From: a virus
DNA: 46,323 nt
Virus record (IMG/VR): IMGVR_UViG_3300037493_004418
Span: 1 to 46,323 of that record
Reading direction: 5' to 3' (one strand)
Made by a program: the position numbers and the translations under genes. Under the pieces are notes generated by a model that saw only the letters and a list, made by a program, of their open reading frames with translations, had not been told where the DNA came from and ran no database searches. Positions within the stretch are counted from its first letter, which is position 1. Every line of letters begins with the position of its first letter. Below are positions 1 through 46,323 of this stretch, piece by piece.

Positions 1-125
1 ATAAATGCGAAGCCCCAAATTACCCAATTAGTGTCATTTTTTTAATTTCTGTTTAACATTTGAATAAAAATTTACGTATTTTTGACAAAATCAGAATCAA
101 CAAACCAACAAAACCAACATTAAAC

Positions 126-452
126 ATGGATTTTAAAAACATTTTTTTTGCAGTCAAATTTTACGGAATAATTGGAAGCATTTACATTTTTCAATTTTCA
201 TTCATGGCTGCATTCATTCTTGAATTGATTGAATACAATAAAACAGGTCACGGAATCGAATTGATTTGTGGGTTTTTGTGCTTGTGGATGTCTATAAAAT
301 CATTCAAAATGAAGATTGCATACATCAGAAGTTTTACAGATAGAATTGGTTCATCACTTGATAAATTAAATAATTCAGGATTCAACAGACGTGAAAGAAG
401 AATTTTTCAAAGGAAGTTAATTCAGATGGAATCACAGAATAAAACCATTTAG
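126..452 (+). CDS. Small membrane protein upstream of terminase
   Basis: I do not recognise the family. The ATG at 126 gives about 108 residues; the frame is open back to a TTG at 60, which would add 22 polar residues. Two hydrophobic stretches near the N-terminus (around FYGIIGSIYIFQFSFMAAFI and ELICGFLCLWMSI) suggest two membrane helices, followed by a basic C-terminal tail. It ends 2 bases before the small terminase gene, so it is probably co-transcribed with packaging genes. A role in packaging or lysis cannot be inferred from sequence alone. Confidence 0.6.
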   Translation: MDFKNIFFAVKFYGIIGSIYIFQFSFMAAFILELIEYNKTGHGIELICGFLCLWMSIKSFKMKIAYIRSFTDRIGSSLDKLNNSGFNRRERRIFQRKLIQMESQNKTI

Positions 453-454
453 GA

Positions 455-1099
455 ATGTCAACAATCATGAAAAAAGGTGACTTTGCCAAGATGATTGGCG
501 TGGTTGCATCATATGTTGATACATATGTGAAACGTGGACGTGTGGTTGTTTTGGTTGATGATCCAAAAATGGTTGATATAACGGATCCAACTAATGCTGA
601 TTTTGCGCGCTGGGTTCGTGAAAACAAAAAAGCAAAAACCACAATTCCAGTTGAAAAGAAATCAATTGAAATTCCAAAAGTTCAAATTGAAAGAACTATT
701 TCTGAAGCGCCAAAAACTGAAGCTGAAAAAACAGTAAATAAAATCATGATCAGAAAAAATGAAGCTGATCTTGAAAAAAAGCTGGTTGATATTGAAGAAA
801 AAAAGCTGAAGAATTCCAAATTAAGAGGTGAAACGATACCCACAAAGATGGTAAAAGACTTGATTTCACAGCTTTCAAAGTCTATGATTTCAGCTTACAA
901 AGATTCAGCACAACAATTGCTGGTTGAATTTTCACATAGAAAAAAATTAAGTGCATCAGAAGAATCAGAAATGAATGGTGAATTGATTAAAATTATTAAT
1001 TCATCACATGATAAGGCAATTTCTGAAGCCAAAAAACAGCTTGAAGTTATTGTTTCAACTGTTTCAGATCAGGTTGCACAAGAAATTGATTCAGAATAA
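455..1099 (+). CDS. Terminase small subunit, Nu1-like
   Basis: Probable DNA-recognition subunit of the packaging motor. Its first 60 residues (KKGDFAKMIGVVASYVDTYV) resemble a winged-helix DNA-binding domain like that of lambda gpNu1. A long charged helical region (about residues 85-200) includes ADLEKKLVDIEEKKLKNSKL, which recalls the Nu1 segment after its HTH. The strongest evidence is position: it lies 25 bases upstream of a GpA-type large terminase. At 214 residues it is somewhat longer than gpNu1 (181). A second in-frame ATG at 467 is a possible start. Family assignment is inferred from architecture and context. Confidence 0.7.
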   Translation: MSTIMKKGDFAKMIGVVASYVDTYVKRGRVVVLVDDPKMVDITDPTNADFARWVRENKKAKTTIPVEKKSIEIPKVQIERTISEAPKTEAEKTVNKIMIRKNEADLEKKLVDIEEKKLKNSKLRGETIPTKMVKDLISQLSKSMISAYKDSAQQLLVEFSHRKKLSASEESEMNGELIKIINSSHDKAISEAKKQLEVIVSTVSDQVAQEIDSE

Positions 1100-1124
1100 T
1101 ATCCATTTGATTCAGTAGGATGAT

Positions 1125-3146
1125 ATGAAAAAAGATATTGACATCATAAATTTGAATAATGACTATTTGAACATATTTCAAGATATACTTGAAAATGCCA
1201 GAATCAAAATTTCAAATATTAAACCATCAGATTGGGTTGAAGAAAATAGATACATGACACCAGATGTTTCACCAATACCAGGAATGTTTTCATATAAAAA
1301 TTCACCATATACAAAAGAAATTATTGATTGTTTGTCACCTGATAATCCAGCAAGGACAATTGCAGTAATGAAGGGTGCGCAAATTGGTTTTTCAGTTGGT
1401 GTAATTGAAGGTGGAATTGGTTGGATTATATCACAGAATCCAGGAAATATTTTGTTTCTAGTTGGACATGAAGAATTAGTCAAGGATGCTGGAACAAAAG
1501 TTGACAGGATGATTGATAATTCAGGCATTAGACACATGATAAAATCAACATCACAGCGTGCCAGGAATACAAAATCAGGTGACACGGATTCCATGAAAGA
1601 ATTTTCATCAGGATATTTAAAACTTGGAATTGCAAACCATAAAGCATTAAGAAATATTTCAATGCAATATGGGTTCATTGATGATTTTGAATCAATGAAA
1701 TCTGATACAAAACAATCAGGATCCACAAAAGAAATGATTGAACAGCGTTTTTCAGCATACGCAAAGAAAATGAAGCTGTTTTTTATTTCAACACCAGAAC
1801 TTGAAGAAACGTCAAACATTGAACCAGTTTATTTATTAGGGGACCAAAGGAAATATCACATTCCTTGTCCATGCTGCAATGAATTTATTATTATTGATTG
1901 GGTTGTAAAATCTGAATTGAATGAAAATGAAAACGCTGGAATGTCATGGACGGTTGATGAATCAAATCAATTAATTGAAGAATCAGTTGGTTTTATTTGC
2001 TATAAATGCGGAAATTTTTTTGATGATAGTGATAAAACTTCATTGATTAGAAAAGGAAAATGGATTCCAACAGCAAAACCATCTGAACCAGGATATAGAT
2101 CATATCATATTTCGTCACTGTATGCACCAACATACATGTTTTCGTGGACACATTATGTTAGAAAATACCTTGAAGCCAATCCAATTGGAGGGAAAAGGAA
2201 TGAAGAAAAGTGGAAAACGTTTCAAAATCTTGTGCTTGGTTACACTTATAAAAAAACAGGTGAATCAATCAAGGCGTCACAGCTTCAGGAAAACATACGG
2301 CCATATGAAATTGGAACTATTCCTGAAAAACTTTCAATTGCTGATGGTAATGGTAAAATTGTTATGATCACACTTGGAAGTGATATGAACGGCCTTGAAG
2401 ATGATGCGCGGCTTGATTATGAAATTGTTGCTTACAGTGAATCAGGTGCATCATATTCAATTAGACATGGATCTATTGGAACGTTTTTCAATAAAGATTC
2501 TGGAATAAGGGACCGTGAAAAATTCACATACAGGCGTGGATCTTCAAAAAGTGTTTGGAATGAGTTCAAGAAAATATTGGAAACTGAATTTGTCACCGAC
2601 ACCGGAAGGCGCATGATGATATTCATGTCTGGACTTGATTGTGGCTATCAAAAAAACCATGCATTTGAGTTTTTAGATTCAACAAGCCTTCCAATAATTG
2701 GATTAAAGGGAAAAGGTGAAAATAAATATCAGAATCTTGAAGTTGATAAAAAGACATTCAAAAAATCACTTGAACGTTCAAAGGATTTATACATGGTTGA
2801 AACAAACCACACAAAAGATATTTTATCAATGTACATGAGTTTGATTTGGGATCCTAATTGGCAGGAATCACAGCCAGCAAACTTCATGAATTTTCCAACC
2901 CCATCTGGTGGGTTGTATTTGTTGAAAAATTACTTCGCACATTTTGAAGCTGAAGAAAAAAGAATTGATAAATCTGGTAATTTCATTTGGGAAAAGAAAT
3001 CACCAAACCATCAAAATCACTTATTCGATTGTAGGTTGTACGCAAATGTTGTAAAAGATGTTTTGCTTGAAAACATATTCCAAGAATTAAAAATCAAGAA
3101 TGGAACATGGAAGGATTATGTGGAAATGGTAGTTGGTAAAAAGTAA
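1125..3146 (+). CDS. Terminase large subunit, GpA family
   Basis: ATP-driven DNA packaging motor and genome-cutting nuclease (lambda gpA type). The N-terminal half carries a degenerate Walker A motif, KGAQIGFS, at about residues 83-90, the usual form in GpA proteins. A zinc-ribbon-like pair follows: CPCC near 248-251 and CYKCG near 292-296. The C-terminal half begins with a GLDCGYQ segment that fits the RNase H-like nuclease fold. The length of 673 residues is close to gpA (641). It follows the small subunit and is followed by a bidirectional terminator. GpA terminases usually act at cos sites, so a cos-type end is possible. Confidence 0.95.
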   Translation: MKKDIDIINLNNDYLNIFQDILENARIKISNIKPSDWVEENRYMTPDVSPIPGMFSYKNSPYTKEIIDCLSPDNPARTIAVMKGAQIGFSVGVIEGGIGWIISQNPGNILFLVGHEELVKDAGTKVDRMIDNSGIRHMIKSTSQRARNTKSGDTDSMKEFSSGYLKLGIANHKALRNISMQYGFIDDFESMKSDTKQSGSTKEMIEQRFSAYAKKMKLFFISTPELEETSNIEPVYLLGDQRKYHIPCPCCNEFIIIDWVVKSELNENENAGMSWTVDESNQLIEESVGFICYKCGNFFDDSDKTSLIRKGKWIPTAKPSEPGYRSYHISSLYAPTYMFSWTHYVRKYLEANPIGGKRNEEKWKTFQNLVLGYTYKKTGESIKASQLQENIRPYEIGTIPEKLSIADGNGKIVMITLGSDMNGLEDDARLDYEIVAYSESGASYSIRHGSIGTFFNKDSGIRDREKFTYRRGSSKSVWNEFKKILETEFVTDTGRRMMIFMSGLDCGYQKNHAFEFLDSTSLPIIGLKGKGENKYQNLEVDKKTFKKSLERSKDLYMVETNHTKDILSMYMSLIWDPNWQESQPANFMNFPTPSGGLYLLKNYFAHFEAEEKRIDKSGNFIWEKKSPNHQNHLFDCRLYANVVKDVLLENIFQELKIKNGTWKDYVEMVVGKK

Positions 3147-3369
3147 TTTTACCTCATCAGTAAATTGCCAAACGCCCCAAGCTAAGTTACATAATAAGGC
3201 GTTATAAGTCTAAAGACATTATAATCTGTTATTATATAAAATAGCCACACAATAGCGTTACCATTTCCACAAATTTAAATAAAAAATGCGAGAAACTAAA
3301 AGAATCTCGCATTTTATTTACTTACAGAAATCACAGAAACCACATCAGATGATCATTGCAAATATATAA
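3147..3369. other. Intergenic region with hairpins between convergent genes
   Basis: No gene is visible in these 223 bases. They separate the plus-strand terminase from the minus-strand accessory block. Besides the terminator at 3283, a looser inverted repeat (AACGCC near 3170 and GGCGTT near 3207) frames a loop of about 25 bases. Its AAC and GTT ends superficially resemble the cassette hairpins near 42-44 kb, but I could not find matching exchanged arms. Confidence 0.5.
3283..3318. terminator. Bidirectional terminator between terminase and glycosyltransferase block
   Basis: An 11-bp perfect stem (AAAATGCGAGA with TCTCGCATTTT), an 11-base loop, and A-rich and T-rich flanks make a rho-independent terminator usable in both directions. 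It sits between two convergent transcription units. Confidence 0.85.
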
Positions 3370-4131
3370 TTATTTTTTATCATCAATAGAAATTAATGTT
3401 CTATTTTGAAAATATTTTATTTTGTCACCAATTTTTGCGTTTTTATATTCTTGAATAAATTCTTGAATTTGGTTTTCATTCCATCTGATTGAAGCTGCTG
3501 CATTCTTGAATTTATTTTCAATGTCAGTTCTAATCATTGAATAATGATCCATTAAAAGTGAATCATCCATTACAAAGATGTGTGTTGACGTGTTTACCTT
3601 AACAGATGGATCAACAAGAACTGGATATTTTACAGATGATGAAATGCTGGTTAATGGGTACATTTTATGTATGAATGGCATATAATATGATTCAATTGGT
3701 TCTAAAATCCAGTTTTTTTGCTTGTAATATGTGCGCATTCTAGTCACAATTAGATCATATTGATCTGAATTAATTATTTTTTTTCCTTCCAGAATCATTT
3801 CAGGTGAATAAAAATGATCAGCAGCAGCCATAATGAAGTGTGTTGAACCTTCTGATTTTGCATGTTGAATCATCATATTGTGTTTTACACGTTCATTTTC
3901 CTTGGTTGAAAGCGTTAAATCAGGTGTAAATTCATGAATTTCAAAGTTTAACGCCTGTTGTGTATTAAAATCAATTAATGGACCATTAATGAAGTTATGA
4001 TGTCCTTTATTTGATATGGTTTGAATGAAAATTGATATTTGATCAACATGATTTTTGTGATGCTTAATTGAATCAAGTAACATTTGAACATCATCACCAG
4101 TCCAAAATGTGTATAGTAAGTGCAATTTCAT
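3370..4131 (-). CDS. Glycosyltransferase-like protein (GT-A fold)
   Basis: Probably transfers a sugar from a nucleotide donor. The N-terminus (MKLHLLYTFWTGDDVQMLLDSI) has the beta-strand and helix pattern of family 2-like transferases. IMAAADHFYSP near residues 155-165 lies where the metal-binding DxD motif is expected, but only one Asp is present, so catalysis is less certain than for its neighbours. At 253 residues it is typical of small phage transferases. It is the last gene of the minus-strand accessory block and reads towards the terminator at 3283-3318. Acceptor unknown. Confidence 0.6.
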   Translation of the reverse strand: MKLHLLYTFWTGDDVQMLLDSIKHHKNHVDQISIFIQTISNKGHHNFINGPLIDFNTQQALNFEIHEFTPDLTLSTKENERVKHNMMIQHAKSEGSTHFIMAAADHFYSPEMILEGKKIINSDQYDLIVTRMRTYYKQKNWILEPIESYYMPFIHKMYPLTSISSSVKYPVLVDPSVKVNTSTHIFVMDDSLLMDHYSMIRTDIENKFKNAAASIRWNENQIQEFIQEYKNAKIGDKIKYFQNRTLISIDDKK

Positions 4132-4154
4132 AATTTATTTTTGTTTGGTTTATT

Positions 4155-4553
4155 TTAAAAAGGAACATCACTAACTGGATTCTGTTTTACAATTTTAGTT
4201 GTAAATTCCATTTTTAGATTGTACCTGTATTCTAGTGATTTTTTAACGTTTTGTGTATTTGTAAGAACTTGAATATTTCCGATTGTGTAACCAAGATGTT
4301 CTTCTTTTCTATCAATGTGAAAAGAATCTTTTGTTTTTCCTTTGCCAAGCATGTATTCTGTTTTAACACAAAACGCTTCAAATTGTTCAAAGGTCAAATC
4401 AAATTGTTTTCCACGTCTTTTTGCATTTTGTCTTAAATTATTGAATGCATTTTTAATGGGGTTTTCAGTTCTGAATTTCAATTTCAAACACTTGTGGCAT
4501 AATCCAGAACAGTGTTGATTGTTTCTGCAATAGTTGGTTACACATTTTTGCAT
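4155..4553 (-). CDS. HNH endonuclease
   Basis: Probable free-standing homing-type endonuclease. The core FHIDRKEEHLGYTIGNIQVL followed by TNTQN and KK fits the HNH signature: His and Asp of the first strand, the GY..GN turn, and the terminal Asn/Lys. The N-terminus has paired cysteines (C4, C9, C15, C19, C22) that may form a zinc knuckle. At 132 residues it has the usual compact size. It sits among glycan genes with no obvious functional link, which suggests that it is a selfish insertion and may have helped the block spread. Confidence 0.75.
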   Translation of the reverse strand: MQKCVTNYCRNNQHCSGLCHKCLKLKFRTENPIKNAFNNLRQNAKRRGKQFDLTFEQFEAFCVKTEYMLGKGKTKDSFHIDRKEEHLGYTIGNIQVLTNTQNVKKSLEYRYNLKMEFTTKIVKQNPVSDVPF

Positions 4554-4665
4554 CTGTTTTTTTTTTTTTGCGGTTTCATTTTTCTGTATTTATTAATTGT
4601 AAATATATAAAAATATATTAAAGTATATTTATTTTTATGTAAACTTTATTTAAAACATCAGTAAA

Positions 4666-5178
4666 TCAACACTTTAACTTTGCAGGGTTTCCATAAACAA
4701 TTTCATTTTCATTCACATTCTTAACAACAACAGATCCAAGTCCAACAAGTGAATTTTCACCAATTTGAATCCTATTTCTAATTGTAACACCAAGTTTTAT
4801 TTTTGATTTCCTTCCAATCACAGCGTGTCCACCAATGATTGTTCCAGTGCAAATTTCACAATCATCACCAACAAACGCATCATGTCCAACGTGTGAATGT
4901 GCCATTATTATATTGTTGTTGCCAATAAAAGTTATTTTATTCTGTTCAAAAGGGCGTTGGATTGAAACGAATTCACTAATTACATTATTATTTCCAATCT
5001 GAACATGGCCTTTAAAATCCTTTTGTGATACACCACGCATTTCACCATTTGATCCAATAACGCAATATGCACCAATTGTGTTTCCTGTTCCAAGAATAAC
5101 GTTTGGATGAATTATTGCTGTTTTGTGAATATCGTTTCCATCAATATTGATCCAATCATGGTTGTATAAATCATTCAT
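4666..5178 (-). CDS. LpxA-like hexapeptide-repeat acyltransferase
   Basis: Left-handed beta-helix transferase that probably acetylates or acylates a sugar. Many hexapeptide repeats are visible from residue 18 on (IHPNVI, IGAYCVIG, IGNNNVI, IGENSLVG). MAHSHVGHDAFVGDD near residue 100 closely follows the catalytic His segment of LpxA (AHIAHDCTVG), and GGHAVIG matches the next coil. At 170 residues it lacks the C-terminal helical domain of true LpxA (about 262), and it ends in YGNPAKLK, as sugar O-acetyltransferases do. It lies 5 bases downstream of the amidotransferase gene, so the two are co-transcribed. Substrate unknown. Confidence 0.8.
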   Translation of the reverse strand: MNDLYNHDWINIDGNDIHKTAIIHPNVILGTGNTIGAYCVIGSNGEMRGVSQKDFKGHVQIGNNNVISEFVSIQRPFEQNKITFIGNNNIIMAHSHVGHDAFVGDDCEICTGTIIGGHAVIGRKSKIKLGVTIRNRIQIGENSLVGLGSVVVKNVNENEIVYGNPAKLKC

Positions 5179-5183
5179 TTTTT

Positions 5184-6524
5184 CTATATTTTATTTGTTA
5201 TAAATTCAACCCACTGATCATTATTCATGTATGGATTTGAAAAACCTTTTTTCATTCCATTAATCACATCTGGATGCAGTCCTGAAATACCCTTCAAGAT
5301 ACGTTTATTTTTTAAATATTCATCCGGAAGTGATAAAGCAAAATCAACAAGATCATTATCAAGTAATGGATACCTTGTTTCCATTGTATGAAATCCAGCA
5401 ATTGCATCTTCAATGTTCAGAACACCATTCAAAAATTTTAAATCATAATCAAAATGTGAAATGTCATATTGCGGACCATCATTTGATGTTCTTTTGATTA
5501 CTTTATTTATTGGTTTGTTAATTCTGTGTGGATAACCACCAAAGAATTCATCACCACCAGCGCCCGAATAAATAACGGTGCAAAATTTTGAAGCAAATTC
5601 AGTTAATGCAAAATTTGTGTAACTTGAACCAACTTTTGGATCCTGGATGCATTGAAATAATTTATTTGAATATTCATTGAATAGTTCTTTGTTGCAAATC
5701 AATGAATAATGTTTACCGGTTGAATTTAATTTTATGTTTTCAATTTCAGAATAGTTTGAATCCACATAATCCATTGAAAAGCTATATTCAGGCTTCATGA
5801 ACCTTGCAATTATTCCAGAATCAATTCCACCAGACAAGAAAACACAATCATTTAGTTCTGTTTTGTTTCTATCACATGATTGAATGAATAATTTCTTCAA
5901 CTGAATCTTTGCTTCATTGTAGGTAATATTAATTTTTTCAGGAATTACAAGTGATAATTTTCTTGTTCTGGTTATTCCTTTATAAATTGAATTTACATTC
6001 ATAACACCAAGATCGTATTTGAATTGGTTCAATTTATCTTGATCAATTTCAATTTCAGGACATGCAGCAAGAATTGATTTTATTTCTGAAGCAATGAATA
6101 TTTTATTTCCTTTTTTATATTCATATAGTTTTTTGATTCCAAATTTATCAGTGAATGTGGTCCATTCTGTTCCATTAAAATATAATACAGCAAAAAAACC
6201 ATTCAATTCATTTAGTTTTTTTCCTTTGAATTTATCCAGGAACTTTGCCAATAATTCTGTATCACATTTTGAATCTAATTTGATGTTGTATTTTTCAGCT
6301 AATTCATTGTAGTTTGAAATAAATCCATTCATCCACACCATATAATTATTTGATGTGAATGGTTGCATTTTAGCTGTTGAATCGGTTATTGGAAGCCAAC
6401 TGAAATTCACAAATGAATTTGCAGTTTTTGTTACACCTTGAAAAATTCCACGTTTTGATGAATTATCAATCATTGATTGAATATCTTTCAAAGAACCATT
6501 TAAAACAGCGTTTATTCCACACAT
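5184..6524 (-). CDS. Asparagine synthetase (glutamine-hydrolysing)-like amidotransferase
   Basis: Both catalytic halves of the AsnB family are present. The N-terminal glutaminase starts MCGI, with Cys2 as the expected nucleophile, and contains LNGFFAVLYF and ASEIKSIL. The synthetase half has the PP-loop SGGIDS near residue 230, SGAGGDEFFGGYP and ETRYPLLDNDLVDFAL. It should use glutamine ammonia to amidate an acyl-adenylate. At 446 residues it is about 100 shorter than E. coli AsnB (554), as in amidotransferases of glycan clusters. With glycosyltransferases and an LpxA-like protein beside it, amidation of a sugar acid or aminoacyl-sugar is more likely than free asparagine synthesis. Its start overlaps the upstream gene by 13 bases. 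Confidence 0.88.
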   Translation of the reverse strand: MCGINAVLNGSLKDIQSMIDNSSKRGIFQGVTKTANSFVNFSWLPITDSTAKMQPFTSNNYMVWMNGFISNYNELAEKYNIKLDSKCDTELLAKFLDKFKGKKLNELNGFFAVLYFNGTEWTTFTDKFGIKKLYEYKKGNKIFIASEIKSILAACPEIEIDQDKLNQFKYDLGVMNVNSIYKGITRTRKLSLVIPEKINITYNEAKIQLKKLFIQSCDRNKTELNDCVFLSGGIDSGIIARFMKPEYSFSMDYVDSNYSEIENIKLNSTGKHYSLICNKELFNEYSNKLFQCIQDPKVGSSYTNFALTEFASKFCTVIYSGAGGDEFFGGYPHRINKPINKVIKRTSNDGPQYDISHFDYDLKFLNGVLNIEDAIAGFHTMETRYPLLDNDLVDFALSLPDEYLKNKRILKGISGLHPDVINGMKKGFSNPYMNNDQWVEFITNKI

Positions 6525-7450
6525 GTGATTTGTTTTAAAATTTTATCAGCAATAGGATCGTTTATAAATGATGTATTTTCCCACAATGCAAATGGTGTCA
6601 TGTTCACATTTGATTTAATATCGAATGCATAAACATTAAATTGTTTTAATGAAAAAATAAATGATGTGTGTGGTGTTGTTTTCAATTTATCTTGCATTGA
6701 ATTATCAAGAATTTTTGAGTGTTTTATTTGCCATGGTTGCCAGTTCCATTCATTCATTAATCTTGCAGAAATCAACCTACCAGCACCGCATGTGTGGCCA
6801 ATTCTTCTGGAATCAGAATATCCACCCCAATAAGACATTTTTTTCGATATAGTGTCGTAAAAATACCAATCCAACACTGCAACATAATCAACTTGTAGGT
6901 TTATTTGTTCAACATAAACACAAAGAAGTTCATTTGTAATTAGATCATCAGAACCAACACACAAAACATAATCACATTGAAGTTTTCCAGCAAGTATTGT
7001 TGTAATGTTCATTTTTGAAGCCAATGGATCATTTTCAATTTCAATATAAATGAATCCATGATTTTCAACCATGTGTTTTGATTTTACACCTTCAGAACCA
7101 GCAACAATTACAATTATTTCCAAATCAGGATGATTCAATTTCTTTGTTGCATTTGCAAACATTTCAAAAACTTCAGGACGTTTCCAGCATGCAGTGACAA
7201 TTGCCATGCGTTTTTTCCATTTTGGAAGGTTTTTTATTTTTGAATCTTCAATGACTTTATTTGCTTGAATTTTGCATTGTTGTTGTTCTTCTGGATCAAT
7301 TTCACCATCGTATTCTTTTATGAATCCATTTGCAATTAAACTTGGAATGTTTGCACGAATGAAAAAAGATTCTAAATACACTTCATTTCTTTTTAGAAGT
7401 TTTCCGCCACGTGAACTGATGGTTTCATGCTTTATAATGTATGATTTCAT
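6512..7450 (-). CDS. Glycosyltransferase with N-terminal FluMu/gp35-like domain
   Basis: Residues about 80-300 form a GT-A transferase: KRMAIVTACWKRPEVFEMF begins the nucleotide-binding fold and CDYVLCVGSDDLITN provides the DD metal site. The first 45 residues are unusual. They resemble the N-terminus of the phage's own head-region protein at 27708-28100: NIPSLIANGFIKE here against NIPDLIKNGFLSE there, with further matches upstream. That small domain occurs in Mu gp35-type proteins. The fusion may place the enzyme on the virion or its assembly intermediates. It overlaps both neighbouring minus-strand genes, indicating tight co-translation. Confidence 0.8.
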   Translation of the reverse strand: MKSYIIKHETISSRGGKLLKRNEVYLESFFIRANIPSLIANGFIKEYDGEIDPEEQQQCKIQANKVIEDSKIKNLPKWKKRMAIVTACWKRPEVFEMFANATKKLNHPDLEIIVIVAGSEGVKSKHMVENHGFIYIEIENDPLASKMNITTILAGKLQCDYVLCVGSDDLITNELLCVYVEQINLQVDYVAVLDWYFYDTISKKMSYWGGYSDSRRIGHTCGAGRLISARLMNEWNWQPWQIKHSKILDNSMQDKLKTTPHTSFIFSLKQFNVYAFDIKSNVNMTPFALWENTSFINDPIADKILKQITCVE

Positions 7451-8085
7451 TTTAAAACGGTTGTGTAAAAGTTAAATGATTCTTGATCCATGTGTTTTTG
7501 AATGAACAATGATTCATTATCTTCATTCACGTATCTATGAAGATAATCAATATGATTCCTTCCACCACATTTTCCAACACCATGTTTAATTCCAATTGAA
7601 ATTATCTTTTCAGGTTTAAAAAGTATTCCTTTTAAAGTTTTCCAAAGATGTAAATCTGTATATGGTTCATGATCCACGCACCAATGGAAATCAAGGTCAG
7701 CTTTCAAAAGTGTATTCATAGCTGATGCACGCCTTGAATGATTCATTATTAAATGCGCTTTTATTCCAATATGGTAATAAATAGTGTAATTAGTTCCAAG
7801 TATATCAGGCTTATCACATTCAATCCATTTATTAACCATTGTTTCAATGTAATCAGATGAATAATAATCATCATTTTCAATCAGTAAAACACAATCAAAG
7901 TTTTTGTTTCTGAAATATTCATATCCTATTCTGTAACGTTGTGTAATATCAACATTATGATTCAACGGTTCATAATTCACAACATGAATATGCGCTTTCA
8001 TTGTTTGGTTTTCCATCATTCTTTTGCAATTATCCAAGAATTTTGGGCGGTCATTTCTATCTGGTATTAAAATTCCTATCTTCAT
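7447..8085 (-). CDS. Glycosyltransferase family 2-like protein
   Basis: The first gene of the minus-strand block. MKIGILIPDRNDRPKFLDNC is a typical GT2 N-terminus, and CVLLIENDDYYSSDYIE near residues 66-81 carries the metal-binding DD pair. A later WCVDHEPYTDLHLW segment could hold the catalytic Asp. At 212 residues it is a minimal catalytic domain with no membrane segment, so it is probably cytosolic. Its stop overlaps the next start (ATGA). The ATG at 8085 lies 4 bases after a minus-strand TAAATTTG promoter box, so its mRNA may be leaderless. Confidence 0.8.
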   Translation of the reverse strand: MKIGILIPDRNDRPKFLDNCKRMMENQTMKAHIHVVNYEPLNHNVDITQRYRIGYEYFRNKNFDCVLLIENDDYYSSDYIETMVNKWIECDKPDILGTNYTIYYHIGIKAHLIMNHSRRASAMNTLLKADLDFHWCVDHEPYTDLHLWKTLKGILFKPEKIISIGIKHGVGKCGGRNHIDYLHRYVNEDNESLFIQKHMDQESFNFYTTVLK

Positions 8086-8089
8086 GAAA

Positions 8090-8146
8090 CAAATTTATAA
8101 AAAATTCCGTAATTAAAAAGAAATATATTAATATCATATATTTTTG
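8090..8146. promoter_or_regulatory. Bidirectional late promoter element, copy 1
   Basis: The 24 bases at 8090-8113 recur exactly at 24870-24893. Read on the minus strand, the left end gives TAAATTTG, a Bacteroidota -7 box, 4 bases from the start of the glycosyltransferase gene. On the plus strand the element contains ATTCCGTAAT, and TATTTTTG follows at 8139-8146, the -7 box for the sheath operon, with 26 bases between CCGTAA and the box. No TTTG -33 element precedes it, so the conserved ATTCCGTAAT may bind a phage activator. Confidence 0.75.
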
Positions 8147-8169
8147 CTTCAAATAAAATTCAAATAGAT

Positions 8170-9678
8170 ATGGCTAGTGATTCAGTAGGACAAGAAAGAA
8201 TTTCACAAGTAGTTGGTTACAAGATTACAAAAGGAAATTTCAACGAAAACACCCCTAATTTACCACAGCGTGTGGTTATTATTGGTGAAGCCAATGATGC
8301 AAATCAAGCTGATTTAGTTCTTGAAGAAACTGAAATATTATCAGCACAACAAGCTGGACAATTATATGGTTTTGGTTCACCGTTGTATCTTGCAATGCGA
8401 ATTTTACGCCCCTTAAATGGCGGTGGACTTGGTGGCATTCCAACTTTCGTTATTCCACAAGAAGCGGCTGTTGGTGCAACAGCAAAAGTTCTTGAATTAA
8501 CACCAACAGGTGTTGCAACAGGAAATGGAACACACACTGTTATTTTAAATGGTAGATCTGGACTTGATTCTGTATTTTATAATTTCAGCATTGTTTCTGG
8601 TGACACAACAGCTGATATTACAGCTAAAATTGAAGATGCAATCAATAATGTTCTTGGCGCGCCTGTTGTGGCTGTTTCAACTGATTATGAAGTTACATTG
8701 ACTTCTAAATGGAAGGGTTTAACATCAAATGATTTAAACATTTCTATTGAAACAAACGGAAATGATCTTGGAATAACATATGCAACAAATGTAAATGCTG
8801 CTGGATCAGGAACACCAACAATTCCTTCTGATTTGCTTGGAACTGAATGGACAACAATTGTGTTGAACACATATGGAACTGTTACTGCTGTTATGGATTC
8901 TTTGGAATCAATCAACGGTATTCCAGATCCTACAAATCCAACTGGAAGATTTGCTTCAATAGTAATGAAACCATTTATTGCATTGACTGGAAGTGTTTCA
9001 ACAGATCCGTCAGCAATCACAGATGCACGCCTTGATGATGTCACAATTGCATTATGTCCAGCATTTGGATCAACTGGTTTTCCTTTTGAAGCTGCTGCAA
9101 ATATGTGTTCATTGTTTGCACGTCAATCAAATGACAATCCGCACTTGGATGTATCTGGAATGTCTTATCCTGATATGCCAGTTCCAACAACACTTGGAAC
9201 ATCTGGAACATATGATTTCCGTGATTCAATAGTGAAAAAAGGTTGTTCAACTGTTGATTTGGTTGCTGGTAAATTCAAAATAATGGATTTTGTCACAACT
9301 TATCATCCAGTAGGTGAAATACCACCACAATTCAGATATTGCCGATCATTAGTGATTGATTTCAACATGCGTTTTGGTTATTTCTTATTAGAACAAATCA
9401 ATGTTGTTGATCATGCAATTGCAGCAAACGAAGATATTACATTTGCATCAAAAGTTGTTAAGCCTAATCAATGGAAATCAATCTTGTTTGGTTATGCTGA
9501 TGATCTTGCTAAAAGATCGTTGATTGCTGATACTGCATTCATGAAAGAATCAATTGTTGTAAATTTATCAACTGTAAATCCTGACAGATTTGAAACATTC
9601 TTTAAATATAAAAGATCTGGATTCATTAGAATTGCATCAACAACTGCTGAAGCTGGTTTCAATTTCGGTTCAAATTAA
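8170..9678 (+). CDS. Contractile tail sheath protein
   Basis: Forms the contractile outer tube of the myovirus tail. The N-terminus matches Mu gpL-type sheaths: ISQVVGYKITKGNF, NLPQRVVIIGEAND and YGFGSPLYLAMRIL (about residues 10-80). The C-terminal half (MDFVTTYHPVGEIPP, RYCRSLVIDFNMRFGYFLL) is the conserved sheath polymerisation domain. The length of 502 residues is normal for the family (Mu gpL is 495). A variable insertion around residues 100-200 is probably surface exposed. It is followed directly by the tube gene, the usual order, and is the first gene after the late promoter at 8139. Confidence 0.92.
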   Translation: MASDSVGQERISQVVGYKITKGNFNENTPNLPQRVVIIGEANDANQADLVLEETEILSAQQAGQLYGFGSPLYLAMRILRPLNGGGLGGIPTFVIPQEAAVGATAKVLELTPTGVATGNGTHTVILNGRSGLDSVFYNFSIVSGDTTADITAKIEDAINNVLGAPVVAVSTDYEVTLTSKWKGLTSNDLNISIETNGNDLGITYATNVNAAGSGTPTIPSDLLGTEWTTIVLNTYGTVTAVMDSLESINGIPDPTNPTGRFASIVMKPFIALTGSVSTDPSAITDARLDDVTIALCPAFGSTGFPFEAAANMCSLFARQSNDNPHLDVSGMSYPDMPVPTTLGTSGTYDFRDSIVKKGCSTVDLVAGKFKIMDFVTTYHPVGEIPPQFRYCRSLVIDFNMRFGYFLLEQINVVDHAIAANEDITFASKVVKPNQWKSILFGYADDLAKRSLIADTAFMKESIVVNLSTVNPDRFETFFKYKRSGFIRIASTTAEAGFNFGSN

Positions 9679-9704
9679 TTTTTAAACAACAATAATAAAT
9701 AATT

Positions 9705-10109
9705 ATGGCTGCTCACGGTGATATTATAGAAATAAGATTTAACCATCCATCAGTTGGATCAGGTGTATTTTTCCCAAAATCAAATGAAGGAAACAAATTT
9801 GATCCAGGTGGAATCAGAAACAATGATGATGCAAATGGAATTACTGCTGCTGGTTCAATCATGTATCAAAAAAACCGTGTCATGGGTTCTGTTGAAGCAA
9901 TGATTGAAAATGATAACCAAGTAAGATTGGATGCTGAAAAGGTTGCAGAACTTCAAAAAGAAAGTTTAGAAGCTGTTTGGACAATCACAATGATTAATGG
10001 AACAGTTTGGAAGGGAACAGGCGCACCAGTTGGTGATGTTTCAGTTGATGTAAACGCTGGAACATTTACTTTGAAGGTTGTTTCTGGTAACTTTGAGAAA
10101 ATAGCATAA
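9705..10109 (+). CDS. Tail tube protein, Mu gpM-like
   Basis: Probable subunit of the inner tail tube through which DNA passes. The 134-residue size and the position between the sheath and the tail-assembly chaperone fit Mu gpM. The sequence is beta-rich (GDIIEIRFNHPSVGSGVFFP; VWTITMINGTVWKGTGAPVG; AGTFTLKVVSGNFEKI) with a conserved-looking MIENDNQVRLDAEKVAEL helix in the middle, as in tube proteins. Assignment rests mainly on order, size and predicted fold. The gene lies 27 bases after the sheath stop with no separate promoter visible. Confidence 0.78.
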   Translation: MAAHGDIIEIRFNHPSVGSGVFFPKSNEGNKFDPGGIRNNDDANGITAAGSIMYQKNRVMGSVEAMIENDNQVRLDAEKVAELQKESLEAVWTITMINGTVWKGTGAPVGDVSVDVNAGTFTLKVVSGNFEKIA

Positions 10110-10165
10110 AACACACCGCACCAAATGGTGTAATACCACACAAAACCAAATAATAAACCAATATA

Positions 10166-10722
10166 ATGGGATCAGTAAACAGAAGTGTTGCAATCCAAGA
10201 CATCACAAGATGGCTTGATGAAAAAAAAGTAAGAGAATCAAAAAGAACAGAATTCAAACAACATATTGATGGCTTAATTTCAGCTGTTGAAGATGGTTTG
10301 ATTGTTGTCAATGAAGATGGAACAATTACACAATCTTTATTGTGGCCAATTGGTGAAAAGGAAATTGATAAATTGACATACAAAATGCGCTTGAATTATG
10401 AAATGGTTAAGCCGTATTTAAAGAACATTCAAGCTGATAATGGAAATGAACGTTTAATTGCTTATGCATGCGCATTAACAAATGAATCAAGTGGAATTTT
10501 GAATAAACTTGATTCTGAAGACAGTGTCATTATGCAATCAATAGCGGTTTTTTTTCTCTAGATATTGATAATATTAATGTAATGGTGAAAACGGTGGTAA
10601 GATACCACCATTGGACACCAGAAACAGTTTTAAATCTGTATCTTGATGATACAGATTTTTTTGGTTTGATATACTGGTACAATGACGTTGTTCAAGTATT
10701 AGAAGAACTAGAAAAACAATAA
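10166..10722 (+). CDS. Tail assembly chaperone, made in short and -1 frameshifted forms
   Basis: The frame opening at 10166 stops at 10561 (131 residues). Eight T residues at 10548-10555 sit just before that stop. Slipping back one base there opens a continuous frame (SLDIDNINVMVKTVVRY..., ending EELEKQ) to 10722, giving about 185 residues. This is the layout of lambda gpG/gpGT and Mu gp41/42 chaperones: between tube and tape measure, with the longer product made by -1 slippage. The downstream part has no plausible start of its own. The proteins should bind the tape measure and recruit tube subunits. The first part alone resembles small helical tail chaperones. Confidence 0.82.
10547..10558 (+). 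promoter_or_regulatory. Programmed -1 frameshift slippery site
   Basis: Zero-frame codons are GTT TTT TTT CTC TAG. The eight-T run allows both ribosomal tRNAs to re-pair one base back, and the zero-frame stop follows one codon later. The -1 frame stays open for 55 further codons. Confidence 0.78.
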
Positions 10723-10737
10723 AATTATACTCAAAAC

Positions 10738-12771
10738 ATGAAGTTTGTAATTCCTTCAATATTTACTGCCGTTGATAAATTCACAGGACCATTATCAAAA
10801 ATGTCTGGGAGTGCTTCACAATTTGCAAGTAAACTTGACAGGGATTTCAGAAAAGCAGGACAAACAGCATTTTCAATTGGAAGGAATGCAGGGGCGGTTG
10901 GATTGGCAATTGCAGCACCTTTAGGATTGGCGGTGAAACAGGCTGTTGATTTTGAAGATGCAATGGCTGATGTTGGAAAAACTACTGGATTAAGCGGAAA
11001 AAAACTTGAAGATCTTGGAAGTTCCATTTTATCAATTTCAGGAAAAACAAGAACTTCAATTGATGATCTTGTAAAGATTGGTGAAATTGGCGGCCAACTT
11101 GGTATTGCTTCAAAAGACATGGTTTCATTCATTGCATCAGCTGACAAATTCAATATTGCATTGGGCGCTGATTTCGCTGGTGGTGTTGAAGAAGCTGTTT
11201 CATCTGTTGGAAAAATAAAAGCACTATTTGGTGATACTAGAAATTTAAATATTTCTGATGCTATTATGAAAACAGGATCAGCAATCAATGAATTGGGTGC
11301 TGTTGGTGCTGGAACATCAGCAAACATCACTGATTTCACATTAAGATTAGGTGCGCTTCCAGATGCATTGAAACCTTCAATATCAAACACATTAGCATTA
11401 GGAACATTCCTTGAAGAATTAGGAGTAAATGCACAGATTGGTGCTGGCGGTATGACTAACTTTCTTTTAGTTGCAGGTCAAAATATTAGTGGATTTGCAA
11501 CACAAATGAAGATTTCATCTGTTCAGGCAAAAGCATTATTAAAACAAGATCCAACAGAATTTGCCAAACGATTTGCAACAACATTCAAAGGAATGGCACC
11601 TGAAGTGATGGCGGCTAAACTTCAGGATCTTAAGCTTGGATCACAAGAAACAATTAAAGTCATTGGTGCGCTTGGCTCGTCAACTGAAAGATTGACAGAA
11701 CTACAAAAAGTTGCAGCAGGATCATTTGGAAAAGGGACCAGCTTACAATCTGAAGCTGCAAAGAAGAATGAAACAATGGCTGCAAAAATGGGTATTTTAA
11801 GAAACAATGTAAAATCATTATCCATAACAATGGGTAATGCATTATTGCCTGTCATAAATTCAGTTGTTGAATCAGTAATGCCATTTGTAAAAGGAATTGC
11901 AGACTGGATTAATAGAAACAAATCATTATCAGCAACAATAATCAAAGTTGTTGCAGGTGTTGGATTGTTGGCACTTGGAATTTCAGGTGTTGCATTTGCT
12001 GTTGGAATATATCAAAAAGCTGTTGTAATTGCACAAGCTGTTCAAATGGCGTGGAATGCTGCAATGGCTGCGAATCCAATTGGTTTGCTGGTTCTTGGAA
12101 TCACCGCTGCTGTTGGTGCTGTTTATTTATTAACAAAGGCGTTTAGCGCAATGAGTACAGCAGAATCAATTGGAAATGAAGTAAGGGAACGTGCGCTTGA
12201 AAAGACACTTGATCAACGTGTTGAAATAGTTCAATTATTTGGTGCATTAAGAAATGCAAAGGCTGGAACAGATGCATATAATGAAACATTGAAAAAAATT
12301 GATGCTATTCAACCAGGAATAACAAATAAATACAATCTTCAAGCTGGTGCATTAAGAAATATAAATGCAGCTGAAAAGGAATTAACAGCAAGCATCATGA
12401 AGCGTGCTGAAGCTGAAGTGCGTGCCGAAATGCTGAAAGAATCTATCAAGGAAAAAATGCGTTTGCAACAGGAAGGACCATCAATGTTGCAACAAATAAT
12501 AGGTGCTGGAAATATTGGTGTTGCTACTGGTTCAAATAGAAAAGATATTGCAGAACAGCAACAAAGAATCAATGTTTTAAGCACTGGTGTTGCAAAGGAC
12601 CAAATGCAGGCGGCAAATCCTGAAAAAGCAAAACAAAATGGAATTATAAACAGATCTGAATCTGTTGAAAAACAAAAGATTCAATTTGAATTTTTAGGAA
12701 TGCCAGATTGGATGCAACCAACAGTTAGAAGTTCAGCAAAAGCATTGCCAAAATTATCAACAACATCATAA
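10738..12771 (+). CDS. Tail tape measure protein
   Basis: Sets tail length and probably helps DNA cross the host envelope. It starts with the typical phage-minor-tail pattern (FIPSIFTAVDKFTGPLSKMS without exact identity claimed), then a long helical region with VDFEDAMADVGKTTGLSGKK near residues 65-85, as in TP901-type tape measures. Two hydrophobic segments near residues 400-425 (VVAGVGLLALGISGVAFAVG) and 447-468 (IGLLVLGITAAVGAVYLL) could insert into membrane. The C-terminal third is charged and coiled-coil-like. At 677 residues it predicts a tail of roughly 100 nm by the usual 1.5 Å per residue rule. It follows the frameshifted chaperone. Confidence 0.9.
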   Translation: MKFVIPSIFTAVDKFTGPLSKMSGSASQFASKLDRDFRKAGQTAFSIGRNAGAVGLAIAAPLGLAVKQAVDFEDAMADVGKTTGLSGKKLEDLGSSILSISGKTRTSIDDLVKIGEIGGQLGIASKDMVSFIASADKFNIALGADFAGGVEEAVSSVGKIKALFGDTRNLNISDAIMKTGSAINELGAVGAGTSANITDFTLRLGALPDALKPSISNTLALGTFLEELGVNAQIGAGGMTNFLLVAGQNISGFATQMKISSVQAKALLKQDPTEFAKRFATTFKGMAPEVMAAKLQDLKLGSQETIKVIGALGSSTERLTELQKVAAGSFGKGTSLQSEAAKKNETMAAKMGILRNNVKSLSITMGNALLPVINSVVESVMPFVKGIADWINRNKSLSATIIKVVAGVGLLALGISGVAFAVGIYQKAVVIAQAVQMAWNAAMAANPIGLLVLGITAAVGAVYLLTKAFSAMSTAESIGNEVRERALEKTLDQRVEIVQLFGALRNAKAGTDAYNETLKKIDAIQPGITNKYNLQAGALRNINAAEKELTASIMKRAEAEVRAEMLKESIKEKMRLQQEGPSMLQQIIGAGNIGVATGSNRKDIAEQQQRINVLSTGVAKDQMQAANPEKAKQNGIINRSESVEKQKIQFEFLGMPDWMQPTVRSSAKALPKLSTTS

Positions 12772-13301
12772 TGGATTTATTAGTAATTGAAACAGGAAAT
12801 GGCGGTGATGTTGTTCTAAATGGAAATGATTTGGTGACAATAAACGGTTTTGAAAACATGCCATATATTGGAATGTTTGGGGGTAATGTTGAACAATCAA
12901 CAATCCAAAACCAAACTATCATTGCAGGTGAACAACAGATTGATTGGTGGGGCAATTCATTATTAATGTTTAATAATCCTATCATTCAATATAATTCAAC
13001 ACTTGAAAGCACTTTAAAAAAGATTTCAATCACATCATCAGCACGTGAAACAATAAAACGTGCTGTTGTTGAAGATTTGAAATTCATTCAATCATTTGGA
13101 AAATCAACAGTTGATGTTTCAATAACTGGAATTGATAGAATTCATATTTTAATCCGTATTCAACAACCAAACAGTACTGAATTAAATGAGTTTTTATATA
13201 TTTGGAATTCAACAAATGAAGAATTATCAATGCCTGAAATTCAAGGAATTGAAAACGGAAATGGTATTGCATTAAATAATATTTTAAATTTTGAACTATA
13301 A
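12771..13301 (+). CDS. Baseplate wedge protein, Mu gp46-like
   Basis: Probable baseplate wedge component of the GP46 family (Mu gp46, equivalent to gpW/gp25). Supporting features are the aromatic QQIDWWGNSLLMFNN segment near residues 62-76, the helix TLESTLKKISITSSARETIK and the following VVEDLKFIQSFGKSTVDVSI, all in the order seen in that family. Its ATG overlaps the tape-measure stop (TAATG) and its own stop overlaps the fibre gene start in the same way, so translation is coupled. The length of 176 residues is close to Mu gp46 (about 146). In this phage it is separated from gp47 by fibre genes. Confidence 0.65.
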   Translation: MDLLVIETGNGGDVVLNGNDLVTINGFENMPYIGMFGGNVEQSTIQNQTIIAGEQQIDWWGNSLLMFNNPIIQYNSTLESTLKKISITSSARETIKRAVVEDLKFIQSFGKSTVDVSITGIDRIHILIRIQQPNSTELNEFLYIWNSTNEELSMPEIQGIENGNGIALNNILNFEL

Positions 13302-14416
13302 TGGCACGTATTGCGTTTGAAAATAAGGAATCAACTAGAAGTTCTAGTTTGCCAGCAAAAAATCAAGTTAAAGATGCTGATTTAAACGAAATCAAAACAT
13401 CTGTTAATAGTTTGTATGATGATGTTGATGCAATAGGTGTTGATGTAGCTGCAATAGTTGGAAATGCACCAGCTAACATGAATACGCTGGAAGAAATTTC
13501 AAGCTCCATTGGAAATGATCCTGACTTCGTTACAACTGTTGGAAATGCATTAAATAATAAAGAAGACTCTCTTCCTACAATGGTAGGTGCTTCATTAAAA
13601 GTGCTTCGTGTAAATACAGGTGAAACAGCGAAAGAATGGGTAACTATTTCAACAGCAATAGAAATTGGAGTTACAGCAATCACAGGCGGAACGACTAGAC
13701 GAGTACCATTTAATAACGCTGGTGTTATTTCCGAAAGTGCTAATTTAGTTTTCGATGCTTCAAATCAGTTAGTAATCGGAGGTCATACAGGTGGTGCAAG
13801 GGTTGACGTAAAATGTGGAGGGGCTTTGAGCACTGATTTGGGGTTGAGAGTAAGAAATAGTGCTGAAACATTCGATACTTTAAAGGTGAAAGGTGACGGG
13901 ACAGTTAGCGTTGTGGCTGGTTCTACATCGGGAAGTTTGAAAGCATTAGACGTTAGATATGCCACAGACACAATATCATTGCTTAGTGTAAGGGGTGACG
14001 GCTTAGTGTATTTTGCTAACGATTTAAGTTATTTCAACCCAAACACATTTAGGCTTAACATTGAAGGGGCTGGTATTGTTAATGGAACAACATCTATTAA
14101 TTTACTAGCAACATCAGGAGATGTTATTCTAAGTCCTTCTAATGCGGAAAAATTCAGAATCTCATCAACAGTAGCTACTTTTGCTGAAGGAGTTGGGATT
14201 GTTTTAGGAACAACAACAGGAACAAAAATAGGTACTGCATCATCACAAAAAATAGGTTTTTGGAATGCCACACCAATAGTACAACCAACAACATCTGTTG
14301 CAAGTGCTACATTAACAGGCGGAGGAGGTGCAACAATAACCGATACAGATACTTTCGATGGATACACACTAAAACAAATCGTAAAAGCATTAAGAAATTC
14401 AGGTTTATTAGCTTAA
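13301..14416 (+). CDS. Tail fibre / receptor-binding structural protein
   Basis: Probable trimeric fibre. The N-terminal 100 residues contain a helical attachment segment (VKDADLNEIKTSVNSLYDDV, TLEEISSSIGNDPDFVTTVG). The middle is repetitive beta structure in which VRGDG/VKGDG motifs recur (LKVKGDGTVSVV, LLSVRGDGLVYF). The C-terminus (KIGFWNATPIVQPTTSVA, then TDTDTFDGYTLKQIVKALRN) is a common ending of fibre proteins in Bacteroidota prophages. Codon use differs from the surrounding core (more CTA, AGG and GGG codons), suggesting that it was exchanged recently, as host-range genes often are. Confidence 0.78.
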   Translation: MARIAFENKESTRSSSLPAKNQVKDADLNEIKTSVNSLYDDVDAIGVDVAAIVGNAPANMNTLEEISSSIGNDPDFVTTVGNALNNKEDSLPTMVGASLKVLRVNTGETAKEWVTISTAIEIGVTAITGGTTRRVPFNNAGVISESANLVFDASNQLVIGGHTGGARVDVKCGGALSTDLGLRVRNSAETFDTLKVKGDGTVSVVAGSTSGSLKALDVRYATDTISLLSVRGDGLVYFANDLSYFNPNTFRLNIEGAGIVNGTTSINLLATSGDVILSPSNAEKFRISSTVATFAEGVGIVLGTTTGTKIGTASSQKIGFWNATPIVQPTTSVASATLTGGGGATITDTDTFDGYTLKQIVKALRNSGLLA

Positions 14417-14448
14417 TAATTTACTATATTAGCATAAAATTTTAAAAC

Positions 14449-14760
14449 ATGGGATTAATAATAAAATCAACAGAAACAAAGAAAATCCAAAGTCAAGGGT
14501 ACGATGGGAAAATTTCAGAACTTGAAAGCGTTTATGCACGTTTAGAATTTGCTTGCCGACCAAACGGCACAACTATTGAGAGTGCATTCCCTTACATCTT
14601 TTTGAGTAAGGAAGCGTTTAAATTGAATGCTCCAACTATTCCAACAGATGTTCCAACAAGTGCAACGGGTGAAGTCGTAGAACAGTCTATGTTTACGGCT
14701 CATGAAGTAGCAAGAGATCTGTTAGTTAAAGAAGGTTATGACGTTGTAATTGATTTGTAA
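14449..14760 (+). CDS. Hypothetical fibre-associated protein
   Basis: I do not recognise the family. The 103-residue protein has no membrane segment. It contains SQGYDGKISELESVYARLEF and a terminal EVARDLLVKEGYDVVIDL helix. It lies between the fibre gene and the baseplate J gene and shares the atypical codon use of the fibre gene (GAG, CGG-like codons), so the two probably moved in together. A fibre chaperone or minor tail component is plausible, but nothing in the sequence proves it. Confidence 0.7.
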   Translation: MGLIIKSTETKKIQSQGYDGKISELESVYARLEFACRPNGTTIESAFPYIFLSKEAFKLNAPTIPTDVPTSATGEVVEQSMFTAHEVARDLLVKEGYDVVIDL

Positions 14761-14783
14761 TTATTATTTTACATATAAAATAA

Positions 14784-15941
14784 ATGACAACAATTCCAAC
14801 ACTGCAACAGATTTATTCAAATGTTCTTGCTGATCTTGAATCTGAATTCAATGTTACTATTCCAGTAATTGGCAAATCATTTTTGCGTGGTTTAGCTGCT
14901 GTTCAAGCGGCTAAATTGTGGCTTTCTTATAAAGCACTTGGAAATGTTCAGAAAAACACTTTTGCTGATACTGCTGATCCTGAATCAATGGGTGGAACAC
15001 TGGAACGGTGGGGACGTGTTAAACTTGGAAGAAATCCATTTCCAGCTGTTTCTGGACAATACACAATTCTTGTTTCAGGGACCATTGGCGCAATCATTCC
15101 TGCACAAAGAACATTTAAATCTGATGATAGTTCATTGAATCCTGGCAAATTGTTTGTGCTTGATGCTGATTTCACACTTGATGGAACAAATCTTATTGTT
15201 GTTCGGGCGCTTGAATCTGGAATTGATTCAAAACTTTCAATTACTGACACATTAAGTTTAACAGCACCAATTCCATTGGTTAATGGAACAGCTGTTGTGA
15301 CTGCTGAAACAGTCCAGCCACAAGCACCAGAAGAAATTGAAGAATACAGGCAAAAAATACTTGAATCATTCAGGCTGGAGGCACAAGGTGGTGCTGGCGC
15401 TGATTATCGTTTGTGGTCTGGTGAAGTTCAAGGTGTGAACCAATCATATCCATATGCAGTAAGTGGATTTTATGGTGAAGTAAATTTATATATTGAAGCC
15501 ACAATTGCTGATTCAGTTGATGGATACGGAACACCAACACAAGCATTGCTTGATGCTGTTCAGGAAAATATTGAAGTTCCAACAGTTGATTTGCCAGCAC
15601 GAAAACCACTTGGAACAAAAGTGAATTATCTTGCAGCAAATCCACTTGAAGTCACAATCAACATTTCTTCATTTGTAGGTTCAACACCAACCATTGAAAG
15701 CACAATTGAAAATGCAGTTATTGCAGCACTTGAACTTGTAAGGCCGTTTGTTGATTCAATTGATGTTTTATCAGATAAAAATGATATTTTTGATGTGAAT
15801 AATATTATCAACATTATTTTATCAGCACAACCAGGTTCGGTTTTTGGTGCTGTTACATTAACAGTTGATGGAAATTCAGTAAATACATTTACATTCTTAA
15901 ATGGAAATATTCCATATTTGGGTTCAATTACTTACATCTGA
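14784..15941 (+). CDS. Baseplate J-like protein, Mu gp47-like
   Basis: Baseplate wedge protein connecting hub and fibres. It has the family features: N-terminal helix then LWLSYKALGNVQKNTFADTA, a beta domain (SGQYTILVSGTIGAIIPA, near residues 85-105), the hinge EIEEYRQKILESFRLEAQGG and the conserved core GGAGADYRLWSGEVQGV near residues 197-213 followed by GEVNLYIEA. The length of 385 residues is close to Mu gp47 (360). Its stop overlaps the next gene's ATG, as in Mu gp47-gp48, supporting both assignments. Confidence 0.88.
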   Translation: MTTIPTLQQIYSNVLADLESEFNVTIPVIGKSFLRGLAAVQAAKLWLSYKALGNVQKNTFADTADPESMGGTLERWGRVKLGRNPFPAVSGQYTILVSGTIGAIIPAQRTFKSDDSSLNPGKLFVLDADFTLDGTNLIVVRALESGIDSKLSITDTLSLTAPIPLVNGTAVVTAETVQPQAPEEIEEYRQKILESFRLEAQGGAGADYRLWSGEVQGVNQSYPYAVSGFYGEVNLYIEATIADSVDGYGTPTQALLDAVQENIEVPTVDLPARKPLGTKVNYLAANPLEVTINISSFVGSTPTIESTIENAVIAALELVRPFVDSIDVLSDKNDIFDVNNIINIILSAQPGSVFGAVTLTVDGNSVNTFTFLNGNIPYLGSITYI

Positions 15942-16705
15942 TGGGTTTAAATGCTGATAAACTAAAAGCATTAACGAAACAACTTTATCCAACTGGTAGG
16001 GTGTTTAAAATGCAAGAAGGATCTATTTTTGATCGTTTGCATGATGCATTGGTATTATCTGAAGAACGCTGTTTTGATGATATTGTTTCAACACTTGATT
16101 CAACACTTGCTGATAATGACAATTTCACAGTTGATGATGCTTTAATTTGGGAAAATAGACTTGGATTGATTTCAAATGATCTTGTTTCTTTAGTTGATAG
16201 AAAACTTGCAATTATTAGAAAACTGAATCATCCTGGAACAATTCGTGCACGCCAAAATTATTCATATTTACAACAGCAACTTCAATTGGCTGGTTTTGAT
16301 GTGTATGTTTATGAAAATTTATCACTAGATTCAATTGAAGATATTTTATTTTTAAATAACTTAGCAATAAATCTTGGTCAAAATAATTTAGGTTCATTCA
16401 ATCTTGGTGATACATACAGTATTTATGACCAATATTTCACACAATTTAATCTTGGTTCATTTAATCTTGGAAGTGCCAATTTAAATCAACAGGTGTACAA
16501 TAATAAGGTTGTGAATAGAATTGATGTAAACCTAGATTTATTATTCAATGTTGGTTCAAGTTTGCGTTCAACATTTTTCATTGGTGGAAATCCACTTGGA
16601 ACATTTGCAAATGTTGATCAAAACAGAAAAGATGAATTCAGGCAATTAATATTAAAAATAAAACCAGTTCAAACGGTTGGATATTTACTAATAAATTATA
16701 TTTAA
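15941..16705 (+). CDS. Baseplate protein, Mu gp48-like (DUF2313)
   Basis: Tail protein I-type wedge component. LKALTKQLYPTGRVFKMQEG at residues 8-27 and the following FDRLHDALVLSEERCFDDI are the hallmark N-terminus of the DUF2313 / gp48 family, which starts with a 'LLPPGRAW' type segment. The central part contains repeats of the type NLGSFNLG (residues about 145-185), unusual and probably forming a beta-solenoid-like or loop region. At 254 residues it is longer than Mu gp48 (about 190) because of that insert. It is translationally coupled to the gp47-like gene. Confidence 0.82.
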   Translation: MGLNADKLKALTKQLYPTGRVFKMQEGSIFDRLHDALVLSEERCFDDIVSTLDSTLADNDNFTVDDALIWENRLGLISNDLVSLVDRKLAIIRKLNHPGTIRARQNYSYLQQQLQLAGFDVYVYENLSLDSIEDILFLNNLAINLGQNNLGSFNLGDTYSIYDQYFTQFNLGSFNLGSANLNQQVYNNKVVNRIDVNLDLLFNVGSSLRSTFFIGGNPLGTFANVDQNRKDEFRQLILKIKPVQTVGYLLINYI

Positions 16706-16707
16706 AA

Positions 16708-17259
16708 ATGAAATTATTACAAGACAAATTAAGAGTTGAAGCGCCAAGTGCTGAATTTCCATATGGAAATCTAATAGATGAAACTGGTGTGAATGATGGA
16801 ACAGCAGTAAACCGTGAATTTTTAACAGATATTGTCCAATTCTTTGAAAAGGCTGTTGATGAAGCTGGGGTTGTTCCAAACGGGATTGTTGACAATGAGT
16901 ATGATGGGTGGCAATTGTATGAGGCGTTTAGAAAATTAACAAAACCATACAAGGTTTTAACAGGTTTATTAACACAATCAGGAACAAATGCACCAACAGT
17001 TACAATTTTAGGAATTAATGAAATCGGAACACCTGTAATGGCTTATGATTCTCCTGGGTTTTTTGGTTTAACTATAACAGGCGCTTTTATTAATGGGAAA
17101 ACCACATATTCAATTTCTACCGGAATAAATGGTTTTGACGAAGCGTTTTTAATTAATTTTTTAAACGAAGATCTTTTTATTATTAAAACATATACGGGGG
17201 GTGCATTAGCAAATGATGTCCTTTTAAACACCCCTTTTGAAATTCGTGTATATGATTAA
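16708..17259 (+). CDS. Tail fibre-related protein with conserved Bacteroidota N-terminus
   Basis: The first 75 residues (LRVEAPSAEFPYGNLIDETG, NREFLTDIVQFFEKAVDEAG, DGWQLYEAFRKL) form a module common in tail proteins of Bacteroidota prophages, probably for baseplate attachment. The remaining 100 residues begin YKVLTGLLTQSGTNAPTVTI, a beta-rich domain often found at the end of such proteins. No catalytic motif is visible. It begins 2 bases after the gp48-like gene and overlaps the next gene by 8 bases. Confidence 0.65.
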   Translation: MKLLQDKLRVEAPSAEFPYGNLIDETGVNDGTAVNREFLTDIVQFFEKAVDEAGVVPNGIVDNEYDGWQLYEAFRKLTKPYKVLTGLLTQSGTNAPTVTILGINEIGTPVMAYDSPGFFGLTITGAFINGKTTYSISTGINGFDEAFLINFLNEDLFIIKTYTGGALANDVLLNTPFEIRVYD

Positions 17260-18682
17260 ATTATCAGAAAAAAACGAAAAACTTTCATTCACCATTGATG
17301 GTGTAGAAGATTATTTCACGTTCAATTTCAATATAATTGAAAATGATGTAAATATTTATATTGGTTCACGTGTTATTTCTGGTAAATATTACGATTTCAC
17401 AGATGAATCAGATGCTCCATTTCCTTCAGTTATTGAACTTGAAACATTGCTTTCTATTTATTCACAAGATGGTAAAGATTCAATTGGGCTTACTGATTCA
17501 GAATTAAGGGCAACACCAATTGAAACAACCGTTAATAAATCACAAGATTTTGGAATTGATGCTAGTGGAAGAACACGTATTTCACAAATAACAACTTTAC
17601 TTGATGGGAAAACACTTGGTTCTGATGATAGTGATTTATTTGAAAATATAGGATCAGGAACAGCGGCTTTTAGTGCTAATAAAGTAAATTTATCTGTTAC
17701 ATCAGGGCAATATATTGTTAGACAAAGTAGAAGGTTTTGTCCTTATTTTTCTGGAAAAAATCAACTTATAGAAGCCACTTGTGATGATTTTGAAACACAA
17801 GCAGGAATTACTAAAAGAATAGGATATTTTTCATCATCGGCTGTCGCACCATATACATCAAATCTTGATGGTTTCTTTTTTGAAGATAATGGAGTTAAAA
17901 AAACATTTTATGCATACAGGGATGGTGTTGTGACACTTCAGAAAGACTTTGTTGAAATGGATGGTTATCAGTCTGCATCAACTTATAATTGGAGTAATTT
18001 CACTGTAATGGCATTTGATTTTTTATGGCTTGGCGGTGCTGTTTTGAGAATGTGGATAAAAACAGATCTTGGCTTCGTGTTGTTACACACATTCAATTAT
18101 GCTGGATCAGCACAAGATGTGTTTATTTTATCACCAAATCAACCAATCAGATATGAAGTAAGAAGCAATTCAGGTGTTGGATCTTTGCACTATATATGTT
18201 CACAGGTGGCAACTGAAGGTTCAATTGATGAAGCTGGAAAAACACTATCTTTATTCAATGCAACTTCAATATCAACCAACACTGTTGGTGTAATATACGC
18301 ATTAAAGAGTGTAAAAAAACAAGCAGCATTCAGAGATGTTGCTATGCAAATACTTGATGTTTCTGTTGGAATAACGGCTTCAACTGATTCAGGAATTTTG
18401 ATGCTGATAATAAACCCTACATTATCAGCGCCAATAGTTTATGCAAATAAATCTAAAATTCAAGAAGGTACACCAACCAATCAAACCATCACAATCAACA
18501 CAGGAAGGGTTGTGTGTGCTGTTCCAATCAATGTGGCTGGAAGTACAGATATTATAAAAGAAAATTTCCTTTCTTTTTTAAGTGGATCAATAGCAAATGC
18601 AATGGATGAATATGTGCTGGCATACATGCCAACAACAAACAACCAAACTGTACATGGGGTTTTAACTATAAAAGAATTTTAA
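17252..18682 (+). CDS. Structural tail protein, possible receptor-binding or fibre protein
   Basis: I do not recognise a named family. The ATG at 17252 overlaps the previous stop (ATGATTAA) and is preferred over a TTG 15 bases upstream. The 476-residue protein is beta-rich with a jelly-roll-like central region (SVTSGQYIVRQSRRFCPYFS, FEDNGVKKTFYAYRDGVVTL, FDFLWLGGAVLRMWIKTDLG) like capsid or fibre head domains. There are no membrane segments or coiled coils. It lies among baseplate and fibre genes, so a role as tail tip or fibre is likely. Confidence 0.6.
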   Translation: MIKLSEKNEKLSFTIDGVEDYFTFNFNIIENDVNIYIGSRVISGKYYDFTDESDAPFPSVIELETLLSIYSQDGKDSIGLTDSELRATPIETTVNKSQDFGIDASGRTRISQITTLLDGKTLGSDDSDLFENIGSGTAAFSANKVNLSVTSGQYIVRQSRRFCPYFSGKNQLIEATCDDFETQAGITKRIGYFSSSAVAPYTSNLDGFFFEDNGVKKTFYAYRDGVVTLQKDFVEMDGYQSASTYNWSNFTVMAFDFLWLGGAVLRMWIKTDLGFVLLHTFNYAGSAQDVFILSPNQPIRYEVRSNSGVGSLHYICSQVATEGSIDEAGKTLSLFNATSISTNTVGVIYALKSVKKQAAFRDVAMQILDVSVGITASTDSGILMLIINPTLSAPIVYANKSKIQEGTPTNQTITINTGRVVCAVPINVAGSTDIIKENFLSFLSGSIANAMDEYVLAYMPTTNNQTVHGVLTIKEF

Positions 18683-18683
18683 A

Positions 18684-18977
18684 ATGTTTTTAGAAATAAA
18701 TAATACATCAAAAGCTAATTGGATTTTAATAAAACAAAATGACTACTTTGATGGAAACAATGGTGAAAGTGAAGATTGGATGCCAATTTCAAGTTGTGAC
18801 ATGATTTGTGTTGGTAAGATGGATTCAGTGGATTTTGTGGAAATGCACATTGGAAATGATAAATTTTATTTAACATGGGCGGTTGGAACTGGAAAAATAC
18901 AACAAGTTAGCACCGTGAATGGTGTTGCACCAACAAGTATATTGGATTTAAAAACAAAAATTTTAGCACTTTTATAA
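18684..18977 (+). CDS. Hypothetical small tail-region protein
   Basis: Unrecognised 97-residue protein. It has a beta-rich start (FLEINNTSKANWILIKQNDY) and a central WMPISSCDMICVGKMDSVDF stretch; no signal peptide or membrane helix. Its start lies 1 base after the preceding stop and its own stop overlaps the next ATG (TAATG), so it belongs firmly to the tail operon. It might be a minor fibre component or chaperone. Confidence 0.6.
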   Translation: MFLEINNTSKANWILIKQNDYFDGNNGESEDWMPISSCDMICVGKMDSVDFVEMHIGNDKFYLTWAVGTGKIQQVSTVNGVAPTSILDLKTKILALL

Positions 18978-19687
18978 TGCAACTAAATGTCAATGCTGAT
19001 AATGTGATAATTTTCACAAACAAACTGGAAAAAATGCACAAATCAGCATTTCCAGTTGCAGTTCGTGGTGCATTGAATTCAACAGCATTTGATGTTAAAA
19101 AAAGAACAATTGAAAAATTTGCAAATGAAAATTTCACACGAAGGCAAAAGAATTTCTTCAAAGCAAATTCACGTGTTGAAATGGCAAGTGGATTTGATGT
19201 TAATTCAATGGAAGCAACAGTTGGATTCATTCCTTTGAAGGGAACAAACAAGGCTGTTGATGATCTTGAACAACAAGAACATGGTGGAACAATAGGTGGA
19301 AGATCATTTATCGCAATGAATCCAGCAAGAACATCAAATTCAGCAAATAAAAATGTCAGAAGAAACGCAAGGATTTCACAAATAAATAACATTACAAAAC
19401 AAAGAAACGTAAAAGGGAAAACCAGCAAGCAAAGATTCATTCAATCAGTAATTCAAGCTGGTAAAGGTGGGCATGTTTTGACTGAAAACAACATATTATT
19501 CAGGGTTGATTCAGAACGAAATTCTGTTGGACGTTGGAAAATAACAGCATTATATTCTTTTAAAAAGAAAAGATCCATCAAAGTAAAATCAACACACTTC
19601 ATGGAACGTGCATCAACTAATTCAGCGAAACACATTGACAGGTTCTTCAAAATTGAAGCAATAAAACAATTTAGAAAATATACATAA
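18977..19687 (+). CDS. Putative tail completion / minor tail protein (GPZ-like)
   Basis: A basic protein of 236 residues. The first half (LEKMHKSAFPVAVRGALNST followed by AFDVKKRTIEKF) looks like the start of minor tail protein Z and related head-tail completion proteins, which have 'A...AL..TA..v...' helices. The second half is strongly basic with few acidic residues. Position upstream of the gpN and gpP homologues is compatible with such a role. Confidence is moderate because the similarity is short. Confidence 0.55.
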   Translation: MQLNVNADNVIIFTNKLEKMHKSAFPVAVRGALNSTAFDVKKRTIEKFANENFTRRQKNFFKANSRVEMASGFDVNSMEATVGFIPLKGTNKAVDDLEQQEHGGTIGGRSFIAMNPARTSNSANKNVRRNARISQINNITKQRNVKGKTSKQRFIQSVIQAGKGGHVLTENNILFRVDSERNSVGRWKITALYSFKKKRSIKVKSTHFMERASTNSAKHIDRFFKIEAIKQFRKYT

Positions 19688-19688
19688 A

Positions 19689-20915
19689 ATGGCGTGGATT
19701 GATCAGATTGATAATGGTATTTCAATTAAAACAGGTGATGGAAAAATATATAATCCTGAATATTTTATAACATCATTTGATGAAGATTTTAATATTTCAG
19801 AATTTAATTTTCCAAATATAAAAGGAACACTTGTTGATAGACGTGAACCACTTGGAAGAAAATATTCACTTGAAATTTTATTCCAGGGAACTGATCATTT
19901 AGATATAGCAGAAGAATTCAGAATTTCAACCCACAATAAAAAATACTGGGAGGTTGCACACCCAATTTATGGAACTATATTTTGCCATCCAGCAACATTG
20001 AAGTATGATTCAACTGGTTTGAATACGACTAGAATAACAGGATCAATGATTGAAACAATAATCACTGATGCACCAAGAACAACAATTGATCCAGTTGAAA
20101 AAACAAAAATTGATATTGAAAATATCAATGAAACATACACATCAAAATTTGATGGAACAAGTATGTTTCCAAAACACACAAAACAAATGACTGCATCAGC
20201 AAAAACAGTCTATTCAAAAGGATCTGAAAATGTAAAATCAGGTGTTGAATCAAACAATTATTTCAACCTATTTAATGAAGCCAATTCAGCAATTGCAGCT
20301 GCAACAAATTATCCAGCAACAGCAATTGAAGCAATGAAATCATTAATGATGTACCCATCATTATTTTCAGAATCAGTTCAATTCAGAATCAAATTGTTTG
20401 TGGACCAAATAACATCTTTACAAAGTCAAATTTCATCACTCACAGATAAGCCATCTAAAATGATTTTTGAAAATGATTTAACAACATTAATGCTTGGACT
20501 TGTTCAATCAGCAATAACACCATTAAATCAAACAGATTATTCAGGCATGAATGATGTATTGTTTATTATTTCACAAATAACAACAACATATAATAGCATT
20601 GTTGAAGATTTGGATTCAATACAATCGTTAAATGGCGCTGAACCTGATTCATACATAAGTGATTATGAAAACATCACTGGAATTGATTCTGTTGTAAATT
20701 ACGCTGTTTCACAATTGATGCTGATTGCGCTTAATTCATCACAAGAACGTTTATATATTTGTGATACTGATACTAATGTGATAACTTTAACACACCGTTT
20801 TTATGGAATTTCTGAAGATCAATCAACAATTGATGCATTAATCAGAAACAACAGCATTGGACTGAATGAACTTTTACAAATTAAAAAAGGGCGTTCAATA
20901 AAGTATTACGTATGA
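19689..20915 (+). CDS. DNA circularisation / tail hub protein, Mu gpN-like
   Basis: The N-terminal 130 residues match the Mu gpN domain: FNISEFNFPNIKGTLVDRRE, then GRKYSLEILFQGTDHLDIAE and WEVAHPIYGTIFCHPATLKY. This domain is named 'DNA circularisation' but acts as the tail hub ring in Mu. The remaining 270 residues are helical and variable. At 408 residues it is slightly shorter than Mu gpN (491). Its stop overlaps the start of the gpP-like gene by 4 bases (ATGA), the same gene pair and order as in Mu. Confidence 0.82.
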   Translation: MAWIDQIDNGISIKTGDGKIYNPEYFITSFDEDFNISEFNFPNIKGTLVDRREPLGRKYSLEILFQGTDHLDIAEEFRISTHNKKYWEVAHPIYGTIFCHPATLKYDSTGLNTTRITGSMIETIITDAPRTTIDPVEKTKIDIENINETYTSKFDGTSMFPKHTKQMTASAKTVYSKGSENVKSGVESNNYFNLFNEANSAIAAATNYPATAIEAMKSLMMYPSLFSESVQFRIKLFVDQITSLQSQISSLTDKPSKMIFENDLTTLMLGLVQSAITPLNQTDYSGMNDVLFIISQITTTYNSIVEDLDSIQSLNGAEPDSYISDYENITGIDSVVNYAVSQLMLIALNSSQERLYICDTDTNVITLTHRFYGISEDQSTIDALIRNNSIGLNELLQIKKGRSIKYYV

Positions 20916-21994
20916 TTTTAAAAATAAATGATAGAATAAACAACAGAACAGTTGATTTCTTCAATAGTTTTAGTTTGAACCTAGTTCATGATGCCATTGG
21001 TAGTTCATTTGGTTTTTCATTTTATTTTGATCCATACAACAAAGAACACAAAGAACTTGCATGTGTTTCACATTTCCATGAAGTGACACTTGAACACAAT
21101 GGTGAATTATTGCTTACTGGAATTTTGTTGATGCAAGGATTCAAACATTCTTCAGTTAAAGAATTGTGTTCATTTAGCGGCTATTCATTACCTGGTGTTC
21201 TTGAAGATTGTGAAATTCCAACATCACTATATCCACTGCAATCTGATAATTTAACATTAAAAGAAATTGCAGAAAAGCTGATCAAGCCGTTTGGAATAAA
21301 AATGGAAATTGATTCATCTGTTTCAGATCGAATGAATAAAAAATTTGACACTTCAAATGCAAGTGAAACATCAACAATTAAATCATATCTAACTGAACTT
21401 GCAACACAAAAAAAAATAGTAATTTCACACAATGAAAAAGGTGAATTATTATTCACTGAATCAAAAACCAAGATTGAACCATTAATAAATTTTGATGGAA
21501 GAATTGGAAATGCAAACGGTGAAATTATACCGGCAACATCAATTGAATTAACTTTTGATGGACAAGGAATGCATTCACACATTACTTTGCAAAAACAAGC
21601 ATCACAAGATGGTGGAAATGCTGGTGAAGCTGAAATCAGAAACCCATATGTTATTGGTTCGGTATTCAGGCCAACAGTCAAAACACAATCATCTGGTGAT
21701 GATGTTGATACAAGTCTTGCATGCAGACAAGAATTGTCAAGGGAGTTAAAAAATATGAAATTAACAATTACACTTGATAGGTGGGAAATAGCTGGAAAAA
21801 TAATAAAACCAAATAATATCATCACAATAATTGATCCTGAAGTTTATATTTACAAAAAAACATCTTGGTTTATTGAATCAGTCACATTTGATGGTGATGA
21901 AAAAAAGAATACATGCACATTGAATTGTGTCCTTCCAGAAGTTTATTCACAGCAAGTTCCTGTTTCAATTTTTGCAGGAATCAACCTACATTAA
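20912..21994 (+). CDS. Baseplate hub protein, Mu gpP (gp44)-like
   Basis: Central baseplate hub, equivalent to P2 gpD and T4 gp27. It starts with a beta-barrel domain (FFNSFSLNLVHDAIGSSFGF, then HFHEVTLEHNGELLLTGILL), continues with LTLKEIAEKLIKPFGIKMEI near residues 112-131 and ends with a second barrel (LDRWEIAGKIIKPNNIITII). This domain order is typical of gpP. The length of 360 residues is close to Mu gpP (379). It follows gpN and precedes the spike gene, as in Mu. Confidence 0.85.
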   Translation: MILKINDRINNRTVDFFNSFSLNLVHDAIGSSFGFSFYFDPYNKEHKELACVSHFHEVTLEHNGELLLTGILLMQGFKHSSVKELCSFSGYSLPGVLEDCEIPTSLYPLQSDNLTLKEIAEKLIKPFGIKMEIDSSVSDRMNKKFDTSNASETSTIKSYLTELATQKKIVISHNEKGELLFTESKTKIEPLINFDGRIGNANGEIIPATSIELTFDGQGMHSHITLQKQASQDGGNAGEAEIRNPYVIGSVFRPTVKTQSSGDDVDTSLACRQELSRELKNMKLTITLDRWEIAGKIIKPNNIITIIDPEVYIYKKTSWFIESVTFDGDEKKNTCTLNCVLPEVYSQQVPVSIFAGINLH

Positions 21995-21995
21995 A

Positions 21996-22532
21996 ATGAA
22001 TTTAGTCACCATCATTTCATCATCCTTTGATTCCTTAAACCGTTTGAAGGTTAAATTCCTTAGAATGGGGAAATCTGATGTGCGTGAATGTATTGAAGTG
22101 TCACCGTATGGAATTGATTCAAATCCAATAAAAGACATGATTGCATTGTATGGTCCAACTGGTGAAAATGGAAAAGATGTGATCATTGGATATTTAAATA
22201 AAAACAGGCTTTCTGATCCTGGTGAAAGTAGAATTTTTTCAACTGATGCTGAAGGTGTTTTGCAAACATATATCTGGTTAAAAAATGCTGATGGAATCAT
22301 GGAAATTGGCGGCGATTCTGATTTCATGGTGCGTTATTCAGCACTTGAAACTGCCTTCAATGAATTGAAATCAGATCATAATTCATTAGTGACAGCATTC
22401 AATTCACATACGCATGCAACAGCAGCAACAGGACCGCCATCACCACCAACACCAATTCCATCATCAATTCCAGCAACACCATCAACATCTGATATTAGTG
22501 GCGCTAAAATAGAAGAAATCAAAACATTATAA
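21996..22532 (+). CDS. Baseplate spike protein, Mu gp45-like
   Basis: Probable membrane-piercing spike under the hub. The ATG at 21996 is chosen; the frame is open further upstream inside the gpP gene but without homologous sequence. An OB-fold-like region (IALYGPTGENGKDVIIGYLN) is followed by GDSDFMVRYSALETAFNELK and then FNSHTHATAATGPPSPP. The HTH tripeptide fits the HxH iron-binding apex motif known in P2 gpV and Mu gp45 spikes. The length of 178 residues is like Mu gp45 (197). The end is Pro-rich. Confidence 0.82.
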   Translation: MNLVTIISSSFDSLNRLKVKFLRMGKSDVRECIEVSPYGIDSNPIKDMIALYGPTGENGKDVIIGYLNKNRLSDPGESRIFSTDAEGVLQTYIWLKNADGIMEIGGDSDFMVRYSALETAFNELKSDHNSLVTAFNSHTHATAATGPPSPPTPIPSSIPATPSTSDISGAKIEEIKTL

Positions 22533-22540
22533 TATATTTG
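22533..22540 (+). promoter_or_regulatory. Promoter -7 box upstream of head genes
   Basis: TATATTTG matches the Bacteroidota consensus TAnnTTTG and lies 4 bases before the ATG of the gpW-like gene, which would give a nearly leaderless mRNA. No clear -33 TTTG is visible, so the match could be accidental. Confidence 0.45.
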
Positions 22541-22544
22541 CATT

Positions 22545-22853
22545 ATGGCTGAAGTAATTTTCATTAAATTAAATAACACAAGTTTAATTTCATCAACAAA
22601 GATTGAAGAACGCATAATTGCAATTGATGAAATAATTGATGCATTATTAACCACTGCATTGACAACTGTTAATCAAGGCAATATTGCAGAATATGAACTT
22701 GATACAGGGCAAACAAGAAACCGTGTCAAATACAACACAAGTGAATCGGTAATGTCTGCAATTAACATGTATGAAAATTTAAGGCAAAGATATGTAAATA
22801 AACTTTCGCCAAGAATTGTTCGTTTAATGGATCAAAAAAACTTTAGAAGATAA
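22545..22853 (+). CDS. Head-tail joining protein, gpW-like
   Basis: Small protein upstream of the portal, the place of lambda gpW. The segment ELDTGQTRNRVKYNTSESVM, followed by SAINMYENLRQRYV, fits the gpW pattern 'L.tG...v.v...r.v.y...s...L...I..L'. At 102 residues it is longer than gpW (68) because of an N-terminal extension. A promoter-like TATATTTG at 22533-22540 lies 4 bases upstream of the ATG. Its stop overlaps the portal start. Function by analogy: stabilises packaged DNA and provides the platform for tail attachment. Confidence 0.65.
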   Translation: MAEVIFIKLNNTSLISSTKIEERIIAIDEIIDALLTTALTTVNQGNIAEYELDTGQTRNRVKYNTSESVMSAINMYENLRQRYVNKLSPRIVRLMDQKNFRR

Positions 22854-24529
22854 TGAATATATTTCAAAGGGGGTTGCTTCGTTTAAGTAACATTACAGAT
22901 GCTGAATTAATTGATAATTCACCACTTTATAAATCGAAGATTGAAGAAATTGAATCTAAAGCTGAAGAATTTGAAAACAAATTTGATGAAGTTGTTCAAA
23001 AAATATCAGCAAATAGAAGTGGCGGTTCATGGGGACAATCTTATTCTGTATCATTTAACGGTGAAAAGAACATTGGTGAAATTGGTCCAATCATAAACTA
23101 TCAACTTGATCATTTAAGATTAGCACAACGATCTTGGCAATCATTCTTGGAAAATGATATTTCAAAAACCATATTGAAGAAATTCACATTATGGATAATT
23201 GATAAGGGGTTGAAATTACAATCAAATCCACTTCAGGTTGTTTTAAAATCTGAAGGAATAAACATCAATGCTGAATCATTCAATGAAATTACTGAAGCAA
23301 GATGGCTTGTGTGGTCCAAATCAAAGAATTCATCATATAGTAAAAACACTAATTTAAACGAATTAGCAAAAGAAGCATTCAAGCATGCCAAAATTGGTGG
23401 TGATGTTTTAGTGTTGCTTAGATATGATATTGAATTAAAATCTGTTACAATTCAGCTTATTGATACGTGCCATTTATTGTCACCGCTTGGAAGTGAAATG
23501 ACAGGTGATGGAAACAAAGTTGTTGATGGTGTTGAAATTGATAAAAATACAGGTGAACATATTGCATTCCATGTTAGAAAAAAGGGAACGTTTGAAACAG
23601 AACGCATTCCAGCAATGAGCGAAACACTAGGTATTAAAACAGCTTTCTTGGTGTATGGTGACAAATACAGAATGGACAACCAGCGTGGAACCCCCATCAT
23701 TGCAACATCACTTGAAACGCTTAAAAAAATTGAACGTTACAAAGAAGCTGCCGTTGGAAGTGCTGAAGAACGTCAAAAAATAGTTTATCAAATTGTTCAT
23801 GATATTGGAAGTTCAGGTGAATCACCACTTGTTGAACAATTAACACGTGCCTTTGATTTGGATTCAAGCGGTTCAAACATTCCAACGGATGCAACCGGAC
23901 AACAAATGGCAAATACCATTGCTGTTTCCACATCAAAGCAGACGTTCAACATGGCACAAGGTTCTGAAATGAAATCACTGGAATCAAAGAATGAAATGTT
24001 CTTCAATGAATTTTACAGTACGAATGCAAACATTATTTGTGCTGCAATAGGAATTCCACCAAATGTTGCATTTTCGCTATATAATGACTCATTCAGTGCA
24101 TCAAGGGCTGCAACTAAGGATTGGGAACATACAATTGAAGTTGAAAGAGATTATTTTAATTCGCAGTTTTATGTTCCAATTTATGCATTTTGGTTATTTA
24201 TTGAGGTTTATAATAATAAAATTTCAGCACCAGGATATTTAGATGCATGGTATAAAAAGAATTGGATGGTGAATGAATCATATAACAATGCACGTTTTAC
24301 TGGTCCAATGTTCCCACATATAGATCCATTAAAAGAAGTTAATGCAGAACGTGCAAAACTTGGTGATTTGGCTGCTAATATTCCATTAACAACGGTTGAA
24401 CAAGCAACTGAAGTGTTGAATGGTGGAGATTCTGACAGTAATGCATTGCAATTTTCCGAAGAATTAAAAACAGCTGAACAATTAGGTTTGAAGGTAAATC
24501 CAACACCTGTTCCAGTACCAGCAATATAA
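22853..24529 (+). CDS. Portal protein, lambda gpB family
   Basis: Forms the dodecameric ring through which DNA enters the head. Family features include INYQLDHLRLAQRSWQSFLE near residues 80-100 (the 'RsR.l..Nn..a' region), DTCHLLSPLGSE, DGVEIDKNTGEHIAFHVR and RGTPIIATSLETLKKIERYK near residues 280-300, all in lambda-portal order. The length of 558 residues is close to gpB (533). The C-terminus is disordered and Pro-rich, typical for these proteins. It is followed by a convergent minus-strand gene and a shared terminator, which splits the usual portal-protease gene pair. Confidence 0.9.
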   Translation: MNIFQRGLLRLSNITDAELIDNSPLYKSKIEEIESKAEEFENKFDEVVQKISANRSGGSWGQSYSVSFNGEKNIGEIGPIINYQLDHLRLAQRSWQSFLENDISKTILKKFTLWIIDKGLKLQSNPLQVVLKSEGININAESFNEITEARWLVWSKSKNSSYSKNTNLNELAKEAFKHAKIGGDVLVLLRYDIELKSVTIQLIDTCHLLSPLGSEMTGDGNKVVDGVEIDKNTGEHIAFHVRKKGTFETERIPAMSETLGIKTAFLVYGDKYRMDNQRGTPIIATSLETLKKIERYKEAAVGSAEERQKIVYQIVHDIGSSGESPLVEQLTRAFDLDSSGSNIPTDATGQQMANTIAVSTSKQTFNMAQGSEMKSLESKNEMFFNEFYSTNANIICAAIGIPPNVAFSLYNDSFSASRAATKDWEHTIEVERDYFNSQFYVPIYAFWLFIEVYNNKISAPGYLDAWYKKNWMVNESYNNARFTGPMFPHIDPLKEVNAERAKLGDLAANIPLTTVEQATEVLNGGDSDSNALQFSEELKTAEQLGLKVNPTPVPVPAI

Positions 24530-24536
24530 TTTGATT

Positions 24537-24571
24537 AATATAAAAGCATGTTTTAAATGTGCTTTTATATT
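24537..24571. terminator. Bidirectional terminator between portal and ribbon-helix-helix gene
   Basis: A perfect 12-bp stem (AATATAAAAGCA with TGCTTTTATATT) and an 11-base loop end both the plus-strand portal and the minus-strand small gene, whose stop codon lies inside the right arm. Confidence 0.7.
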
Positions 24572-24855
24572 ATTTTATGAAGGTTTTGTTTGACGTATGA
24601 AGCAACTGTTTCACCTTCCTTCCATGCTTTTTGCTCTAGTTTAGAAATAATTGATTGATCAATATCTTGAAGTGAAATGTTTTTATTCTGAACTTTTAAT
24701 TTTCCATTTTCTGAAATTGTCCTTAAATGTTTTTTTAAGAACGTACACAAAACCATTCCATTTTCTTTTGCAAGATCCTTCAATGAGTTTTTCAGATTAA
24801 TATCAATATTTGTAATCCTTATTTCTTCGCCTGCATGATGGTTATTCTTTGCCAT
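24565..24855 (-). CDS. Tandem ribbon-helix-helix-like DNA-binding protein (accessory)
   Basis: A 96-residue protein inserted on the opposite strand between portal and protease genes. It appears to consist of two related halves: IRITNIDINLKNSLKDLAKE with a following FLKKHLRTI, and ISLQDIDQSIISKLEQKAWK with a following YVKQNLHKI. Each half has the beta-strand, helix, turn and helix spacing of ribbon-helix-helix domains, so one chain could form a complete DNA-binding unit, as in TraY. The gene shares its promoter element with the glycosyltransferase block. A regulator of the late promoter is an attractive guess, not a demonstrated role. Confidence 0.6.
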   Translation of the reverse strand: MAKNNHHAGEEIRITNIDINLKNSLKDLAKENGMVLCTFLKKHLRTISENGKLKVQNKNISLQDIDQSIISKLEQKAWKEGETVASYVKQNLHKII

Positions 24856-24869
24856 TTATCTTTTTTCTT

Positions 24870-24926
24870 CAAATTTATAAAAAATTCCGTAATATGAAAA
24901 GCGTTTTATTTTAAAATATAATTTTG
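24870..24926. promoter_or_regulatory. Bidirectional late promoter element, copy 2
   Basis: The 24 bases at 24870-24893 are identical to 8090-8113. The plus-strand -7 box TAATTTTG (24919-24926) lies 26 bases after CCGTAA, exactly as in copy 1, and both boxes are followed by CTTCA. On the minus strand TAAATTTG lies 14 bases from the ribbon-helix-helix gene start. The plus-strand ATG of the protease gene is only 6 bases after the box. Confidence 0.78.
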
Positions 24927-24932
24927 CTTCAT

Positions 24933-25937
24933 ATGAACGAAATTTTATTATACGGTCCAATATGGTCTGAATCATCTTCAATATTTATTAACGCTGTTAA
25001 TGAATTAGAAGGTGATAATTTAACAGTTCGTATAAATAGCGGTGGCGGTGAACCAACTTATGGATGGGGAATGGTTGCCAAATTTTCTGAATTTTCTGGA
25101 ACAAAGAATGTGAAAGTTGATGGATCAGCATATTCAATGGCGGCTTTTTTCTGCTGTTATTCTGATAATGTTGAATGTTTAGATGTATCACAATTCTTGA
25201 TTCACCGCGCTGCAATGTCGCAATGGTATGAACAAGAATACATGAGTGATTCAGAACGTGAAAATCTTTTGAATATAAACACGTCACTTGAAAAGGCATT
25301 CAGAAATAAAGTTGATGTTGCTAAATTTGAACAAATAAAAGGTGTAAAAGTTAAAGACATTTTTTCCATGGAAAATAGAATTGATGTTTTTTTGACTGCA
25401 ACTGAAGCAAAGCAAATTGGCTTAATTTCTAAAATTGTAACAATCACACCAAAGAAAAAAACTGAAATAAATGCATCAATGAATCTTATTGCTGCATCTT
25501 ATGGTTTTGACATTATGTCAATGAATAAACCAGCAATTGATTCTGCTGAAGAAAAAAAGGAATCCATAACAAGCAATTCTAAAACCCAAATAAAAATGAC
25601 AATTGAACAATTAAAAGCTGATCATCCTGAACTTTTTGTTCAAGTCACTGCATCAGCAATTAAAGAAGAAAAGGACCGTGTTGGTGCTTGGATGAAATTC
25701 ATTGGCGCTGATGCTGATGCTGTTGTAAAAGGTATTGAATCAGGTGAAAATCTTGGACAAACTGCAATGGCTGATTTTACAGTTAAGATGATCACTAATG
25801 CTGGAACGGTTGAAAGAATCGGTGCTGAAGGTGCAGCAGTAGTAATTGAAACAGAAAAACCAGAAGGTGTTGAAAAAACGGCTGCTGAATTGTTTCAAGA
25901 CAAAGTAAATGCTAGTTTAAACCCTGAAATTAAATAA
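24933..25937 (+). CDS. Prohead protease (ClpP-like) with C-terminal scaffold domain
   Basis: Head maturation protease. RINSGGGEPTYGWGMVAKF and KVDGSAYSMAAFFCCYSD are the oxyanion and catalytic-Ser segments of a ClpP/S49-like fold (Ser in AYSMAA near residue 70), and FLIHRAAMS near residue 89 gives the catalytic His. Residues from about 222 on (MTIEQLKADHPELFVQVTAS) form a helical scaffold-like domain. The start is ATG 24933; a TTG at 24924 is part of the promoter. The following genes are decoration protein and capsid, the lambda C-D-E order. The product is probably self-cleaved. Confidence 0.87.
   Translation: MNEILLYGPIWSESSSIFINAVNELEGDNLTVRINSGGGEPTYGWGMVAKFSEFSGTKNVKVDGSAYSMAAFFCCYSDNVECLDVSQFLIHRAAMSQWYEQEYMSDSERENLLNINTSLEKAFRNKVDVAKFEQIKGVKVKDIFSMENRIDVFLTATEAKQIGLISKIVTITPKKKTEINASMNLIAASYGFDIMSMNKPAIDSAEEKKESITSNSKTQIKMTIEQLKADHPELFVQVTASAIKEEKDRVGAWMKFIGADADAVVKGIESGENLGQTAMADFTVKMITNAGTVERIGAEGAAVVIETEKPEGVEKTAAELFQDKVNASLNPEIK
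25596..25937 (+). CDS. Possible nested scaffold protein (Nu3-like internal start)
   Basis: An in-frame ATG at 25596, after an A-rich stretch, would produce the 113-residue C-terminal domain of the protease alone. In lambda, scaffold Nu3 is made in this way from inside gene C. The domain begins MTIEQLKADHPELF, a typical independent start of scaffold proteins, and is helical and acidic. Translation from this start is inferred from the lambda parallel and the domain boundary only. Confidence 0.5.
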   Translation: MTIEQLKADHPELFVQVTASAIKEEKDRVGAWMKFIGADADAVVKGIESGENLGQTAMADFTVKMITNAGTVERIGAEGAAVVIETEKPEGVEKTAAELFQDKVNASLNPEIK

Positions 25938-25939
25938 TT

Positions 25940-26374
25940 ATGTCAACAGGAACAAATGTTTTAGCGACTGCAAATCAGTCAATAACAAATTACGATTCAT
26001 CAAAAATTTTCCTATGGGGAAATGAATTTATCAATGCCACTGTTGAAGCTGGTCAATATGATGATGTTTTACCTGGAACTTTAATGGGACGTATTGCTGC
26101 AACACAAGTTGTTGTTCCATTAGAATCAGATGCAACAGATGGAAGTCAATTTCCTTTAGGGATTTTGAATGGAACTGTTGAAGCTGGTGATTCAAAAGTT
26201 GCTTCAATTTGTGTTAATGGTGATGTTGATGAAGATTCAGTATTATTAACAAAAGTTGGTGACACATTGAACACAATTGTTTCTGATAGAATTTTGCGTG
26301 ACAGAATTCTTGGTGATACAAAAGGAATCAATTTGATTTCTGCTGTTCAGTTATCAAAATTGGACAATCAATAA
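25940..26374 (+). CDS. Head decoration protein, lambda gpD-like
   Basis: Probable capsid-stabilising protein. The 144-residue sequence has the gpD-like order: an N-terminal arm, FINATVEAGQYDDVLPGTLM, then QFPLGILNGTVEAGDSKVAS and a beta-rich C-terminus (VASICVNGDVDEDSVLLTKV). The length is a little above gpD (110). It lies between protease and capsid genes, 2 bases after the protease, the normal order. Trimeric binding at capsid three-fold axes is expected by analogy. Confidence 0.78.
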   Translation: MSTGTNVLATANQSITNYDSSKIFLWGNEFINATVEAGQYDDVLPGTLMGRIAATQVVVPLESDATDGSQFPLGILNGTVEAGDSKVASICVNGDVDEDSVLLTKVGDTLNTIVSDRILRDRILGDTKGINLISAVQLSKLDNQ

Positions 26375-26404
26375 TTAATTTTTACAAAACAAATAATTTA
26401 AAAG

Positions 26405-27592
26405 ATGAAAAGTATTTTCACAATTTTAATAACATTCATTGCATCATTGATCATTTCAAGTGCATTGTTTGCAGGTCAAAATTTAGGCCTTACATTCGTT
26501 GGAATGGTTGGTGTTTCAGTTTTAGCACCACAAAGCATGACAGGATTTGCATTTGAAACAATTTCACCGCTTCAAGCACGTGGAATCTATACAGATACAA
26601 TGATTGCAATTTTCCGTGAAAGAATTCCAGTAATGAGTTTTTTACGTTCGTTTTTCCCTGCAAGAACAACAATGACTAAATATGTTAGTATTGAAGTTCA
26701 ACGTGGAACAGAACGTGTTGCAGTTGATGTAATGCGTGGAACAAATGGTAATAGAAACAAAAGTACATTGTCAACAATGAAAACCTTTTTACCACCTTAT
26801 TTCAATGAATTCTTCTTGGCAAATGAACTTGATGTTTATGATCGTGCAATTGGTTCAACAGATCCACAAGCAATGGTTGATTTTTCACGTGAATCAGCAC
26901 AAGAATTGGCAAAACTTAGAGATAAGATTGATCGTGCTGTTGAATTGATGTGTGCGCAAATCTTTGAGTTTGGAATCATTACACTTGTTAATGGTGATAA
27001 TGTTGATTTCAAAAGAAAAGCGGCTTCATTGGTTGCTAACGTTGCTGGTAATACTTGGGCAACTGGAACTGTTTCACCTTATGACACATTAAAAGCTGGT
27101 GCAAAATTCTTGCGTGAAACTGGTAAAGTTATGGGTGCTAATTTCAATGTAATTTTAGGTGCAACAGCACTTGATCATTTCTTAAGCAATACAATTGTTC
27201 TTACAAGAAATGACATTAAGAACTTGACATTGGATCAAATTTCATCACCTGTAAAAAATGCTGTTGGTGCATCTTATCATGGACGTGTAACGGCTGGTGC
27301 ATACACATTTGATTTGTGGACATATCCTGAAGTTTATGAAGATACAAATGGTGATGTTCAACCATACGTTAACCCAAAGAAAGTTGTAATTCTTCCAGAA
27401 ACAACAAATTTTGAATTGGCTTATGGATTGATTCCACAATTAATGAATGGTGGCGCACCTCAAACAGGACAATTCTTGATTAAAGATTTTGTTGATGAAC
27501 GTGCAATGGCACATGAAGTTCATATCATGTCAGCACCAATTCCAATTCCAGTTGCAATTGATCAAATGTACACTGTTCAAGTGGTTGCATAA
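26405..27592 (+). CDS. Major capsid protein, lambda gpE family
   Basis: HK97-fold shell subunit. The body shows family features: FRERIPVMSFLRSFFPARTT, STLSTMKTFLPPYFNEFFLA, FNVILGATALDHFLSNTIVL and the C-terminus HEVHIMSAPIPIPVAIDQMY followed by TVQVVA, which parallels the end of lambda gpE (a 'MIQSAPLML...VSVQLA' pattern). At 395 residues it exceeds gpE (341). The surplus is at the N-terminus, where residues 4-45 are strongly hydrophobic (IFTILITFIASLIISSALFA), an odd feature for a capsid subunit. It is followed by a strong terminator, consistent with high expression. Confidence 0.92.
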   Translation: MKSIFTILITFIASLIISSALFAGQNLGLTFVGMVGVSVLAPQSMTGFAFETISPLQARGIYTDTMIAIFRERIPVMSFLRSFFPARTTMTKYVSIEVQRGTERVAVDVMRGTNGNRNKSTLSTMKTFLPPYFNEFFLANELDVYDRAIGSTDPQAMVDFSRESAQELAKLRDKIDRAVELMCAQIFEFGIITLVNGDNVDFKRKAASLVANVAGNTWATGTVSPYDTLKAGAKFLRETGKVMGANFNVILGATALDHFLSNTIVLTRNDIKNLTLDQISSPVKNAVGASYHGRVTAGAYTFDLWTYPEVYEDTNGDVQPYVNPKKVVILPETTNFELAYGLIPQLMNGGAPQTGQFLIKDFVDERAMAHEVHIMSAPIPIPVAIDQMYTVQVVA

Positions 27593-27615
27593 TTGAATCT
27601 GAATAATTAAATATT

Positions 27616-27648
27616 AAAAACCACCATTTTAAAATGGTGGTTTTTTTT
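27616..27648 (+). terminator. Strong terminator after the capsid gene
   Basis: A perfect 15+15-base inverted repeat (AAAAACCACCATTTT and its complement) ends in eight T residues. It separates the capsid operon from the connector genes. Confidence 0.9.
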
Positions 27649-27666
27649 ATTGTATCAAAAAATCAT

Positions 27667-27674
27667 TATATTTG
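27667..27674 (+). promoter_or_regulatory. Promoter -7 box for connector and lysis genes
   Basis: TATATTTG fits TAnnTTTG and lies 33 bases before the next start, directly after the capsid terminator, so transcription probably restarts here. A TTG at 27650-27652 could be the -33 element but its spacing of 14 is short. Confidence 0.55.
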
Positions 27675-27707
27675 AATTCAAATAATTACTAATTAATAGT
27701 TGATCGT

Positions 27708-28100
27708 ATGAAATACACCGTAATTGCTTTATCTGTTCAAGGTAAAGGAAAAAAGATTTTCAATGCTGGTGATGTTGTCACTGCTGAAAATTTTCCTGAA
27801 GGAAATATTCCTGATTTAATCAAGAATGGTTTTTTATCTGAAGGTAGTCCAGTTAAATTGGAATCTGAAGAATTGGAATCTGAAGAATTGGAATCTGAAG
27901 AATTGGAATCTGAAGAATTGGAATCTGAAGAATTGGAATCTGAAGAATTGGAAGATCAAGTAATTCTTAAAACGGATGAATTGAATAAAAAACAAATCAT
28001 TGCAAAATTGAAGGAATTAAGATCATTAAATGATTCAGTTGTGTTTGATGCGAATGATGATAAACAAACATTACTTGATTATTTAAATTCATTGGTTTAA
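27708..28100 (+). CDS. Head-region protein with FluMu/gp35-like N-terminus and LESEE repeats
   Basis: The first 45 residues (GKGKKIFNAGDVVTAENFPE, then NIPDLIKNGFLSE) resemble the small N-terminal domain of Mu gp35-type proteins. Residues 51-80 are six exact LESEE repeats encoded by a 15-base tandem repeat. The C-terminal 45 residues (LNKKQIIAKLKELRSLNDSV) look like a small SAP/HeH-type helical domain often at the end of such phage proteins. Position after the capsid suggests head completion, where lambda has gpFI, also a repeat-containing acidic protein. The stop overlaps the next ATG (TAATG). Confidence 0.7.
   Translation: MKYTVIALSVQGKGKKIFNAGDVVTAENFPEGNIPDLIKNGFLSEGSPVKLESEELESEELESEELESEELESEELESEELEDQVILKTDELNKKQIIAKLKELRSLNDSVVFDANDDKQTLLDYLNSLV
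27858..27947 (+). repeat. Six tandem 15-bp repeats inside the head-region gene
   Basis: The unit TTGGAATCTGAAGAA is repeated six times without a mismatch, coding LESEE. The unit is a multiple of three, so gain or loss of copies keeps the frame. Perfect identity suggests recent expansion. Confidence 0.95.
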
Positions 28101-28459
28101 TGAACTTAGTTGATAGAGCAAAACAGGATATTCAAACAATCACATCGAATTCACTTGAATTCGGTGTGCCTGTTGTGTTTTTAGCACCTACAAGTGAAAC
28201 GGCAACAATTAATTGCCTTGAATCAACACACCACACATCATTTGATTCTGTTGGTGAAAAAATCAATTCTAAACAAGCACAAGTTGCTGTTTCTGAATTA
28301 CTACTGATTTCATCAAATTATCCATACATTGATTCAAACGGTGAAATTTCATTCAAAGATCATCTAGCTACAATTGCAGGTCAAACAATGAGTGTGAACC
28401 AATGGTTTCCTGACAGAACAGCATCATTAATTGTTTTAATACTTGGTGATTATGAGTAA
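28100..28459 (+). CDS. Putative head-tail connector (gpFII-like position)
   Basis: A 119-residue protein with no strong motif. It begins with a helix (LVDRAKQDIQTITSNSLEFG) followed by a beta-barrel-like remainder (VPVVFLAPTSETATINCLES, KQAQVAVSELLLISS, NQWFPDRTASLIVLILGDYE), an arrangement seen in head-tail connector proteins of the gpFII type. It sits two genes after the capsid and overlaps the following gene by 8 bases. Assignment is mainly positional. Confidence 0.55.
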   Translation: MNLVDRAKQDIQTITSNSLEFGVPVVFLAPTSETATINCLESTHHTSFDSVGEKINSKQAQVAVSELLLISSNYPYIDSNGEISFKDHLATIAGQTMSVNQWFPDRTASLIVLILGDYE

Positions 28460-29057
28460 TATTAATATTATAATTCCACAATTTAGGTTTGATTTAATTG
28501 CTGATAGGCTTGCAAGCATCATTGCACTTGAATTGAATTATCAAACAGCAGTTAGTTATGATGACACAATTGATGCAAAAGTTTTCATTGAACGTTCAAT
28601 TCCAATTGATGCTTCTGAACTTCCATTGGTGAATGTTGCATTTGCCGGTGCTGATTATGACAATAAAAAGCAAACATCAAAGGATGGTTCATATACATTT
28701 GAAATTGATGTTTACACAAAATCAAAAACTGATGCAACTGAAATGGCTGATAAAAAGTCAATCAAAGCATTGCAACGGATCCTTGGAATAATTAACTATG
28801 TACTTGAACATCCAGCATATAAAACACTTGATTTTGCACCAGGCTTTATTGCAACAACACTTGTTCAATCAATAAAAATTCAGGATCCAAAAGGTGCAAA
28901 AGATGCTGATTCAATCAAAATGGGACGAATTTCATTTTTTGTTCGTGTTTGCGAAACCACAACAGATCAACCAACAACAAATGTTTCAAGTTTAAACACA
29001 CAAGTTCAGATTGCTGAATCTGATCAAGGGTATTTTTACGAAGTTGTAAATTCATAA
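28452..29057 (+). CDS. Putative tail terminator / minor tail protein
   Basis: ATG 28452 overlaps the preceding stop (ATGAGTAA) and is preferred to a TTG 9 bases upstream. The 201-residue protein has an alpha/beta pattern (FDLIADRLASIIALELNYQT, PLVNVAFAGADYDNKKQTSK, DGSYTFEIDVYTKSKT) close to tail terminator proteins such as lambda gpU, which cap the finished tail. It is the last structural gene before the lysis genes. Similarity is at the level of pattern and position. Confidence 0.55.
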   Translation: MSNINIIIPQFRFDLIADRLASIIALELNYQTAVSYDDTIDAKVFIERSIPIDASELPLVNVAFAGADYDNKKQTSKDGSYTFEIDVYTKSKTDATEMADKKSIKALQRILGIINYVLEHPAYKTLDFAPGFIATTLVQSIKIQDPKGAKDADSIKMGRISFFVRVCETTTDQPTTNVSSLNTQVQIAESDQGYFYEVVNS

Positions 29058-29092
29058 TTTTTAATTAATTTAGTCAAAAAAAATAATTTTTC

Positions 29093-29378
29093 ATGCAGTA
29101 TTTGGATATAATTTTTGCTTCAATTTTCGCTATAATAGGGTATTTTTTAAAGGATATTCATTCAAATTTTAAAGAACACAAAAAAAAGTAGTGACCAACA
29201 ACACTTGCAGTTCAGTGAAGAAGTTGGAAAATTAAAAGGAAAAATTGAAATGGTTCAACAGCAATCAACAAATGATATTAGCAGAATTGAACAATTAACA
29301 CAATTGAAACTTGACCAAATATCCAAAGATGTTTCAAAATTAAGTAAATTTTTACATCAATTCATAAATGCTAAATAA
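29093..29378 (+). pseudogene. Membrane-anchored coiled-coil protein split by a frameshift at eight A residues
   Basis: The first part (29093-29191) codes a 32-residue peptide, MQYLDIIFASIFAIIGYFLK then DIHSNFKEHKKK, i.e. one membrane helix and a charged tail, and stops just after an A8 run at 29180-29187. From 29187 a different frame (+1) is open for 63 codons: LQFSEEVGKLKGKIEMVQQQ, then ISRIEQLTQLKLDQISKDVS, a coiled coil, ending in TAA at 29376-29378 that overlaps the next ATG. Together they make a common phage protein type with an N-terminal anchor and a coiled coil. The split may be programmed frameshifting, a real mutation or a sequencing error in the A run. Confidence 0.65.
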
Positions 29379-29608
29379 TGAATTTTATCACATCTATAAT
29401 AAATGACACCTTAAAGAAGGAAACAAACGGAACTATTCAATGGAATAGTTTAAGAATCATGCGTTTTGTAGGTTTTAACTTGTGTATGTTCATTTTTATG
29501 GGTGATTATTTCATGCATGGCTTCAGGCTTGAATCTTGGCTTACTGTAATTGGTTTTGCATTTGGGACTAGACTTATTGATGTAGGATCTAAAAAATTAG
29601 AAAAATAA
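29378..29608 (+). CDS. Putative holin
   Basis: A 76-residue protein with two hydrophobic helices (IMRFVGFNLCMFIFMGDYFM and SWLTVIGFAFGTRLIDVG), a polar N-terminus and a basic C-terminal tail (SKKLEK). This is the shape of small class II-like holins or phage-associated membrane proteins. It begins at the overlapping stop of the split coiled-coil gene and is followed by spanin and endolysin genes, so lysis is the likely role. It would permeabilise the inner membrane at a set time. No family name can be given with certainty. Confidence 0.65.
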   Translation: MNFITSIINDTLKKETNGTIQWNSLRIMRFVGFNLCMFIFMGDYFMHGFRLESWLTVIGFAFGTRLIDVGSKKLEK

Positions 29609-29625
29609 ACTTAAATCACAACCAC

Positions 29626-30240
29626 ATGAAATCACCATTCAAATTCAGATTAAAAAACGGAATGATCCTGGATCTAAGAATAATTATAACATTTGTTCTT
29701 AGTGCTGTTTTAATGTGGTTTCTTTTCTCATTCCTTATAAGTTGTTCAAGCGCACAACATCACTATGATAAATTCATTCAAAAGGGTGGAAAAATAGATT
29801 GTGTAAATGATACCATCTGGAAAAAAGATACAACATACTTGGAAGGAAAAATGATAATTGATTCATTTCCTATTCCATGTGATTGTTCAGATGTTAAAAT
29901 TCCACCTTCAAAAGCTGAAGTGCGAAGGATGGACCGCCAAGAACGTGCATATTGGAAAACAATTGAAAACCAATTAAGAATAAAAGGAAAAAATACTGAA
30001 GATTCATTGAAACAGATTGTTAGAATTGAACGTCAAAATGTAAGAAATGAAAAACAGAAAACAAAACAAATTAAAAGTGACAATCATGAATCAAATGTTC
30101 AAATTAGGCAATTGACAAAACAGATTAGATCAGAAAACAAAAATGGATGGATTGATTTGATAAAATGGATTTTGATACTTCTGGTGTCATTATTCATTAT
30201 GTACGTTGTATATAGAATCATCCGTGTAATTCCTAAATAG
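29626..30240 (+). CDS. Probable unimolecular spanin (u-spanin)
   Basis: A 204-residue protein with an unusual combination of features. Residues 18-40 form a signal-like hydrophobic segment ending in a lipobox LISC (Cys40). A periplasmic region with a long helical, charged coiled coil (residues about 95-170) follows. Residues 173-200 (NGWIDLIKWILILLVSLFIM) form a C-terminal membrane helix with a basic end. An N-terminal outer-membrane lipid anchor plus C-terminal inner-membrane helix is the definition of a u-spanin such as T1 gp11. It lies between holin-like and endolysin genes, and would fuse the two membranes in the last lysis step. Confidence 0.75.
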   Translation: MKSPFKFRLKNGMILDLRIIITFVLSAVLMWFLFSFLISCSSAQHHYDKFIQKGGKIDCVNDTIWKKDTTYLEGKMIIDSFPIPCDCSDVKIPPSKAEVRRMDRQERAYWKTIENQLRIKGKNTEDSLKQIVRIERQNVRNEKQKTKQIKSDNHESNVQIRQLTKQIRSENKNGWIDLIKWILILLVSLFIMYVVYRIIRVIPK

Positions 30241-30259
30241 TAAATAATAAATAAACCAT

Positions 30260-30868
30260 ATGAAACAACCAACACTAAAAGAAATCAAAGATTCTTTAAT
30301 AAAAAACAGAATGACTGTTTTCAATCAACTTTATTCAGTGAATTTGGGTGCAATCAGAACTATTGACAATACAGCAAACACATTTAACGATTGGCTTTAT
30401 GCTTTTTATTTTGATTCAAACAGTGAAATTCAAGGTGTTGTTGTTCCTGGAACAACTGATGCTGGTGTTTTTTATAGAGAACACCCAATGAACAAACAAG
30501 GTGTTGCAATTATTCAACACAATGTTCAACATTTTGGGGCCTATCAACTGCAAGATCCAACCATTCACAAAGGACAACTTGGACATAATAAAAGAAAAGC
30601 ATTCAGGCAAGTGAAAGCAATGCTTTATTGGCGTGACAATGATCTTGATAAAACACTTGATTTTGAAGGTAAAACATACAGTGAAATTGCATACACAAAT
30701 GGACATTACATGGGGACTGTTGGGAATCAAGTCAACAATTGGTCCGCTGGATGCTGGGGTGGAACTGAAACAAATATGAATAAATTATTTGCAGTTGGTG
30801 ACGTTCAAATAAATAAATTGAAATCTGATTATTTTTCATTTGCATTGATTCATGAAAATAATTTCTAA
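30260..30868 (+). CDS. Putative endolysin with SAGC catalytic motif
   Basis: A soluble 202-residue protein. The motif NNWSAGCWGG (Ser162-Cys165) with an upstream His-rich region (IQHNVQHFGAYQLQDPTIHK) and GHYMGTVGNQV resembles a group of phage peptidoglycan enzymes carrying an 'H...SAGC' active site, related in motif to L,D-peptidases. No signal peptide is present, so holin-dependent release is expected. It is the last gene before a terminator and follows the spanin gene. The exact bond cut cannot be told from sequence. Confidence 0.65.
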   Translation: MKQPTLKEIKDSLIKNRMTVFNQLYSVNLGAIRTIDNTANTFNDWLYAFYFDSNSEIQGVVVPGTTDAGVFYREHPMNKQGVAIIQHNVQHFGAYQLQDPTIHKGQLGHNKRKAFRQVKAMLYWRDNDLDKTLDFEGKTYSEIAYTNGHYMGTVGNQVNNWSAGCWGGTETNMNKLFAVGDVQINKLKSDYFSFALIHENNF

Positions 30869-30906
30869 AACAATAAAATAATCATTCTACCTAAATGTTA
30901 TTTTTT

Positions 30907-30941
30907 AAACCAGCACAATTGATTTTGTTGCTGGTTTTTTT
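30907..30941 (+). terminator. Terminator of the lysis operon
   Basis: AAACCAGCA pairs with TGCTGGTTT, and further pairing with one bulge extends the stem inward. A T run follows at 30935-30941. Confidence 0.8.
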
Positions 30942-30948
30942 ATGCTAC

Positions 30949-30979
30949 AAAAAAAAACCATTCAGAAATGAATGGTTTT
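30949..30979 (-). terminator. Terminator of the minus-strand recombination genes
   Basis: AAAACCATTC pairs with GAATGGTTTT around a six-base loop. Read on the minus strand it is followed by a T run, so it ends the RecT transcript. Confidence 0.8.
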
Positions 30980-31047
30980 CTATTTTACGTCTGGCAAACA
31001 TAAATTGTAACGACAAAATTACAATCAAATATAATAATTTAAATTAA

Positions 31048-31845
31048 TCATTGTATTTCTTCATTCATAATTGTTGCATTAACTTCAATTATTGAATCAG
31101 GTGCATTATTTGCATTGTCAGGATATTGAATTGAACCATCATCAGAAATAACACCTTGATCAGCTTCAATTGATTTTTGCATTTCAAGTGACATTGGACC
31201 ATATTTGGAAATCAATCTTTTGATAACTGTTTTTGAACACATTCCATTGAAATTTGTTTGCCATGTTCCATTTGCATTGTCAAATGTTTTTGAAAACTTT
31301 TTACCATGCAATTTTAATTCTTCTGTTGACATGAAAATTGTTTTTTCAAATCCATTTTTCAGTTTAAAATATGCAGCAAAACCAACTATTTCACCATTTG
31401 AAGGTTTATCAAAATCAAAAACATATCCAATCAATGGATTATTTGAAATCAATTGACCGTTATAAATTGGTGATTCACCAATTGTTGTATATTCACCAGA
31501 TCTGATTGCTAACTGAATTAATCCTTTTGCACTAACCTGAAATTGTGCAACTGTTTTTTTTACCCATTGTCCATTAACATTTGTTGATTGATTATAAGGA
31601 ACAATCCATGCATGTCCAATGTTGTTGTTGATTGGTAAGTTTAAAACAGCAGCCATTGCAGCAGCTTGAAATACGCTTGATGGTTCTGCATTAACCAACA
31701 TTGGGTTTGAACTCACAACTTGCATCACCGATGTAATGTAATTAGTTGAATTTTGTCCCAATAGTTCATTGAATTTTTCCAATACTTTTGGTGAATTCAT
31801 AAAATCTTTGATTGGGTTTTTTGACACTTCTAAATTTTGATTCAT
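31048..31845 (-). CDS. recT: RecT-family single-strand annealing protein
   Basis: Anneals complementary single strands during phage recombination. The sequence has the RecT core: TNYITSVMQVVSSNPMLVNA, then SSVFQAAAMAAVLNLPINNN near residues 60-80 and the long beta-rich NGQWVKKTVAQFQVSAKGLI region near residues 90-110, followed by RSGEYTTIGESPIYNGQLI. The length of 265 residues is normal (E. coli RecT is 269). It follows a RecE-like exonuclease gene on the same strand, the usual partnership. It is transcribed from the divergent promoter near 32908. Confidence 0.92.
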   Translation of the reverse strand: MNQNLEVSKNPIKDFMNSPKVLEKFNELLGQNSTNYITSVMQVVSSNPMLVNAEPSSVFQAAAMAAVLNLPINNNIGHAWIVPYNQSTNVNGQWVKKTVAQFQVSAKGLIQLAIRSGEYTTIGESPIYNGQLISNNPLIGYVFDFDKPSNGEIVGFAAYFKLKNGFEKTIFMSTEELKLHGKKFSKTFDNANGTWQTNFNGMCSKTVIKRLISKYGPMSLEMQKSIEADQGVISDDGSIQYPDNANNAPDSIIEVNATIMNEEIQ

Positions 31846-31891
31846 TTTGTTTTATTTTGGGTTATTATTAAAAAATATTTAAATTCCTATA

Positions 31892-32695
31892 TTAAAAAAT
31901 ATTTAATGGTTTAACATCATCACCATATCCACACCAATTACCTGTTTTTTTGGCTTCTGAATAACTTTGAAGGTCCTGAAGGTATATTTCCCTCCCGTTT
32001 GCCATTGTGTCATTGTCAGCGTAAAATAAATTGACTAAATACGGTGGTGTTTTTTCAACAGCTACAAATATAAATGAATCAGGATTCATTCCATTGTGCA
32101 TTAAGCCTTCAAAGTAGAATGGTGCTTGTATATTGTATCTATATTTCCGCGCGTCCCTTCTGAATGCTTCTGTTGATGCATCTTCTGTTGATTTAAGATC
32201 AAGAACTATTCTTTTAAAGGTATTATATACATCTGGTTTTATTTTACATTTAACGCCCGTTTCTGGATTGGTCCAATAAAAAGGGTGTTCAATCAAACAA
32301 TTGAATGGATTCAATAAATCTTGCAACAGTTTATTTTTCTTAATTGAATTTGCCATTCCTTCAATCTTGATGTAGTTTTCAAGTGATAAAGGAAATTTTC
32401 CTTTGTTATTTTCAAGGAATGTTTTCTTTGCCATTCTTGAACCACTACCACTGAATTTTGGTGAAATAACAAACTGATCAGCAAATAAATGATTTTCCAA
32501 TACAAACGTGTGAAATGCACTTCCAAATATTAATGCATCTGATTTTTCTTCATCATATTCTTCTGATTGTCTTATAATCAAATATTCATATTCATAATGT
32601 GCTGGTGATTTGTTAACCAGTTTTAATCCTGAATTTGATATTTCATCAATTGATTGGTGGTATAACTTGTTTTCGTCCATATCAAATAAATTCAA
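31892..32695 (-). CDS. RecE-like PD-(D/E)XK exonuclease
   Basis: Produces 3' single strands for RecT. The N-terminal SIDEISNSGLKLVNKSPAHY and DALIFGSAFHTFVLENHLF (residues 15-75) match the RecE C-terminal nuclease family. GVKCKIKPDVYN provides the motif Asp, and FKRIVLDLKSTEDAST near residues 168-183 gives the D-x-K catalytic pair (DLKS). RKYRYNIQAPFYFEGLMHNG completes motif with Q and Y. The length of 267 residues fits the minimal nuclease domain. The gene overlaps the upstream small membrane gene by 14 bases. Confidence 0.88.
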   Translation of the reverse strand: MNLFDMDENKLYHQSIDEISNSGLKLVNKSPAHYEYEYLIIRQSEEYDEEKSDALIFGSAFHTFVLENHLFADQFVISPKFSGSGSRMAKKTFLENNKGKFPLSLENYIKIEGMANSIKKNKLLQDLLNPFNCLIEHPFYWTNPETGVKCKIKPDVYNTFKRIVLDLKSTEDASTEAFRRDARKYRYNIQAPFYFEGLMHNGMNPDSFIFVAVEKTPPYLVNLFYADNDTMANGREIYLQDLQSYSEAKKTGNWCGYGDDVKPLNIF

Positions 32696-32882
32696 GAATT
32701 AAACCTGTTATTCCAAAGATTAACATCATTATCCAAAAAGCTATTTTAAATTCCTTTGAATTGAATAATCTTATCATTTCACGTTTAAATTGTTCAAGCC
32801 TGAAATCATACATTACAAATGCACCTTTCAACGTGTTCTTAAATTCGTGTCTGTATTTAAATTCAATAAATGGTTTTTTCAT
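32682..32882 (-). CDS. Small membrane protein, first gene of the recombination operon
   Basis: Unrecognised 66-residue protein: a basic N-terminal half (residues 1-42) and one membrane helix at the C-terminus (FKIAFWIMMLIFGITGLILE). It is the promoter-proximal gene of the minus-strand operon, 18 bases after a TATGTTTG box. Its end overlaps the RecE-like start by 14 bases. Function unknown; first position suggests early expression. Confidence 0.6.
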   Translation of the reverse strand: MKKPFIEFKYRHEFKNTLKGAFVMYDFRLEQFKREMIRLFNSKEFKIAFWIMMLIFGITGLILEFI

Positions 32883-32900
32883 ATCTGTAATTATTTTTCA

Positions 32901-32908
32901 CAAACATA
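32901..32908 (-). promoter_or_regulatory. Minus-strand early promoter -7 box
   Basis: Reads TATGTTTG on the minus strand, an exact TAnnTTTG match, 18 bases before the first gene of the recombination operon. The identical octamer occurs on the plus strand 48 bases away, making a symmetrical divergent pair. Confidence 0.7.
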
Positions 32909-32956
32909 CATAAAAAATAATTAAAAATAAATACACAAATAAAAATAATTTATTTG

Positions 32957-32964
32957 TATGTTTG
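32957..32964 (+). promoter_or_regulatory. Plus-strand early promoter -7 box
   Basis: TATGTTTG lies 19 bases before the HTH gene start. The AT-rich 48 bases between it and its minus-strand twin would contain both -33 regions, so one bound protein could control both directions. Confidence 0.7.
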
Positions 32965-32983
32965 CAGAAACAATTTTAAAATC

Positions 32984-33184
32984 ATGACAGCATACGAAGA
33001 AATAAAAGAAAAATGTTCAGAACTTGATGTTTCTATATCAAGCATATGCAAAGAAGCATCAGTTGATAGGCAACTGGTTGAACGCTGGAAAAAACAAGAT
33101 CCAAAATCAATTGTTATTTACAATAAATTGATTGGAATTCTTAATGATAAACAACAGGAATTTAACGACAAGAAATTAATATAA
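32984..33184 (+). CDS. Small HTH protein, probable early regulator
   Basis: ATG 32984 is preferred; a TTG upstream at 32954 overlaps the promoter box. The 66-residue protein has a Cro/C1-like helix-turn-helix pattern: DVSISSICKEASVDRQLVER followed by WKKQDPKSIVIYNKLIGIL. It is the first gene of the replication operon and lies at a divergent promoter pair, the classical place for a Cro-like regulator. No second repressor gene is visible, so a lysogeny switch is not established. It may instead bind DNA for replication. Confidence 0.65.
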   Translation: MTAYEEIKEKCSELDVSISSICKEASVDRQLVERWKKQDPKSIVIYNKLIGILNDKQQEFNDKKLI

Positions 33185-33204
33185 GTAACCAATAAATAAA
33201 TCAT

Positions 33205-33681
33205 ATGTATAAAACAACACTAACAGGCAACATTGGAAATGATGCTGAAGTAAAATCATTTGAAAATGGACAATCAGTAATTACATTTTCAGTTGCACAC
33301 ACCGAAAAATGGAAGGATAAACAAGGTGTTCAGCAAGAAAAAACAGAATGGATCAGATGTCAAATGTGGAAACCTTCAGATAAATTGACAATTGCACAGT
33401 ATTTGAAGAAAGGCACTAAATTGTTAATTGAAGGCCGTGTATCTGCTAGTTCATGGATTGATAATTCAACAGGCACACCAGTTGCAAAATCACAGGTTGA
33501 ATTGAATGTTTCAAACCTTGAATTTATGTCAGCACCACAGGCTGCAGTACAAACGAATGCACCAGCACCAGTTCAGGCAGCACCAGTTCAAACACAACAA
33601 GCTGTTGCACAACCAGCACAAACGATTGCACAACCATCTGTTGCCGATGTGAACAACCCTGATATGGATTTACCCTTTTAA
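33205..33681 (+). CDS. ssb: Single-stranded DNA-binding protein
   Basis: Coats single-stranded DNA during replication and recombination. The OB-fold is typical of bacterial SSB: YKTTLTGNIGNDAEVKSFEN at the start, FSVAHTEKWKD, TEWIRCQMWKPSDKLTIAQY and LKKGTKLLIEGRVSASSW. A Gln/Pro/Ala-rich linker (residues about 110-148) leads to the acidic tip DVNNPDMDLPF, the docking site for partner proteins. The length of 158 residues is typical. It lies between the HTH gene and a helicase gene. Confidence 0.95.
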   Translation: MYKTTLTGNIGNDAEVKSFENGQSVITFSVAHTEKWKDKQGVQQEKTEWIRCQMWKPSDKLTIAQYLKKGTKLLIEGRVSASSWIDNSTGTPVAKSQVELNVSNLEFMSAPQAAVQTNAPAPVQAAPVQTQQAVAQPAQTIAQPSVADVNNPDMDLPF

Positions 33682-33694
33682 TTTATAAAAAATA

Positions 33695-35197
33695 ATGCTA
33701 AGAGATTACCAAGAAACCACAGTTAATGAAGTTCGTGAAGCATACATTCAAAAATACAATACACCACTTGTTGTGCTTCCAACAGGCGCTGGAAAAACAG
33801 TAGTTTTTTGCCACATTGCACAAACATCTGTTAAACGTGGTAAACGTGTTTTAATACTTGTTCACCGTGTTGAATTATTGCGCCAAACATCAGCAAAATT
33901 AAATGAAAATGGTGTGAATCATGGGTTGATAAATCCTAAATTCACACCAAATTTAAATGCATCAGTTCAGGTTGCATCAGTTCAAACATTAGTGAATAGA
34001 TTAAGCAAAATAAATGCACCTGATCTTATTATAATTGATGAAGCACATCATTCAACAGCTGGATCTTGGAATAAAATAATTAATTTTTTCCCAAATGTAA
34101 AAATTCTTGGTGTTACAGCAACACCATGTCGATCTGATGGAACTGGACTTGGAAATATTTTTGATAAATTGATTGTTGGTCCACAGATTGCAGAATTAAT
34201 TCAGCGTGGATTCCTTGTTAAACCAATAGTTTATGCACCAGCATCAAGGGTTGATTTGAAAAGCATTAAAATAACGCGTGGTGACTATGACAAAGATCAG
34301 ATTGCACAATTAATTGATAAGCCAAGAATCACAGGTGATGCCGTTTCACATTACATGCGTATTGCTGATGGAATGCCTGCTGTTGTTTTCTGTATTTCTG
34401 TTATGCATTCACAACATGTTGCTGAAGAATTTCGGGCACGTGGATATAAGGCGTTTTCAGTTGATGGAACAATGGAAGATTCAATTCGTGAAAAATTACT
34501 TTCAGGACTTGGAAATGGATCTGTTGATATTATCACATCATGTGATTTAATTTCTGAAGGAACTGATATTCCTGCAATTGGGTGTGCAATATTATTGCGC
34601 CCAACAATGTCAACTGGGTTGTATTTACAACAACTTGGGCGTGCTTTAAGATTATCAGAAGGAAAAACAAAGGCAATCATTTTGGATCACGTTGGAAACA
34701 CATTGATTCATGGAATGCCTGATATGATCCGTGAATGGTCCCTTGAAGGATCAAAGAAAACAAAAAAATCAATTTCTGAAACTGGAATAAGGGTTTTGCA
34801 ATGTTCATCATGTTTTGCAATGTTTGAACCAAATGTTGGAAATACATGTGATGTTTGCGGTGAATCAATGAAAATTTCAGCACGTGAAATTGAACAAATT
34901 GAAGGTGAACTTGTCAAACTTTCTGATGAAGAAATTGTCATTCAGAAAAAAGAAAAACAGGAACAAGTGCGAAAAGCAAGAACGCTTGAAGAATTATTGA
35001 AGATCCAAAAGGAAAATGGATATAAATATGGATGGGCGCAACACATGTTTAATGCCAGGAATAAAAAAATGTTACAAATTGAAACGCCTGCAAAAATAAC
35101 CATTAAATTTGATGGTAATGAAGAATTAATTAATCTGGATGATGTGTTGATCAACATGAATGAAGAATTGATTGATTTAAATGAAGAAATTTTATAA
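33695..35197 (+). CDS. SF2 DEAD/DEAH-box helicase
   Basis: DNA helicase or translocase for replication or recombination. Motifs in order are LRDYQETTVNEV (Q-like), VLPTGAGKTVVFCH (Walker A, about residues 28-37), ILVHRVELLRQT (Ia), IIDEAHHSTAGSW (DEAH, about residues 113-120), GVTATPCRSDG (III), VFCISVMHSQHV (IV), ITSCDLISEGTDIP (V) and LQQLGRALRLSEG (VI). A C-terminal four-Cys zinc finger (CSSCFAMF and CDVCGE) follows, then a helical tail. At 500 residues it resembles phage helicases of the SSL2/RadD type. Confidence 0.92.
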   Translation: MLRDYQETTVNEVREAYIQKYNTPLVVLPTGAGKTVVFCHIAQTSVKRGKRVLILVHRVELLRQTSAKLNENGVNHGLINPKFTPNLNASVQVASVQTLVNRLSKINAPDLIIIDEAHHSTAGSWNKIINFFPNVKILGVTATPCRSDGTGLGNIFDKLIVGPQIAELIQRGFLVKPIVYAPASRVDLKSIKITRGDYDKDQIAQLIDKPRITGDAVSHYMRIADGMPAVVFCISVMHSQHVAEEFRARGYKAFSVDGTMEDSIREKLLSGLGNGSVDIITSCDLISEGTDIPAIGCAILLRPTMSTGLYLQQLGRALRLSEGKTKAIILDHVGNTLIHGMPDMIREWSLEGSKKTKKSISETGIRVLQCSSCFAMFEPNVGNTCDVCGESMKISAREIEQIEGELVKLSDEEIVIQKKEKQEQVRKARTLEELLKIQKENGYKYGWAQHMFNARNKKMLQIETPAKITIKFDGNEELINLDDVLINMNEELIDLNEEIL

Positions 35198-35215
35198 ACC
35201 TTAAACCACAGAAAA

Positions 35216-35806
35216 ATGTACTTATTTTTTGACACTGAAACAAATGGATTGCCTAAAAGCTGGAATGCATCAGCAAATGATGTTGATAATTGGCCTCGTA
35301 TAATTCAACTTGCATACATCGTTTGTGATGAACACATGAATGTAATTGAAGAATATAAACAACTAATTAAACCTGATAGTTGGATTATTCCAGTTGATAA
35401 GTTTTGGATTGATAATGGCTATTCAACAGCCACAAATCAATTGCTTGGAATACCAGCTGTTGATGTGCTTAATGTGAAATTCTTGAATGCAGTAAACAGA
35501 TGCAAATACATGATTGCACACAACATGGCATTTGATAAACCTGTTGTTGGCGCTGAACTTCTCAGATACGGTTTAAAATCTGAACACAAACCAATTCCAA
35601 TATGCACAATGAAATCAACCAATTCATGGGTTGGTGCTAAAAACAAAAATGGTGGCGCAAAATGGCCAAAATTATCTGAATTACACATTAAATGTTTTGG
35701 TTTTGATTTTGATGGTGCGCATGATGCACTTGCTGATGTGCGTGCAACAATGCGTTGTTTCAAATATTTATTAGAAAATGATATTATTGATGAATGGAAA
35801 TCATAA
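35216..35806 (+). CDS. DnaQ-like 3'-5' exonuclease (DEDDh)
   Basis: RNase T/DnaQ-type exonuclease. The three Exo motifs are visible: FFDTETNGLPKSW (Exo I, residues 4-16), MIAHNMAFDKPVVGAELL (Exo II, near residues 101-118) and HDALADVRATMRCFKYL (Exo III, with the catalytic His). At 196 residues it is a free-standing domain without a polymerase. As no DNA polymerase is encoded here, it may proofread for the host enzyme or process DNA ends. It is part of the replication operon. Confidence 0.9.
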   Translation: MYLFFDTETNGLPKSWNASANDVDNWPRIIQLAYIVCDEHMNVIEEYKQLIKPDSWIIPVDKFWIDNGYSTATNQLLGIPAVDVLNVKFLNAVNRCKYMIAHNMAFDKPVVGAELLRYGLKSEHKPIPICTMKSTNSWVGAKNKNGGAKWPKLSELHIKCFGFDFDGAHDALADVRATMRCFKYLLENDIIDEWKS

Positions 35807-35860
35807 ATTAAAAATTATATTTACACCCCTTAGTTAATCAGAAACATAAACCACCGAAAA

Positions 35861-36328
35861 ATGAATAAAATTTCCTTTAGTACTTCAGAAACAAATATTC
35901 TTAAAATCATAATGTTGAAACTTTCTAAATGTGGTGTGTCCATTTTTAGGAATAATGTTGGAACTGGTTGGATCGGAAAAGTTCACAAAGTTACAAAACC
36001 AATAATGGTTCATTTAAATGGTGTTCCAGTACATATGAATCCAGGTGATATTTTTATAAAAGATCCACGTCCTTTGAATGCTGGATTATTTAATGGTTCA
36101 TCTGATTTGATTGGCTGGAAAACTATTGAAATAACACCAGAAATGGTTGGAAAAAAAATTGCCGTGTTCACTTCAATTGAAGGTAAAAAACACAATGGAA
36201 GAATTTCACCAACACAAGCTGTTTGGATTCAGAATGTAAAAAATGCTGGTGGAATAGCTGCTGTTGCAAGAACTGAACAGGAATCTGAAGATGTTATCAA
36301 TAAATTTTTAACTGACATAAAATCATGA
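35861..36328 (+). CDS. VRR-NUC domain nuclease
   Basis: Probable structure-specific nuclease of the PD-(D/E)XK superfamily. FRNNVGTGW near residue 27, then LFNGSSDLIGWKTIEI (the Asp of the motif), AVFTSIEGKKHNGRISPTQA (ExK) and WIQNVKNAGGIAAVA are the conserved order of VRR-NUC proteins. A central insertion (KPIMVHLNGVPVHMN) lengthens it to 155 residues. Phages usually carry it near helicases and primases, as here, and it may resolve replication junctions. Its stop overlaps the primase start (ATGA). Confidence 0.88.
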   Translation: MNKISFSTSETNILKIIMLKLSKCGVSIFRNNVGTGWIGKVHKVTKPIMVHLNGVPVHMNPGDIFIKDPRPLNAGLFNGSSDLIGWKTIEITPEMVGKKIAVFTSIEGKKHNGRISPTQAVWIQNVKNAGGIAAVARTEQESEDVINKFLTDIKS

Positions 36329-39048
36329 ATGACATCAAACAGCTAAAAGAAGATTGTTCAATTGTTGATGTTGTTTCTAATTATGTTCATCTTGAAAAGC
36401 AAGGAATCCATCACAAGGGACTTTGTCCATTTCATGAAGATACAAAACCAACGTTGACTGTTACAGAATCAAAGAAGAAATACAAATGTTTTGCATGTGG
36501 TTCTGGTGGTGATCAGTTTGATTTCTTGATTGCAATGGGGCACACAATGCCTGAAGCAATTGATGAAATTAAACTTGGAATGGGTGTTTTGGATATTAAC
36601 CCAATAAAAATTAATGTTCCAAAGAAAACTGAAACTGTATGGAAGGTGAAATATCCATTTCCTGAACTAAACGGTTTCAAGCATTATAAATTTGGAGCAC
36701 CCACCAAAATATGGACATACAATGATGTTGAAGGAAATACACTTCAGCACGTTTGTAGGTTTGATTTTGAAGATGGTTCAAAACAAGTACTTCCATTAAT
36801 TTGGGCGCAAAATGAAAAAACATATGATTGGCGCTGGATGGCCTTGGAAAAACCACGGCCAATATATAATTTGGATTTATTAAATAAATTTCCATATGCT
36901 TCAATACTTGTTGTTGAAGGTGAAAAAACAGCACAACATGGACAAGAACACATTGATCCATCAAAAGTGATTGTTACAACGTGGATTGGTGGTGCAAATG
37001 GAATTAAGAATGTTGATTGGTCCCCTTTGAAAGATCGTAGAATTATATATTGTCCAGATCATGATACAAAACAAAGATATGGTGATTCACATAAATTAGC
37101 TGGAAAATTAAAACCATGGTATGAACAACCAGGAAACCATGCAATGCTTGAAATCAATAAATTAATTTCAACTGAATTAAATATTACTGATTCTAGATGG
37201 GTTAATGTTCCAAATACCTTTGATGATAAATGGGACATTGCAGATAAAAACTGGAATCAAGGTGAATTGCTTCAATTTATATATGGAAACATCACTGATG
37301 TTCCTGTAATAAATACTGAAGACAGGCAATCAGATGATAATCTGAAGCCATTCACACCGCCAATTGTTATTTCTGAACATCATGATGAAGCACCCATAAA
37401 AATGCATGGTGTTGATAATCTTGGTAAAGTAAATGTTTTTGAAAATGATCACTTCAGATTCCTTGGTTATGATAAGGATGAAAATGGAAAATTAATATAT
37501 TTTTTCTTTTCGTTTGATGCAAAAACAGTCATTAAATTAGCGCCATCATCAATGACAAAATCAAACTTGATGATGCTTGGACCAATTAATTGGTGGGAAA
37601 ATTTCTTTCCTGGAAGAACAGGATTGAATATTGATGCAGCACAACAATATTTAATTTCATATTCACATACATGTGGAATATTCAAAGAAAAATCTATTCG
37701 GGGGCGTGGTGCTTGGATTGATAATAAACGTTTTGTTGTGCATACAGGAAACACACTTATTGTTGATGGTGAATTTATTCCATTAAGAAAATTTGAATCA
37801 AAGTATGTTTATGAAATCAATGATCAATTAGATTTTTCTATTGGACAAAAAATGTCCACAACAGATGGCAGGCAAATAATTGATATGATTTCATCTTTAC
37901 GCTGGGAACGTGAAGTGAATGCATATCTTTTGGCAGGATGGTGTGTGATTTCGCCATTTTGTGGTGTTTTACCTTGGCGGCCACACATTTGGGTTACTGG
38001 TCCAGCTGGATCAGGAAAATCATGGACCATGGAACATGTTGTGAAAAAATTGGTTGGTGAAATTGGCGTTGTGATGCAAGGAAAAACAACAGAAGCATAT
38101 GTTCGTGGAAAACTTCAAAATGATGCATTACCAGTTCTTTTTGATGAATCAGATGTTGATTCACATAATGATAAAGAACGCGTTCAATCTGTTTTGGCAC
38201 TTGCAAGATCATCAAGCTATGGAAACGGTGGTGTTGTTGGTAAAGGAACACAATCTGGTGGTTCAAAAGAATATCAGATTAGATCCTGTTTTGCGTTTTC
38301 ATCAATTGGTGTTCAGCTTAATCAACAATCTGATAGATCAAGATTCACAATGCTTGGACTTCGTTCATTTGAAGGCTTCAAAAGTGATTCAGATTTTGCA
38401 GCTTTTCATGATCAGTGGAATTCAATTGTGAATAATGATTTGGTGAAATCACTTCATTCAAGAACAATGTTTTTGCTTCCAACAATACTGAAGAACATGA
38501 AAACATTCACTGATGCAGTCACACAAGTAATTGGAAACAGAAGGATTGGTGATCAAGTTGGTGGAATGCTTGCTGGTGCATATAGTTTGATTTCAAATAA
38601 TGAAATAACACTTGTTGATGCCATTGAATGGGTTAAAAAACGCGACTGGAACGAAGAACAATCACTTGAACAAACAAAAGATGAATATCAATTGTTTGGA
38701 CGTATCATGTCACAAGTGACATTTGTTGATTCACAATATGGAAGGGTTGACAGAACAATTGGTGAACTTGTTTCACTTGCATGCAATAGATCTTCAGAAG
38801 TTGGAATTTCATTTGATACAGCCAATTCAAGATTAAGAAGATTTGGAATAATTATTACAAATGAAAAGATAATCATTTCAAATTCATCACCTGAAATTTT
38901 GAATATCATCAAAGATTCTTCATGGTCCAGAAATTACAATAAAATTCTTGAAAGACTACCTTCAAGCGAAAAGATGGAATCAAGGACATTCACACCAGGA
39001 TTAAAATCAAGAGGAATTGCACTTCCAATTTCATTAATATTTGATTAA
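36325..39048 (+). CDS. Primase-helicase fusion protein
   Basis: Multi-domain replication enzyme. Residues 1-70 form a CHC2 zinc-finger primase domain (HHKGLCPFHEDTKPTLTVT, YKCFACGSGGDQFDFL). About residues 190-260 form a TOPRIM domain (ASILVVEGEKTAQHGQEHI with the catalytic Glu, and IIYCPDHDTKQRYGD with the D-x-D). The C-terminal half is a P-loop ATPase: VTGPAGSGKSWTMEHVV (Walker A near 559-566) and PVLFDESDVDSHNDKERV (Walker B). At 907 residues it is the largest gene here and the last of the replication operon. A terminator follows. Confidence 0.92.
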   Translation: MNDIKQLKEDCSIVDVVSNYVHLEKQGIHHKGLCPFHEDTKPTLTVTESKKKYKCFACGSGGDQFDFLIAMGHTMPEAIDEIKLGMGVLDINPIKINVPKKTETVWKVKYPFPELNGFKHYKFGAPTKIWTYNDVEGNTLQHVCRFDFEDGSKQVLPLIWAQNEKTYDWRWMALEKPRPIYNLDLLNKFPYASILVVEGEKTAQHGQEHIDPSKVIVTTWIGGANGIKNVDWSPLKDRRIIYCPDHDTKQRYGDSHKLAGKLKPWYEQPGNHAMLEINKLISTELNITDSRWVNVPNTFDDKWDIADKNWNQGELLQFIYGNITDVPVINTEDRQSDDNLKPFTPPIVISEHHDEAPIKMHGVDNLGKVNVFENDHFRFLGYDKDENGKLIYFFFSFDAKTVIKLAPSSMTKSNLMMLGPINWWENFFPGRTGLNIDAAQQYLISYSHTCGIFKEKSIRGRGAWIDNKRFVVHTGNTLIVDGEFIPLRKFESKYVYEINDQLDFSIGQKMSTTDGRQIIDMISSLRWEREVNAYLLAGWCVISPFCGVLPWRPHIWVTGPAGSGKSWTMEHVVKKLVGEIGVVMQGKTTEAYVRGKLQNDALPVLFDESDVDSHNDKERVQSVLALARSSSYGNGGVVGKGTQSGGSKEYQIRSCFAFSSIGVQLNQQSDRSRFTMLGLRSFEGFKSDSDFAAFHDQWNSIVNNDLVKSLHSRTMFLLPTILKNMKTFTDAVTQVIGNRRIGDQVGGMLAGAYSLISNNEITLVDAIEWVKKRDWNEEQSLEQTKDEYQLFGRIMSQVTFVDSQYGRVDRTIGELVSLACNRSSEVGISFDTANSRLRRFGIIITNEKIIISNSSPEILNIIKDSSWSRNYNKILERLPSSEKMESRTFTPGLKSRGIALPISLIFD

Positions 39049-39124
39049 ATCCGTAAATAAAAACAACCTAATGAATTAAATTATAATTTTCAAACGGTTT
39101 ATTTTGTGTGGTTGATTCCAAAGA

Positions 39125-39162
39125 AGATGTGCACCTGTTATGGGTGTGCATCTTTTTTTTTG
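39125..39162 (+). terminator. Terminator of the replication operon
   Basis: GATGTGCACC pairs with GGTGTGCATC through eight Watson-Crick and two G-U pairs around a loop, followed by a run of T residues. Confidence 0.8.
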
Positions 39163-39202
39163 AGTAAAAAATATATTTTTTAATATTTTTTAGTATTTCT
39201 AT

Positions 39203-39231
39203 TGTTTTATTCTTTTTTATGTATATATTTG
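39203..39231 (+). promoter_or_regulatory. Promoter of the small early-gene operon
   Basis: TTG at 39203-39205 and TATATTTG at 39224-39231 are 18 bases apart, near the Bacteroidota consensus TTTG-N19-TAnnTTTG. It lies directly after a terminator and 31 bases before the next ATG. Confidence 0.75.
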
Positions 39232-39262
39232 CTAAACAGAAACCAATTAAAAAACAGAAACG

Positions 39263-39439
39263 ATGCCACAAAACACATTTCAACCATTTTCAAAAAATAC
39301 ATCAAGACTTAAAAAATGGTGGATCACCAAGGTTATTGATGATAAAAACAAAATCATTGAATCAGGTTCATTTAATCAAAGTTTATACGAAAAATTCAAA
39401 CAAATAGTAAACACACCAGTTTGTTATGTCAAGAAATGA
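39263..39439 (+). CDS. Small hypothetical early protein
   Basis: A 58-residue open frame, MPQNTFQPFSKNTSRLKKWW then ITKVIDDKNKIIESGSF, ending at TGA 39437-39439. It is the first gene after the promoter at 39224 and overlaps the next gene by 14 bases, supporting translation. It is basic with a central WW pair and a beta-like middle. I do not recognise it. Confidence 0.6.
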   Translation: MPQNTFQPFSKNTSRLKKWWITKVIDDKNKIIESGSFNQSLYEKFKQIVNTPVCYVKK

Positions 39440-39677
39440 AAACAGATTCAAAAAGAAATCAATTCAGATTCAAGTTGAATTCAATCATTTGAAGGATTTG
39501 AATGTTGTCTTTGAAGAAATAAAAAAACAATTAAGATACGGTGAAAATTACGGAAGAAAACAAATTGAAGAATCAATATTTTATGAATATAATCTTCAAT
39601 ACAGTAAAGTTCCGGATTATAGAGAAGAAAAAATAAATGATGCATGGTGCATGGTTATAAAATCAAAAATCAAATAA
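39426..39677 (+). CDS. Hypothetical early protein
   Basis: An 83-residue protein without recognised family. SIQIQVEFNHLKDLNVVFEE suggests a beta strand and helix; the rest (LRYGENYGRKQIEESIFYEY) is charged. It overlaps the previous gene by 14 bases and is followed after 1 base by the next, so the group forms one operon. Such short genes next to RecT-type systems are often accessory proteins that act on the host, but no evidence for this is visible. Confidence 0.6.
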   Translation: MSRNENRFKKKSIQIQVEFNHLKDLNVVFEEIKKQLRYGENYGRKQIEESIFYEYNLQYSKVPDYREEKINDAWCMVIKSKIK

Positions 39678-39678
39678 A

Positions 39679-39990
39679 ATGAACTTACAGGTAAAAAAGA
39701 AACAGATGCTTGATGCAATTGAATTAATTGATAAGGCAGTTCAATATTCAGAAGATATTGAAAACACAGCACGCGTGAAACAACTTGAAAAAAGCGCAAT
39801 GATTCTGATTGAAGAAATTGGAAGAAATGAATTCTTTGAAAGTGATTATCAAACAATCATTAATCAGTTGAATGAGTTTGTGAAAGCAATTGAAAATGGA
39901 ACAGATGCACAAGTGCTTGCAAAGATTGGTGTTTTATGCAGTGAATCAAAAGTGATTCTTGGTGAAATAAATCGAAGAAATGGAAACTAA
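39679..39990 (+). CDS. Hypothetical helical early protein
   Basis: A 103-residue, almost wholly helical, acidic protein (LDAIELIDKAVQYSEDIENT, RVKQLEKSAMILIEEIGRNE). No known motif is visible. It overlaps the next gene by 11 bases. Its neighbour at 39980 is also helical, so the two might form a complex. Confidence 0.6.
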   Translation: MNLQVKKKQMLDAIELIDKAVQYSEDIENTARVKQLEKSAMILIEEIGRNEFFESDYQTIINQLNEFVKAIENGTDAQVLAKIGVLCSESKVILGEINRRNGN

Positions 39991-40390
39991 TATTAACCAC
40001 ATGAACCATTTAAAAGAAATATTTGATCAGAACTTCAAGAAAGCAATGATTGTCAATAATCCAGAACGCTTCAAAAGACGTTACAAAACACTGTATTATG
40101 ATGTGATTATTCCAACAATTGAATTTGCATACAATGAAACACAAAACAATAAAGGGCAACTAATTGAAGTTGTAAGAAATTCAAGAACAATGGCTGCTGA
40201 AATTGCATCAACTGAAAAGGCGCTTGAAATTTGGAAGAATGAATTCCTTCAAAGATTTGGAACTGATAATATTTCAGATGTAATGAAGAAAATTGACAAA
40301 CTTCAGGAAAATAATGAATCATACAGAAAGCTTGCAAGGCGCTATCTATCTGAACAATCAAACAATCAATTAAACCAAATAACAAAATAA
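39980..40390 (+). CDS. Hypothetical helical early protein
   Basis: A 136-residue protein of unknown family. FDQNFKKAMIVNNPERFKRR and a coiled-coil-like centre (AAEIASTEKALEIWKNEFLQ, DVMKKIDKLQENNESYRKLA) dominate. The ATG at 39980 overlaps the previous gene; a second ATG 21 bases later (40001) is an alternative. It is 3 bases from the next gene and clearly in the same operon. Confidence 0.6.
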   Translation: METNINHMNHLKEIFDQNFKKAMIVNNPERFKRRYKTLYYDVIIPTIEFAYNETQNNKGQLIEVVRNSRTMAAEIASTEKALEIWKNEFLQRFGTDNISDVMKKIDKLQENNESYRKLARRYLSEQSNNQLNQITK

Positions 40391-40393
40391 ATC

Positions 40394-41548
40394 ATGACAA
40401 AAATTAATGAACCAATTGTGAAGTCAACTAAGAAAAAAACAGATGAAACAACACCTGTTATTATAACAGTTGAAACATTTGAAGATTCATCATTGAATCA
40501 ATTAAATGACTATTTATTGACAACAGATCAAGTGATTGATCAAGCAAAGAATTCAATGATAATGGATTCAATTGGATCTGATGAAAAACTGAATCAATTC
40601 ATTGAATCTTATTCATCATTGATAATTTCAGGAATTGAAGATATGACAACATACAAGGTTGTGAACGCTGCAATTTCTGAAGTAAAGAAAATGCGAACAA
40701 ACCTTGAAAAGAAACGCAAGGAATTGACAGCACCAGCACTTAGATTTCAGAAAGCCTTAATTGATGTTGAAAACATTTATTCACCTAAATTAAAGGAACT
40801 GGAAGAAAAATTGAAAGCTGAAAAAACAAGGATTGATGATGCAAAAGAAGCAGCAAAAAAAGTGCTTTATAATGAACGCGTGAACAAGTTGGTTGCAGCT
40901 GGCTATGAACTTGCAAGCGGTTTTTTCATTTGTGGTGCATTACAGGTTCCAACAACTGAAGTGACTGAATATTCAAATGATGAAATTGAATTTTATGTTC
41001 TTGAAGGCACGAAAGAACTTGAGCGCAAAAAAGCTGAACAGCTAAGAAAAGATGAACAAGAACGGTTTTTAAAAGAACAACGTGAAGCACTGGAAGCTGA
41101 AAAATTAGAACTGGCAACAATGAAAGCTGAAATGCTTCAAATGAAAGCTGATATGCTGAAGGAACGCCAAGAAATACAGGCGCAAAAAACAGCACTTGAA
41201 ACAACATATGAAACGGCTATTGAACAACCACATGAACCAGTAATGAACCCAAACCCAATTGAAGGTAATGGAATGATTGTAATGGAAGGAACACCACCAC
41301 CAGCATCAATTCAAATGGCTGAACAGTCAAAACCAATAATACAAAGCACATCAGAAAAGATTGCAGCATTGAATAAAAATGAACCAATAATTCAACCTGT
41401 TATTATTCCAGCTGATGTTCCAATTGTCGTTTCAGAAGAATTCAAGCGCGGTTTTGATTACTGCAAAATTGAAGTGTGCAATATCTTAAAAACAAGAGCC
41501 GATTTGAAGTCAAGAGCAGAATTTATTGAAGCAATAAACCTTCTATAA
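40394..41548 (+). CDS. DUF1351-like coiled-coil phage protein
   Basis: A 384-residue protein of a type often found with phage recombination genes. AISEVKKMRTNLEKKRKELT followed by APALRFQKALIDVENIY near residues 95-130 resembles the DUF1351 core. A long charged coiled coil follows (residues about 200-275, LEAEKLELATMKAEMLQMKA), then a Pro-rich linker and a small helical C-terminal domain (VCNILKTRADLKSRAEFIEA). Function is unknown in the family; association with RecT suggests DNA metabolism. Its stop overlaps the next start (TAATG). Confidence 0.65.
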   Translation: MTKINEPIVKSTKKKTDETTPVIITVETFEDSSLNQLNDYLLTTDQVIDQAKNSMIMDSIGSDEKLNQFIESYSSLIISGIEDMTTYKVVNAAISEVKKMRTNLEKKRKELTAPALRFQKALIDVENIYSPKLKELEEKLKAEKTRIDDAKEAAKKVLYNERVNKLVAAGYELASGFFICGALQVPTTEVTEYSNDEIEFYVLEGTKELERKKAEQLRKDEQERFLKEQREALEAEKLELATMKAEMLQMKADMLKERQEIQAQKTALETTYETAIEQPHEPVMNPNPIEGNGMIVMEGTPPPASIQMAEQSKPIIQSTSEKIAALNKNEPIIQPVIIPADVPIVVSEEFKRGFDYCKIEVCNILKTRADLKSRAEFIEAINLL

Positions 41549-41820
41549 TGAAAGCCACAACTAAAACTGCAATGAAAGCAACAACAAAAATCATAATAGT
41601 ATTGACATATTCTTTTTATGTGTCAATACTTGTTTTGTTCTTTTATTTGTGTATAACGAACGGAAATAAAAAACAAACTGTAATTCCTGAAGAAACAATT
41701 GAATATGAAAAACCTGTCACGATTACTGATTCAAACAGGATTGATTATGATTGGGTTAATGATAATGAATTGCATGTAAATAAACGAAGTGTATATGATT
41801 ACATGATTAATGATAAATAA
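41548..41820 (+). CDS. Small membrane protein next to the cassette insertion
   Basis: A 90-residue protein with one membrane helix near residues 13-33 (IIIVLTYSFYVSILVLFFYL) after a Thr/Lys-rich start with a MKATTKTAMKATTK duplication, then an acidic soluble tail. No family recognised. Its stop codon lies inside the left arm of the first cassette hairpin, so the hairpin may once have been its transcription end. Confidence 0.6.
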   Translation: MKATTKTAMKATTKIIIVLTYSFYVSILVLFFYLCITNGNKKQTVIPEETIEYEKPVTITDSNRIDYDWVNDNELHVNKRSVYDYMINDK

Positions 41821-41892
41821 CGGTTACAGCTATACGTCAGGTTTTGTTTTTCACAAAACTTGAGTATAGGTGGTGTTACAGGTAGTAGGGAT
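41804..41892. repeat. Cassette hairpin H1 (attC-like)
   Basis: Left arm ends GATAAATAAC at 41821; right arm begins GTTACAGG at 41875. Between them CTATAC (41830) pairs with GTATAG, TCAG with TTGA (one G-U pair) and GTTTTG with CAAAAC, while G836 of the left side (41836) is left unpaired, like the extrahelical bases of attC sites. The outer arms do not match each other: the left arm matches 44127-44145 instead, and the right arm matches the left arm of H2. Confidence 0.75.
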
Positions 41893-41940
41893 TTCTACCA
41901 CAAAAGTTAATTAGAAGTACAAACAAAAAAGAATTTAAAA

Positions 41941-42885
41941 ATGAGTGGGGGCAAAAAAGAAAAAATTAACGTATTGTCATTATTTGGCGGTATAGAGTGT
42001 GGAAGAGTAGCACTTGACAGAGAAAATATAGACATTAATAAATATTACAGTAGTGAAATTTGCAAGGATGCTATAAAAGTTGCAGATGGAAATTATAGCG
42101 ATATTGTGCAACTTGGAGATATAACGAAATGGAAAGAATGGGATATTAATTGGGGAAGTATTAATCTACTACTTGCTGGATTTCCTTGTCAAAGTTGGAG
42201 TTTAGCAGGGAAGCAGAAGGGGATATTAGATGAACGTGGAAAACTTGTTTATTGTATGATTGATATACTAAGCGAGATAAGGAAAACAAACCCTGATATT
42301 AAGTTTCTGTTTGAAAACGTAAAAATGAAACCTGAATATTTAGATTTTTTGAATGAAAAAATTGGAGTTTACCCTATACGTTTTAATAGTAAAGATGTTT
42401 CTGCTGGTATGCGAGATAGATATTATTGGACTAACATTGAGAATGTGAAACCACTACCGAAAAGGGATATTAAACTTAGTGATGTTTTAGACAGCGGAAA
42501 AGTAGATAGAGAAAAGGCTTTGTGTATTACAAAAAGATACGAGGGTTTTAGTGGTTCTCAATCTTATTTAAGACGTAGGTATTTTGGCAAAAGTATGGGG
42601 CAAGCTGTTTTTGAGAATTGTGAACCGATTGAGCAAATGGAAATGTGGAAAGCTGATGACCGAAAAGAATATAATACAGTTGGTATTATAAGAAGTTTAA
42701 CCACAAGAGAATGTGAGAAAATACAAACACTACCAGTTGGCTATGTTGAGAATATAATAGGTGATAATATGAAAGCAAAGGGTGTGATTGGGAATGGATG
42801 GACAGTAGATGTGATTGCTCATATTTTTTCTTTTTTAAAAGGGGGGGGGGAATTTTTAAATTCTTTTTCTAACGAAAATGTTTAA
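41941..42885 (+). CDS. C5-cytosine DNA methyltransferase
   Basis: Methylates cytosine at carbon 5 in a sequence not predictable here. Motifs are complete: LSLFGGIECGR (I, residues 13-23), AGFPCQSWSLAG (IV, catalytic Cys near 83), FENVKMK (VI), RDRYYWTNIE (VIII), then a target-recognition region, RSLTTRECEKIQTLPVGY (IX) and GNGWTVDVIAHIFSFL (X). The length of 314 residues is typical for short enzymes. No restriction enzyme is nearby, so it is an orphan, probably protecting phage DNA. A run of ten G near the 3' end (42841-42850) alters only the tail if it varies. It lies in cassette 1. Confidence 0.92.
   Translation: MSGGKKEKINVLSLFGGIECGRVALDRENIDINKYYSSEICKDAIKVADGNYSDIVQLGDITKWKEWDINWGSINLLLAGFPCQSWSLAGKQKGILDERGKLVYCMIDILSEIRKTNPDIKFLFENVKMKPEYLDFLNEKIGVYPIRFNSKDVSAGMRDRYYWTNIENVKPLPKRDIKLSDVLDSGKVDREKALCITKRYEGFSGSQSYLRRRYFGKSMGQAVFENCEPIEQMEMWKADDRKEYNTVGIIRSLTTRECEKIQTLPVGYVENIIGDNMKAKGVIGNGWTVDVIAHIFSFLKGGGEFLNSFSNENV
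42841..42850 (+). repeat. Ten-G homopolymer in the methyltransferase gene
   Basis: A G10 run follows the motif X codons. Loss or gain of one G would change only the last 8 to 15 residues and the stop position. Such runs are rare in this AT-rich DNA and are prone to slippage. Confidence 0.9.
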
Positions 42886-42897
42886 TCGAAGCACTAC

Positions 42898-43055
42898 ATC
42901 CCTATTACTGCTAACGACTTGCTGCCTGGCGCACGGCCCGACTTTTTAAACAAATCGTTACACCGAAGTTAAGATTATTTTGATTCAAATTAATCGTTGT
43001 TTCGAAGCAAGATTTGAGGGTTGGCGCCAGACAGTTGTTAGCGGTATTATTTTTT
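42898..43055. repeat. Cassette hairpin H2 (attC-like, long)
   Basis: Left arm ends CTAAC at 42915, right arm begins GTTAGCGG at 43037. Inside, CTG and CTGGCGC (42922-42932) pair with GCGCCAG and CAG (43024-43034) with one mismatch; about 90 bases form the centre. The left outer arm (ATCCCTATTACTGCTAAC) is complementary to the start of cassette 1, not to the right arm. The right outer arm is complementary to the left arm of H3. Confidence 0.72.
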
Positions 43056-43102
43056 GTATATTTCCAAAATATTATCTAGCACTTTAATTAAAATAAAAGC
43101 AG

Positions 43103-43110
43103 TACATTTG
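43103..43110 (+). promoter_or_regulatory. Promoter -7 box inside cassette 2
   Basis: TACATTTG fits TAnnTTTG and lies 16 bases before the first gene of the cassette. The cassette can therefore be expressed wherever it lands. Confidence 0.6.
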
Positions 43111-43126
43111 CACCAATTTTTATGAC

Positions 43127-43468
43127 ATGGCTAAGAAAAAAGAGGAGATCATAACAATTCATAATATTAAAGGTACGAATCATCGGCAAATACATGTTGA
43201 TGGAGCGAGTGCAGGAATTACCCCTTCAGGATATATTAATGTTAATTTTTATAGTGAAAGAGGAGTGATTCCAAAATCTACATCATTTAAAATTAAGGAA
43301 GATGGCACTTTAGGATCTGTTGTAGGTCATTCTGAAGAATCTAAAGATGGAATTGTGAGAGAATTTGACTTTGGAATTTTTGTAGACATCAATACATGTA
43401 AAAGTTTAAGACAACTTTTGGATCAAAAAATAAAAGAATATTATCAATATACTCCCGAAAAACAATAA
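43127..43468 (+). CDS. Hypothetical protein, first gene of the toxin cassette
   Basis: A 113-residue soluble protein. IHVDGASAGITPSGYINVNF followed by YSERGVIPKSTSFKI is a beta-rich pattern I associate with uncharacterised proteins of genomic islands, often ahead of small antitoxin-like genes, but I cannot name a family. It lies 2 bases upstream of the next gene, so the three genes are probably one operon. Function unknown; a regulatory role in the toxin module is possible. Confidence 0.65.
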   Translation: MAKKKEEIITIHNIKGTNHRQIHVDGASAGITPSGYINVNFYSERGVIPKSTSFKIKEDGTLGSVVGHSEESKDGIVREFDFGIFVDINTCKSLRQLLDQKIKEYYQYTPEKQ

Positions 43469-43470
43469 CT

Positions 43471-43740
43471 ATGTATAATAGGCATTCAACATCGTTTACT
43501 GAAGATAGTGGCAATTTATATCTCACTTTGGGAGCAATTGGATTATCATTGATAAGTTACAGTGAACCTAAAGAACTCGAGCCAATTTTGAATAGGACAA
43601 ATTATGAACAAACAATAGATTTCTCTAGGGCTATGGACTTTGACGATGAATTAACAAATCACGCAATGATGCTTGCCCAAACAAGTTTGTCGGATGATTG
43701 GGATAATGAGGATAGTGCAAATTGGGAATCTTATTTGTGA
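43471..43740 (+). CDS. Probable antitoxin of the MazF/PemK module
   Basis: An 89-residue acidic protein directly upstream of the toxin. Its C-terminus (MLAQTSLSDDWDNEDSANWE then SYL) has the Trp- and acid-rich pattern of disordered antitoxin tails that wrap around the toxin. The N-terminal 60 residues (LYLTLGAIGLSLISYSEPKE) are not a recognisable DNA-binding domain and may bind the protein encoded upstream. Assignment rests on position, size and acidity. Confidence 0.6.
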   Translation: MYNRHSTSFTEDSGNLYLTLGAIGLSLISYSEPKELEPILNRTNYEQTIDFSRAMDFDDELTNHAMMLAQTSLSDDWDNEDSANWESYL

Positions 43741-43747
43741 TTTTATC

Positions 43748-44077
43748 GTGAATTATAATCAAGGGGATATTGTTCTGGTTCCATTTCCATTTACAGATGG
43801 AGCCAACTCGAAACCAAGACCAGCAATTGTTGTCTCCAATTCTAAAGTAAATTCGACTCAAGACGTTATTTTAGCACAGATAACATCTCAGCCACGTGCT
43901 GATGATTTTTCGTTTGCTTTAGAAAATTCTTCATTAGACATACCATTACATCAGTCAAGTCAAGTGCGTTGTCACAAAATATTTACTATGCAAAAGTCTG
44001 TGATAATAAAAAAAATATCTTCTCTTAAATCTTCAGGCATTACATCATTAAAGTCAAAAATAACGGGTTGTTTATAG
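43748..44077 (+). CDS. MazF/PemK-family mRNA interferase toxin
   Basis: Endoribonuclease toxin. NYNQGDIVLVPFPFTDGANS followed by KPRPAIVVSN at the N-terminus is the hallmark of the MazF/PemK beta-barrel, including the catalytic Arg of the 'K.RPa.vvs' strand. QVRCHKIFTMQKSVIIKKIS carries the second conserved strand. The GTG at 43748 is chosen because it gives the usual start just before the barrel; the frame is open back to 43673 inside the antitoxin gene. The length of 109 residues is typical. In cassettes such modules stabilise the DNA that carries them. Confidence 0.88.
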   Translation: MNYNQGDIVLVPFPFTDGANSKPRPAIVVSNSKVNSTQDVILAQITSQPRADDFSFALENSSLDIPLHQSSQVRCHKIFTMQKSVIIKKISSLKSSGITSLKSKITGCL

Positions 44078-44078
44078 T

Positions 44079-44145
44079 TACCGCTAACTGTCGTATAAGC
44101 GCCCGTTTCAATGGCGCTTATACTTTGTTATTTATCTGTTAATCA
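44079..44145. repeat. Cassette hairpin H3 (attC-like)
   Basis: TAAC at 44085-44088, a four-base spacer, a perfect 11-bp stem (GTATAAGCGCC with GGCGCTTATAC), a three-base spacer and GTTA at 44127. The left outer arm TACCGCTAAC is complementary to the start of cassette 2; the right outer arm GTTATTTATC plus TTAATCA is complementary to the left arm of H1, 2.3 kb away, with one bulge. Confidence 0.78.
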
Positions 44146-44165
44146 ATTAAAATTATTAAATAATT

Positions 44166-44369
44166 ATGGCAAAAAGAACATATTTCACCAAACAAGATAT
44201 GATTGAGTTTGGAAAATTCATTGTTTCAGATACCAGGCGTGGAATTAAACAACGTGAAGCACGCAAATCATTTGATGAAGGAATAATCAATTCACTTGGT
44301 TGGGCGGCTGCTGAACGGTTTGTTTGTGAAAAGGATCTAGAGTTATGGAAGGAGTCAAAAGAAAAATAA
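44166..44369 (+). CDS. Small hypothetical phage protein
   Basis: A 67-residue basic protein, YFTKQDMIEFGKFIVSDTRR then WAAAERFVCEKDLELWKESK. No family recognised. Codon use is back to that of the phage core (GAA for Glu), so it lies outside the inserted cassettes and probably once followed the gene at 41548 directly. Confidence 0.65.
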   Translation: MAKRTYFTKQDMIEFGKFIVSDTRRGIKQREARKSFDEGIINSLGWAAAERFVCEKDLELWKESKEK

Positions 44370-44386
44370 ACCTGTAAATTGATATT

Positions 44387-44533
44387 ATGAAAAAAAATAT
44401 TACAATTGTAAGTTTCGTTAGGATTGCTAAAAGCGCATTTAGTGTCGCTGCTGCGGTTCAAGAATTGTCAGCGATTGAAGACAAAATAATGTGTGAACTG
44501 AAGAAAAACGAACGTAAAAATAAAACGAAATGA
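44387..44533 (+). CDS. Small hypothetical protein (48 residues)
   Basis: MKKNITIVSFVRIAKSAFSV then AAAVQELSAIEDKIMCELKK and a basic tail. The frame begins 17 bases after the preceding gene, and its stop overlaps the next ATG (ATGA), a sign of real translation. The first half is amphipathic. No function is apparent. Confidence 0.5.
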   Translation: MKKNITIVSFVRIAKSAFSVAAAVQELSAIEDKIMCELKKNERKNKTK

Positions 44534-44604
44534 AAAAATATTCATTACTTGGTGAATTGCTGGTTGTTATTATATTCCTTATTATTCACAAAATTTTTTA
44601 TTAA
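44530..44604 (+). CDS. Very small membrane peptide (24 residues)
   Basis: MKKYSLLGELLVVIIFLIIH followed by KIFY: two Lys, then one membrane helix. It overlaps the previous stop (ATGA) and ends 5 bases before a terminator stem, so it is the last frame of the operon. Such peptides occur in phages, but its function is unknown and it could be a chance frame. Confidence 0.4.
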   Translation: MKKYSLLGELLVVIIFLIIHKIFY

Positions 44605-44608
44605 AAAA

Positions 44609-44637
44609 AATCCTGATTGTTAGTCAGGATTTTTTTA
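44609..44637. terminator. Bidirectional terminator before the poly-Asp gene
   Basis: AATCCTGA pairs with TCAGGATT around a 7-base loop, with A residues before and T residues after, so it can end transcription from both sides of this convergent junction. Confidence 0.8.
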
Positions 44638-44657
44638 TTGCATCAATTCAGGTTTTT

Positions 44658-45332
<675 letters not shown>

Positions 45333-45368
45333 GTCATTATATTTTTAATTTAATTTATATATTTTCAT

Positions 45369-45397
45369 CAAATATAAACATATTTTAAAACTATCAA
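45369..45397 (-). promoter_or_regulatory. Promoter of the poly-Asp protein gene
   Basis: On the minus strand TTG (45395-45397) is followed after 18 bases by TATATTTG (45369-45376), close to the Bacteroidota consensus. The gene starts 36 bases downstream. Confidence 0.7.
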
Positions 45398-45664
45398 CTT
45401 TAATTTTTATTTTTTAGCAACAAAAAATAATAGTCAAAAGTTGCCAATAAACATATATTACATACAAACACTAACATATAATATAATTCAATAATATGTT
45501 TTTCGTTAAAAAACGATTATAGTTATAACGCAATTTTAACATAAAAAATACAAACAGTAATATAGTTATGTTGTTTTTTATGCATAAAATATATAAATAG
45601 TAACAAAATTATGTGTGCATTCATATAAATATATGCTATATATAGCGATTTGCCCCAAAATTTT

Positions 45665-45959
45665 GTTGCTAAGCAACGGTTGTTGCAACACGGAAACCGT
45701 TGGTATCACTCGATTGCAACAAAACAACACAAATTCCAAGATATAGATACATATAGAAAGAATAATAAAATAATACATCAACAAAAATAAACCCCTCTTA
45801 TATTATATATATTTATATTTTTATGTAGTAATGTAGTAATTAATAGCGAAACGCCCAATTTTAAAGGGCTAGAAGGGTGCAACAAAATAAAAATAAAATG
45901 TTGCAATTGCAACAAAACGTCTTAATGTATTGATAATCAATACACAAAAATGTTGCAAC
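45665..45959. repeat. Iteron-like cluster of GTTGCAAC repeats
   Basis: Copies: GTTGCTAAGCAAC (45665-45677), GTTGCAAC (45682-45689), TTGCAAC (45714-45720), GCAAC (45879-45883), the palindrome GTTGCAATTGCAAC (45900-45913) and GTTGCAAC (45952-45959). TGCAACAAAA occurs three times. AACGGTT and AACCGTT (45675-45701) flank one copy as an inverted pair. Confidence 0.7.
45926..45944. promoter_or_regulatory. Perfect 19-bp palindrome, possible protein-binding site
   Basis: TGTATTGAT-A-ATCAATACA is a perfect palindrome with 9-bp arms, the form of a dimeric repressor or initiator site. It lies inside the iteron cluster with no gene start nearby. Confidence 0.6.
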
Positions 45960-46310
45960 TGTTGTTGTCATGTCTGGACACTATGAATGAATGATAATGA
46001 TGTACTAATGATGGATGATAGGTGTGATGACATGATACAATGATGATAATGTATAATGAAGCCTTCAATGACATGTATCAAAAGATGTGCATGAATGATT
46101 GAATGATGATACGTAACGACACTTAATGATAGTTAATGTACGATGTGATGTAATAAACTATTTAAGTGCCTTAAAACGAATGAATGAATAGATGGTGTGA
46201 TTCACCTTGTAATTATTTATTTATATTTATGTACACGCGGCTGTTTATTGTGTTGTTTATTTATAGCCTTGAAATATAAGGTACTCCCAGCGTTTTCAAG
46301 GGCTGGCGCA

Positions 46311-46323
46311 ATAAATGCGAAGC
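46311..46323 (+). repeat. Terminal overlap with the first 13 bases
   Basis: The last 13 bases (ATAAATGCGAAGC) are identical to bases 1-13. A chance match of this length at both ends is very unlikely, so the sequence is a circular or circularly permuted genome with an assembly overlap. Confidence 0.85.

Follow-up and report, generated by a model that had tools for sequence, protein, structure and literature searches.

A candidate ribbon-helix-helix operator at fixed distance from the tail- and head-operon promoters of a group of Bacteroidetes phages

Introduction

The ribbon-helix-helix (RHH) proteins Arc and Mnt of phage P22 and CopG of plasmids read DNA with a beta strand, and their operators are composed of short repeated half-sites. 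Other small phage proteins, p4 of phi29 and C/Mor of Mu, bind upstream of late promoters that have poor upstream core elements, and p4 in addition acts as a repressor on the far side of the site to which it binds. The RHH protein AvtR of Acidianus filamentous virus 6 represses its own gene and can activate a gene across a shared intergenic region; it carries tandem RHH motifs in one small viral protein and binds imperfect inverted-repeat sites, of which there are eight in the genome (PMC5569661). The timing of late genes in Bacteroidetes phages is little known, and in the open-access literature that we searched we found no description of an RHH late regulator. Bacteroidetes promoters of the sigma-ABfr type consist of TTTG and TAnnTTTG elements, and transcription starts a few bases past the TAnnTTTG -7 box (PMC6847099).

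Here, we analyzed IMG/VR virus record IMGVR_UViG_3300037493_004418 (46,323 nucleotides, termed the window), in which a 24-bp element lies upstream of two structural operons. The promoters of these operons resemble sigma-ABfr promoters in having a TAnnTTTG -7 box and a predicted start a few bases downstream, and they differ from them in having no -33 TTTG, the place of which is taken by a putative RHH operator centered near -49. We propose that the element is probably the operator of a phage-encoded RHH protein that would aid transcription of the late operons and repress its own gene, and that such regulator-operator pairs would have diverged together throughout a group of related phages.

Results

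A 24-bp element precedes the tail and head operons

We found the 24-mer CAAATTTATAAAAAATTCCGTAAT exactly twice in the window, both times on the plus strand, and no third copy when up to 4 mismatches were allowed. No other dispersed exact repeat in the window is as long, and in 30 third-order Markov simulations the longest ones measured 15 to 21 bp, versus 24 bp here. Copy 1 precedes the tail sheath gene and copy 2 the head maturation protease gene, with the following features around them.

7447 to 8085, minus strand: gene for an accessory protein of 212 aa, divergent from the tail operon; no Pfam match
8090 to 8113, plus strand: candidate operator copy 1 (24 bp), exact repeat; -12 to +11 around the group-wide dyad position (base 8102)
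8090 to 8097, minus strand: putative TAAATTTG box for the gene at 7447 to 8085, overlapped by the operator; predicted start ∼8085, i.e., leaderless
8139 to 8146, plus strand: tail-operon promoter, -7 box TATTTTTG; start predicted at ∼8151, leader of ∼19 nt
8170 to 9678, plus strand: tail sheath gene, first of the tail operon (PHROG phrog_165, E = 8.9e-84)
24565 to 24855, minus strand: predicted tandem RHH regulator gene, 96 aa (HMM, profile match to RHH antitoxin structure 7e4j at E = 7e-5, and structure model)
24870 to 24893, plus strand: candidate operator copy 2 (24 bp), exact repeat; -12 to +11 around base 24882; identical in the nearest relative, G001
24870 to 24877, minus strand: putative TAAATTTG box of the RHH gene, inside the operator
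24919 to 24926, plus strand: head-operon promoter, -7 box TAATTTTG; start predicted at ∼24931, nearly leaderless
24933 to 25937, plus strand: head maturation protease gene, first of the head operon (PHROG phrog_2976, E = 4.4e-17)

The positions of the two copies agree to the base with a preliminary description of this DNA, as do the 26 bp that separate the CCGTAA end of the element from the -7 box in both copies, the CTTCA directly behind both plus-strand boxes, and the minus-strand box TAAATTTG formed by the other end of the element (8097 to 8090 and 24877 to 24870). That description placed the element between a minus-strand accessory gene and a plus-strand structural operon; the strands are as described, but the minus-strand gene beside copy 2 encodes the RHH regulator rather than a generic accessory protein.

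A sigma-ABfr-type TAnnTTTG -7 element is present at 8139 to 8146, at 24919 to 24926, and in most relatives, and we predicted the starts with a box-to-start spacing of 4 to 5 nt borrowed from PMC6847099. As described earlier, there is no TTTG ∼19 to 23 bp upstream of either window box, which is weak evidence for activator dependence because the -33 motif is barely visible in Flavobacterium johnsoniae promoters generally (PMC6847099). We rejected a promoter for a phage RNA polymerase, as an ordinary TAnnTTTG box lies downstream of the element and no polymerase is among the annotated genes.

Other observations concern the remainder of the window and other promoters. The sequence TATAATTTTTGCTTCA at 29105 to 29122, between an ORF ending at 29057 and one starting at 29378, resembles the late -7 box and has the same CTTCA discriminator, without the upstream element. 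The protease promoters of six relatives (G006, L159, L166, L172, L180, and L192; G and L numbers designate related phages) have a different -7-like core, approximately AATYTTCACA just before the start codon, which suggests another promoter type or host lineage. The gene for the 212-aa protein is part of a minus-strand accessory cluster (3370 to 8085) that also encodes an asparagine-synthase/glutamine-amidotransferase-like protein (5184 to 6524) and a protein with a weak family-2 glycosyltransferase match (6512 to 7450). A 15-bp tandem repeat (AATTGGAATCTGAAG) of ∼6 units occupies 27856 to 27950, within the ORF at 27708 to 28100. Both contig ends carry ATAAATGCGAAGC (1 to 13 and 46311 to 46323), as do both ends of G001; these are probably the true genome termini, either 13-nt cohesive ends or a short terminal repeat, and the window is therefore likely a complete phage genome.

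The gene next to copy 2 encodes a predicted tandem RHH protein

The 96-aa protein matches the HMM of its family with an E value of 1.3e-13 (domain 1, aa 6 to 50, 2.9e-11; domain 2, aa 56 to 96, 0.05), the HMM being built from single-domain members with a close relative of the window protein left out. Searched against the PDB, the family profile (A3) matched the VapB12 antitoxin (7e4j, E = 7e-5) and, more weakly, ORF56 (0.01), CopG (0.02), AvtR (0.055), and DinJ, and the PHROG matches of the family were Arc-like and CopG-like. A structure model of moderate confidence (pLDDT 72, pTM 0.34) has helix pairs in both domains and strands only at ∼52 to 63; its Foldseek hits were mostly RHH proteins, none below E = 0.1, with 7e4j at 0.9 Å over 39 columns. 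By sequence relationship, the product of 24565 to 24855 is thus predicted to belong to the RHH (MetJ/Arc/CopG) superfamily. Across the group, the products of these genes have one domain (∼60 aa) or two in tandem (∼95 to 135 aa), two motifs per chain being found in the window protein and, clearly, in the proteins of G025 and G041.

Most of the ∼90 loci that we examined have a small minus-strand gene between the portal and protease genes, pointing away from the protease promoter, and in ∼60 related contigs of Bacteroidetes phages an RHH gene occupies this place on the minus strand. The synteny is kept in relatives whose sheath proteins are 57 to 66% identical. Each whole contig bearing the element has exactly one RHH match, except for the partial contig G015, which has none. 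No close relative of the window RHH protein turned up when we searched for one, as the family diverges too fast, and the RHH protein of L198 had no tblastn match in named phage genomes. We also found no RHH protein in the stretches searched of Flavobacterium phages V156 and FL-1 and Cellulophaga phage phi38:2; the late genes of V156 and phi38:2 are all on one strand, and FL-1 has two small minus-strand genes. A type II toxin-antitoxin system with a CopG antitoxin was considered and rejected, as the RHH gene is the only one between the portal and protease genes and has no toxin partner, in the window and in relatives; the window protein scores 20.4 with Pfam CopG_antitoxin, under the cut-off of 28.

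The shared element differs from lineage to lineage

In the nearest relative, G001 (IMG/VR 3300027973_000078, ∼88% nucleotide identity), both copies of the element are present; copy 1 has changed at nothing but the nn bases of the minus-strand box (TATTTTTG), and TAnnTTTG is retained. Database-wide, the exact element with its box was found only in the window phage and in contigs of this relative; elsewhere in IMG/VR, exact-sequence searches gave chance-like matches, most of which fell within genes and among which the right spacing was not overrepresented. The preliminary description had suggested a search of relatives for ATTCCGTAAT-N26-TAnnTTTG. This literal search fails outside one lineage because conservation extends to position and geometry but not to the sequence itself.

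When we compared the sheath promoter with the protease promoter of the same genome, nearly every phage proved to have a shared element of its own, such as TTCCGTTATCAACGGAA in G034, AGCATCCAATTTGGATGCT in G026, CTGTCCCCTCTTTGGGGACAG in L211/L237, and five 11-bp AACGAGTACCT repeats in G030. In 27 of 33 genomes (four near-duplicates included), the within-genome similarity of the two promoters exceeded the 99th percentile of 1046 cross-genome comparisons, and whole-contig searches showed that the element is restricted to these two promoters in most genomes. In G030 (L277), a third AACGAGTACCT array at 12095 to 12137, between two minus-strand genes, is a possible third target.

The shared block reaches 63 to 95 bp in G007, G010, G020, L240, L241, and L232, which looks like copying of whole promoters and raises the idea that the repeat is a by-product of recent promoter-DNA copying or cassette insertion, with no regulator behind it. 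We regard this as very improbable, since many genomes match in operator and box only, with different spacers and flanks, and since the spacing is exact and the covariation specific (see below).

Genomes without an RHH gene generally lack the element. No shared element is seen in G005, L214, and L215, which are RHH-less contigs, and profile searches detected no RHH protein in G005, G027, G028, G035, and G036, among which G028 and G036 pass the similarity cut-off, but only via A-rich sequence. The one clear exception is G015, in which a 35-bp element is kept and the 39-kb partial contig has no RHH gene.

Dyad symmetry of the candidate operators peaks 36.5 bp upstream of the late box

We took the best TAnnTTTG-like box near each protease start and scored dyad symmetry at every offset upstream. 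In 30 nonredundant single-RHH genomes, mean symmetry peaked exactly 36.5 bp upstream of the -7 box (0.54, background 0.29), and offsets of 35.5 and 37.5 bp were at background level (both 0.28). The peak was again at 36.5 bp in all 49 RHH genomes (0.50; circular-shift permutation, P = 5e-5), in the sheath promoters alone, and in a further 9 genomes, a set not fully independent because some are close to earlier genomes. With the T of the -7 element placed at -12 (PMC6847099), the center of the dyad falls near -49. The window 24-mer is not palindromic, yet it sits in the group-wide dyad register at both promoters, its TTCC half-site being out of register with palindromic operators. A proposed division into palindromic operators in single-RHH genomes and asymmetric ones in tandem-RHH genomes was dropped, as the data gave only a weak trend (0.54 versus 0.44 at 36.5 bp).

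The geometry bears on the main rival of an activating role, namely, that the RHH protein is a repressor only, which would silence its own gene and the late promoters at the start of infection or in a carrier state, the late genes coming on upon relief. Most named phage RHH proteins in the libraries are repressors (PHROG Arc-like and CopG-like), and, as pure repression would have it, the operator reaches into the -7 box of the regulator gene or the stretch immediately upstream of that box. This reading is nonetheless unlikely in our view: the dyad is fixed at 36.5 bp from the late box, upstream of the core promoter, in dozens of phages with different operators, and an exact distance of this kind is needed for contact with polymerase and not for steric repression. 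The spacing from the dyad center to the regulator's own start codon is loose by comparison (2.5 to 103.5 bp), and no integrase is seen among the annotated window genes. An RHH protein that activates the late promoters fits the exact geometry.

The element was also described earlier as a candidate bidirectional promoter, which holds for the window and G001 only; in 6 of 19 RHH-bearing genomes, the gene upstream of the sheath operator is co-oriented with the sheath gene. This leaves the plus-strand late promoter, rather than any divergent gene, as the conserved target of the sheath operator. In relatives, the 212-aa accessory protein (45 to 57% identity by tblastn) is encoded at varying positions and on either strand. 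The broader claim, that the two late promoters carry a new control signal for late genes, gains support, the signal now appearing as part of a group-wide regulator-operator module.

Predicted contact residues of the RHH protein covary with the operator

In 34 single-RHH genomes, the three strand residues predicted to contact DNA correlated with the 4-mer content of the operator (Mantel r = 0.40, P = 2e-4, a test that controls only partly for phylogeny), and the correlation was unchanged when conditioned on the rest of the protein (partial Mantel r = 0.40). The rest of the protein did not follow the operator (r = -0.05), and neighboring control regions gave r ≤ 0.07. When strand position 3 is R, an R or K at position 5 goes with CCC/GGG in 15 of 16 cases versus 1 of 8 for other residues (P = 1.8e-4), a rule that was spotted before being tested and with which, among new genomes, L315 agrees and L339 disagrees. 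The covariation thus indicates, indirectly, that the strand residues determine the DNA site.

It is mainly on account of this covariation that we name the RHH protein, and no other, as the probable reader of the element. Were the element read by a different activator, of phage or host origin, or by an alternative sigma factor, with the neighboring RHH protein repressing only itself, one would expect genomes such as G015 (L302) and L140, in which the dyad element stands at 36.5 bp with no RHH gene adjacent; these two have the half-site TTTCATTG in common. We hold another reader to be quite improbable, since the contact residues, and not the rest of the protein, track the operator sequence and do so in the operator region only, since RHH-less genomes are mostly without the element, and since sites that differ from phage to phage would be unnecessary for a factor supplied by the host.

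Discussion

That the element is the operator of the RHH protein is well supported by these comparisons. In the mechanism that we propose, the phage-encoded protein (24565 to 24855) would bind the 24-mer at the tail- and head-operon promoters and, with its dyad 36.5 bp upstream of TAnnTTTG, would assist the host RNA polymerase at promoters that have no -33 box. At copy 2, the bound protein would cover its own TAAATTTG box (24877 to 24870), a position that suggests autorepression. In relatives, the regulator's box often lies 11 to 20 bp beyond the dyad center, so that a bound protein would mask the -33 region there. The repeat, the RHH genes, the lineage-specific elements, the spacing, and the covariation are computed results, to which we add RHH binding and autorepression by inference and activation from the geometry; late timing is presumed from the structural genes that the tail and head operons contain. 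Gene position and geometry would form a module conserved across the group of Bacteroidetes phages studied here, in which regulator and operator diverged jointly into many lineage-specific pairs.

A wider reading, to which we give an even chance, is that a whole group of Bacteroidetes phages runs its head and tail operons by fast-diversifying RHH activators, each of which fits an operator of its own, always placed at the same distance, so that late genes answer only to their own regulator. If true, this would amount to a late-stage identity check in mixed infections and would provide a natural library of mutually orthogonal activator-promoter pairs. The module offers a directly testable mechanism for late-gene timing, and in uncultured phages it could mark late promoters. 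The naturally coevolved pairs might reveal a recognition code, and orthogonal switches for Flavobacterium or Bacteroides could be derived from them.

Among known systems, Arc, Mnt, and CopG have the RHH fold that is predicted for the window protein, but these repressors overlap the core promoters of regulatory genes, whereas the window site lies at a fixed distance upstream of two late structural operons. The activators p4 of phi29 and C/Mor of Mu have other protein folds and do not come from Bacteroidetes phages, and we know of no comparable array of divergent, matched pairs for late activators of their kind. Unlike the window protein, AvtR acts in an archaeal virus with the archaeal transcription machinery, and the two are not known to be homologous apart from the RHH fold; its description (PMC5569661) includes neither a late structural switch nor a lineage-specific diversification of operators, as proposed for the window group. 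AvtR is nonetheless the nearest working analogue, being a small protein of a virus in which, as predicted for the window protein, two RHH motifs follow each other in a single chain.

Follow-up and report, generated by a model that had tools for sequence, protein, structure and literature searches.

Genes and features at the locus

The window, by which we mean the whole stretch of 46,323 bases analysed here, is an IMG/VR virus record with the gene set of a contractile-tail phage (sheath, tape measure, baseplate hub, portal and capsid), and it also encodes a primase/helicase and RecT. The same 13 bases (ATAAATGCGAAGC) stand at positions 1-13 and 46311-46323, and a relative, IMGVR_UViG_3300027973_000078, starts and ends at the same points as the window; given these shared ends, the genome is probably complete, with defined termini. 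The RecT annealing protein and an exonuclease VIII-like nuclease are encoded on the minus strand (31048-32695), and single-strand annealing by this RecT/exonuclease system could leave hairpins exposed during replication. No tyrosine recombinase was found in the window, the relative or the seven named phages discussed below, and TIGR02249 and PF00589 gave zero matches in the window. Rfam and tRNA searches likewise returned no matches.

The features of the locus are collected in Table 1. Between the two arms of a hairpin that begins in a phage gene, we found three attC-like hairpin cores and two gene blocks, one encoding a DNA methyltransferase and the other ending in a toxin gene. On the downstream side, a CAT repeat (44712-44751) corresponds to an aspartate-rich run in the minus-strand gene at 44658-45332, and a similar run is present in the relative.

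Table 1. Features at and around the insertion, in window coordinates (arrow, point of exchange).
Feature	Position	Strand	Remarks
Upstream phage gene, 384 aa, function unknown	40394-41548	+	Its stop and the start of the 90-aa gene overlap; 85% identity to the relative
Target gene, 90 aa, function unknown	41548-41820	+	TAA at 41818-41820, inside the hairpin arm
Phage hairpin, left arm: outer TGATTAA and R'' box GATAAATAAC ending in the AAC core	41804-41821	+	Homology with the relative stops at 41811
Putative point of recombination (AA↓C), immediately 3' of the stop codon	41820-41821	+	Placed by comparison with relatives
Unit 1: hairpin core 41822-41874, R' box GTTACAGGTAGTAGGGAT from 41875, C5-methyltransferase, R'' box ending at 42915	41821-42914	+	
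C5-cytosine DNA methyltransferase, 314 aa	41941-42885	+	PF00145, E 3e-31; phrog_116; dcm
Unit 2: hairpin core 42916-43036, R' box GTTAGCGGTATT from 43037, three ORFs, R'' box TACCGCTAAC ending at 44088	42915-44087	+	
TACATTTG, Bacteroidota-type -7 promoter motif (TAnnTTTG), inside unit 2	43103-43110	+	
Hypothetical protein, 113 aa	43127-43468	+	No phage match
Hypothetical protein, 89 aa, putative antitoxin	43471-43740	+	Antitoxin suggested by position
PemK/MazF-family toxin	43748-44077	+	PF02452, E 1e-17; GTG start preferred by reading; listed ORF from 43673
Phage hairpin, right half: core TGTCGTATAAGCGCC..GGCGCTTATACTTT, R' box GTTATTTATC (44127-44136), outer arm TTAATCA (44139-44145)	44088-44145	+	Homology with the relative resumes at about 44139
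Downstream phage gene, 67 aa	44166-44369	+	91% identical in the relative

A hairpin restored from the flanks

As the initial annotation had pointed out, joining the flanks (41804-41875 to 44128 onwards) restores a long hairpin. It folds at -19.7 kcal/mol, against -4.3 +/- 1.7 kcal/mol for shuffles (z -9.2), and 0 of 200 shuffles were as good. Its outer arm is a 10-bp pairing of GATAAATAAC (41812-41821) with GTTATTTATC (44127-44136), followed by a second arm of 7 bp in which TGATTAA (41804-41810) pairs with TTAATCA (44139-44145). The 10-bp arm is unique, GTTATTTATC occurring at its two sites only on both strands of the whole window, and just 25 of the 115,580 AAC/GTT pairs within 5 kb (0.02%) reach at least 10 contiguous pairs (p about 2e-4). 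The restored hairpin is thus real and well beyond chance. Its left arm encloses the TAA stop codon of the gene at 41548-41820, also as annotated initially, and on the right the junction coincides exactly with the R' box of the last hairpin.

The hairpins of the window have R'' and R' boxes with AAC and GTT cores around an L''/L' inner stem, as expected of attC sites, and match the full RYYYAAC/GTTRRRY consensus in part only (e.g. GTTAGCG, GTTATTT). In contrast to an intrinsic terminator, in which a GC-rich stem precedes a T run, no T run follows either stem.

Which inner core belonged to the phage is not decided by energy, since the site rebuilt with the right core (41804-41820 plus 44088-44145) folds at -20.4 kcal/mol and the one with the left core, as proposed initially, at -21.9 kcal/mol, values that are nearly equal. 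The comparisons with relatives below favour the right-hand core (44088-44127) as the phage's own. The inner stem of the joined hairpin contains a single unpaired G (41836), which had been likened to the extrahelical bases that select the strand in attC recombination; this does not generalize, as most sites of the family use G-T wobbles and the coding strand folds best.

Integron-like cassettes between the arms

Both inserts are integron-like cassettes, and the earlier suggestion of an occupied target at a stop-codon hairpin holds. The ends of cassette 2 are complementary over 10 pairs (start GTTAGCGGTA, end TACCGCTAAC), and those of cassette 1 (start GTTACAGGTAGTAGGGAT, end ATCCCTATTACTGCTAAC) show an extended but interrupted match, with 4 contiguous pairs and 8 of 12 overall. 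With three hairpins in 41812-44136 and no integrase, the locus agrees with the definition of a CALIN (at least two attC-like sites within a few kb, no integrase); an integron is defined by an integrase gene and an attI site, and the window has no integrase match. The units are not set apart by their GC content. Unit 2 may carry its own promoter, to judge from TACATTTG ahead of its first ORF.

The cassette proteins had distant matches only, in phages and plasmids. The hairpin arm of cassette 2 was not found in viral contigs, and a search of the genome collection with hairpin B gave one chance match, inside a Lachnospiraceae gene, and located no bacterial source. A run of ten G (42841-42850), the only G/C run of at least seven in the window, lies near the 3' end of the methyltransferase gene, behind the conserved domain; it may represent a phase-variation tract prone to slippage, or else a wobble of the assembly.

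Unit boundaries in the relative and in other flavobacterial phages

Searches with the flanking genes returned one contig only, the relative introduced above, which is about 86-89% identical to the window over most of the genome. Its homologue of the gene at 41548 also ends in an R'' box containing the stop codon (CACTAAC), but its slot holds a different insert, consisting of a hairpin core and a PAPS-reductase-like gene with similarity to SspD. The last bases of this insert, GAGGCATAAC, are complementary to GTTATGCCTC, with which its gene block begins. This sole relative is itself occupied, and no insert-free target was found. The PAPS-reductase-like ORF is open through the hairpin (9425-9510 of the relative), and most of its phage homologues align from residue 30 only; judging from this alignment, the original start of the gene may be lost, with translation now beginning within the site.

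All hairpins of the window are complete, and its polarity was therefore taken from other phages. We compared three sets: Polaribacter phages P12002L and P12002S, Flavobacterium phages filifjonk and mumin, and Cellulophaga phages phi12:1, phi17:1 and phi18:1. By these alignments, the mobile unit in all three sets is a hairpin, a gene and an R'' arm, and it breaks at the AA↓C of R'' and not at the G↓TT of R'.

Filifjonk9-1 and mumin9-1 are 99.95% identical over their main shared stretch, and filifjonk has three extra whole units, whose junctions lie at R'' (CCAC↓TAACGTT and CTTA↓TAACGTT). Where mumin reads ..CCACTAACGTTCTCGTGG.., filifjonk reads ..CCACTAACGTTTCGCGG.. on the left and ..CTTATAACGTTCTCGTGG.. 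on the right, which places the breakpoint within TAACGTT at R'' and assigns the 5' hairpin core to its gene. P12002L and P12002S have in common a 1,001-bp methyltransferase unit (99.2% identity) at different array positions, spanning from TAACGTTTGG, hairpin included, to GCATACAACG, and a second shared unit behaves likewise. The two phages are 99.9% identical next to the arrays, yet their first hairpin core differs. Both P12002L arrays end with the same 77-bp sequence (CAACGGATAAAACAAGTTTTACC.., at 29172-29248 and 37198-37274), also present in P12002S, possibly a fixed array end or a target.

In the Cellulophaga phages phi12:1, phi18:1 and phi17:1, three different inserts occupy the same stop-codon hairpin, flanked by a conserved ..GTTTAAC, which holds the gp7 stop codon, and by a conserved AACTACCATATAT core (AACTACCATATATAAAA..GTTAAACAT). 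Their outer boxes pair over 9 (phi17:1), 7 (phi18:1) and 5 (phi12:1) bases. Read in this way, the alignments indicate the same design as in the window, that is, a stop-codon hairpin opened right after the TAA with its own core on the right, and the initial proposal that hairpins behind phage genes serve as landing sites finds a matching layout in these three phages. A search of viral contigs for the uninterrupted target expected in Cellulophaga phages gave no match. The gene pair upstream of the site in phi12:1 resembles that of the window in layout, but the two pairs are not homologous. Phage phi17:1 has two copies of the right-hand target core (reverse complement 3859-4045 and 4842-5288), one behind each of two different cassettes, an arrangement suggestive of target duplication.

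The same comparisons bear on the left inner stem, which had been assigned to the target: in relatives, a gene moves together with the inner stem on its 5' side, and 41822-41874 is most likely part of the methyltransferase cassette rather than of the target.

Half-site complementarity and strand preference

Across 16 units, R'' and R' of the same unit pair over a mean of 8.4 contiguous bases, against 4.4 for the same R' with the preceding R''. As in attC cassettes, a circle formed from one unit would rebuild a complete site. We compared the strands in 29 distinct sites, comprising motif matches in viral contigs (two repetitive matches left out), the named phages and the window. The coding strand forms the more stable hairpin in 24 of the 28 sites that differ (p 1.8e-4, which is optimistic because the hairpins share ancestry).

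In canonical attC recombination, the bottom strand and the R' box are used (PMC12901181; PMC2727003). In contrast, the relatives do not show a G↓TT crossover at R' on the bottom strand with the site 3' of the gene; their breakpoints lie at the AAC of R'', and each hairpin stands 5' of its gene. Nor did we find a bottom-strand hairpin with L'' extrahelical bases, and no extrahelical base is consistent among the sites.

A candidate landing site for cassettes

Taken together, we consider it likely that the attC-like stop-codon hairpin is a landing site for cassettes that are joined at the AA↓C of R'' by a host recombinase. The phage hairpin, with the stop codon of the gene at 41548 at the end of its 5' arm (..AAATAA↓C..), would receive cassettes built as hairpin core, R' box, gene or genes and R'' box, the complementary boxes allowing a circle to form a complete hairpin. 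A recombinase of the integron-integrase type would then join the AA↓C of the circle's R'' to that of the target on the folded coding strand. In the product, the stop codon would be followed at once by the cargo, oriented like the phage gene upstream and probably transcribed with it, and the core of the target itself would now lie beyond the insert, on its right side (44088-44145). The methyltransferase unit (41821-42914) and the toxin-antitoxin-like unit (42915-44087) would each stem from one such event, whereas the relative would have received its PAPS-reductase-like unit instead. An insert-free relative should accordingly read GATAAATAACTGTCGTATAAG followed by the right core, with the junction GATAAATAACTGTCGTATAAGCG.

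Since the phage encodes no recombinase, we infer a host enzyme, which would have to come either from the bacterial cell or from an element that infects it at the same time. The candidate requiring the fewest assumptions is an integron integrase, given that IntI1 recombined one P12002L site (PMC9892861); another recombinase is conceivable, because complete integrons are reported to be rare in Bacteroidetes (PMC9024848). It counts against this landing-site model that the R'' boxes of window and relative differ despite the conserved gene, and that unit 1 pairs its own R'' and R' with interruptions. Moreover, the relative and P12002L have no hairpin core behind their last R'', unlike the window and the Cellulophaga phages with their full hairpin, and a hairpin target would thus not always be needed.

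Competing explanations

The strongest competitor, which we regard as possible rather than probable, keeps the same anatomy but assigns it to a host recombinase other than an integron integrase, either another tyrosine recombinase or a single-strand nuclease-ligase, acting on coding-strand hairpins. The R''-box crossover on the coding strand, the scarcity of extrahelical bases, the poor match of the R boxes to RYYYAAC/GTTRRRY and the reported rarity of complete integrons in Bacteroidetes (PMC9024848) all point this way, whereas the AAC/GTT cores, two-box hairpins and circle-closing arms are integron-like, and IntI1 accepted the P12002L site.

That the inserts are canonical cassettes, exchanged at the G↓TT of R', is unlikely. 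Their units would be 41876-43037 and 43038-44127, the left core (41822-41875) would be the target's own, and an insert-free relative would read GATAAATAACGGTTACAG followed by the left core, with the junction GATAAATAACGGTTACAGCTATA. The junctions of the initial annotation sit on G↓TT, the cassettes are complementary from start to end under either cut, and IntI1 can recombine the P12002L site into attI1 at an R-R' junction (PMC9892861). However, the three other phage sets break at the AAC of R'', with the 5' hairpin core moving with its gene; the first hairpin core of P12002L/S would have to be host sequence, yet it differs beside flanks that are almost identical; and the homology between window and relative also ends at R''. 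We dropped the canonical cut for the window units after the P12002L/S and filifjonk/mumin comparisons.

Recombination that is not site-specific is more doubtful still. Here the phage RecT/exonuclease or homologous recombination would shuffle genes, with the AAC/GTT palindromes as microhomology, in keeping with the RecT and exonuclease VIII-like protein of the window, the shared cores of 3-7 bases at the breakpoints and the illegitimate recombination suggested by Qi et al. (PMC9892861). It accords poorly with the recurrence of the same core at breakpoints in several independent lineages, with the exchange of whole units that have self-complementary ends (microhomology leaves own-unit complementarity unexplained) and with the arms of a 17-bp stem being separated by a 2.3-kb insert.

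Finally, we give hardly any credence to an ordinary transcription terminator or chance inverted repeat at which the cassettes lie by accident: hairpins behind genes are common and the TJE1 cassette cluster comes after a predicted terminator (PMC9892861), but the stem lacks a T run after it, the point at which the insert parts the arms coincides exactly with the box core, and Cellulophaga phages show the same stop-codon arrangement.

Relation to known systems

Integrons are understood as bacterial devices whose polarity is fixed by which attC strand is cut. Integron-type arrays in phages, including P12002L, have already been published (Qi et al. 2023, PMC9892861), and the window resembles these cassettes and CALINs in its AAC/GTT hairpins, tandem cassettes, lack of a phage integrase and methyltransferase cargo. 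In P12002L, the same study noted divergently oriented attC sites, and it suggested recombination of an off-target or illegitimate kind. What differs here is that the units run from hairpin through gene to R'' and break at R'', the gene being inverted relative to textbook cassette polarity, that the coding strand folds best, and that a phage stop-codon hairpin would replace attI as the target.

Crossover at R'' has a precedent in attC strand-choice mutants, as Bouvier et al. 2009 (PMC2727003) shifted it from R' to R'' by inverting the extrahelical bases and the spacer together. Those were engineered Vibrio VCR sites, whereas the phage arrays are natural and consistently of the R'' type. As far as attG sites are presented by a citing article (Loot et al. 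2024, cited in PMC12901181), they share with our locus the placement of cassettes at non-attI genome sites; taken as a plain double-stranded GTT-type site that lacks attC structure, attG would differ from the full attC-like hairpin targets of the window and Cellulophaga phages, whereas the hairpin-less right flanks of the relative and P12002L come closer to it. The Treponema reverse integrons (PMC3607928) also have an atypical orientation within the integron, but there it is the integrase gene that is turned, and the published description contains no cassette turned relative to its attC. In the open-licence literature searched, we found no report of R''-side units or stop-codon hairpin targets, and both the R''-side polarity and the stop-codon target appear to be new.

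We tentatively propose that Bacteroidota phages possess a distinct integron-like system of opposite polarity, in which stop-codon hairpins are the equivalent of attI, a host enzyme recombines coding-strand hairpins at R'', and swaps of methyltransferase or defence cassettes tune escape from restriction. If true, natural arrays in lytic phages would recombine at the other box with a stop codon as entry, integron polarity would be evolvable, and phages would run their own cassette exchange with a host enzyme. Most of the cargo consists of genes for DNA modification, DNA methyltransferases among them, or of toxin-antitoxin genes, and cassette exchange would explain near-identical phages that differ by whole methyltransferase genes. 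In the Muminvirus study of Baltic Flavobacterium phages (PMC7077304), plating efficiency on a second host varied with whether one methyltransferase was present, which fits counter-restriction, although we do not equate that methyltransferase with the unit seen here.

Two viral contigs (L029, 2324-2380, and L033, 4720-4776) share every base of a 57-bp hairpin core but not their R' boxes or genes, a uniformity like that of the VCRs of Vibrio.

Follow-up and report, generated by a model that had tools for sequence, protein, structure and literature searches.

The phage record IMGVR_UViG_3300037493_004418 carries, at 41818-44130, an array of two cassettes and three attC-type hairpins in register (the window, that is, the whole stretch of DNA that was analysed, comprises its 46,323 nucleotides). 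We read the array as holding an integron-type cassette, an attC hairpin coupled to a C5-cytosine DNA methyltransferase (MTase) gene, that was inserted site-specifically into an attC-like hairpin the phage had before, and we give this reading a probability of about 75%. That this unit, cassette 1, is mobile MTase cargo is strongly supported, and comparison with other viral records indicates that its conserved part is the cassette ends and not the MTase core, which has been exchanged repeatedly. The landmarks of the array are as follows.

41548-41820, plus strand: phage gene of 90 aa with no assigned function; its 3' end is the left flank of the array.
41805-41821, plus strand: left flank arm GATTAATGATAAATAAC, complementary with one indel to 44127-44144.
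41818-41878, plus strand: attC0 hairpin, TAAC...GTTA, from hairpin scans and shuffle folding.
41821-42914, plus strand: cassette 1 as the preferred mobile unit (attC0 body plus MTase, AA|C to AA|C), placed from the ends of eight other arrays.
41876-43037, plus strand: cassette 1 as first drawn, G^TT to G^TT, with GTTA at 41875-41878 and at 43037-43040.
42912-43040, plus strand: attC1 hairpin of 129 nt, from a hairpin scan and shuffle folding.
42915-44087 in the AA|C parse, 43038-44127 in the G^TT parse, plus strand: second unit, toxin-antitoxin-like.
44085-44130, plus strand: attC2 hairpin with the loop CGTTTCAATG, from a hairpin scan and shuffle folding.
44127-44144, plus strand: right flank arm GTTATTTATCTGTTAATC, beyond the array, complementary to 41805-41821.

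The 46.3-kb phage encodes a terminase large subunit, a tail sheath, and a primase, and the nearest relatives of its terminase are those of Cellulophaga and Flavobacterium phages; it is probably a contractile-tailed phage with a Bacteroidota host. A minus-strand gene block at 3370-8085, within the structural region, encodes proteins that by eye resemble glycosyltransferases, an asparagine synthase, and a hexapeptide acyltransferase, and perhaps serves sugar modification of the virion or the host surface. A minus-strand gene at 44658-45332 contains a long stretch of aspartate codons, which is shorter in the sister phage L002. The end of the window (46280-46323) and the end of L002 share their terminal 18 nt (GCGCAATAAATGCGAAGC), which may be a real genome end.

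All three hairpins have the RYYYAAC/GTTRRRY boxes and the imperfect stem of integron-cassette attC sites, with attC0 departing from RYYYAAC at its R'' (AAATAAC), and the window, with at least two attC sites and no intI nearby, belongs to the CALIN class. Folding was far better than in dinucleotide shuffles for all three, with z -6.5 and -4.0 for attC0 and z -4.5 and -4.7 for attC2; attC1, TGCTAAC...CTGCCTGGCGC//GCGCCAGACAG...GTTAGCG, reached z -4.3 on the plus and -2.8 on the minus strand, with none of 200 shuffles equally good. A strict scan for TAAC/stem/GTTA, which gave about 0.35 matches per strand in each of 30 Markov-shuffled windows, found attC0 and attC2 on the plus strand and attC1 and attC2 on the minus strand, all within 2.3 kb and at array-like spacing, along with two isolated minus-strand matches elsewhere in the window. 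A looser scan was unspecific (5-12 chance matches per shuffled window) and by itself cannot tell attC2, at 19.5, from chance. An attC-like site at 32614-32710 was rejected, as it has no array context and lies near background, and an Rfam scan of the region returned sub-threshold chance matches only.

The right half of attC0 (GTATAGGTGGTG|TTACAGG) is identical in the viral record L021, and attC0 is probably the attC belonging to the MTase unit. The loop of attC2 resembles those of the short attCs of LR745206, L020, and L036 (CGTTTTAATG), and attC2 is probably the site that the phage already had. When the two flank arms are joined with the attC2 body, they fold with z -9.65 (none of 200 shuffles as good), and we read this complementarity as the likely trace of a hairpin that predates the insertion.

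The first-pass annotation had outlined cassette 1 at 41876-43037, and these coordinates are exact, with GTTA at both bounds. It was also right that the 1162-bp interval contains just one gene: the only ORF of at least 60 aa (41941-42885) encodes a complete C5-MTase. As it had also observed, no promoter is visible by eye, and the first bases of the cassette (GTTACAGGTAGTAGGGAT) can pair, apart from small mismatches, with ATCCCTATTACTGCTAAC at the foot of the cassette's own hairpin. The cassette ends in ATTACTGCTAAC and not ATTACCTGTAAC, so that its own R''/R' match is imperfect. The gene and its surroundings comprise the following features.

41875-41940, plus strand: conserved 5' leader of the MTase cassette, 66 nt, of which 61-65 are identical in three other viral records.
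41926-41942, plus strand: left arm of an inner inverted repeat, AAAAAGAATTTAAAAAT, ending in the start codon.
41941-42885, plus strand: C5-cytosine DNA methyltransferase of 314 aa (PF00145, TIGR00675).
42852-42868, plus strand: right arm of the inner inverted repeat, ATTTTTAAATTCTTTTT, within the last codons.

The MTase matches PF00145 (E 3e-31) and scores above the TIGR00675 cut-off. Motifs I (FGGIECG), IV (PCQS), VI (ENV), VIII, IX, and X (GNGWTVD) were recognized by eye, and the PCQ and ENV motifs within the PF00145 domain identify it as a C5-cytosine MTase. By sequence, its nearest solved chains are DNMT3A catalytic domains, and M.HaeIII aligns over almost the full length. As to a restriction partner, cassette 1 has no second ORF of at least 60 aa, and none of the adjoining ORFs matches a nuclease. 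Presumably, the enzyme protects phage DNA from restriction by methylating it. Ten consecutive G (42841-42850, plus strand) directly precede the codons of the conserved C-terminal tail; slippage within them would alter only the last MTase residues, and other cassette copies have short mixed G/A runs at this position.

The second unit encodes three proteins.

43127-43468, plus strand: ORF of 113 aa without family match.
43471-43740, plus strand: ORF of 89 aa in the antitoxin position, without family match.
43748-44077, plus strand: PemK/MazF-like toxin, GTG start assumed (PF02452, E 5e-18).

The start and end of cassette 2 are complementary, as in cassette 1 (TTAGCGGTA and TACCGCTAA). Around 43103-43110 it has a TACATTTG motif that resembles the Bacteroidota -7 element, so cassette 2, unlike cassette 1, may have its own promoter.

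The ends of the MTase cassette recur between attC hairpins, in different genomic contexts, in four other viral records: LR745206.1, found by a DNA search of phage records, and L020, L021, and L036 (L036/L035), found from patterns of the two cassette ends. LR745206.1 is a 635-kb uncultured phage in which a Dam-like MTase unit and a small ORF precede the C5 unit, with an attC before each; L020 is 73 kb long and has about 17 attC sites and several MTases. Relative to the window, the leader is 92-98% identical in LR745206, L020, and L021, and the C-terminal tail (codons 281-314) is 88-89% identical in nucleotides, whereas the core between them (residues 16-280) has only 47-51% nucleotide and roughly 35-45% amino acid identity. 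The nearest relative of the core is instead L003 (68% in nucleotides, about two thirds in amino acids), an ordinary phage MTase gene whose ends are unlike those of the cassette. Near-identical ends around divergent cores imply that the ends stayed and the core was exchanged, and, since this pattern is seen in no fewer than four further viruses, DNA-modification genes appear to pass between phages as ready-made modules. The proposal that the C5-MTase moves as a cassette thus stands in that its ends recur in other viruses and the sister phage differs, but it had to be corrected in which unit moves and which part is conserved; what a search for the 1.16-kb unit recovers elsewhere is the ends between attC hairpins, with a different MTase core. 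The opposite pattern, the same gene between conserved phage flanks without hairpins, was not encountered, the hairpin-less core relatives L003 and L005 being other lineages. In plasmids, the cassette region had no counterpart except a 57-nt MTase match. Most of the records compared are metagenomic and, as for the window record, come without a statement of completeness.

The sister phage L002 is 84% identical to the window in nucleotides as far as the last codons of gene 41548-41820. Conservation runs to ATGATTAAT, divergence follows, and where the window has its array, L002 has a PAPS-reductase-like gene (PHROG 424, E 2e-47) with an attC-type hairpin. This gene (L002 7425-8327) starts within the hairpin's loop and continues through the stem, so that the attC encodes the protein N-terminus. 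Queries with the primase, gene-40394, and the exact flank DNA recovered only the L002 contig as a further relative of the window phage.

These comparisons leave next to no room for the idea that the hairpins are ordinary phage terminators around a plain moron gene, with GTTA/TAAC ends by coincidence. MTases of the same family do occur in many phages, including some in this comparison that lack hairpins, but three hairpins stand in register, the segment is replaced by another cassette in L002, and the same ends enclose other cores in other viruses; recurrence with such precise ends disfavours ordinary terminators, and we rejected them.

Which end of the unit carries the hairpin was assessed in eight arrays from a few phage lineages (L002, L036, L040, LR745206, the two arrays of G001, P12002L, and P12002S). 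A canonical integron cassette recombines at G^TT on the coding strand and has its attC downstream of the gene. All eight arrays end on the right with a bare ...AA|C, after which no hairpin rises above background (scores 6.6-17.3; background median 13.7, 95th percentile 20.8). The left-end hairpins score 19.7-31.6 in the six arrays scored, and those of P12002L and P12002S are present by eye. Two pairs with common flanks locate the boundaries. L036 and L040, relatives with 77% aa identity in the adjoining gene, have ...CATAAC as their common left flank and TAACTA... as their common right flank, with different cassettes in between; joining the L036 flanks and comparing them with L041 and L042 gave no clean empty site. 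The Polaribacter phages P12002L (L037) and P12002S (L047) are near-identical lytic phages that differ by whole MTase cassettes: they share ...TTACAAC on the left and are 100% identical from AACAACGG on the right, with one insert carrying Dam and a DNA-modification (Mom-like) gene and the other two adenine MTases and two ORFs. The region upstream looks like an extended series of short cassettes that have AAC/GTTG boxes. Within each pair the left hairpin differs, from which it follows that the hairpin arrived with the insert. Because eight arrays end at the bare AA|C and two pairs differ exactly between such points, the mobile unit is probably [attC + gene], 41821-42914 in the window, and not a gene with a trailing attC; bounded by coding-strand AA|C, which reads G^TT on the opposite strand, it would have the hairpin ahead of the gene.

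In the canonical arrangement, the mobile unit would instead be the gene with its own attC1 (41876-43037), which recombined at the coding-strand G^TT and entered an attC0 already in place. Such a unit suits the extra bases of attC0 and attC1, which lie on the left arms, as G^TT on the coding strand predicts, and the hairpin on the right side of the window; G|TTRRRY junctions have moreover been verified for phage attCs with IntI1 (Qi et al., PMC9892861). Beyond the bare right ends and the differing left hairpins, what speaks against it is that the hairpin travelling with the C5 gene is the upstream and not the downstream one: LR745206 and L036 have almost the same attC before the gene (by eye, 38 of 41 nt match), the window and L021 share GTATAGGTGGTG, and the downstream sequences differ within both pairs. 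We consider the canonical arrangement unlikely, at somewhat better than one chance in five. Since the window has an attC at both ends of its array, its polarity is undecidable from the window alone, and with the extra bases on the canonical arm we infer it from the other arrays.

The same pairs bear on another route, in which homologous or illegitimate recombination brought the cassettes over from a host integron array and no integrase acted on the phage. Most of these phages have no detected recombinase, the partial similarity of P12002L and P12002S extends past the left boundary within the array, and the complementarity of the window flanks could stem from a larger circle or a rearrangement. 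This route is improbable, though, because flank identity ends at AA|C on both sides in two related pairs with unrelated inserts, and identical precise ends are found in unrelated phages.

A second set of repeats lies inside the cassettes. All 12 MTase or modification cassettes examined have a complementary stretch at their start and end, near-symmetric in 11, with scores of 12-19 in 11 and of 9 in the twelfth, compared with a median of 8 and a maximum of 12.5 in 220 cross-family controls; five of the 12, all with one C5 chassis, do not count as independent, and the L020 N6 case is a mismatched alignment. Other cassettes (toxin-antitoxin, PAPS, and two small ORFs) score 7-12. These inner repeats could lengthen the hairpin in a single-stranded circle, pair with the start codon in mRNA, or be a relic of gene capture.

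Neither an integron integrase (TIGR02249) nor a tyrosine recombinase (PF00589) was found in the window record, which thus lacks the intI and attI on one replicon that mark a complete integron, the completeness of the record not being given. TIGR02249 had no match in the five records searched, and PF00589 (Phage_integrase) was absent from six of seven. The exception, G001, has a 432-aa tyrosine recombinase without PHROGs match, no TIGR02249 match, and phage-type genes for an anti-repressor, an exonuclease, and a dUTPase; it could be a prophage or another integrated element. The 73-kb record IMGVR_UViG_3300042311_000920, with phage-type genes, has about 17 + 4 attC-type sites (L032 2429-12475 and L033 1724-4886), several MTases, and, between its two arrays, a 432-aa tyrosine recombinase that is not an integron integrase by HMM. 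A pattern from the foot of attC1 (TAACNACTTGCTGCNTGGCG) was absent from viral contigs and had seven matches in 85k genomes, about the chance expectation and with no clear attC context, so a bacterial source of the cassettes was not found.

As no integrase was found, and since the insertion polarity and inner inverted repeats are unlike those of textbook cassettes, another hairpin-based element might be considered, such as an IS200/IS605-like single-strand transposon or a phage recombination system that merely resembles attC. We regard this as quite improbable. The ORF list of cassette 1 holds no transposase, and hence no Y1 transposase of the IS200/IS605 type; the long arrays have RYYYAAC/GTTRRRY-like ends and attC architecture; in nearly every unit, as in attC, start and end are complementary to each other; and IntI1 accepts a related site, P12002L_attC2, as a substrate (PMC9892861).

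With no recombinase in the record, mobility of the integron-type cassette must come from outside, and a host integrase acting in trans is the simplest source of activity because Qi et al. 2023 (PMC9892861) found in an assay that IntI1 recombined P12002L_attC2. The integron integrase of a host would most likely have acted on single-stranded phage DNA, inserting a folded attC hairpin together with a single C5-MTase gene into the resident attC-like hairpin after gene 41548-41820. Two cassettes would have been inserted side by side; comparison shows that the MTase core between the fixed ends has been exchanged repeatedly. More tentatively, and at rather less than even odds, the arrays may together form a modular anti-restriction system of Bacteroidota phages, attC-first and of opposite polarity, in which conserved inverted-repeat ends would be the chassis for C5, Dam-like, N6, N4, and Mom-like enzymes moved in trans by a host integrase or another recombinase.

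Such cassettes offer a concrete route for a one-step change of phage DNA modification. With the natural pairs P12002L/P12002S, L036/L040, and window/L002, the exchange of cassettes in phages can be tested directly. The attC-first polarity is relevant to which attC strand is used in vivo, and fixed ends with exchanged cores bear on how genes become cassettes. Phage cassette arrays with attC sites and MTases are known, and restriction escape has been proposed for them (Qi et al. 2023, PMC9892861). Replacement of the core while the ends stay fixed, the attC-first (AA|C) polarity, and the P12002L/P12002S exchange are not reported in the accessible portion of that paper, and we did not find them described in the literature searched.

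The closest known systems are CALINs of virulent phages, above all that of the lytic Bacteroidota phage P12002L (PMC9892861), which, like the array of the window, lacks an integrase and has MTase cargo. In our analysis it also has the attC-first layout and the inner inverted repeats of the MTase cassettes described here, in a different phage and with a different MTase. Orphan phage C5-MTases (L003 and L005, Cronobacter phage GAP32, and the coliphage gene haeIIIM) share the catalytic domain; L003 and L005 sit in ordinary phage operons, are not bounded by hairpins, and have neither the leader nor the C-terminal tail of the cassette. With chromosomal and mobile integron cassettes, the window has in common the single-gene unit, an R''/R' attC hairpin with small bulges, a head-to-tail array, and a toxin-antitoxin neighbour. 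It differs from them in that no intI was found on its replicon; in comparable phage arrays, moreover, inner inverted repeats flank the MTase genes and the attC leads the gene, so that gene direction is opposite to the usual one relative to the crossover.
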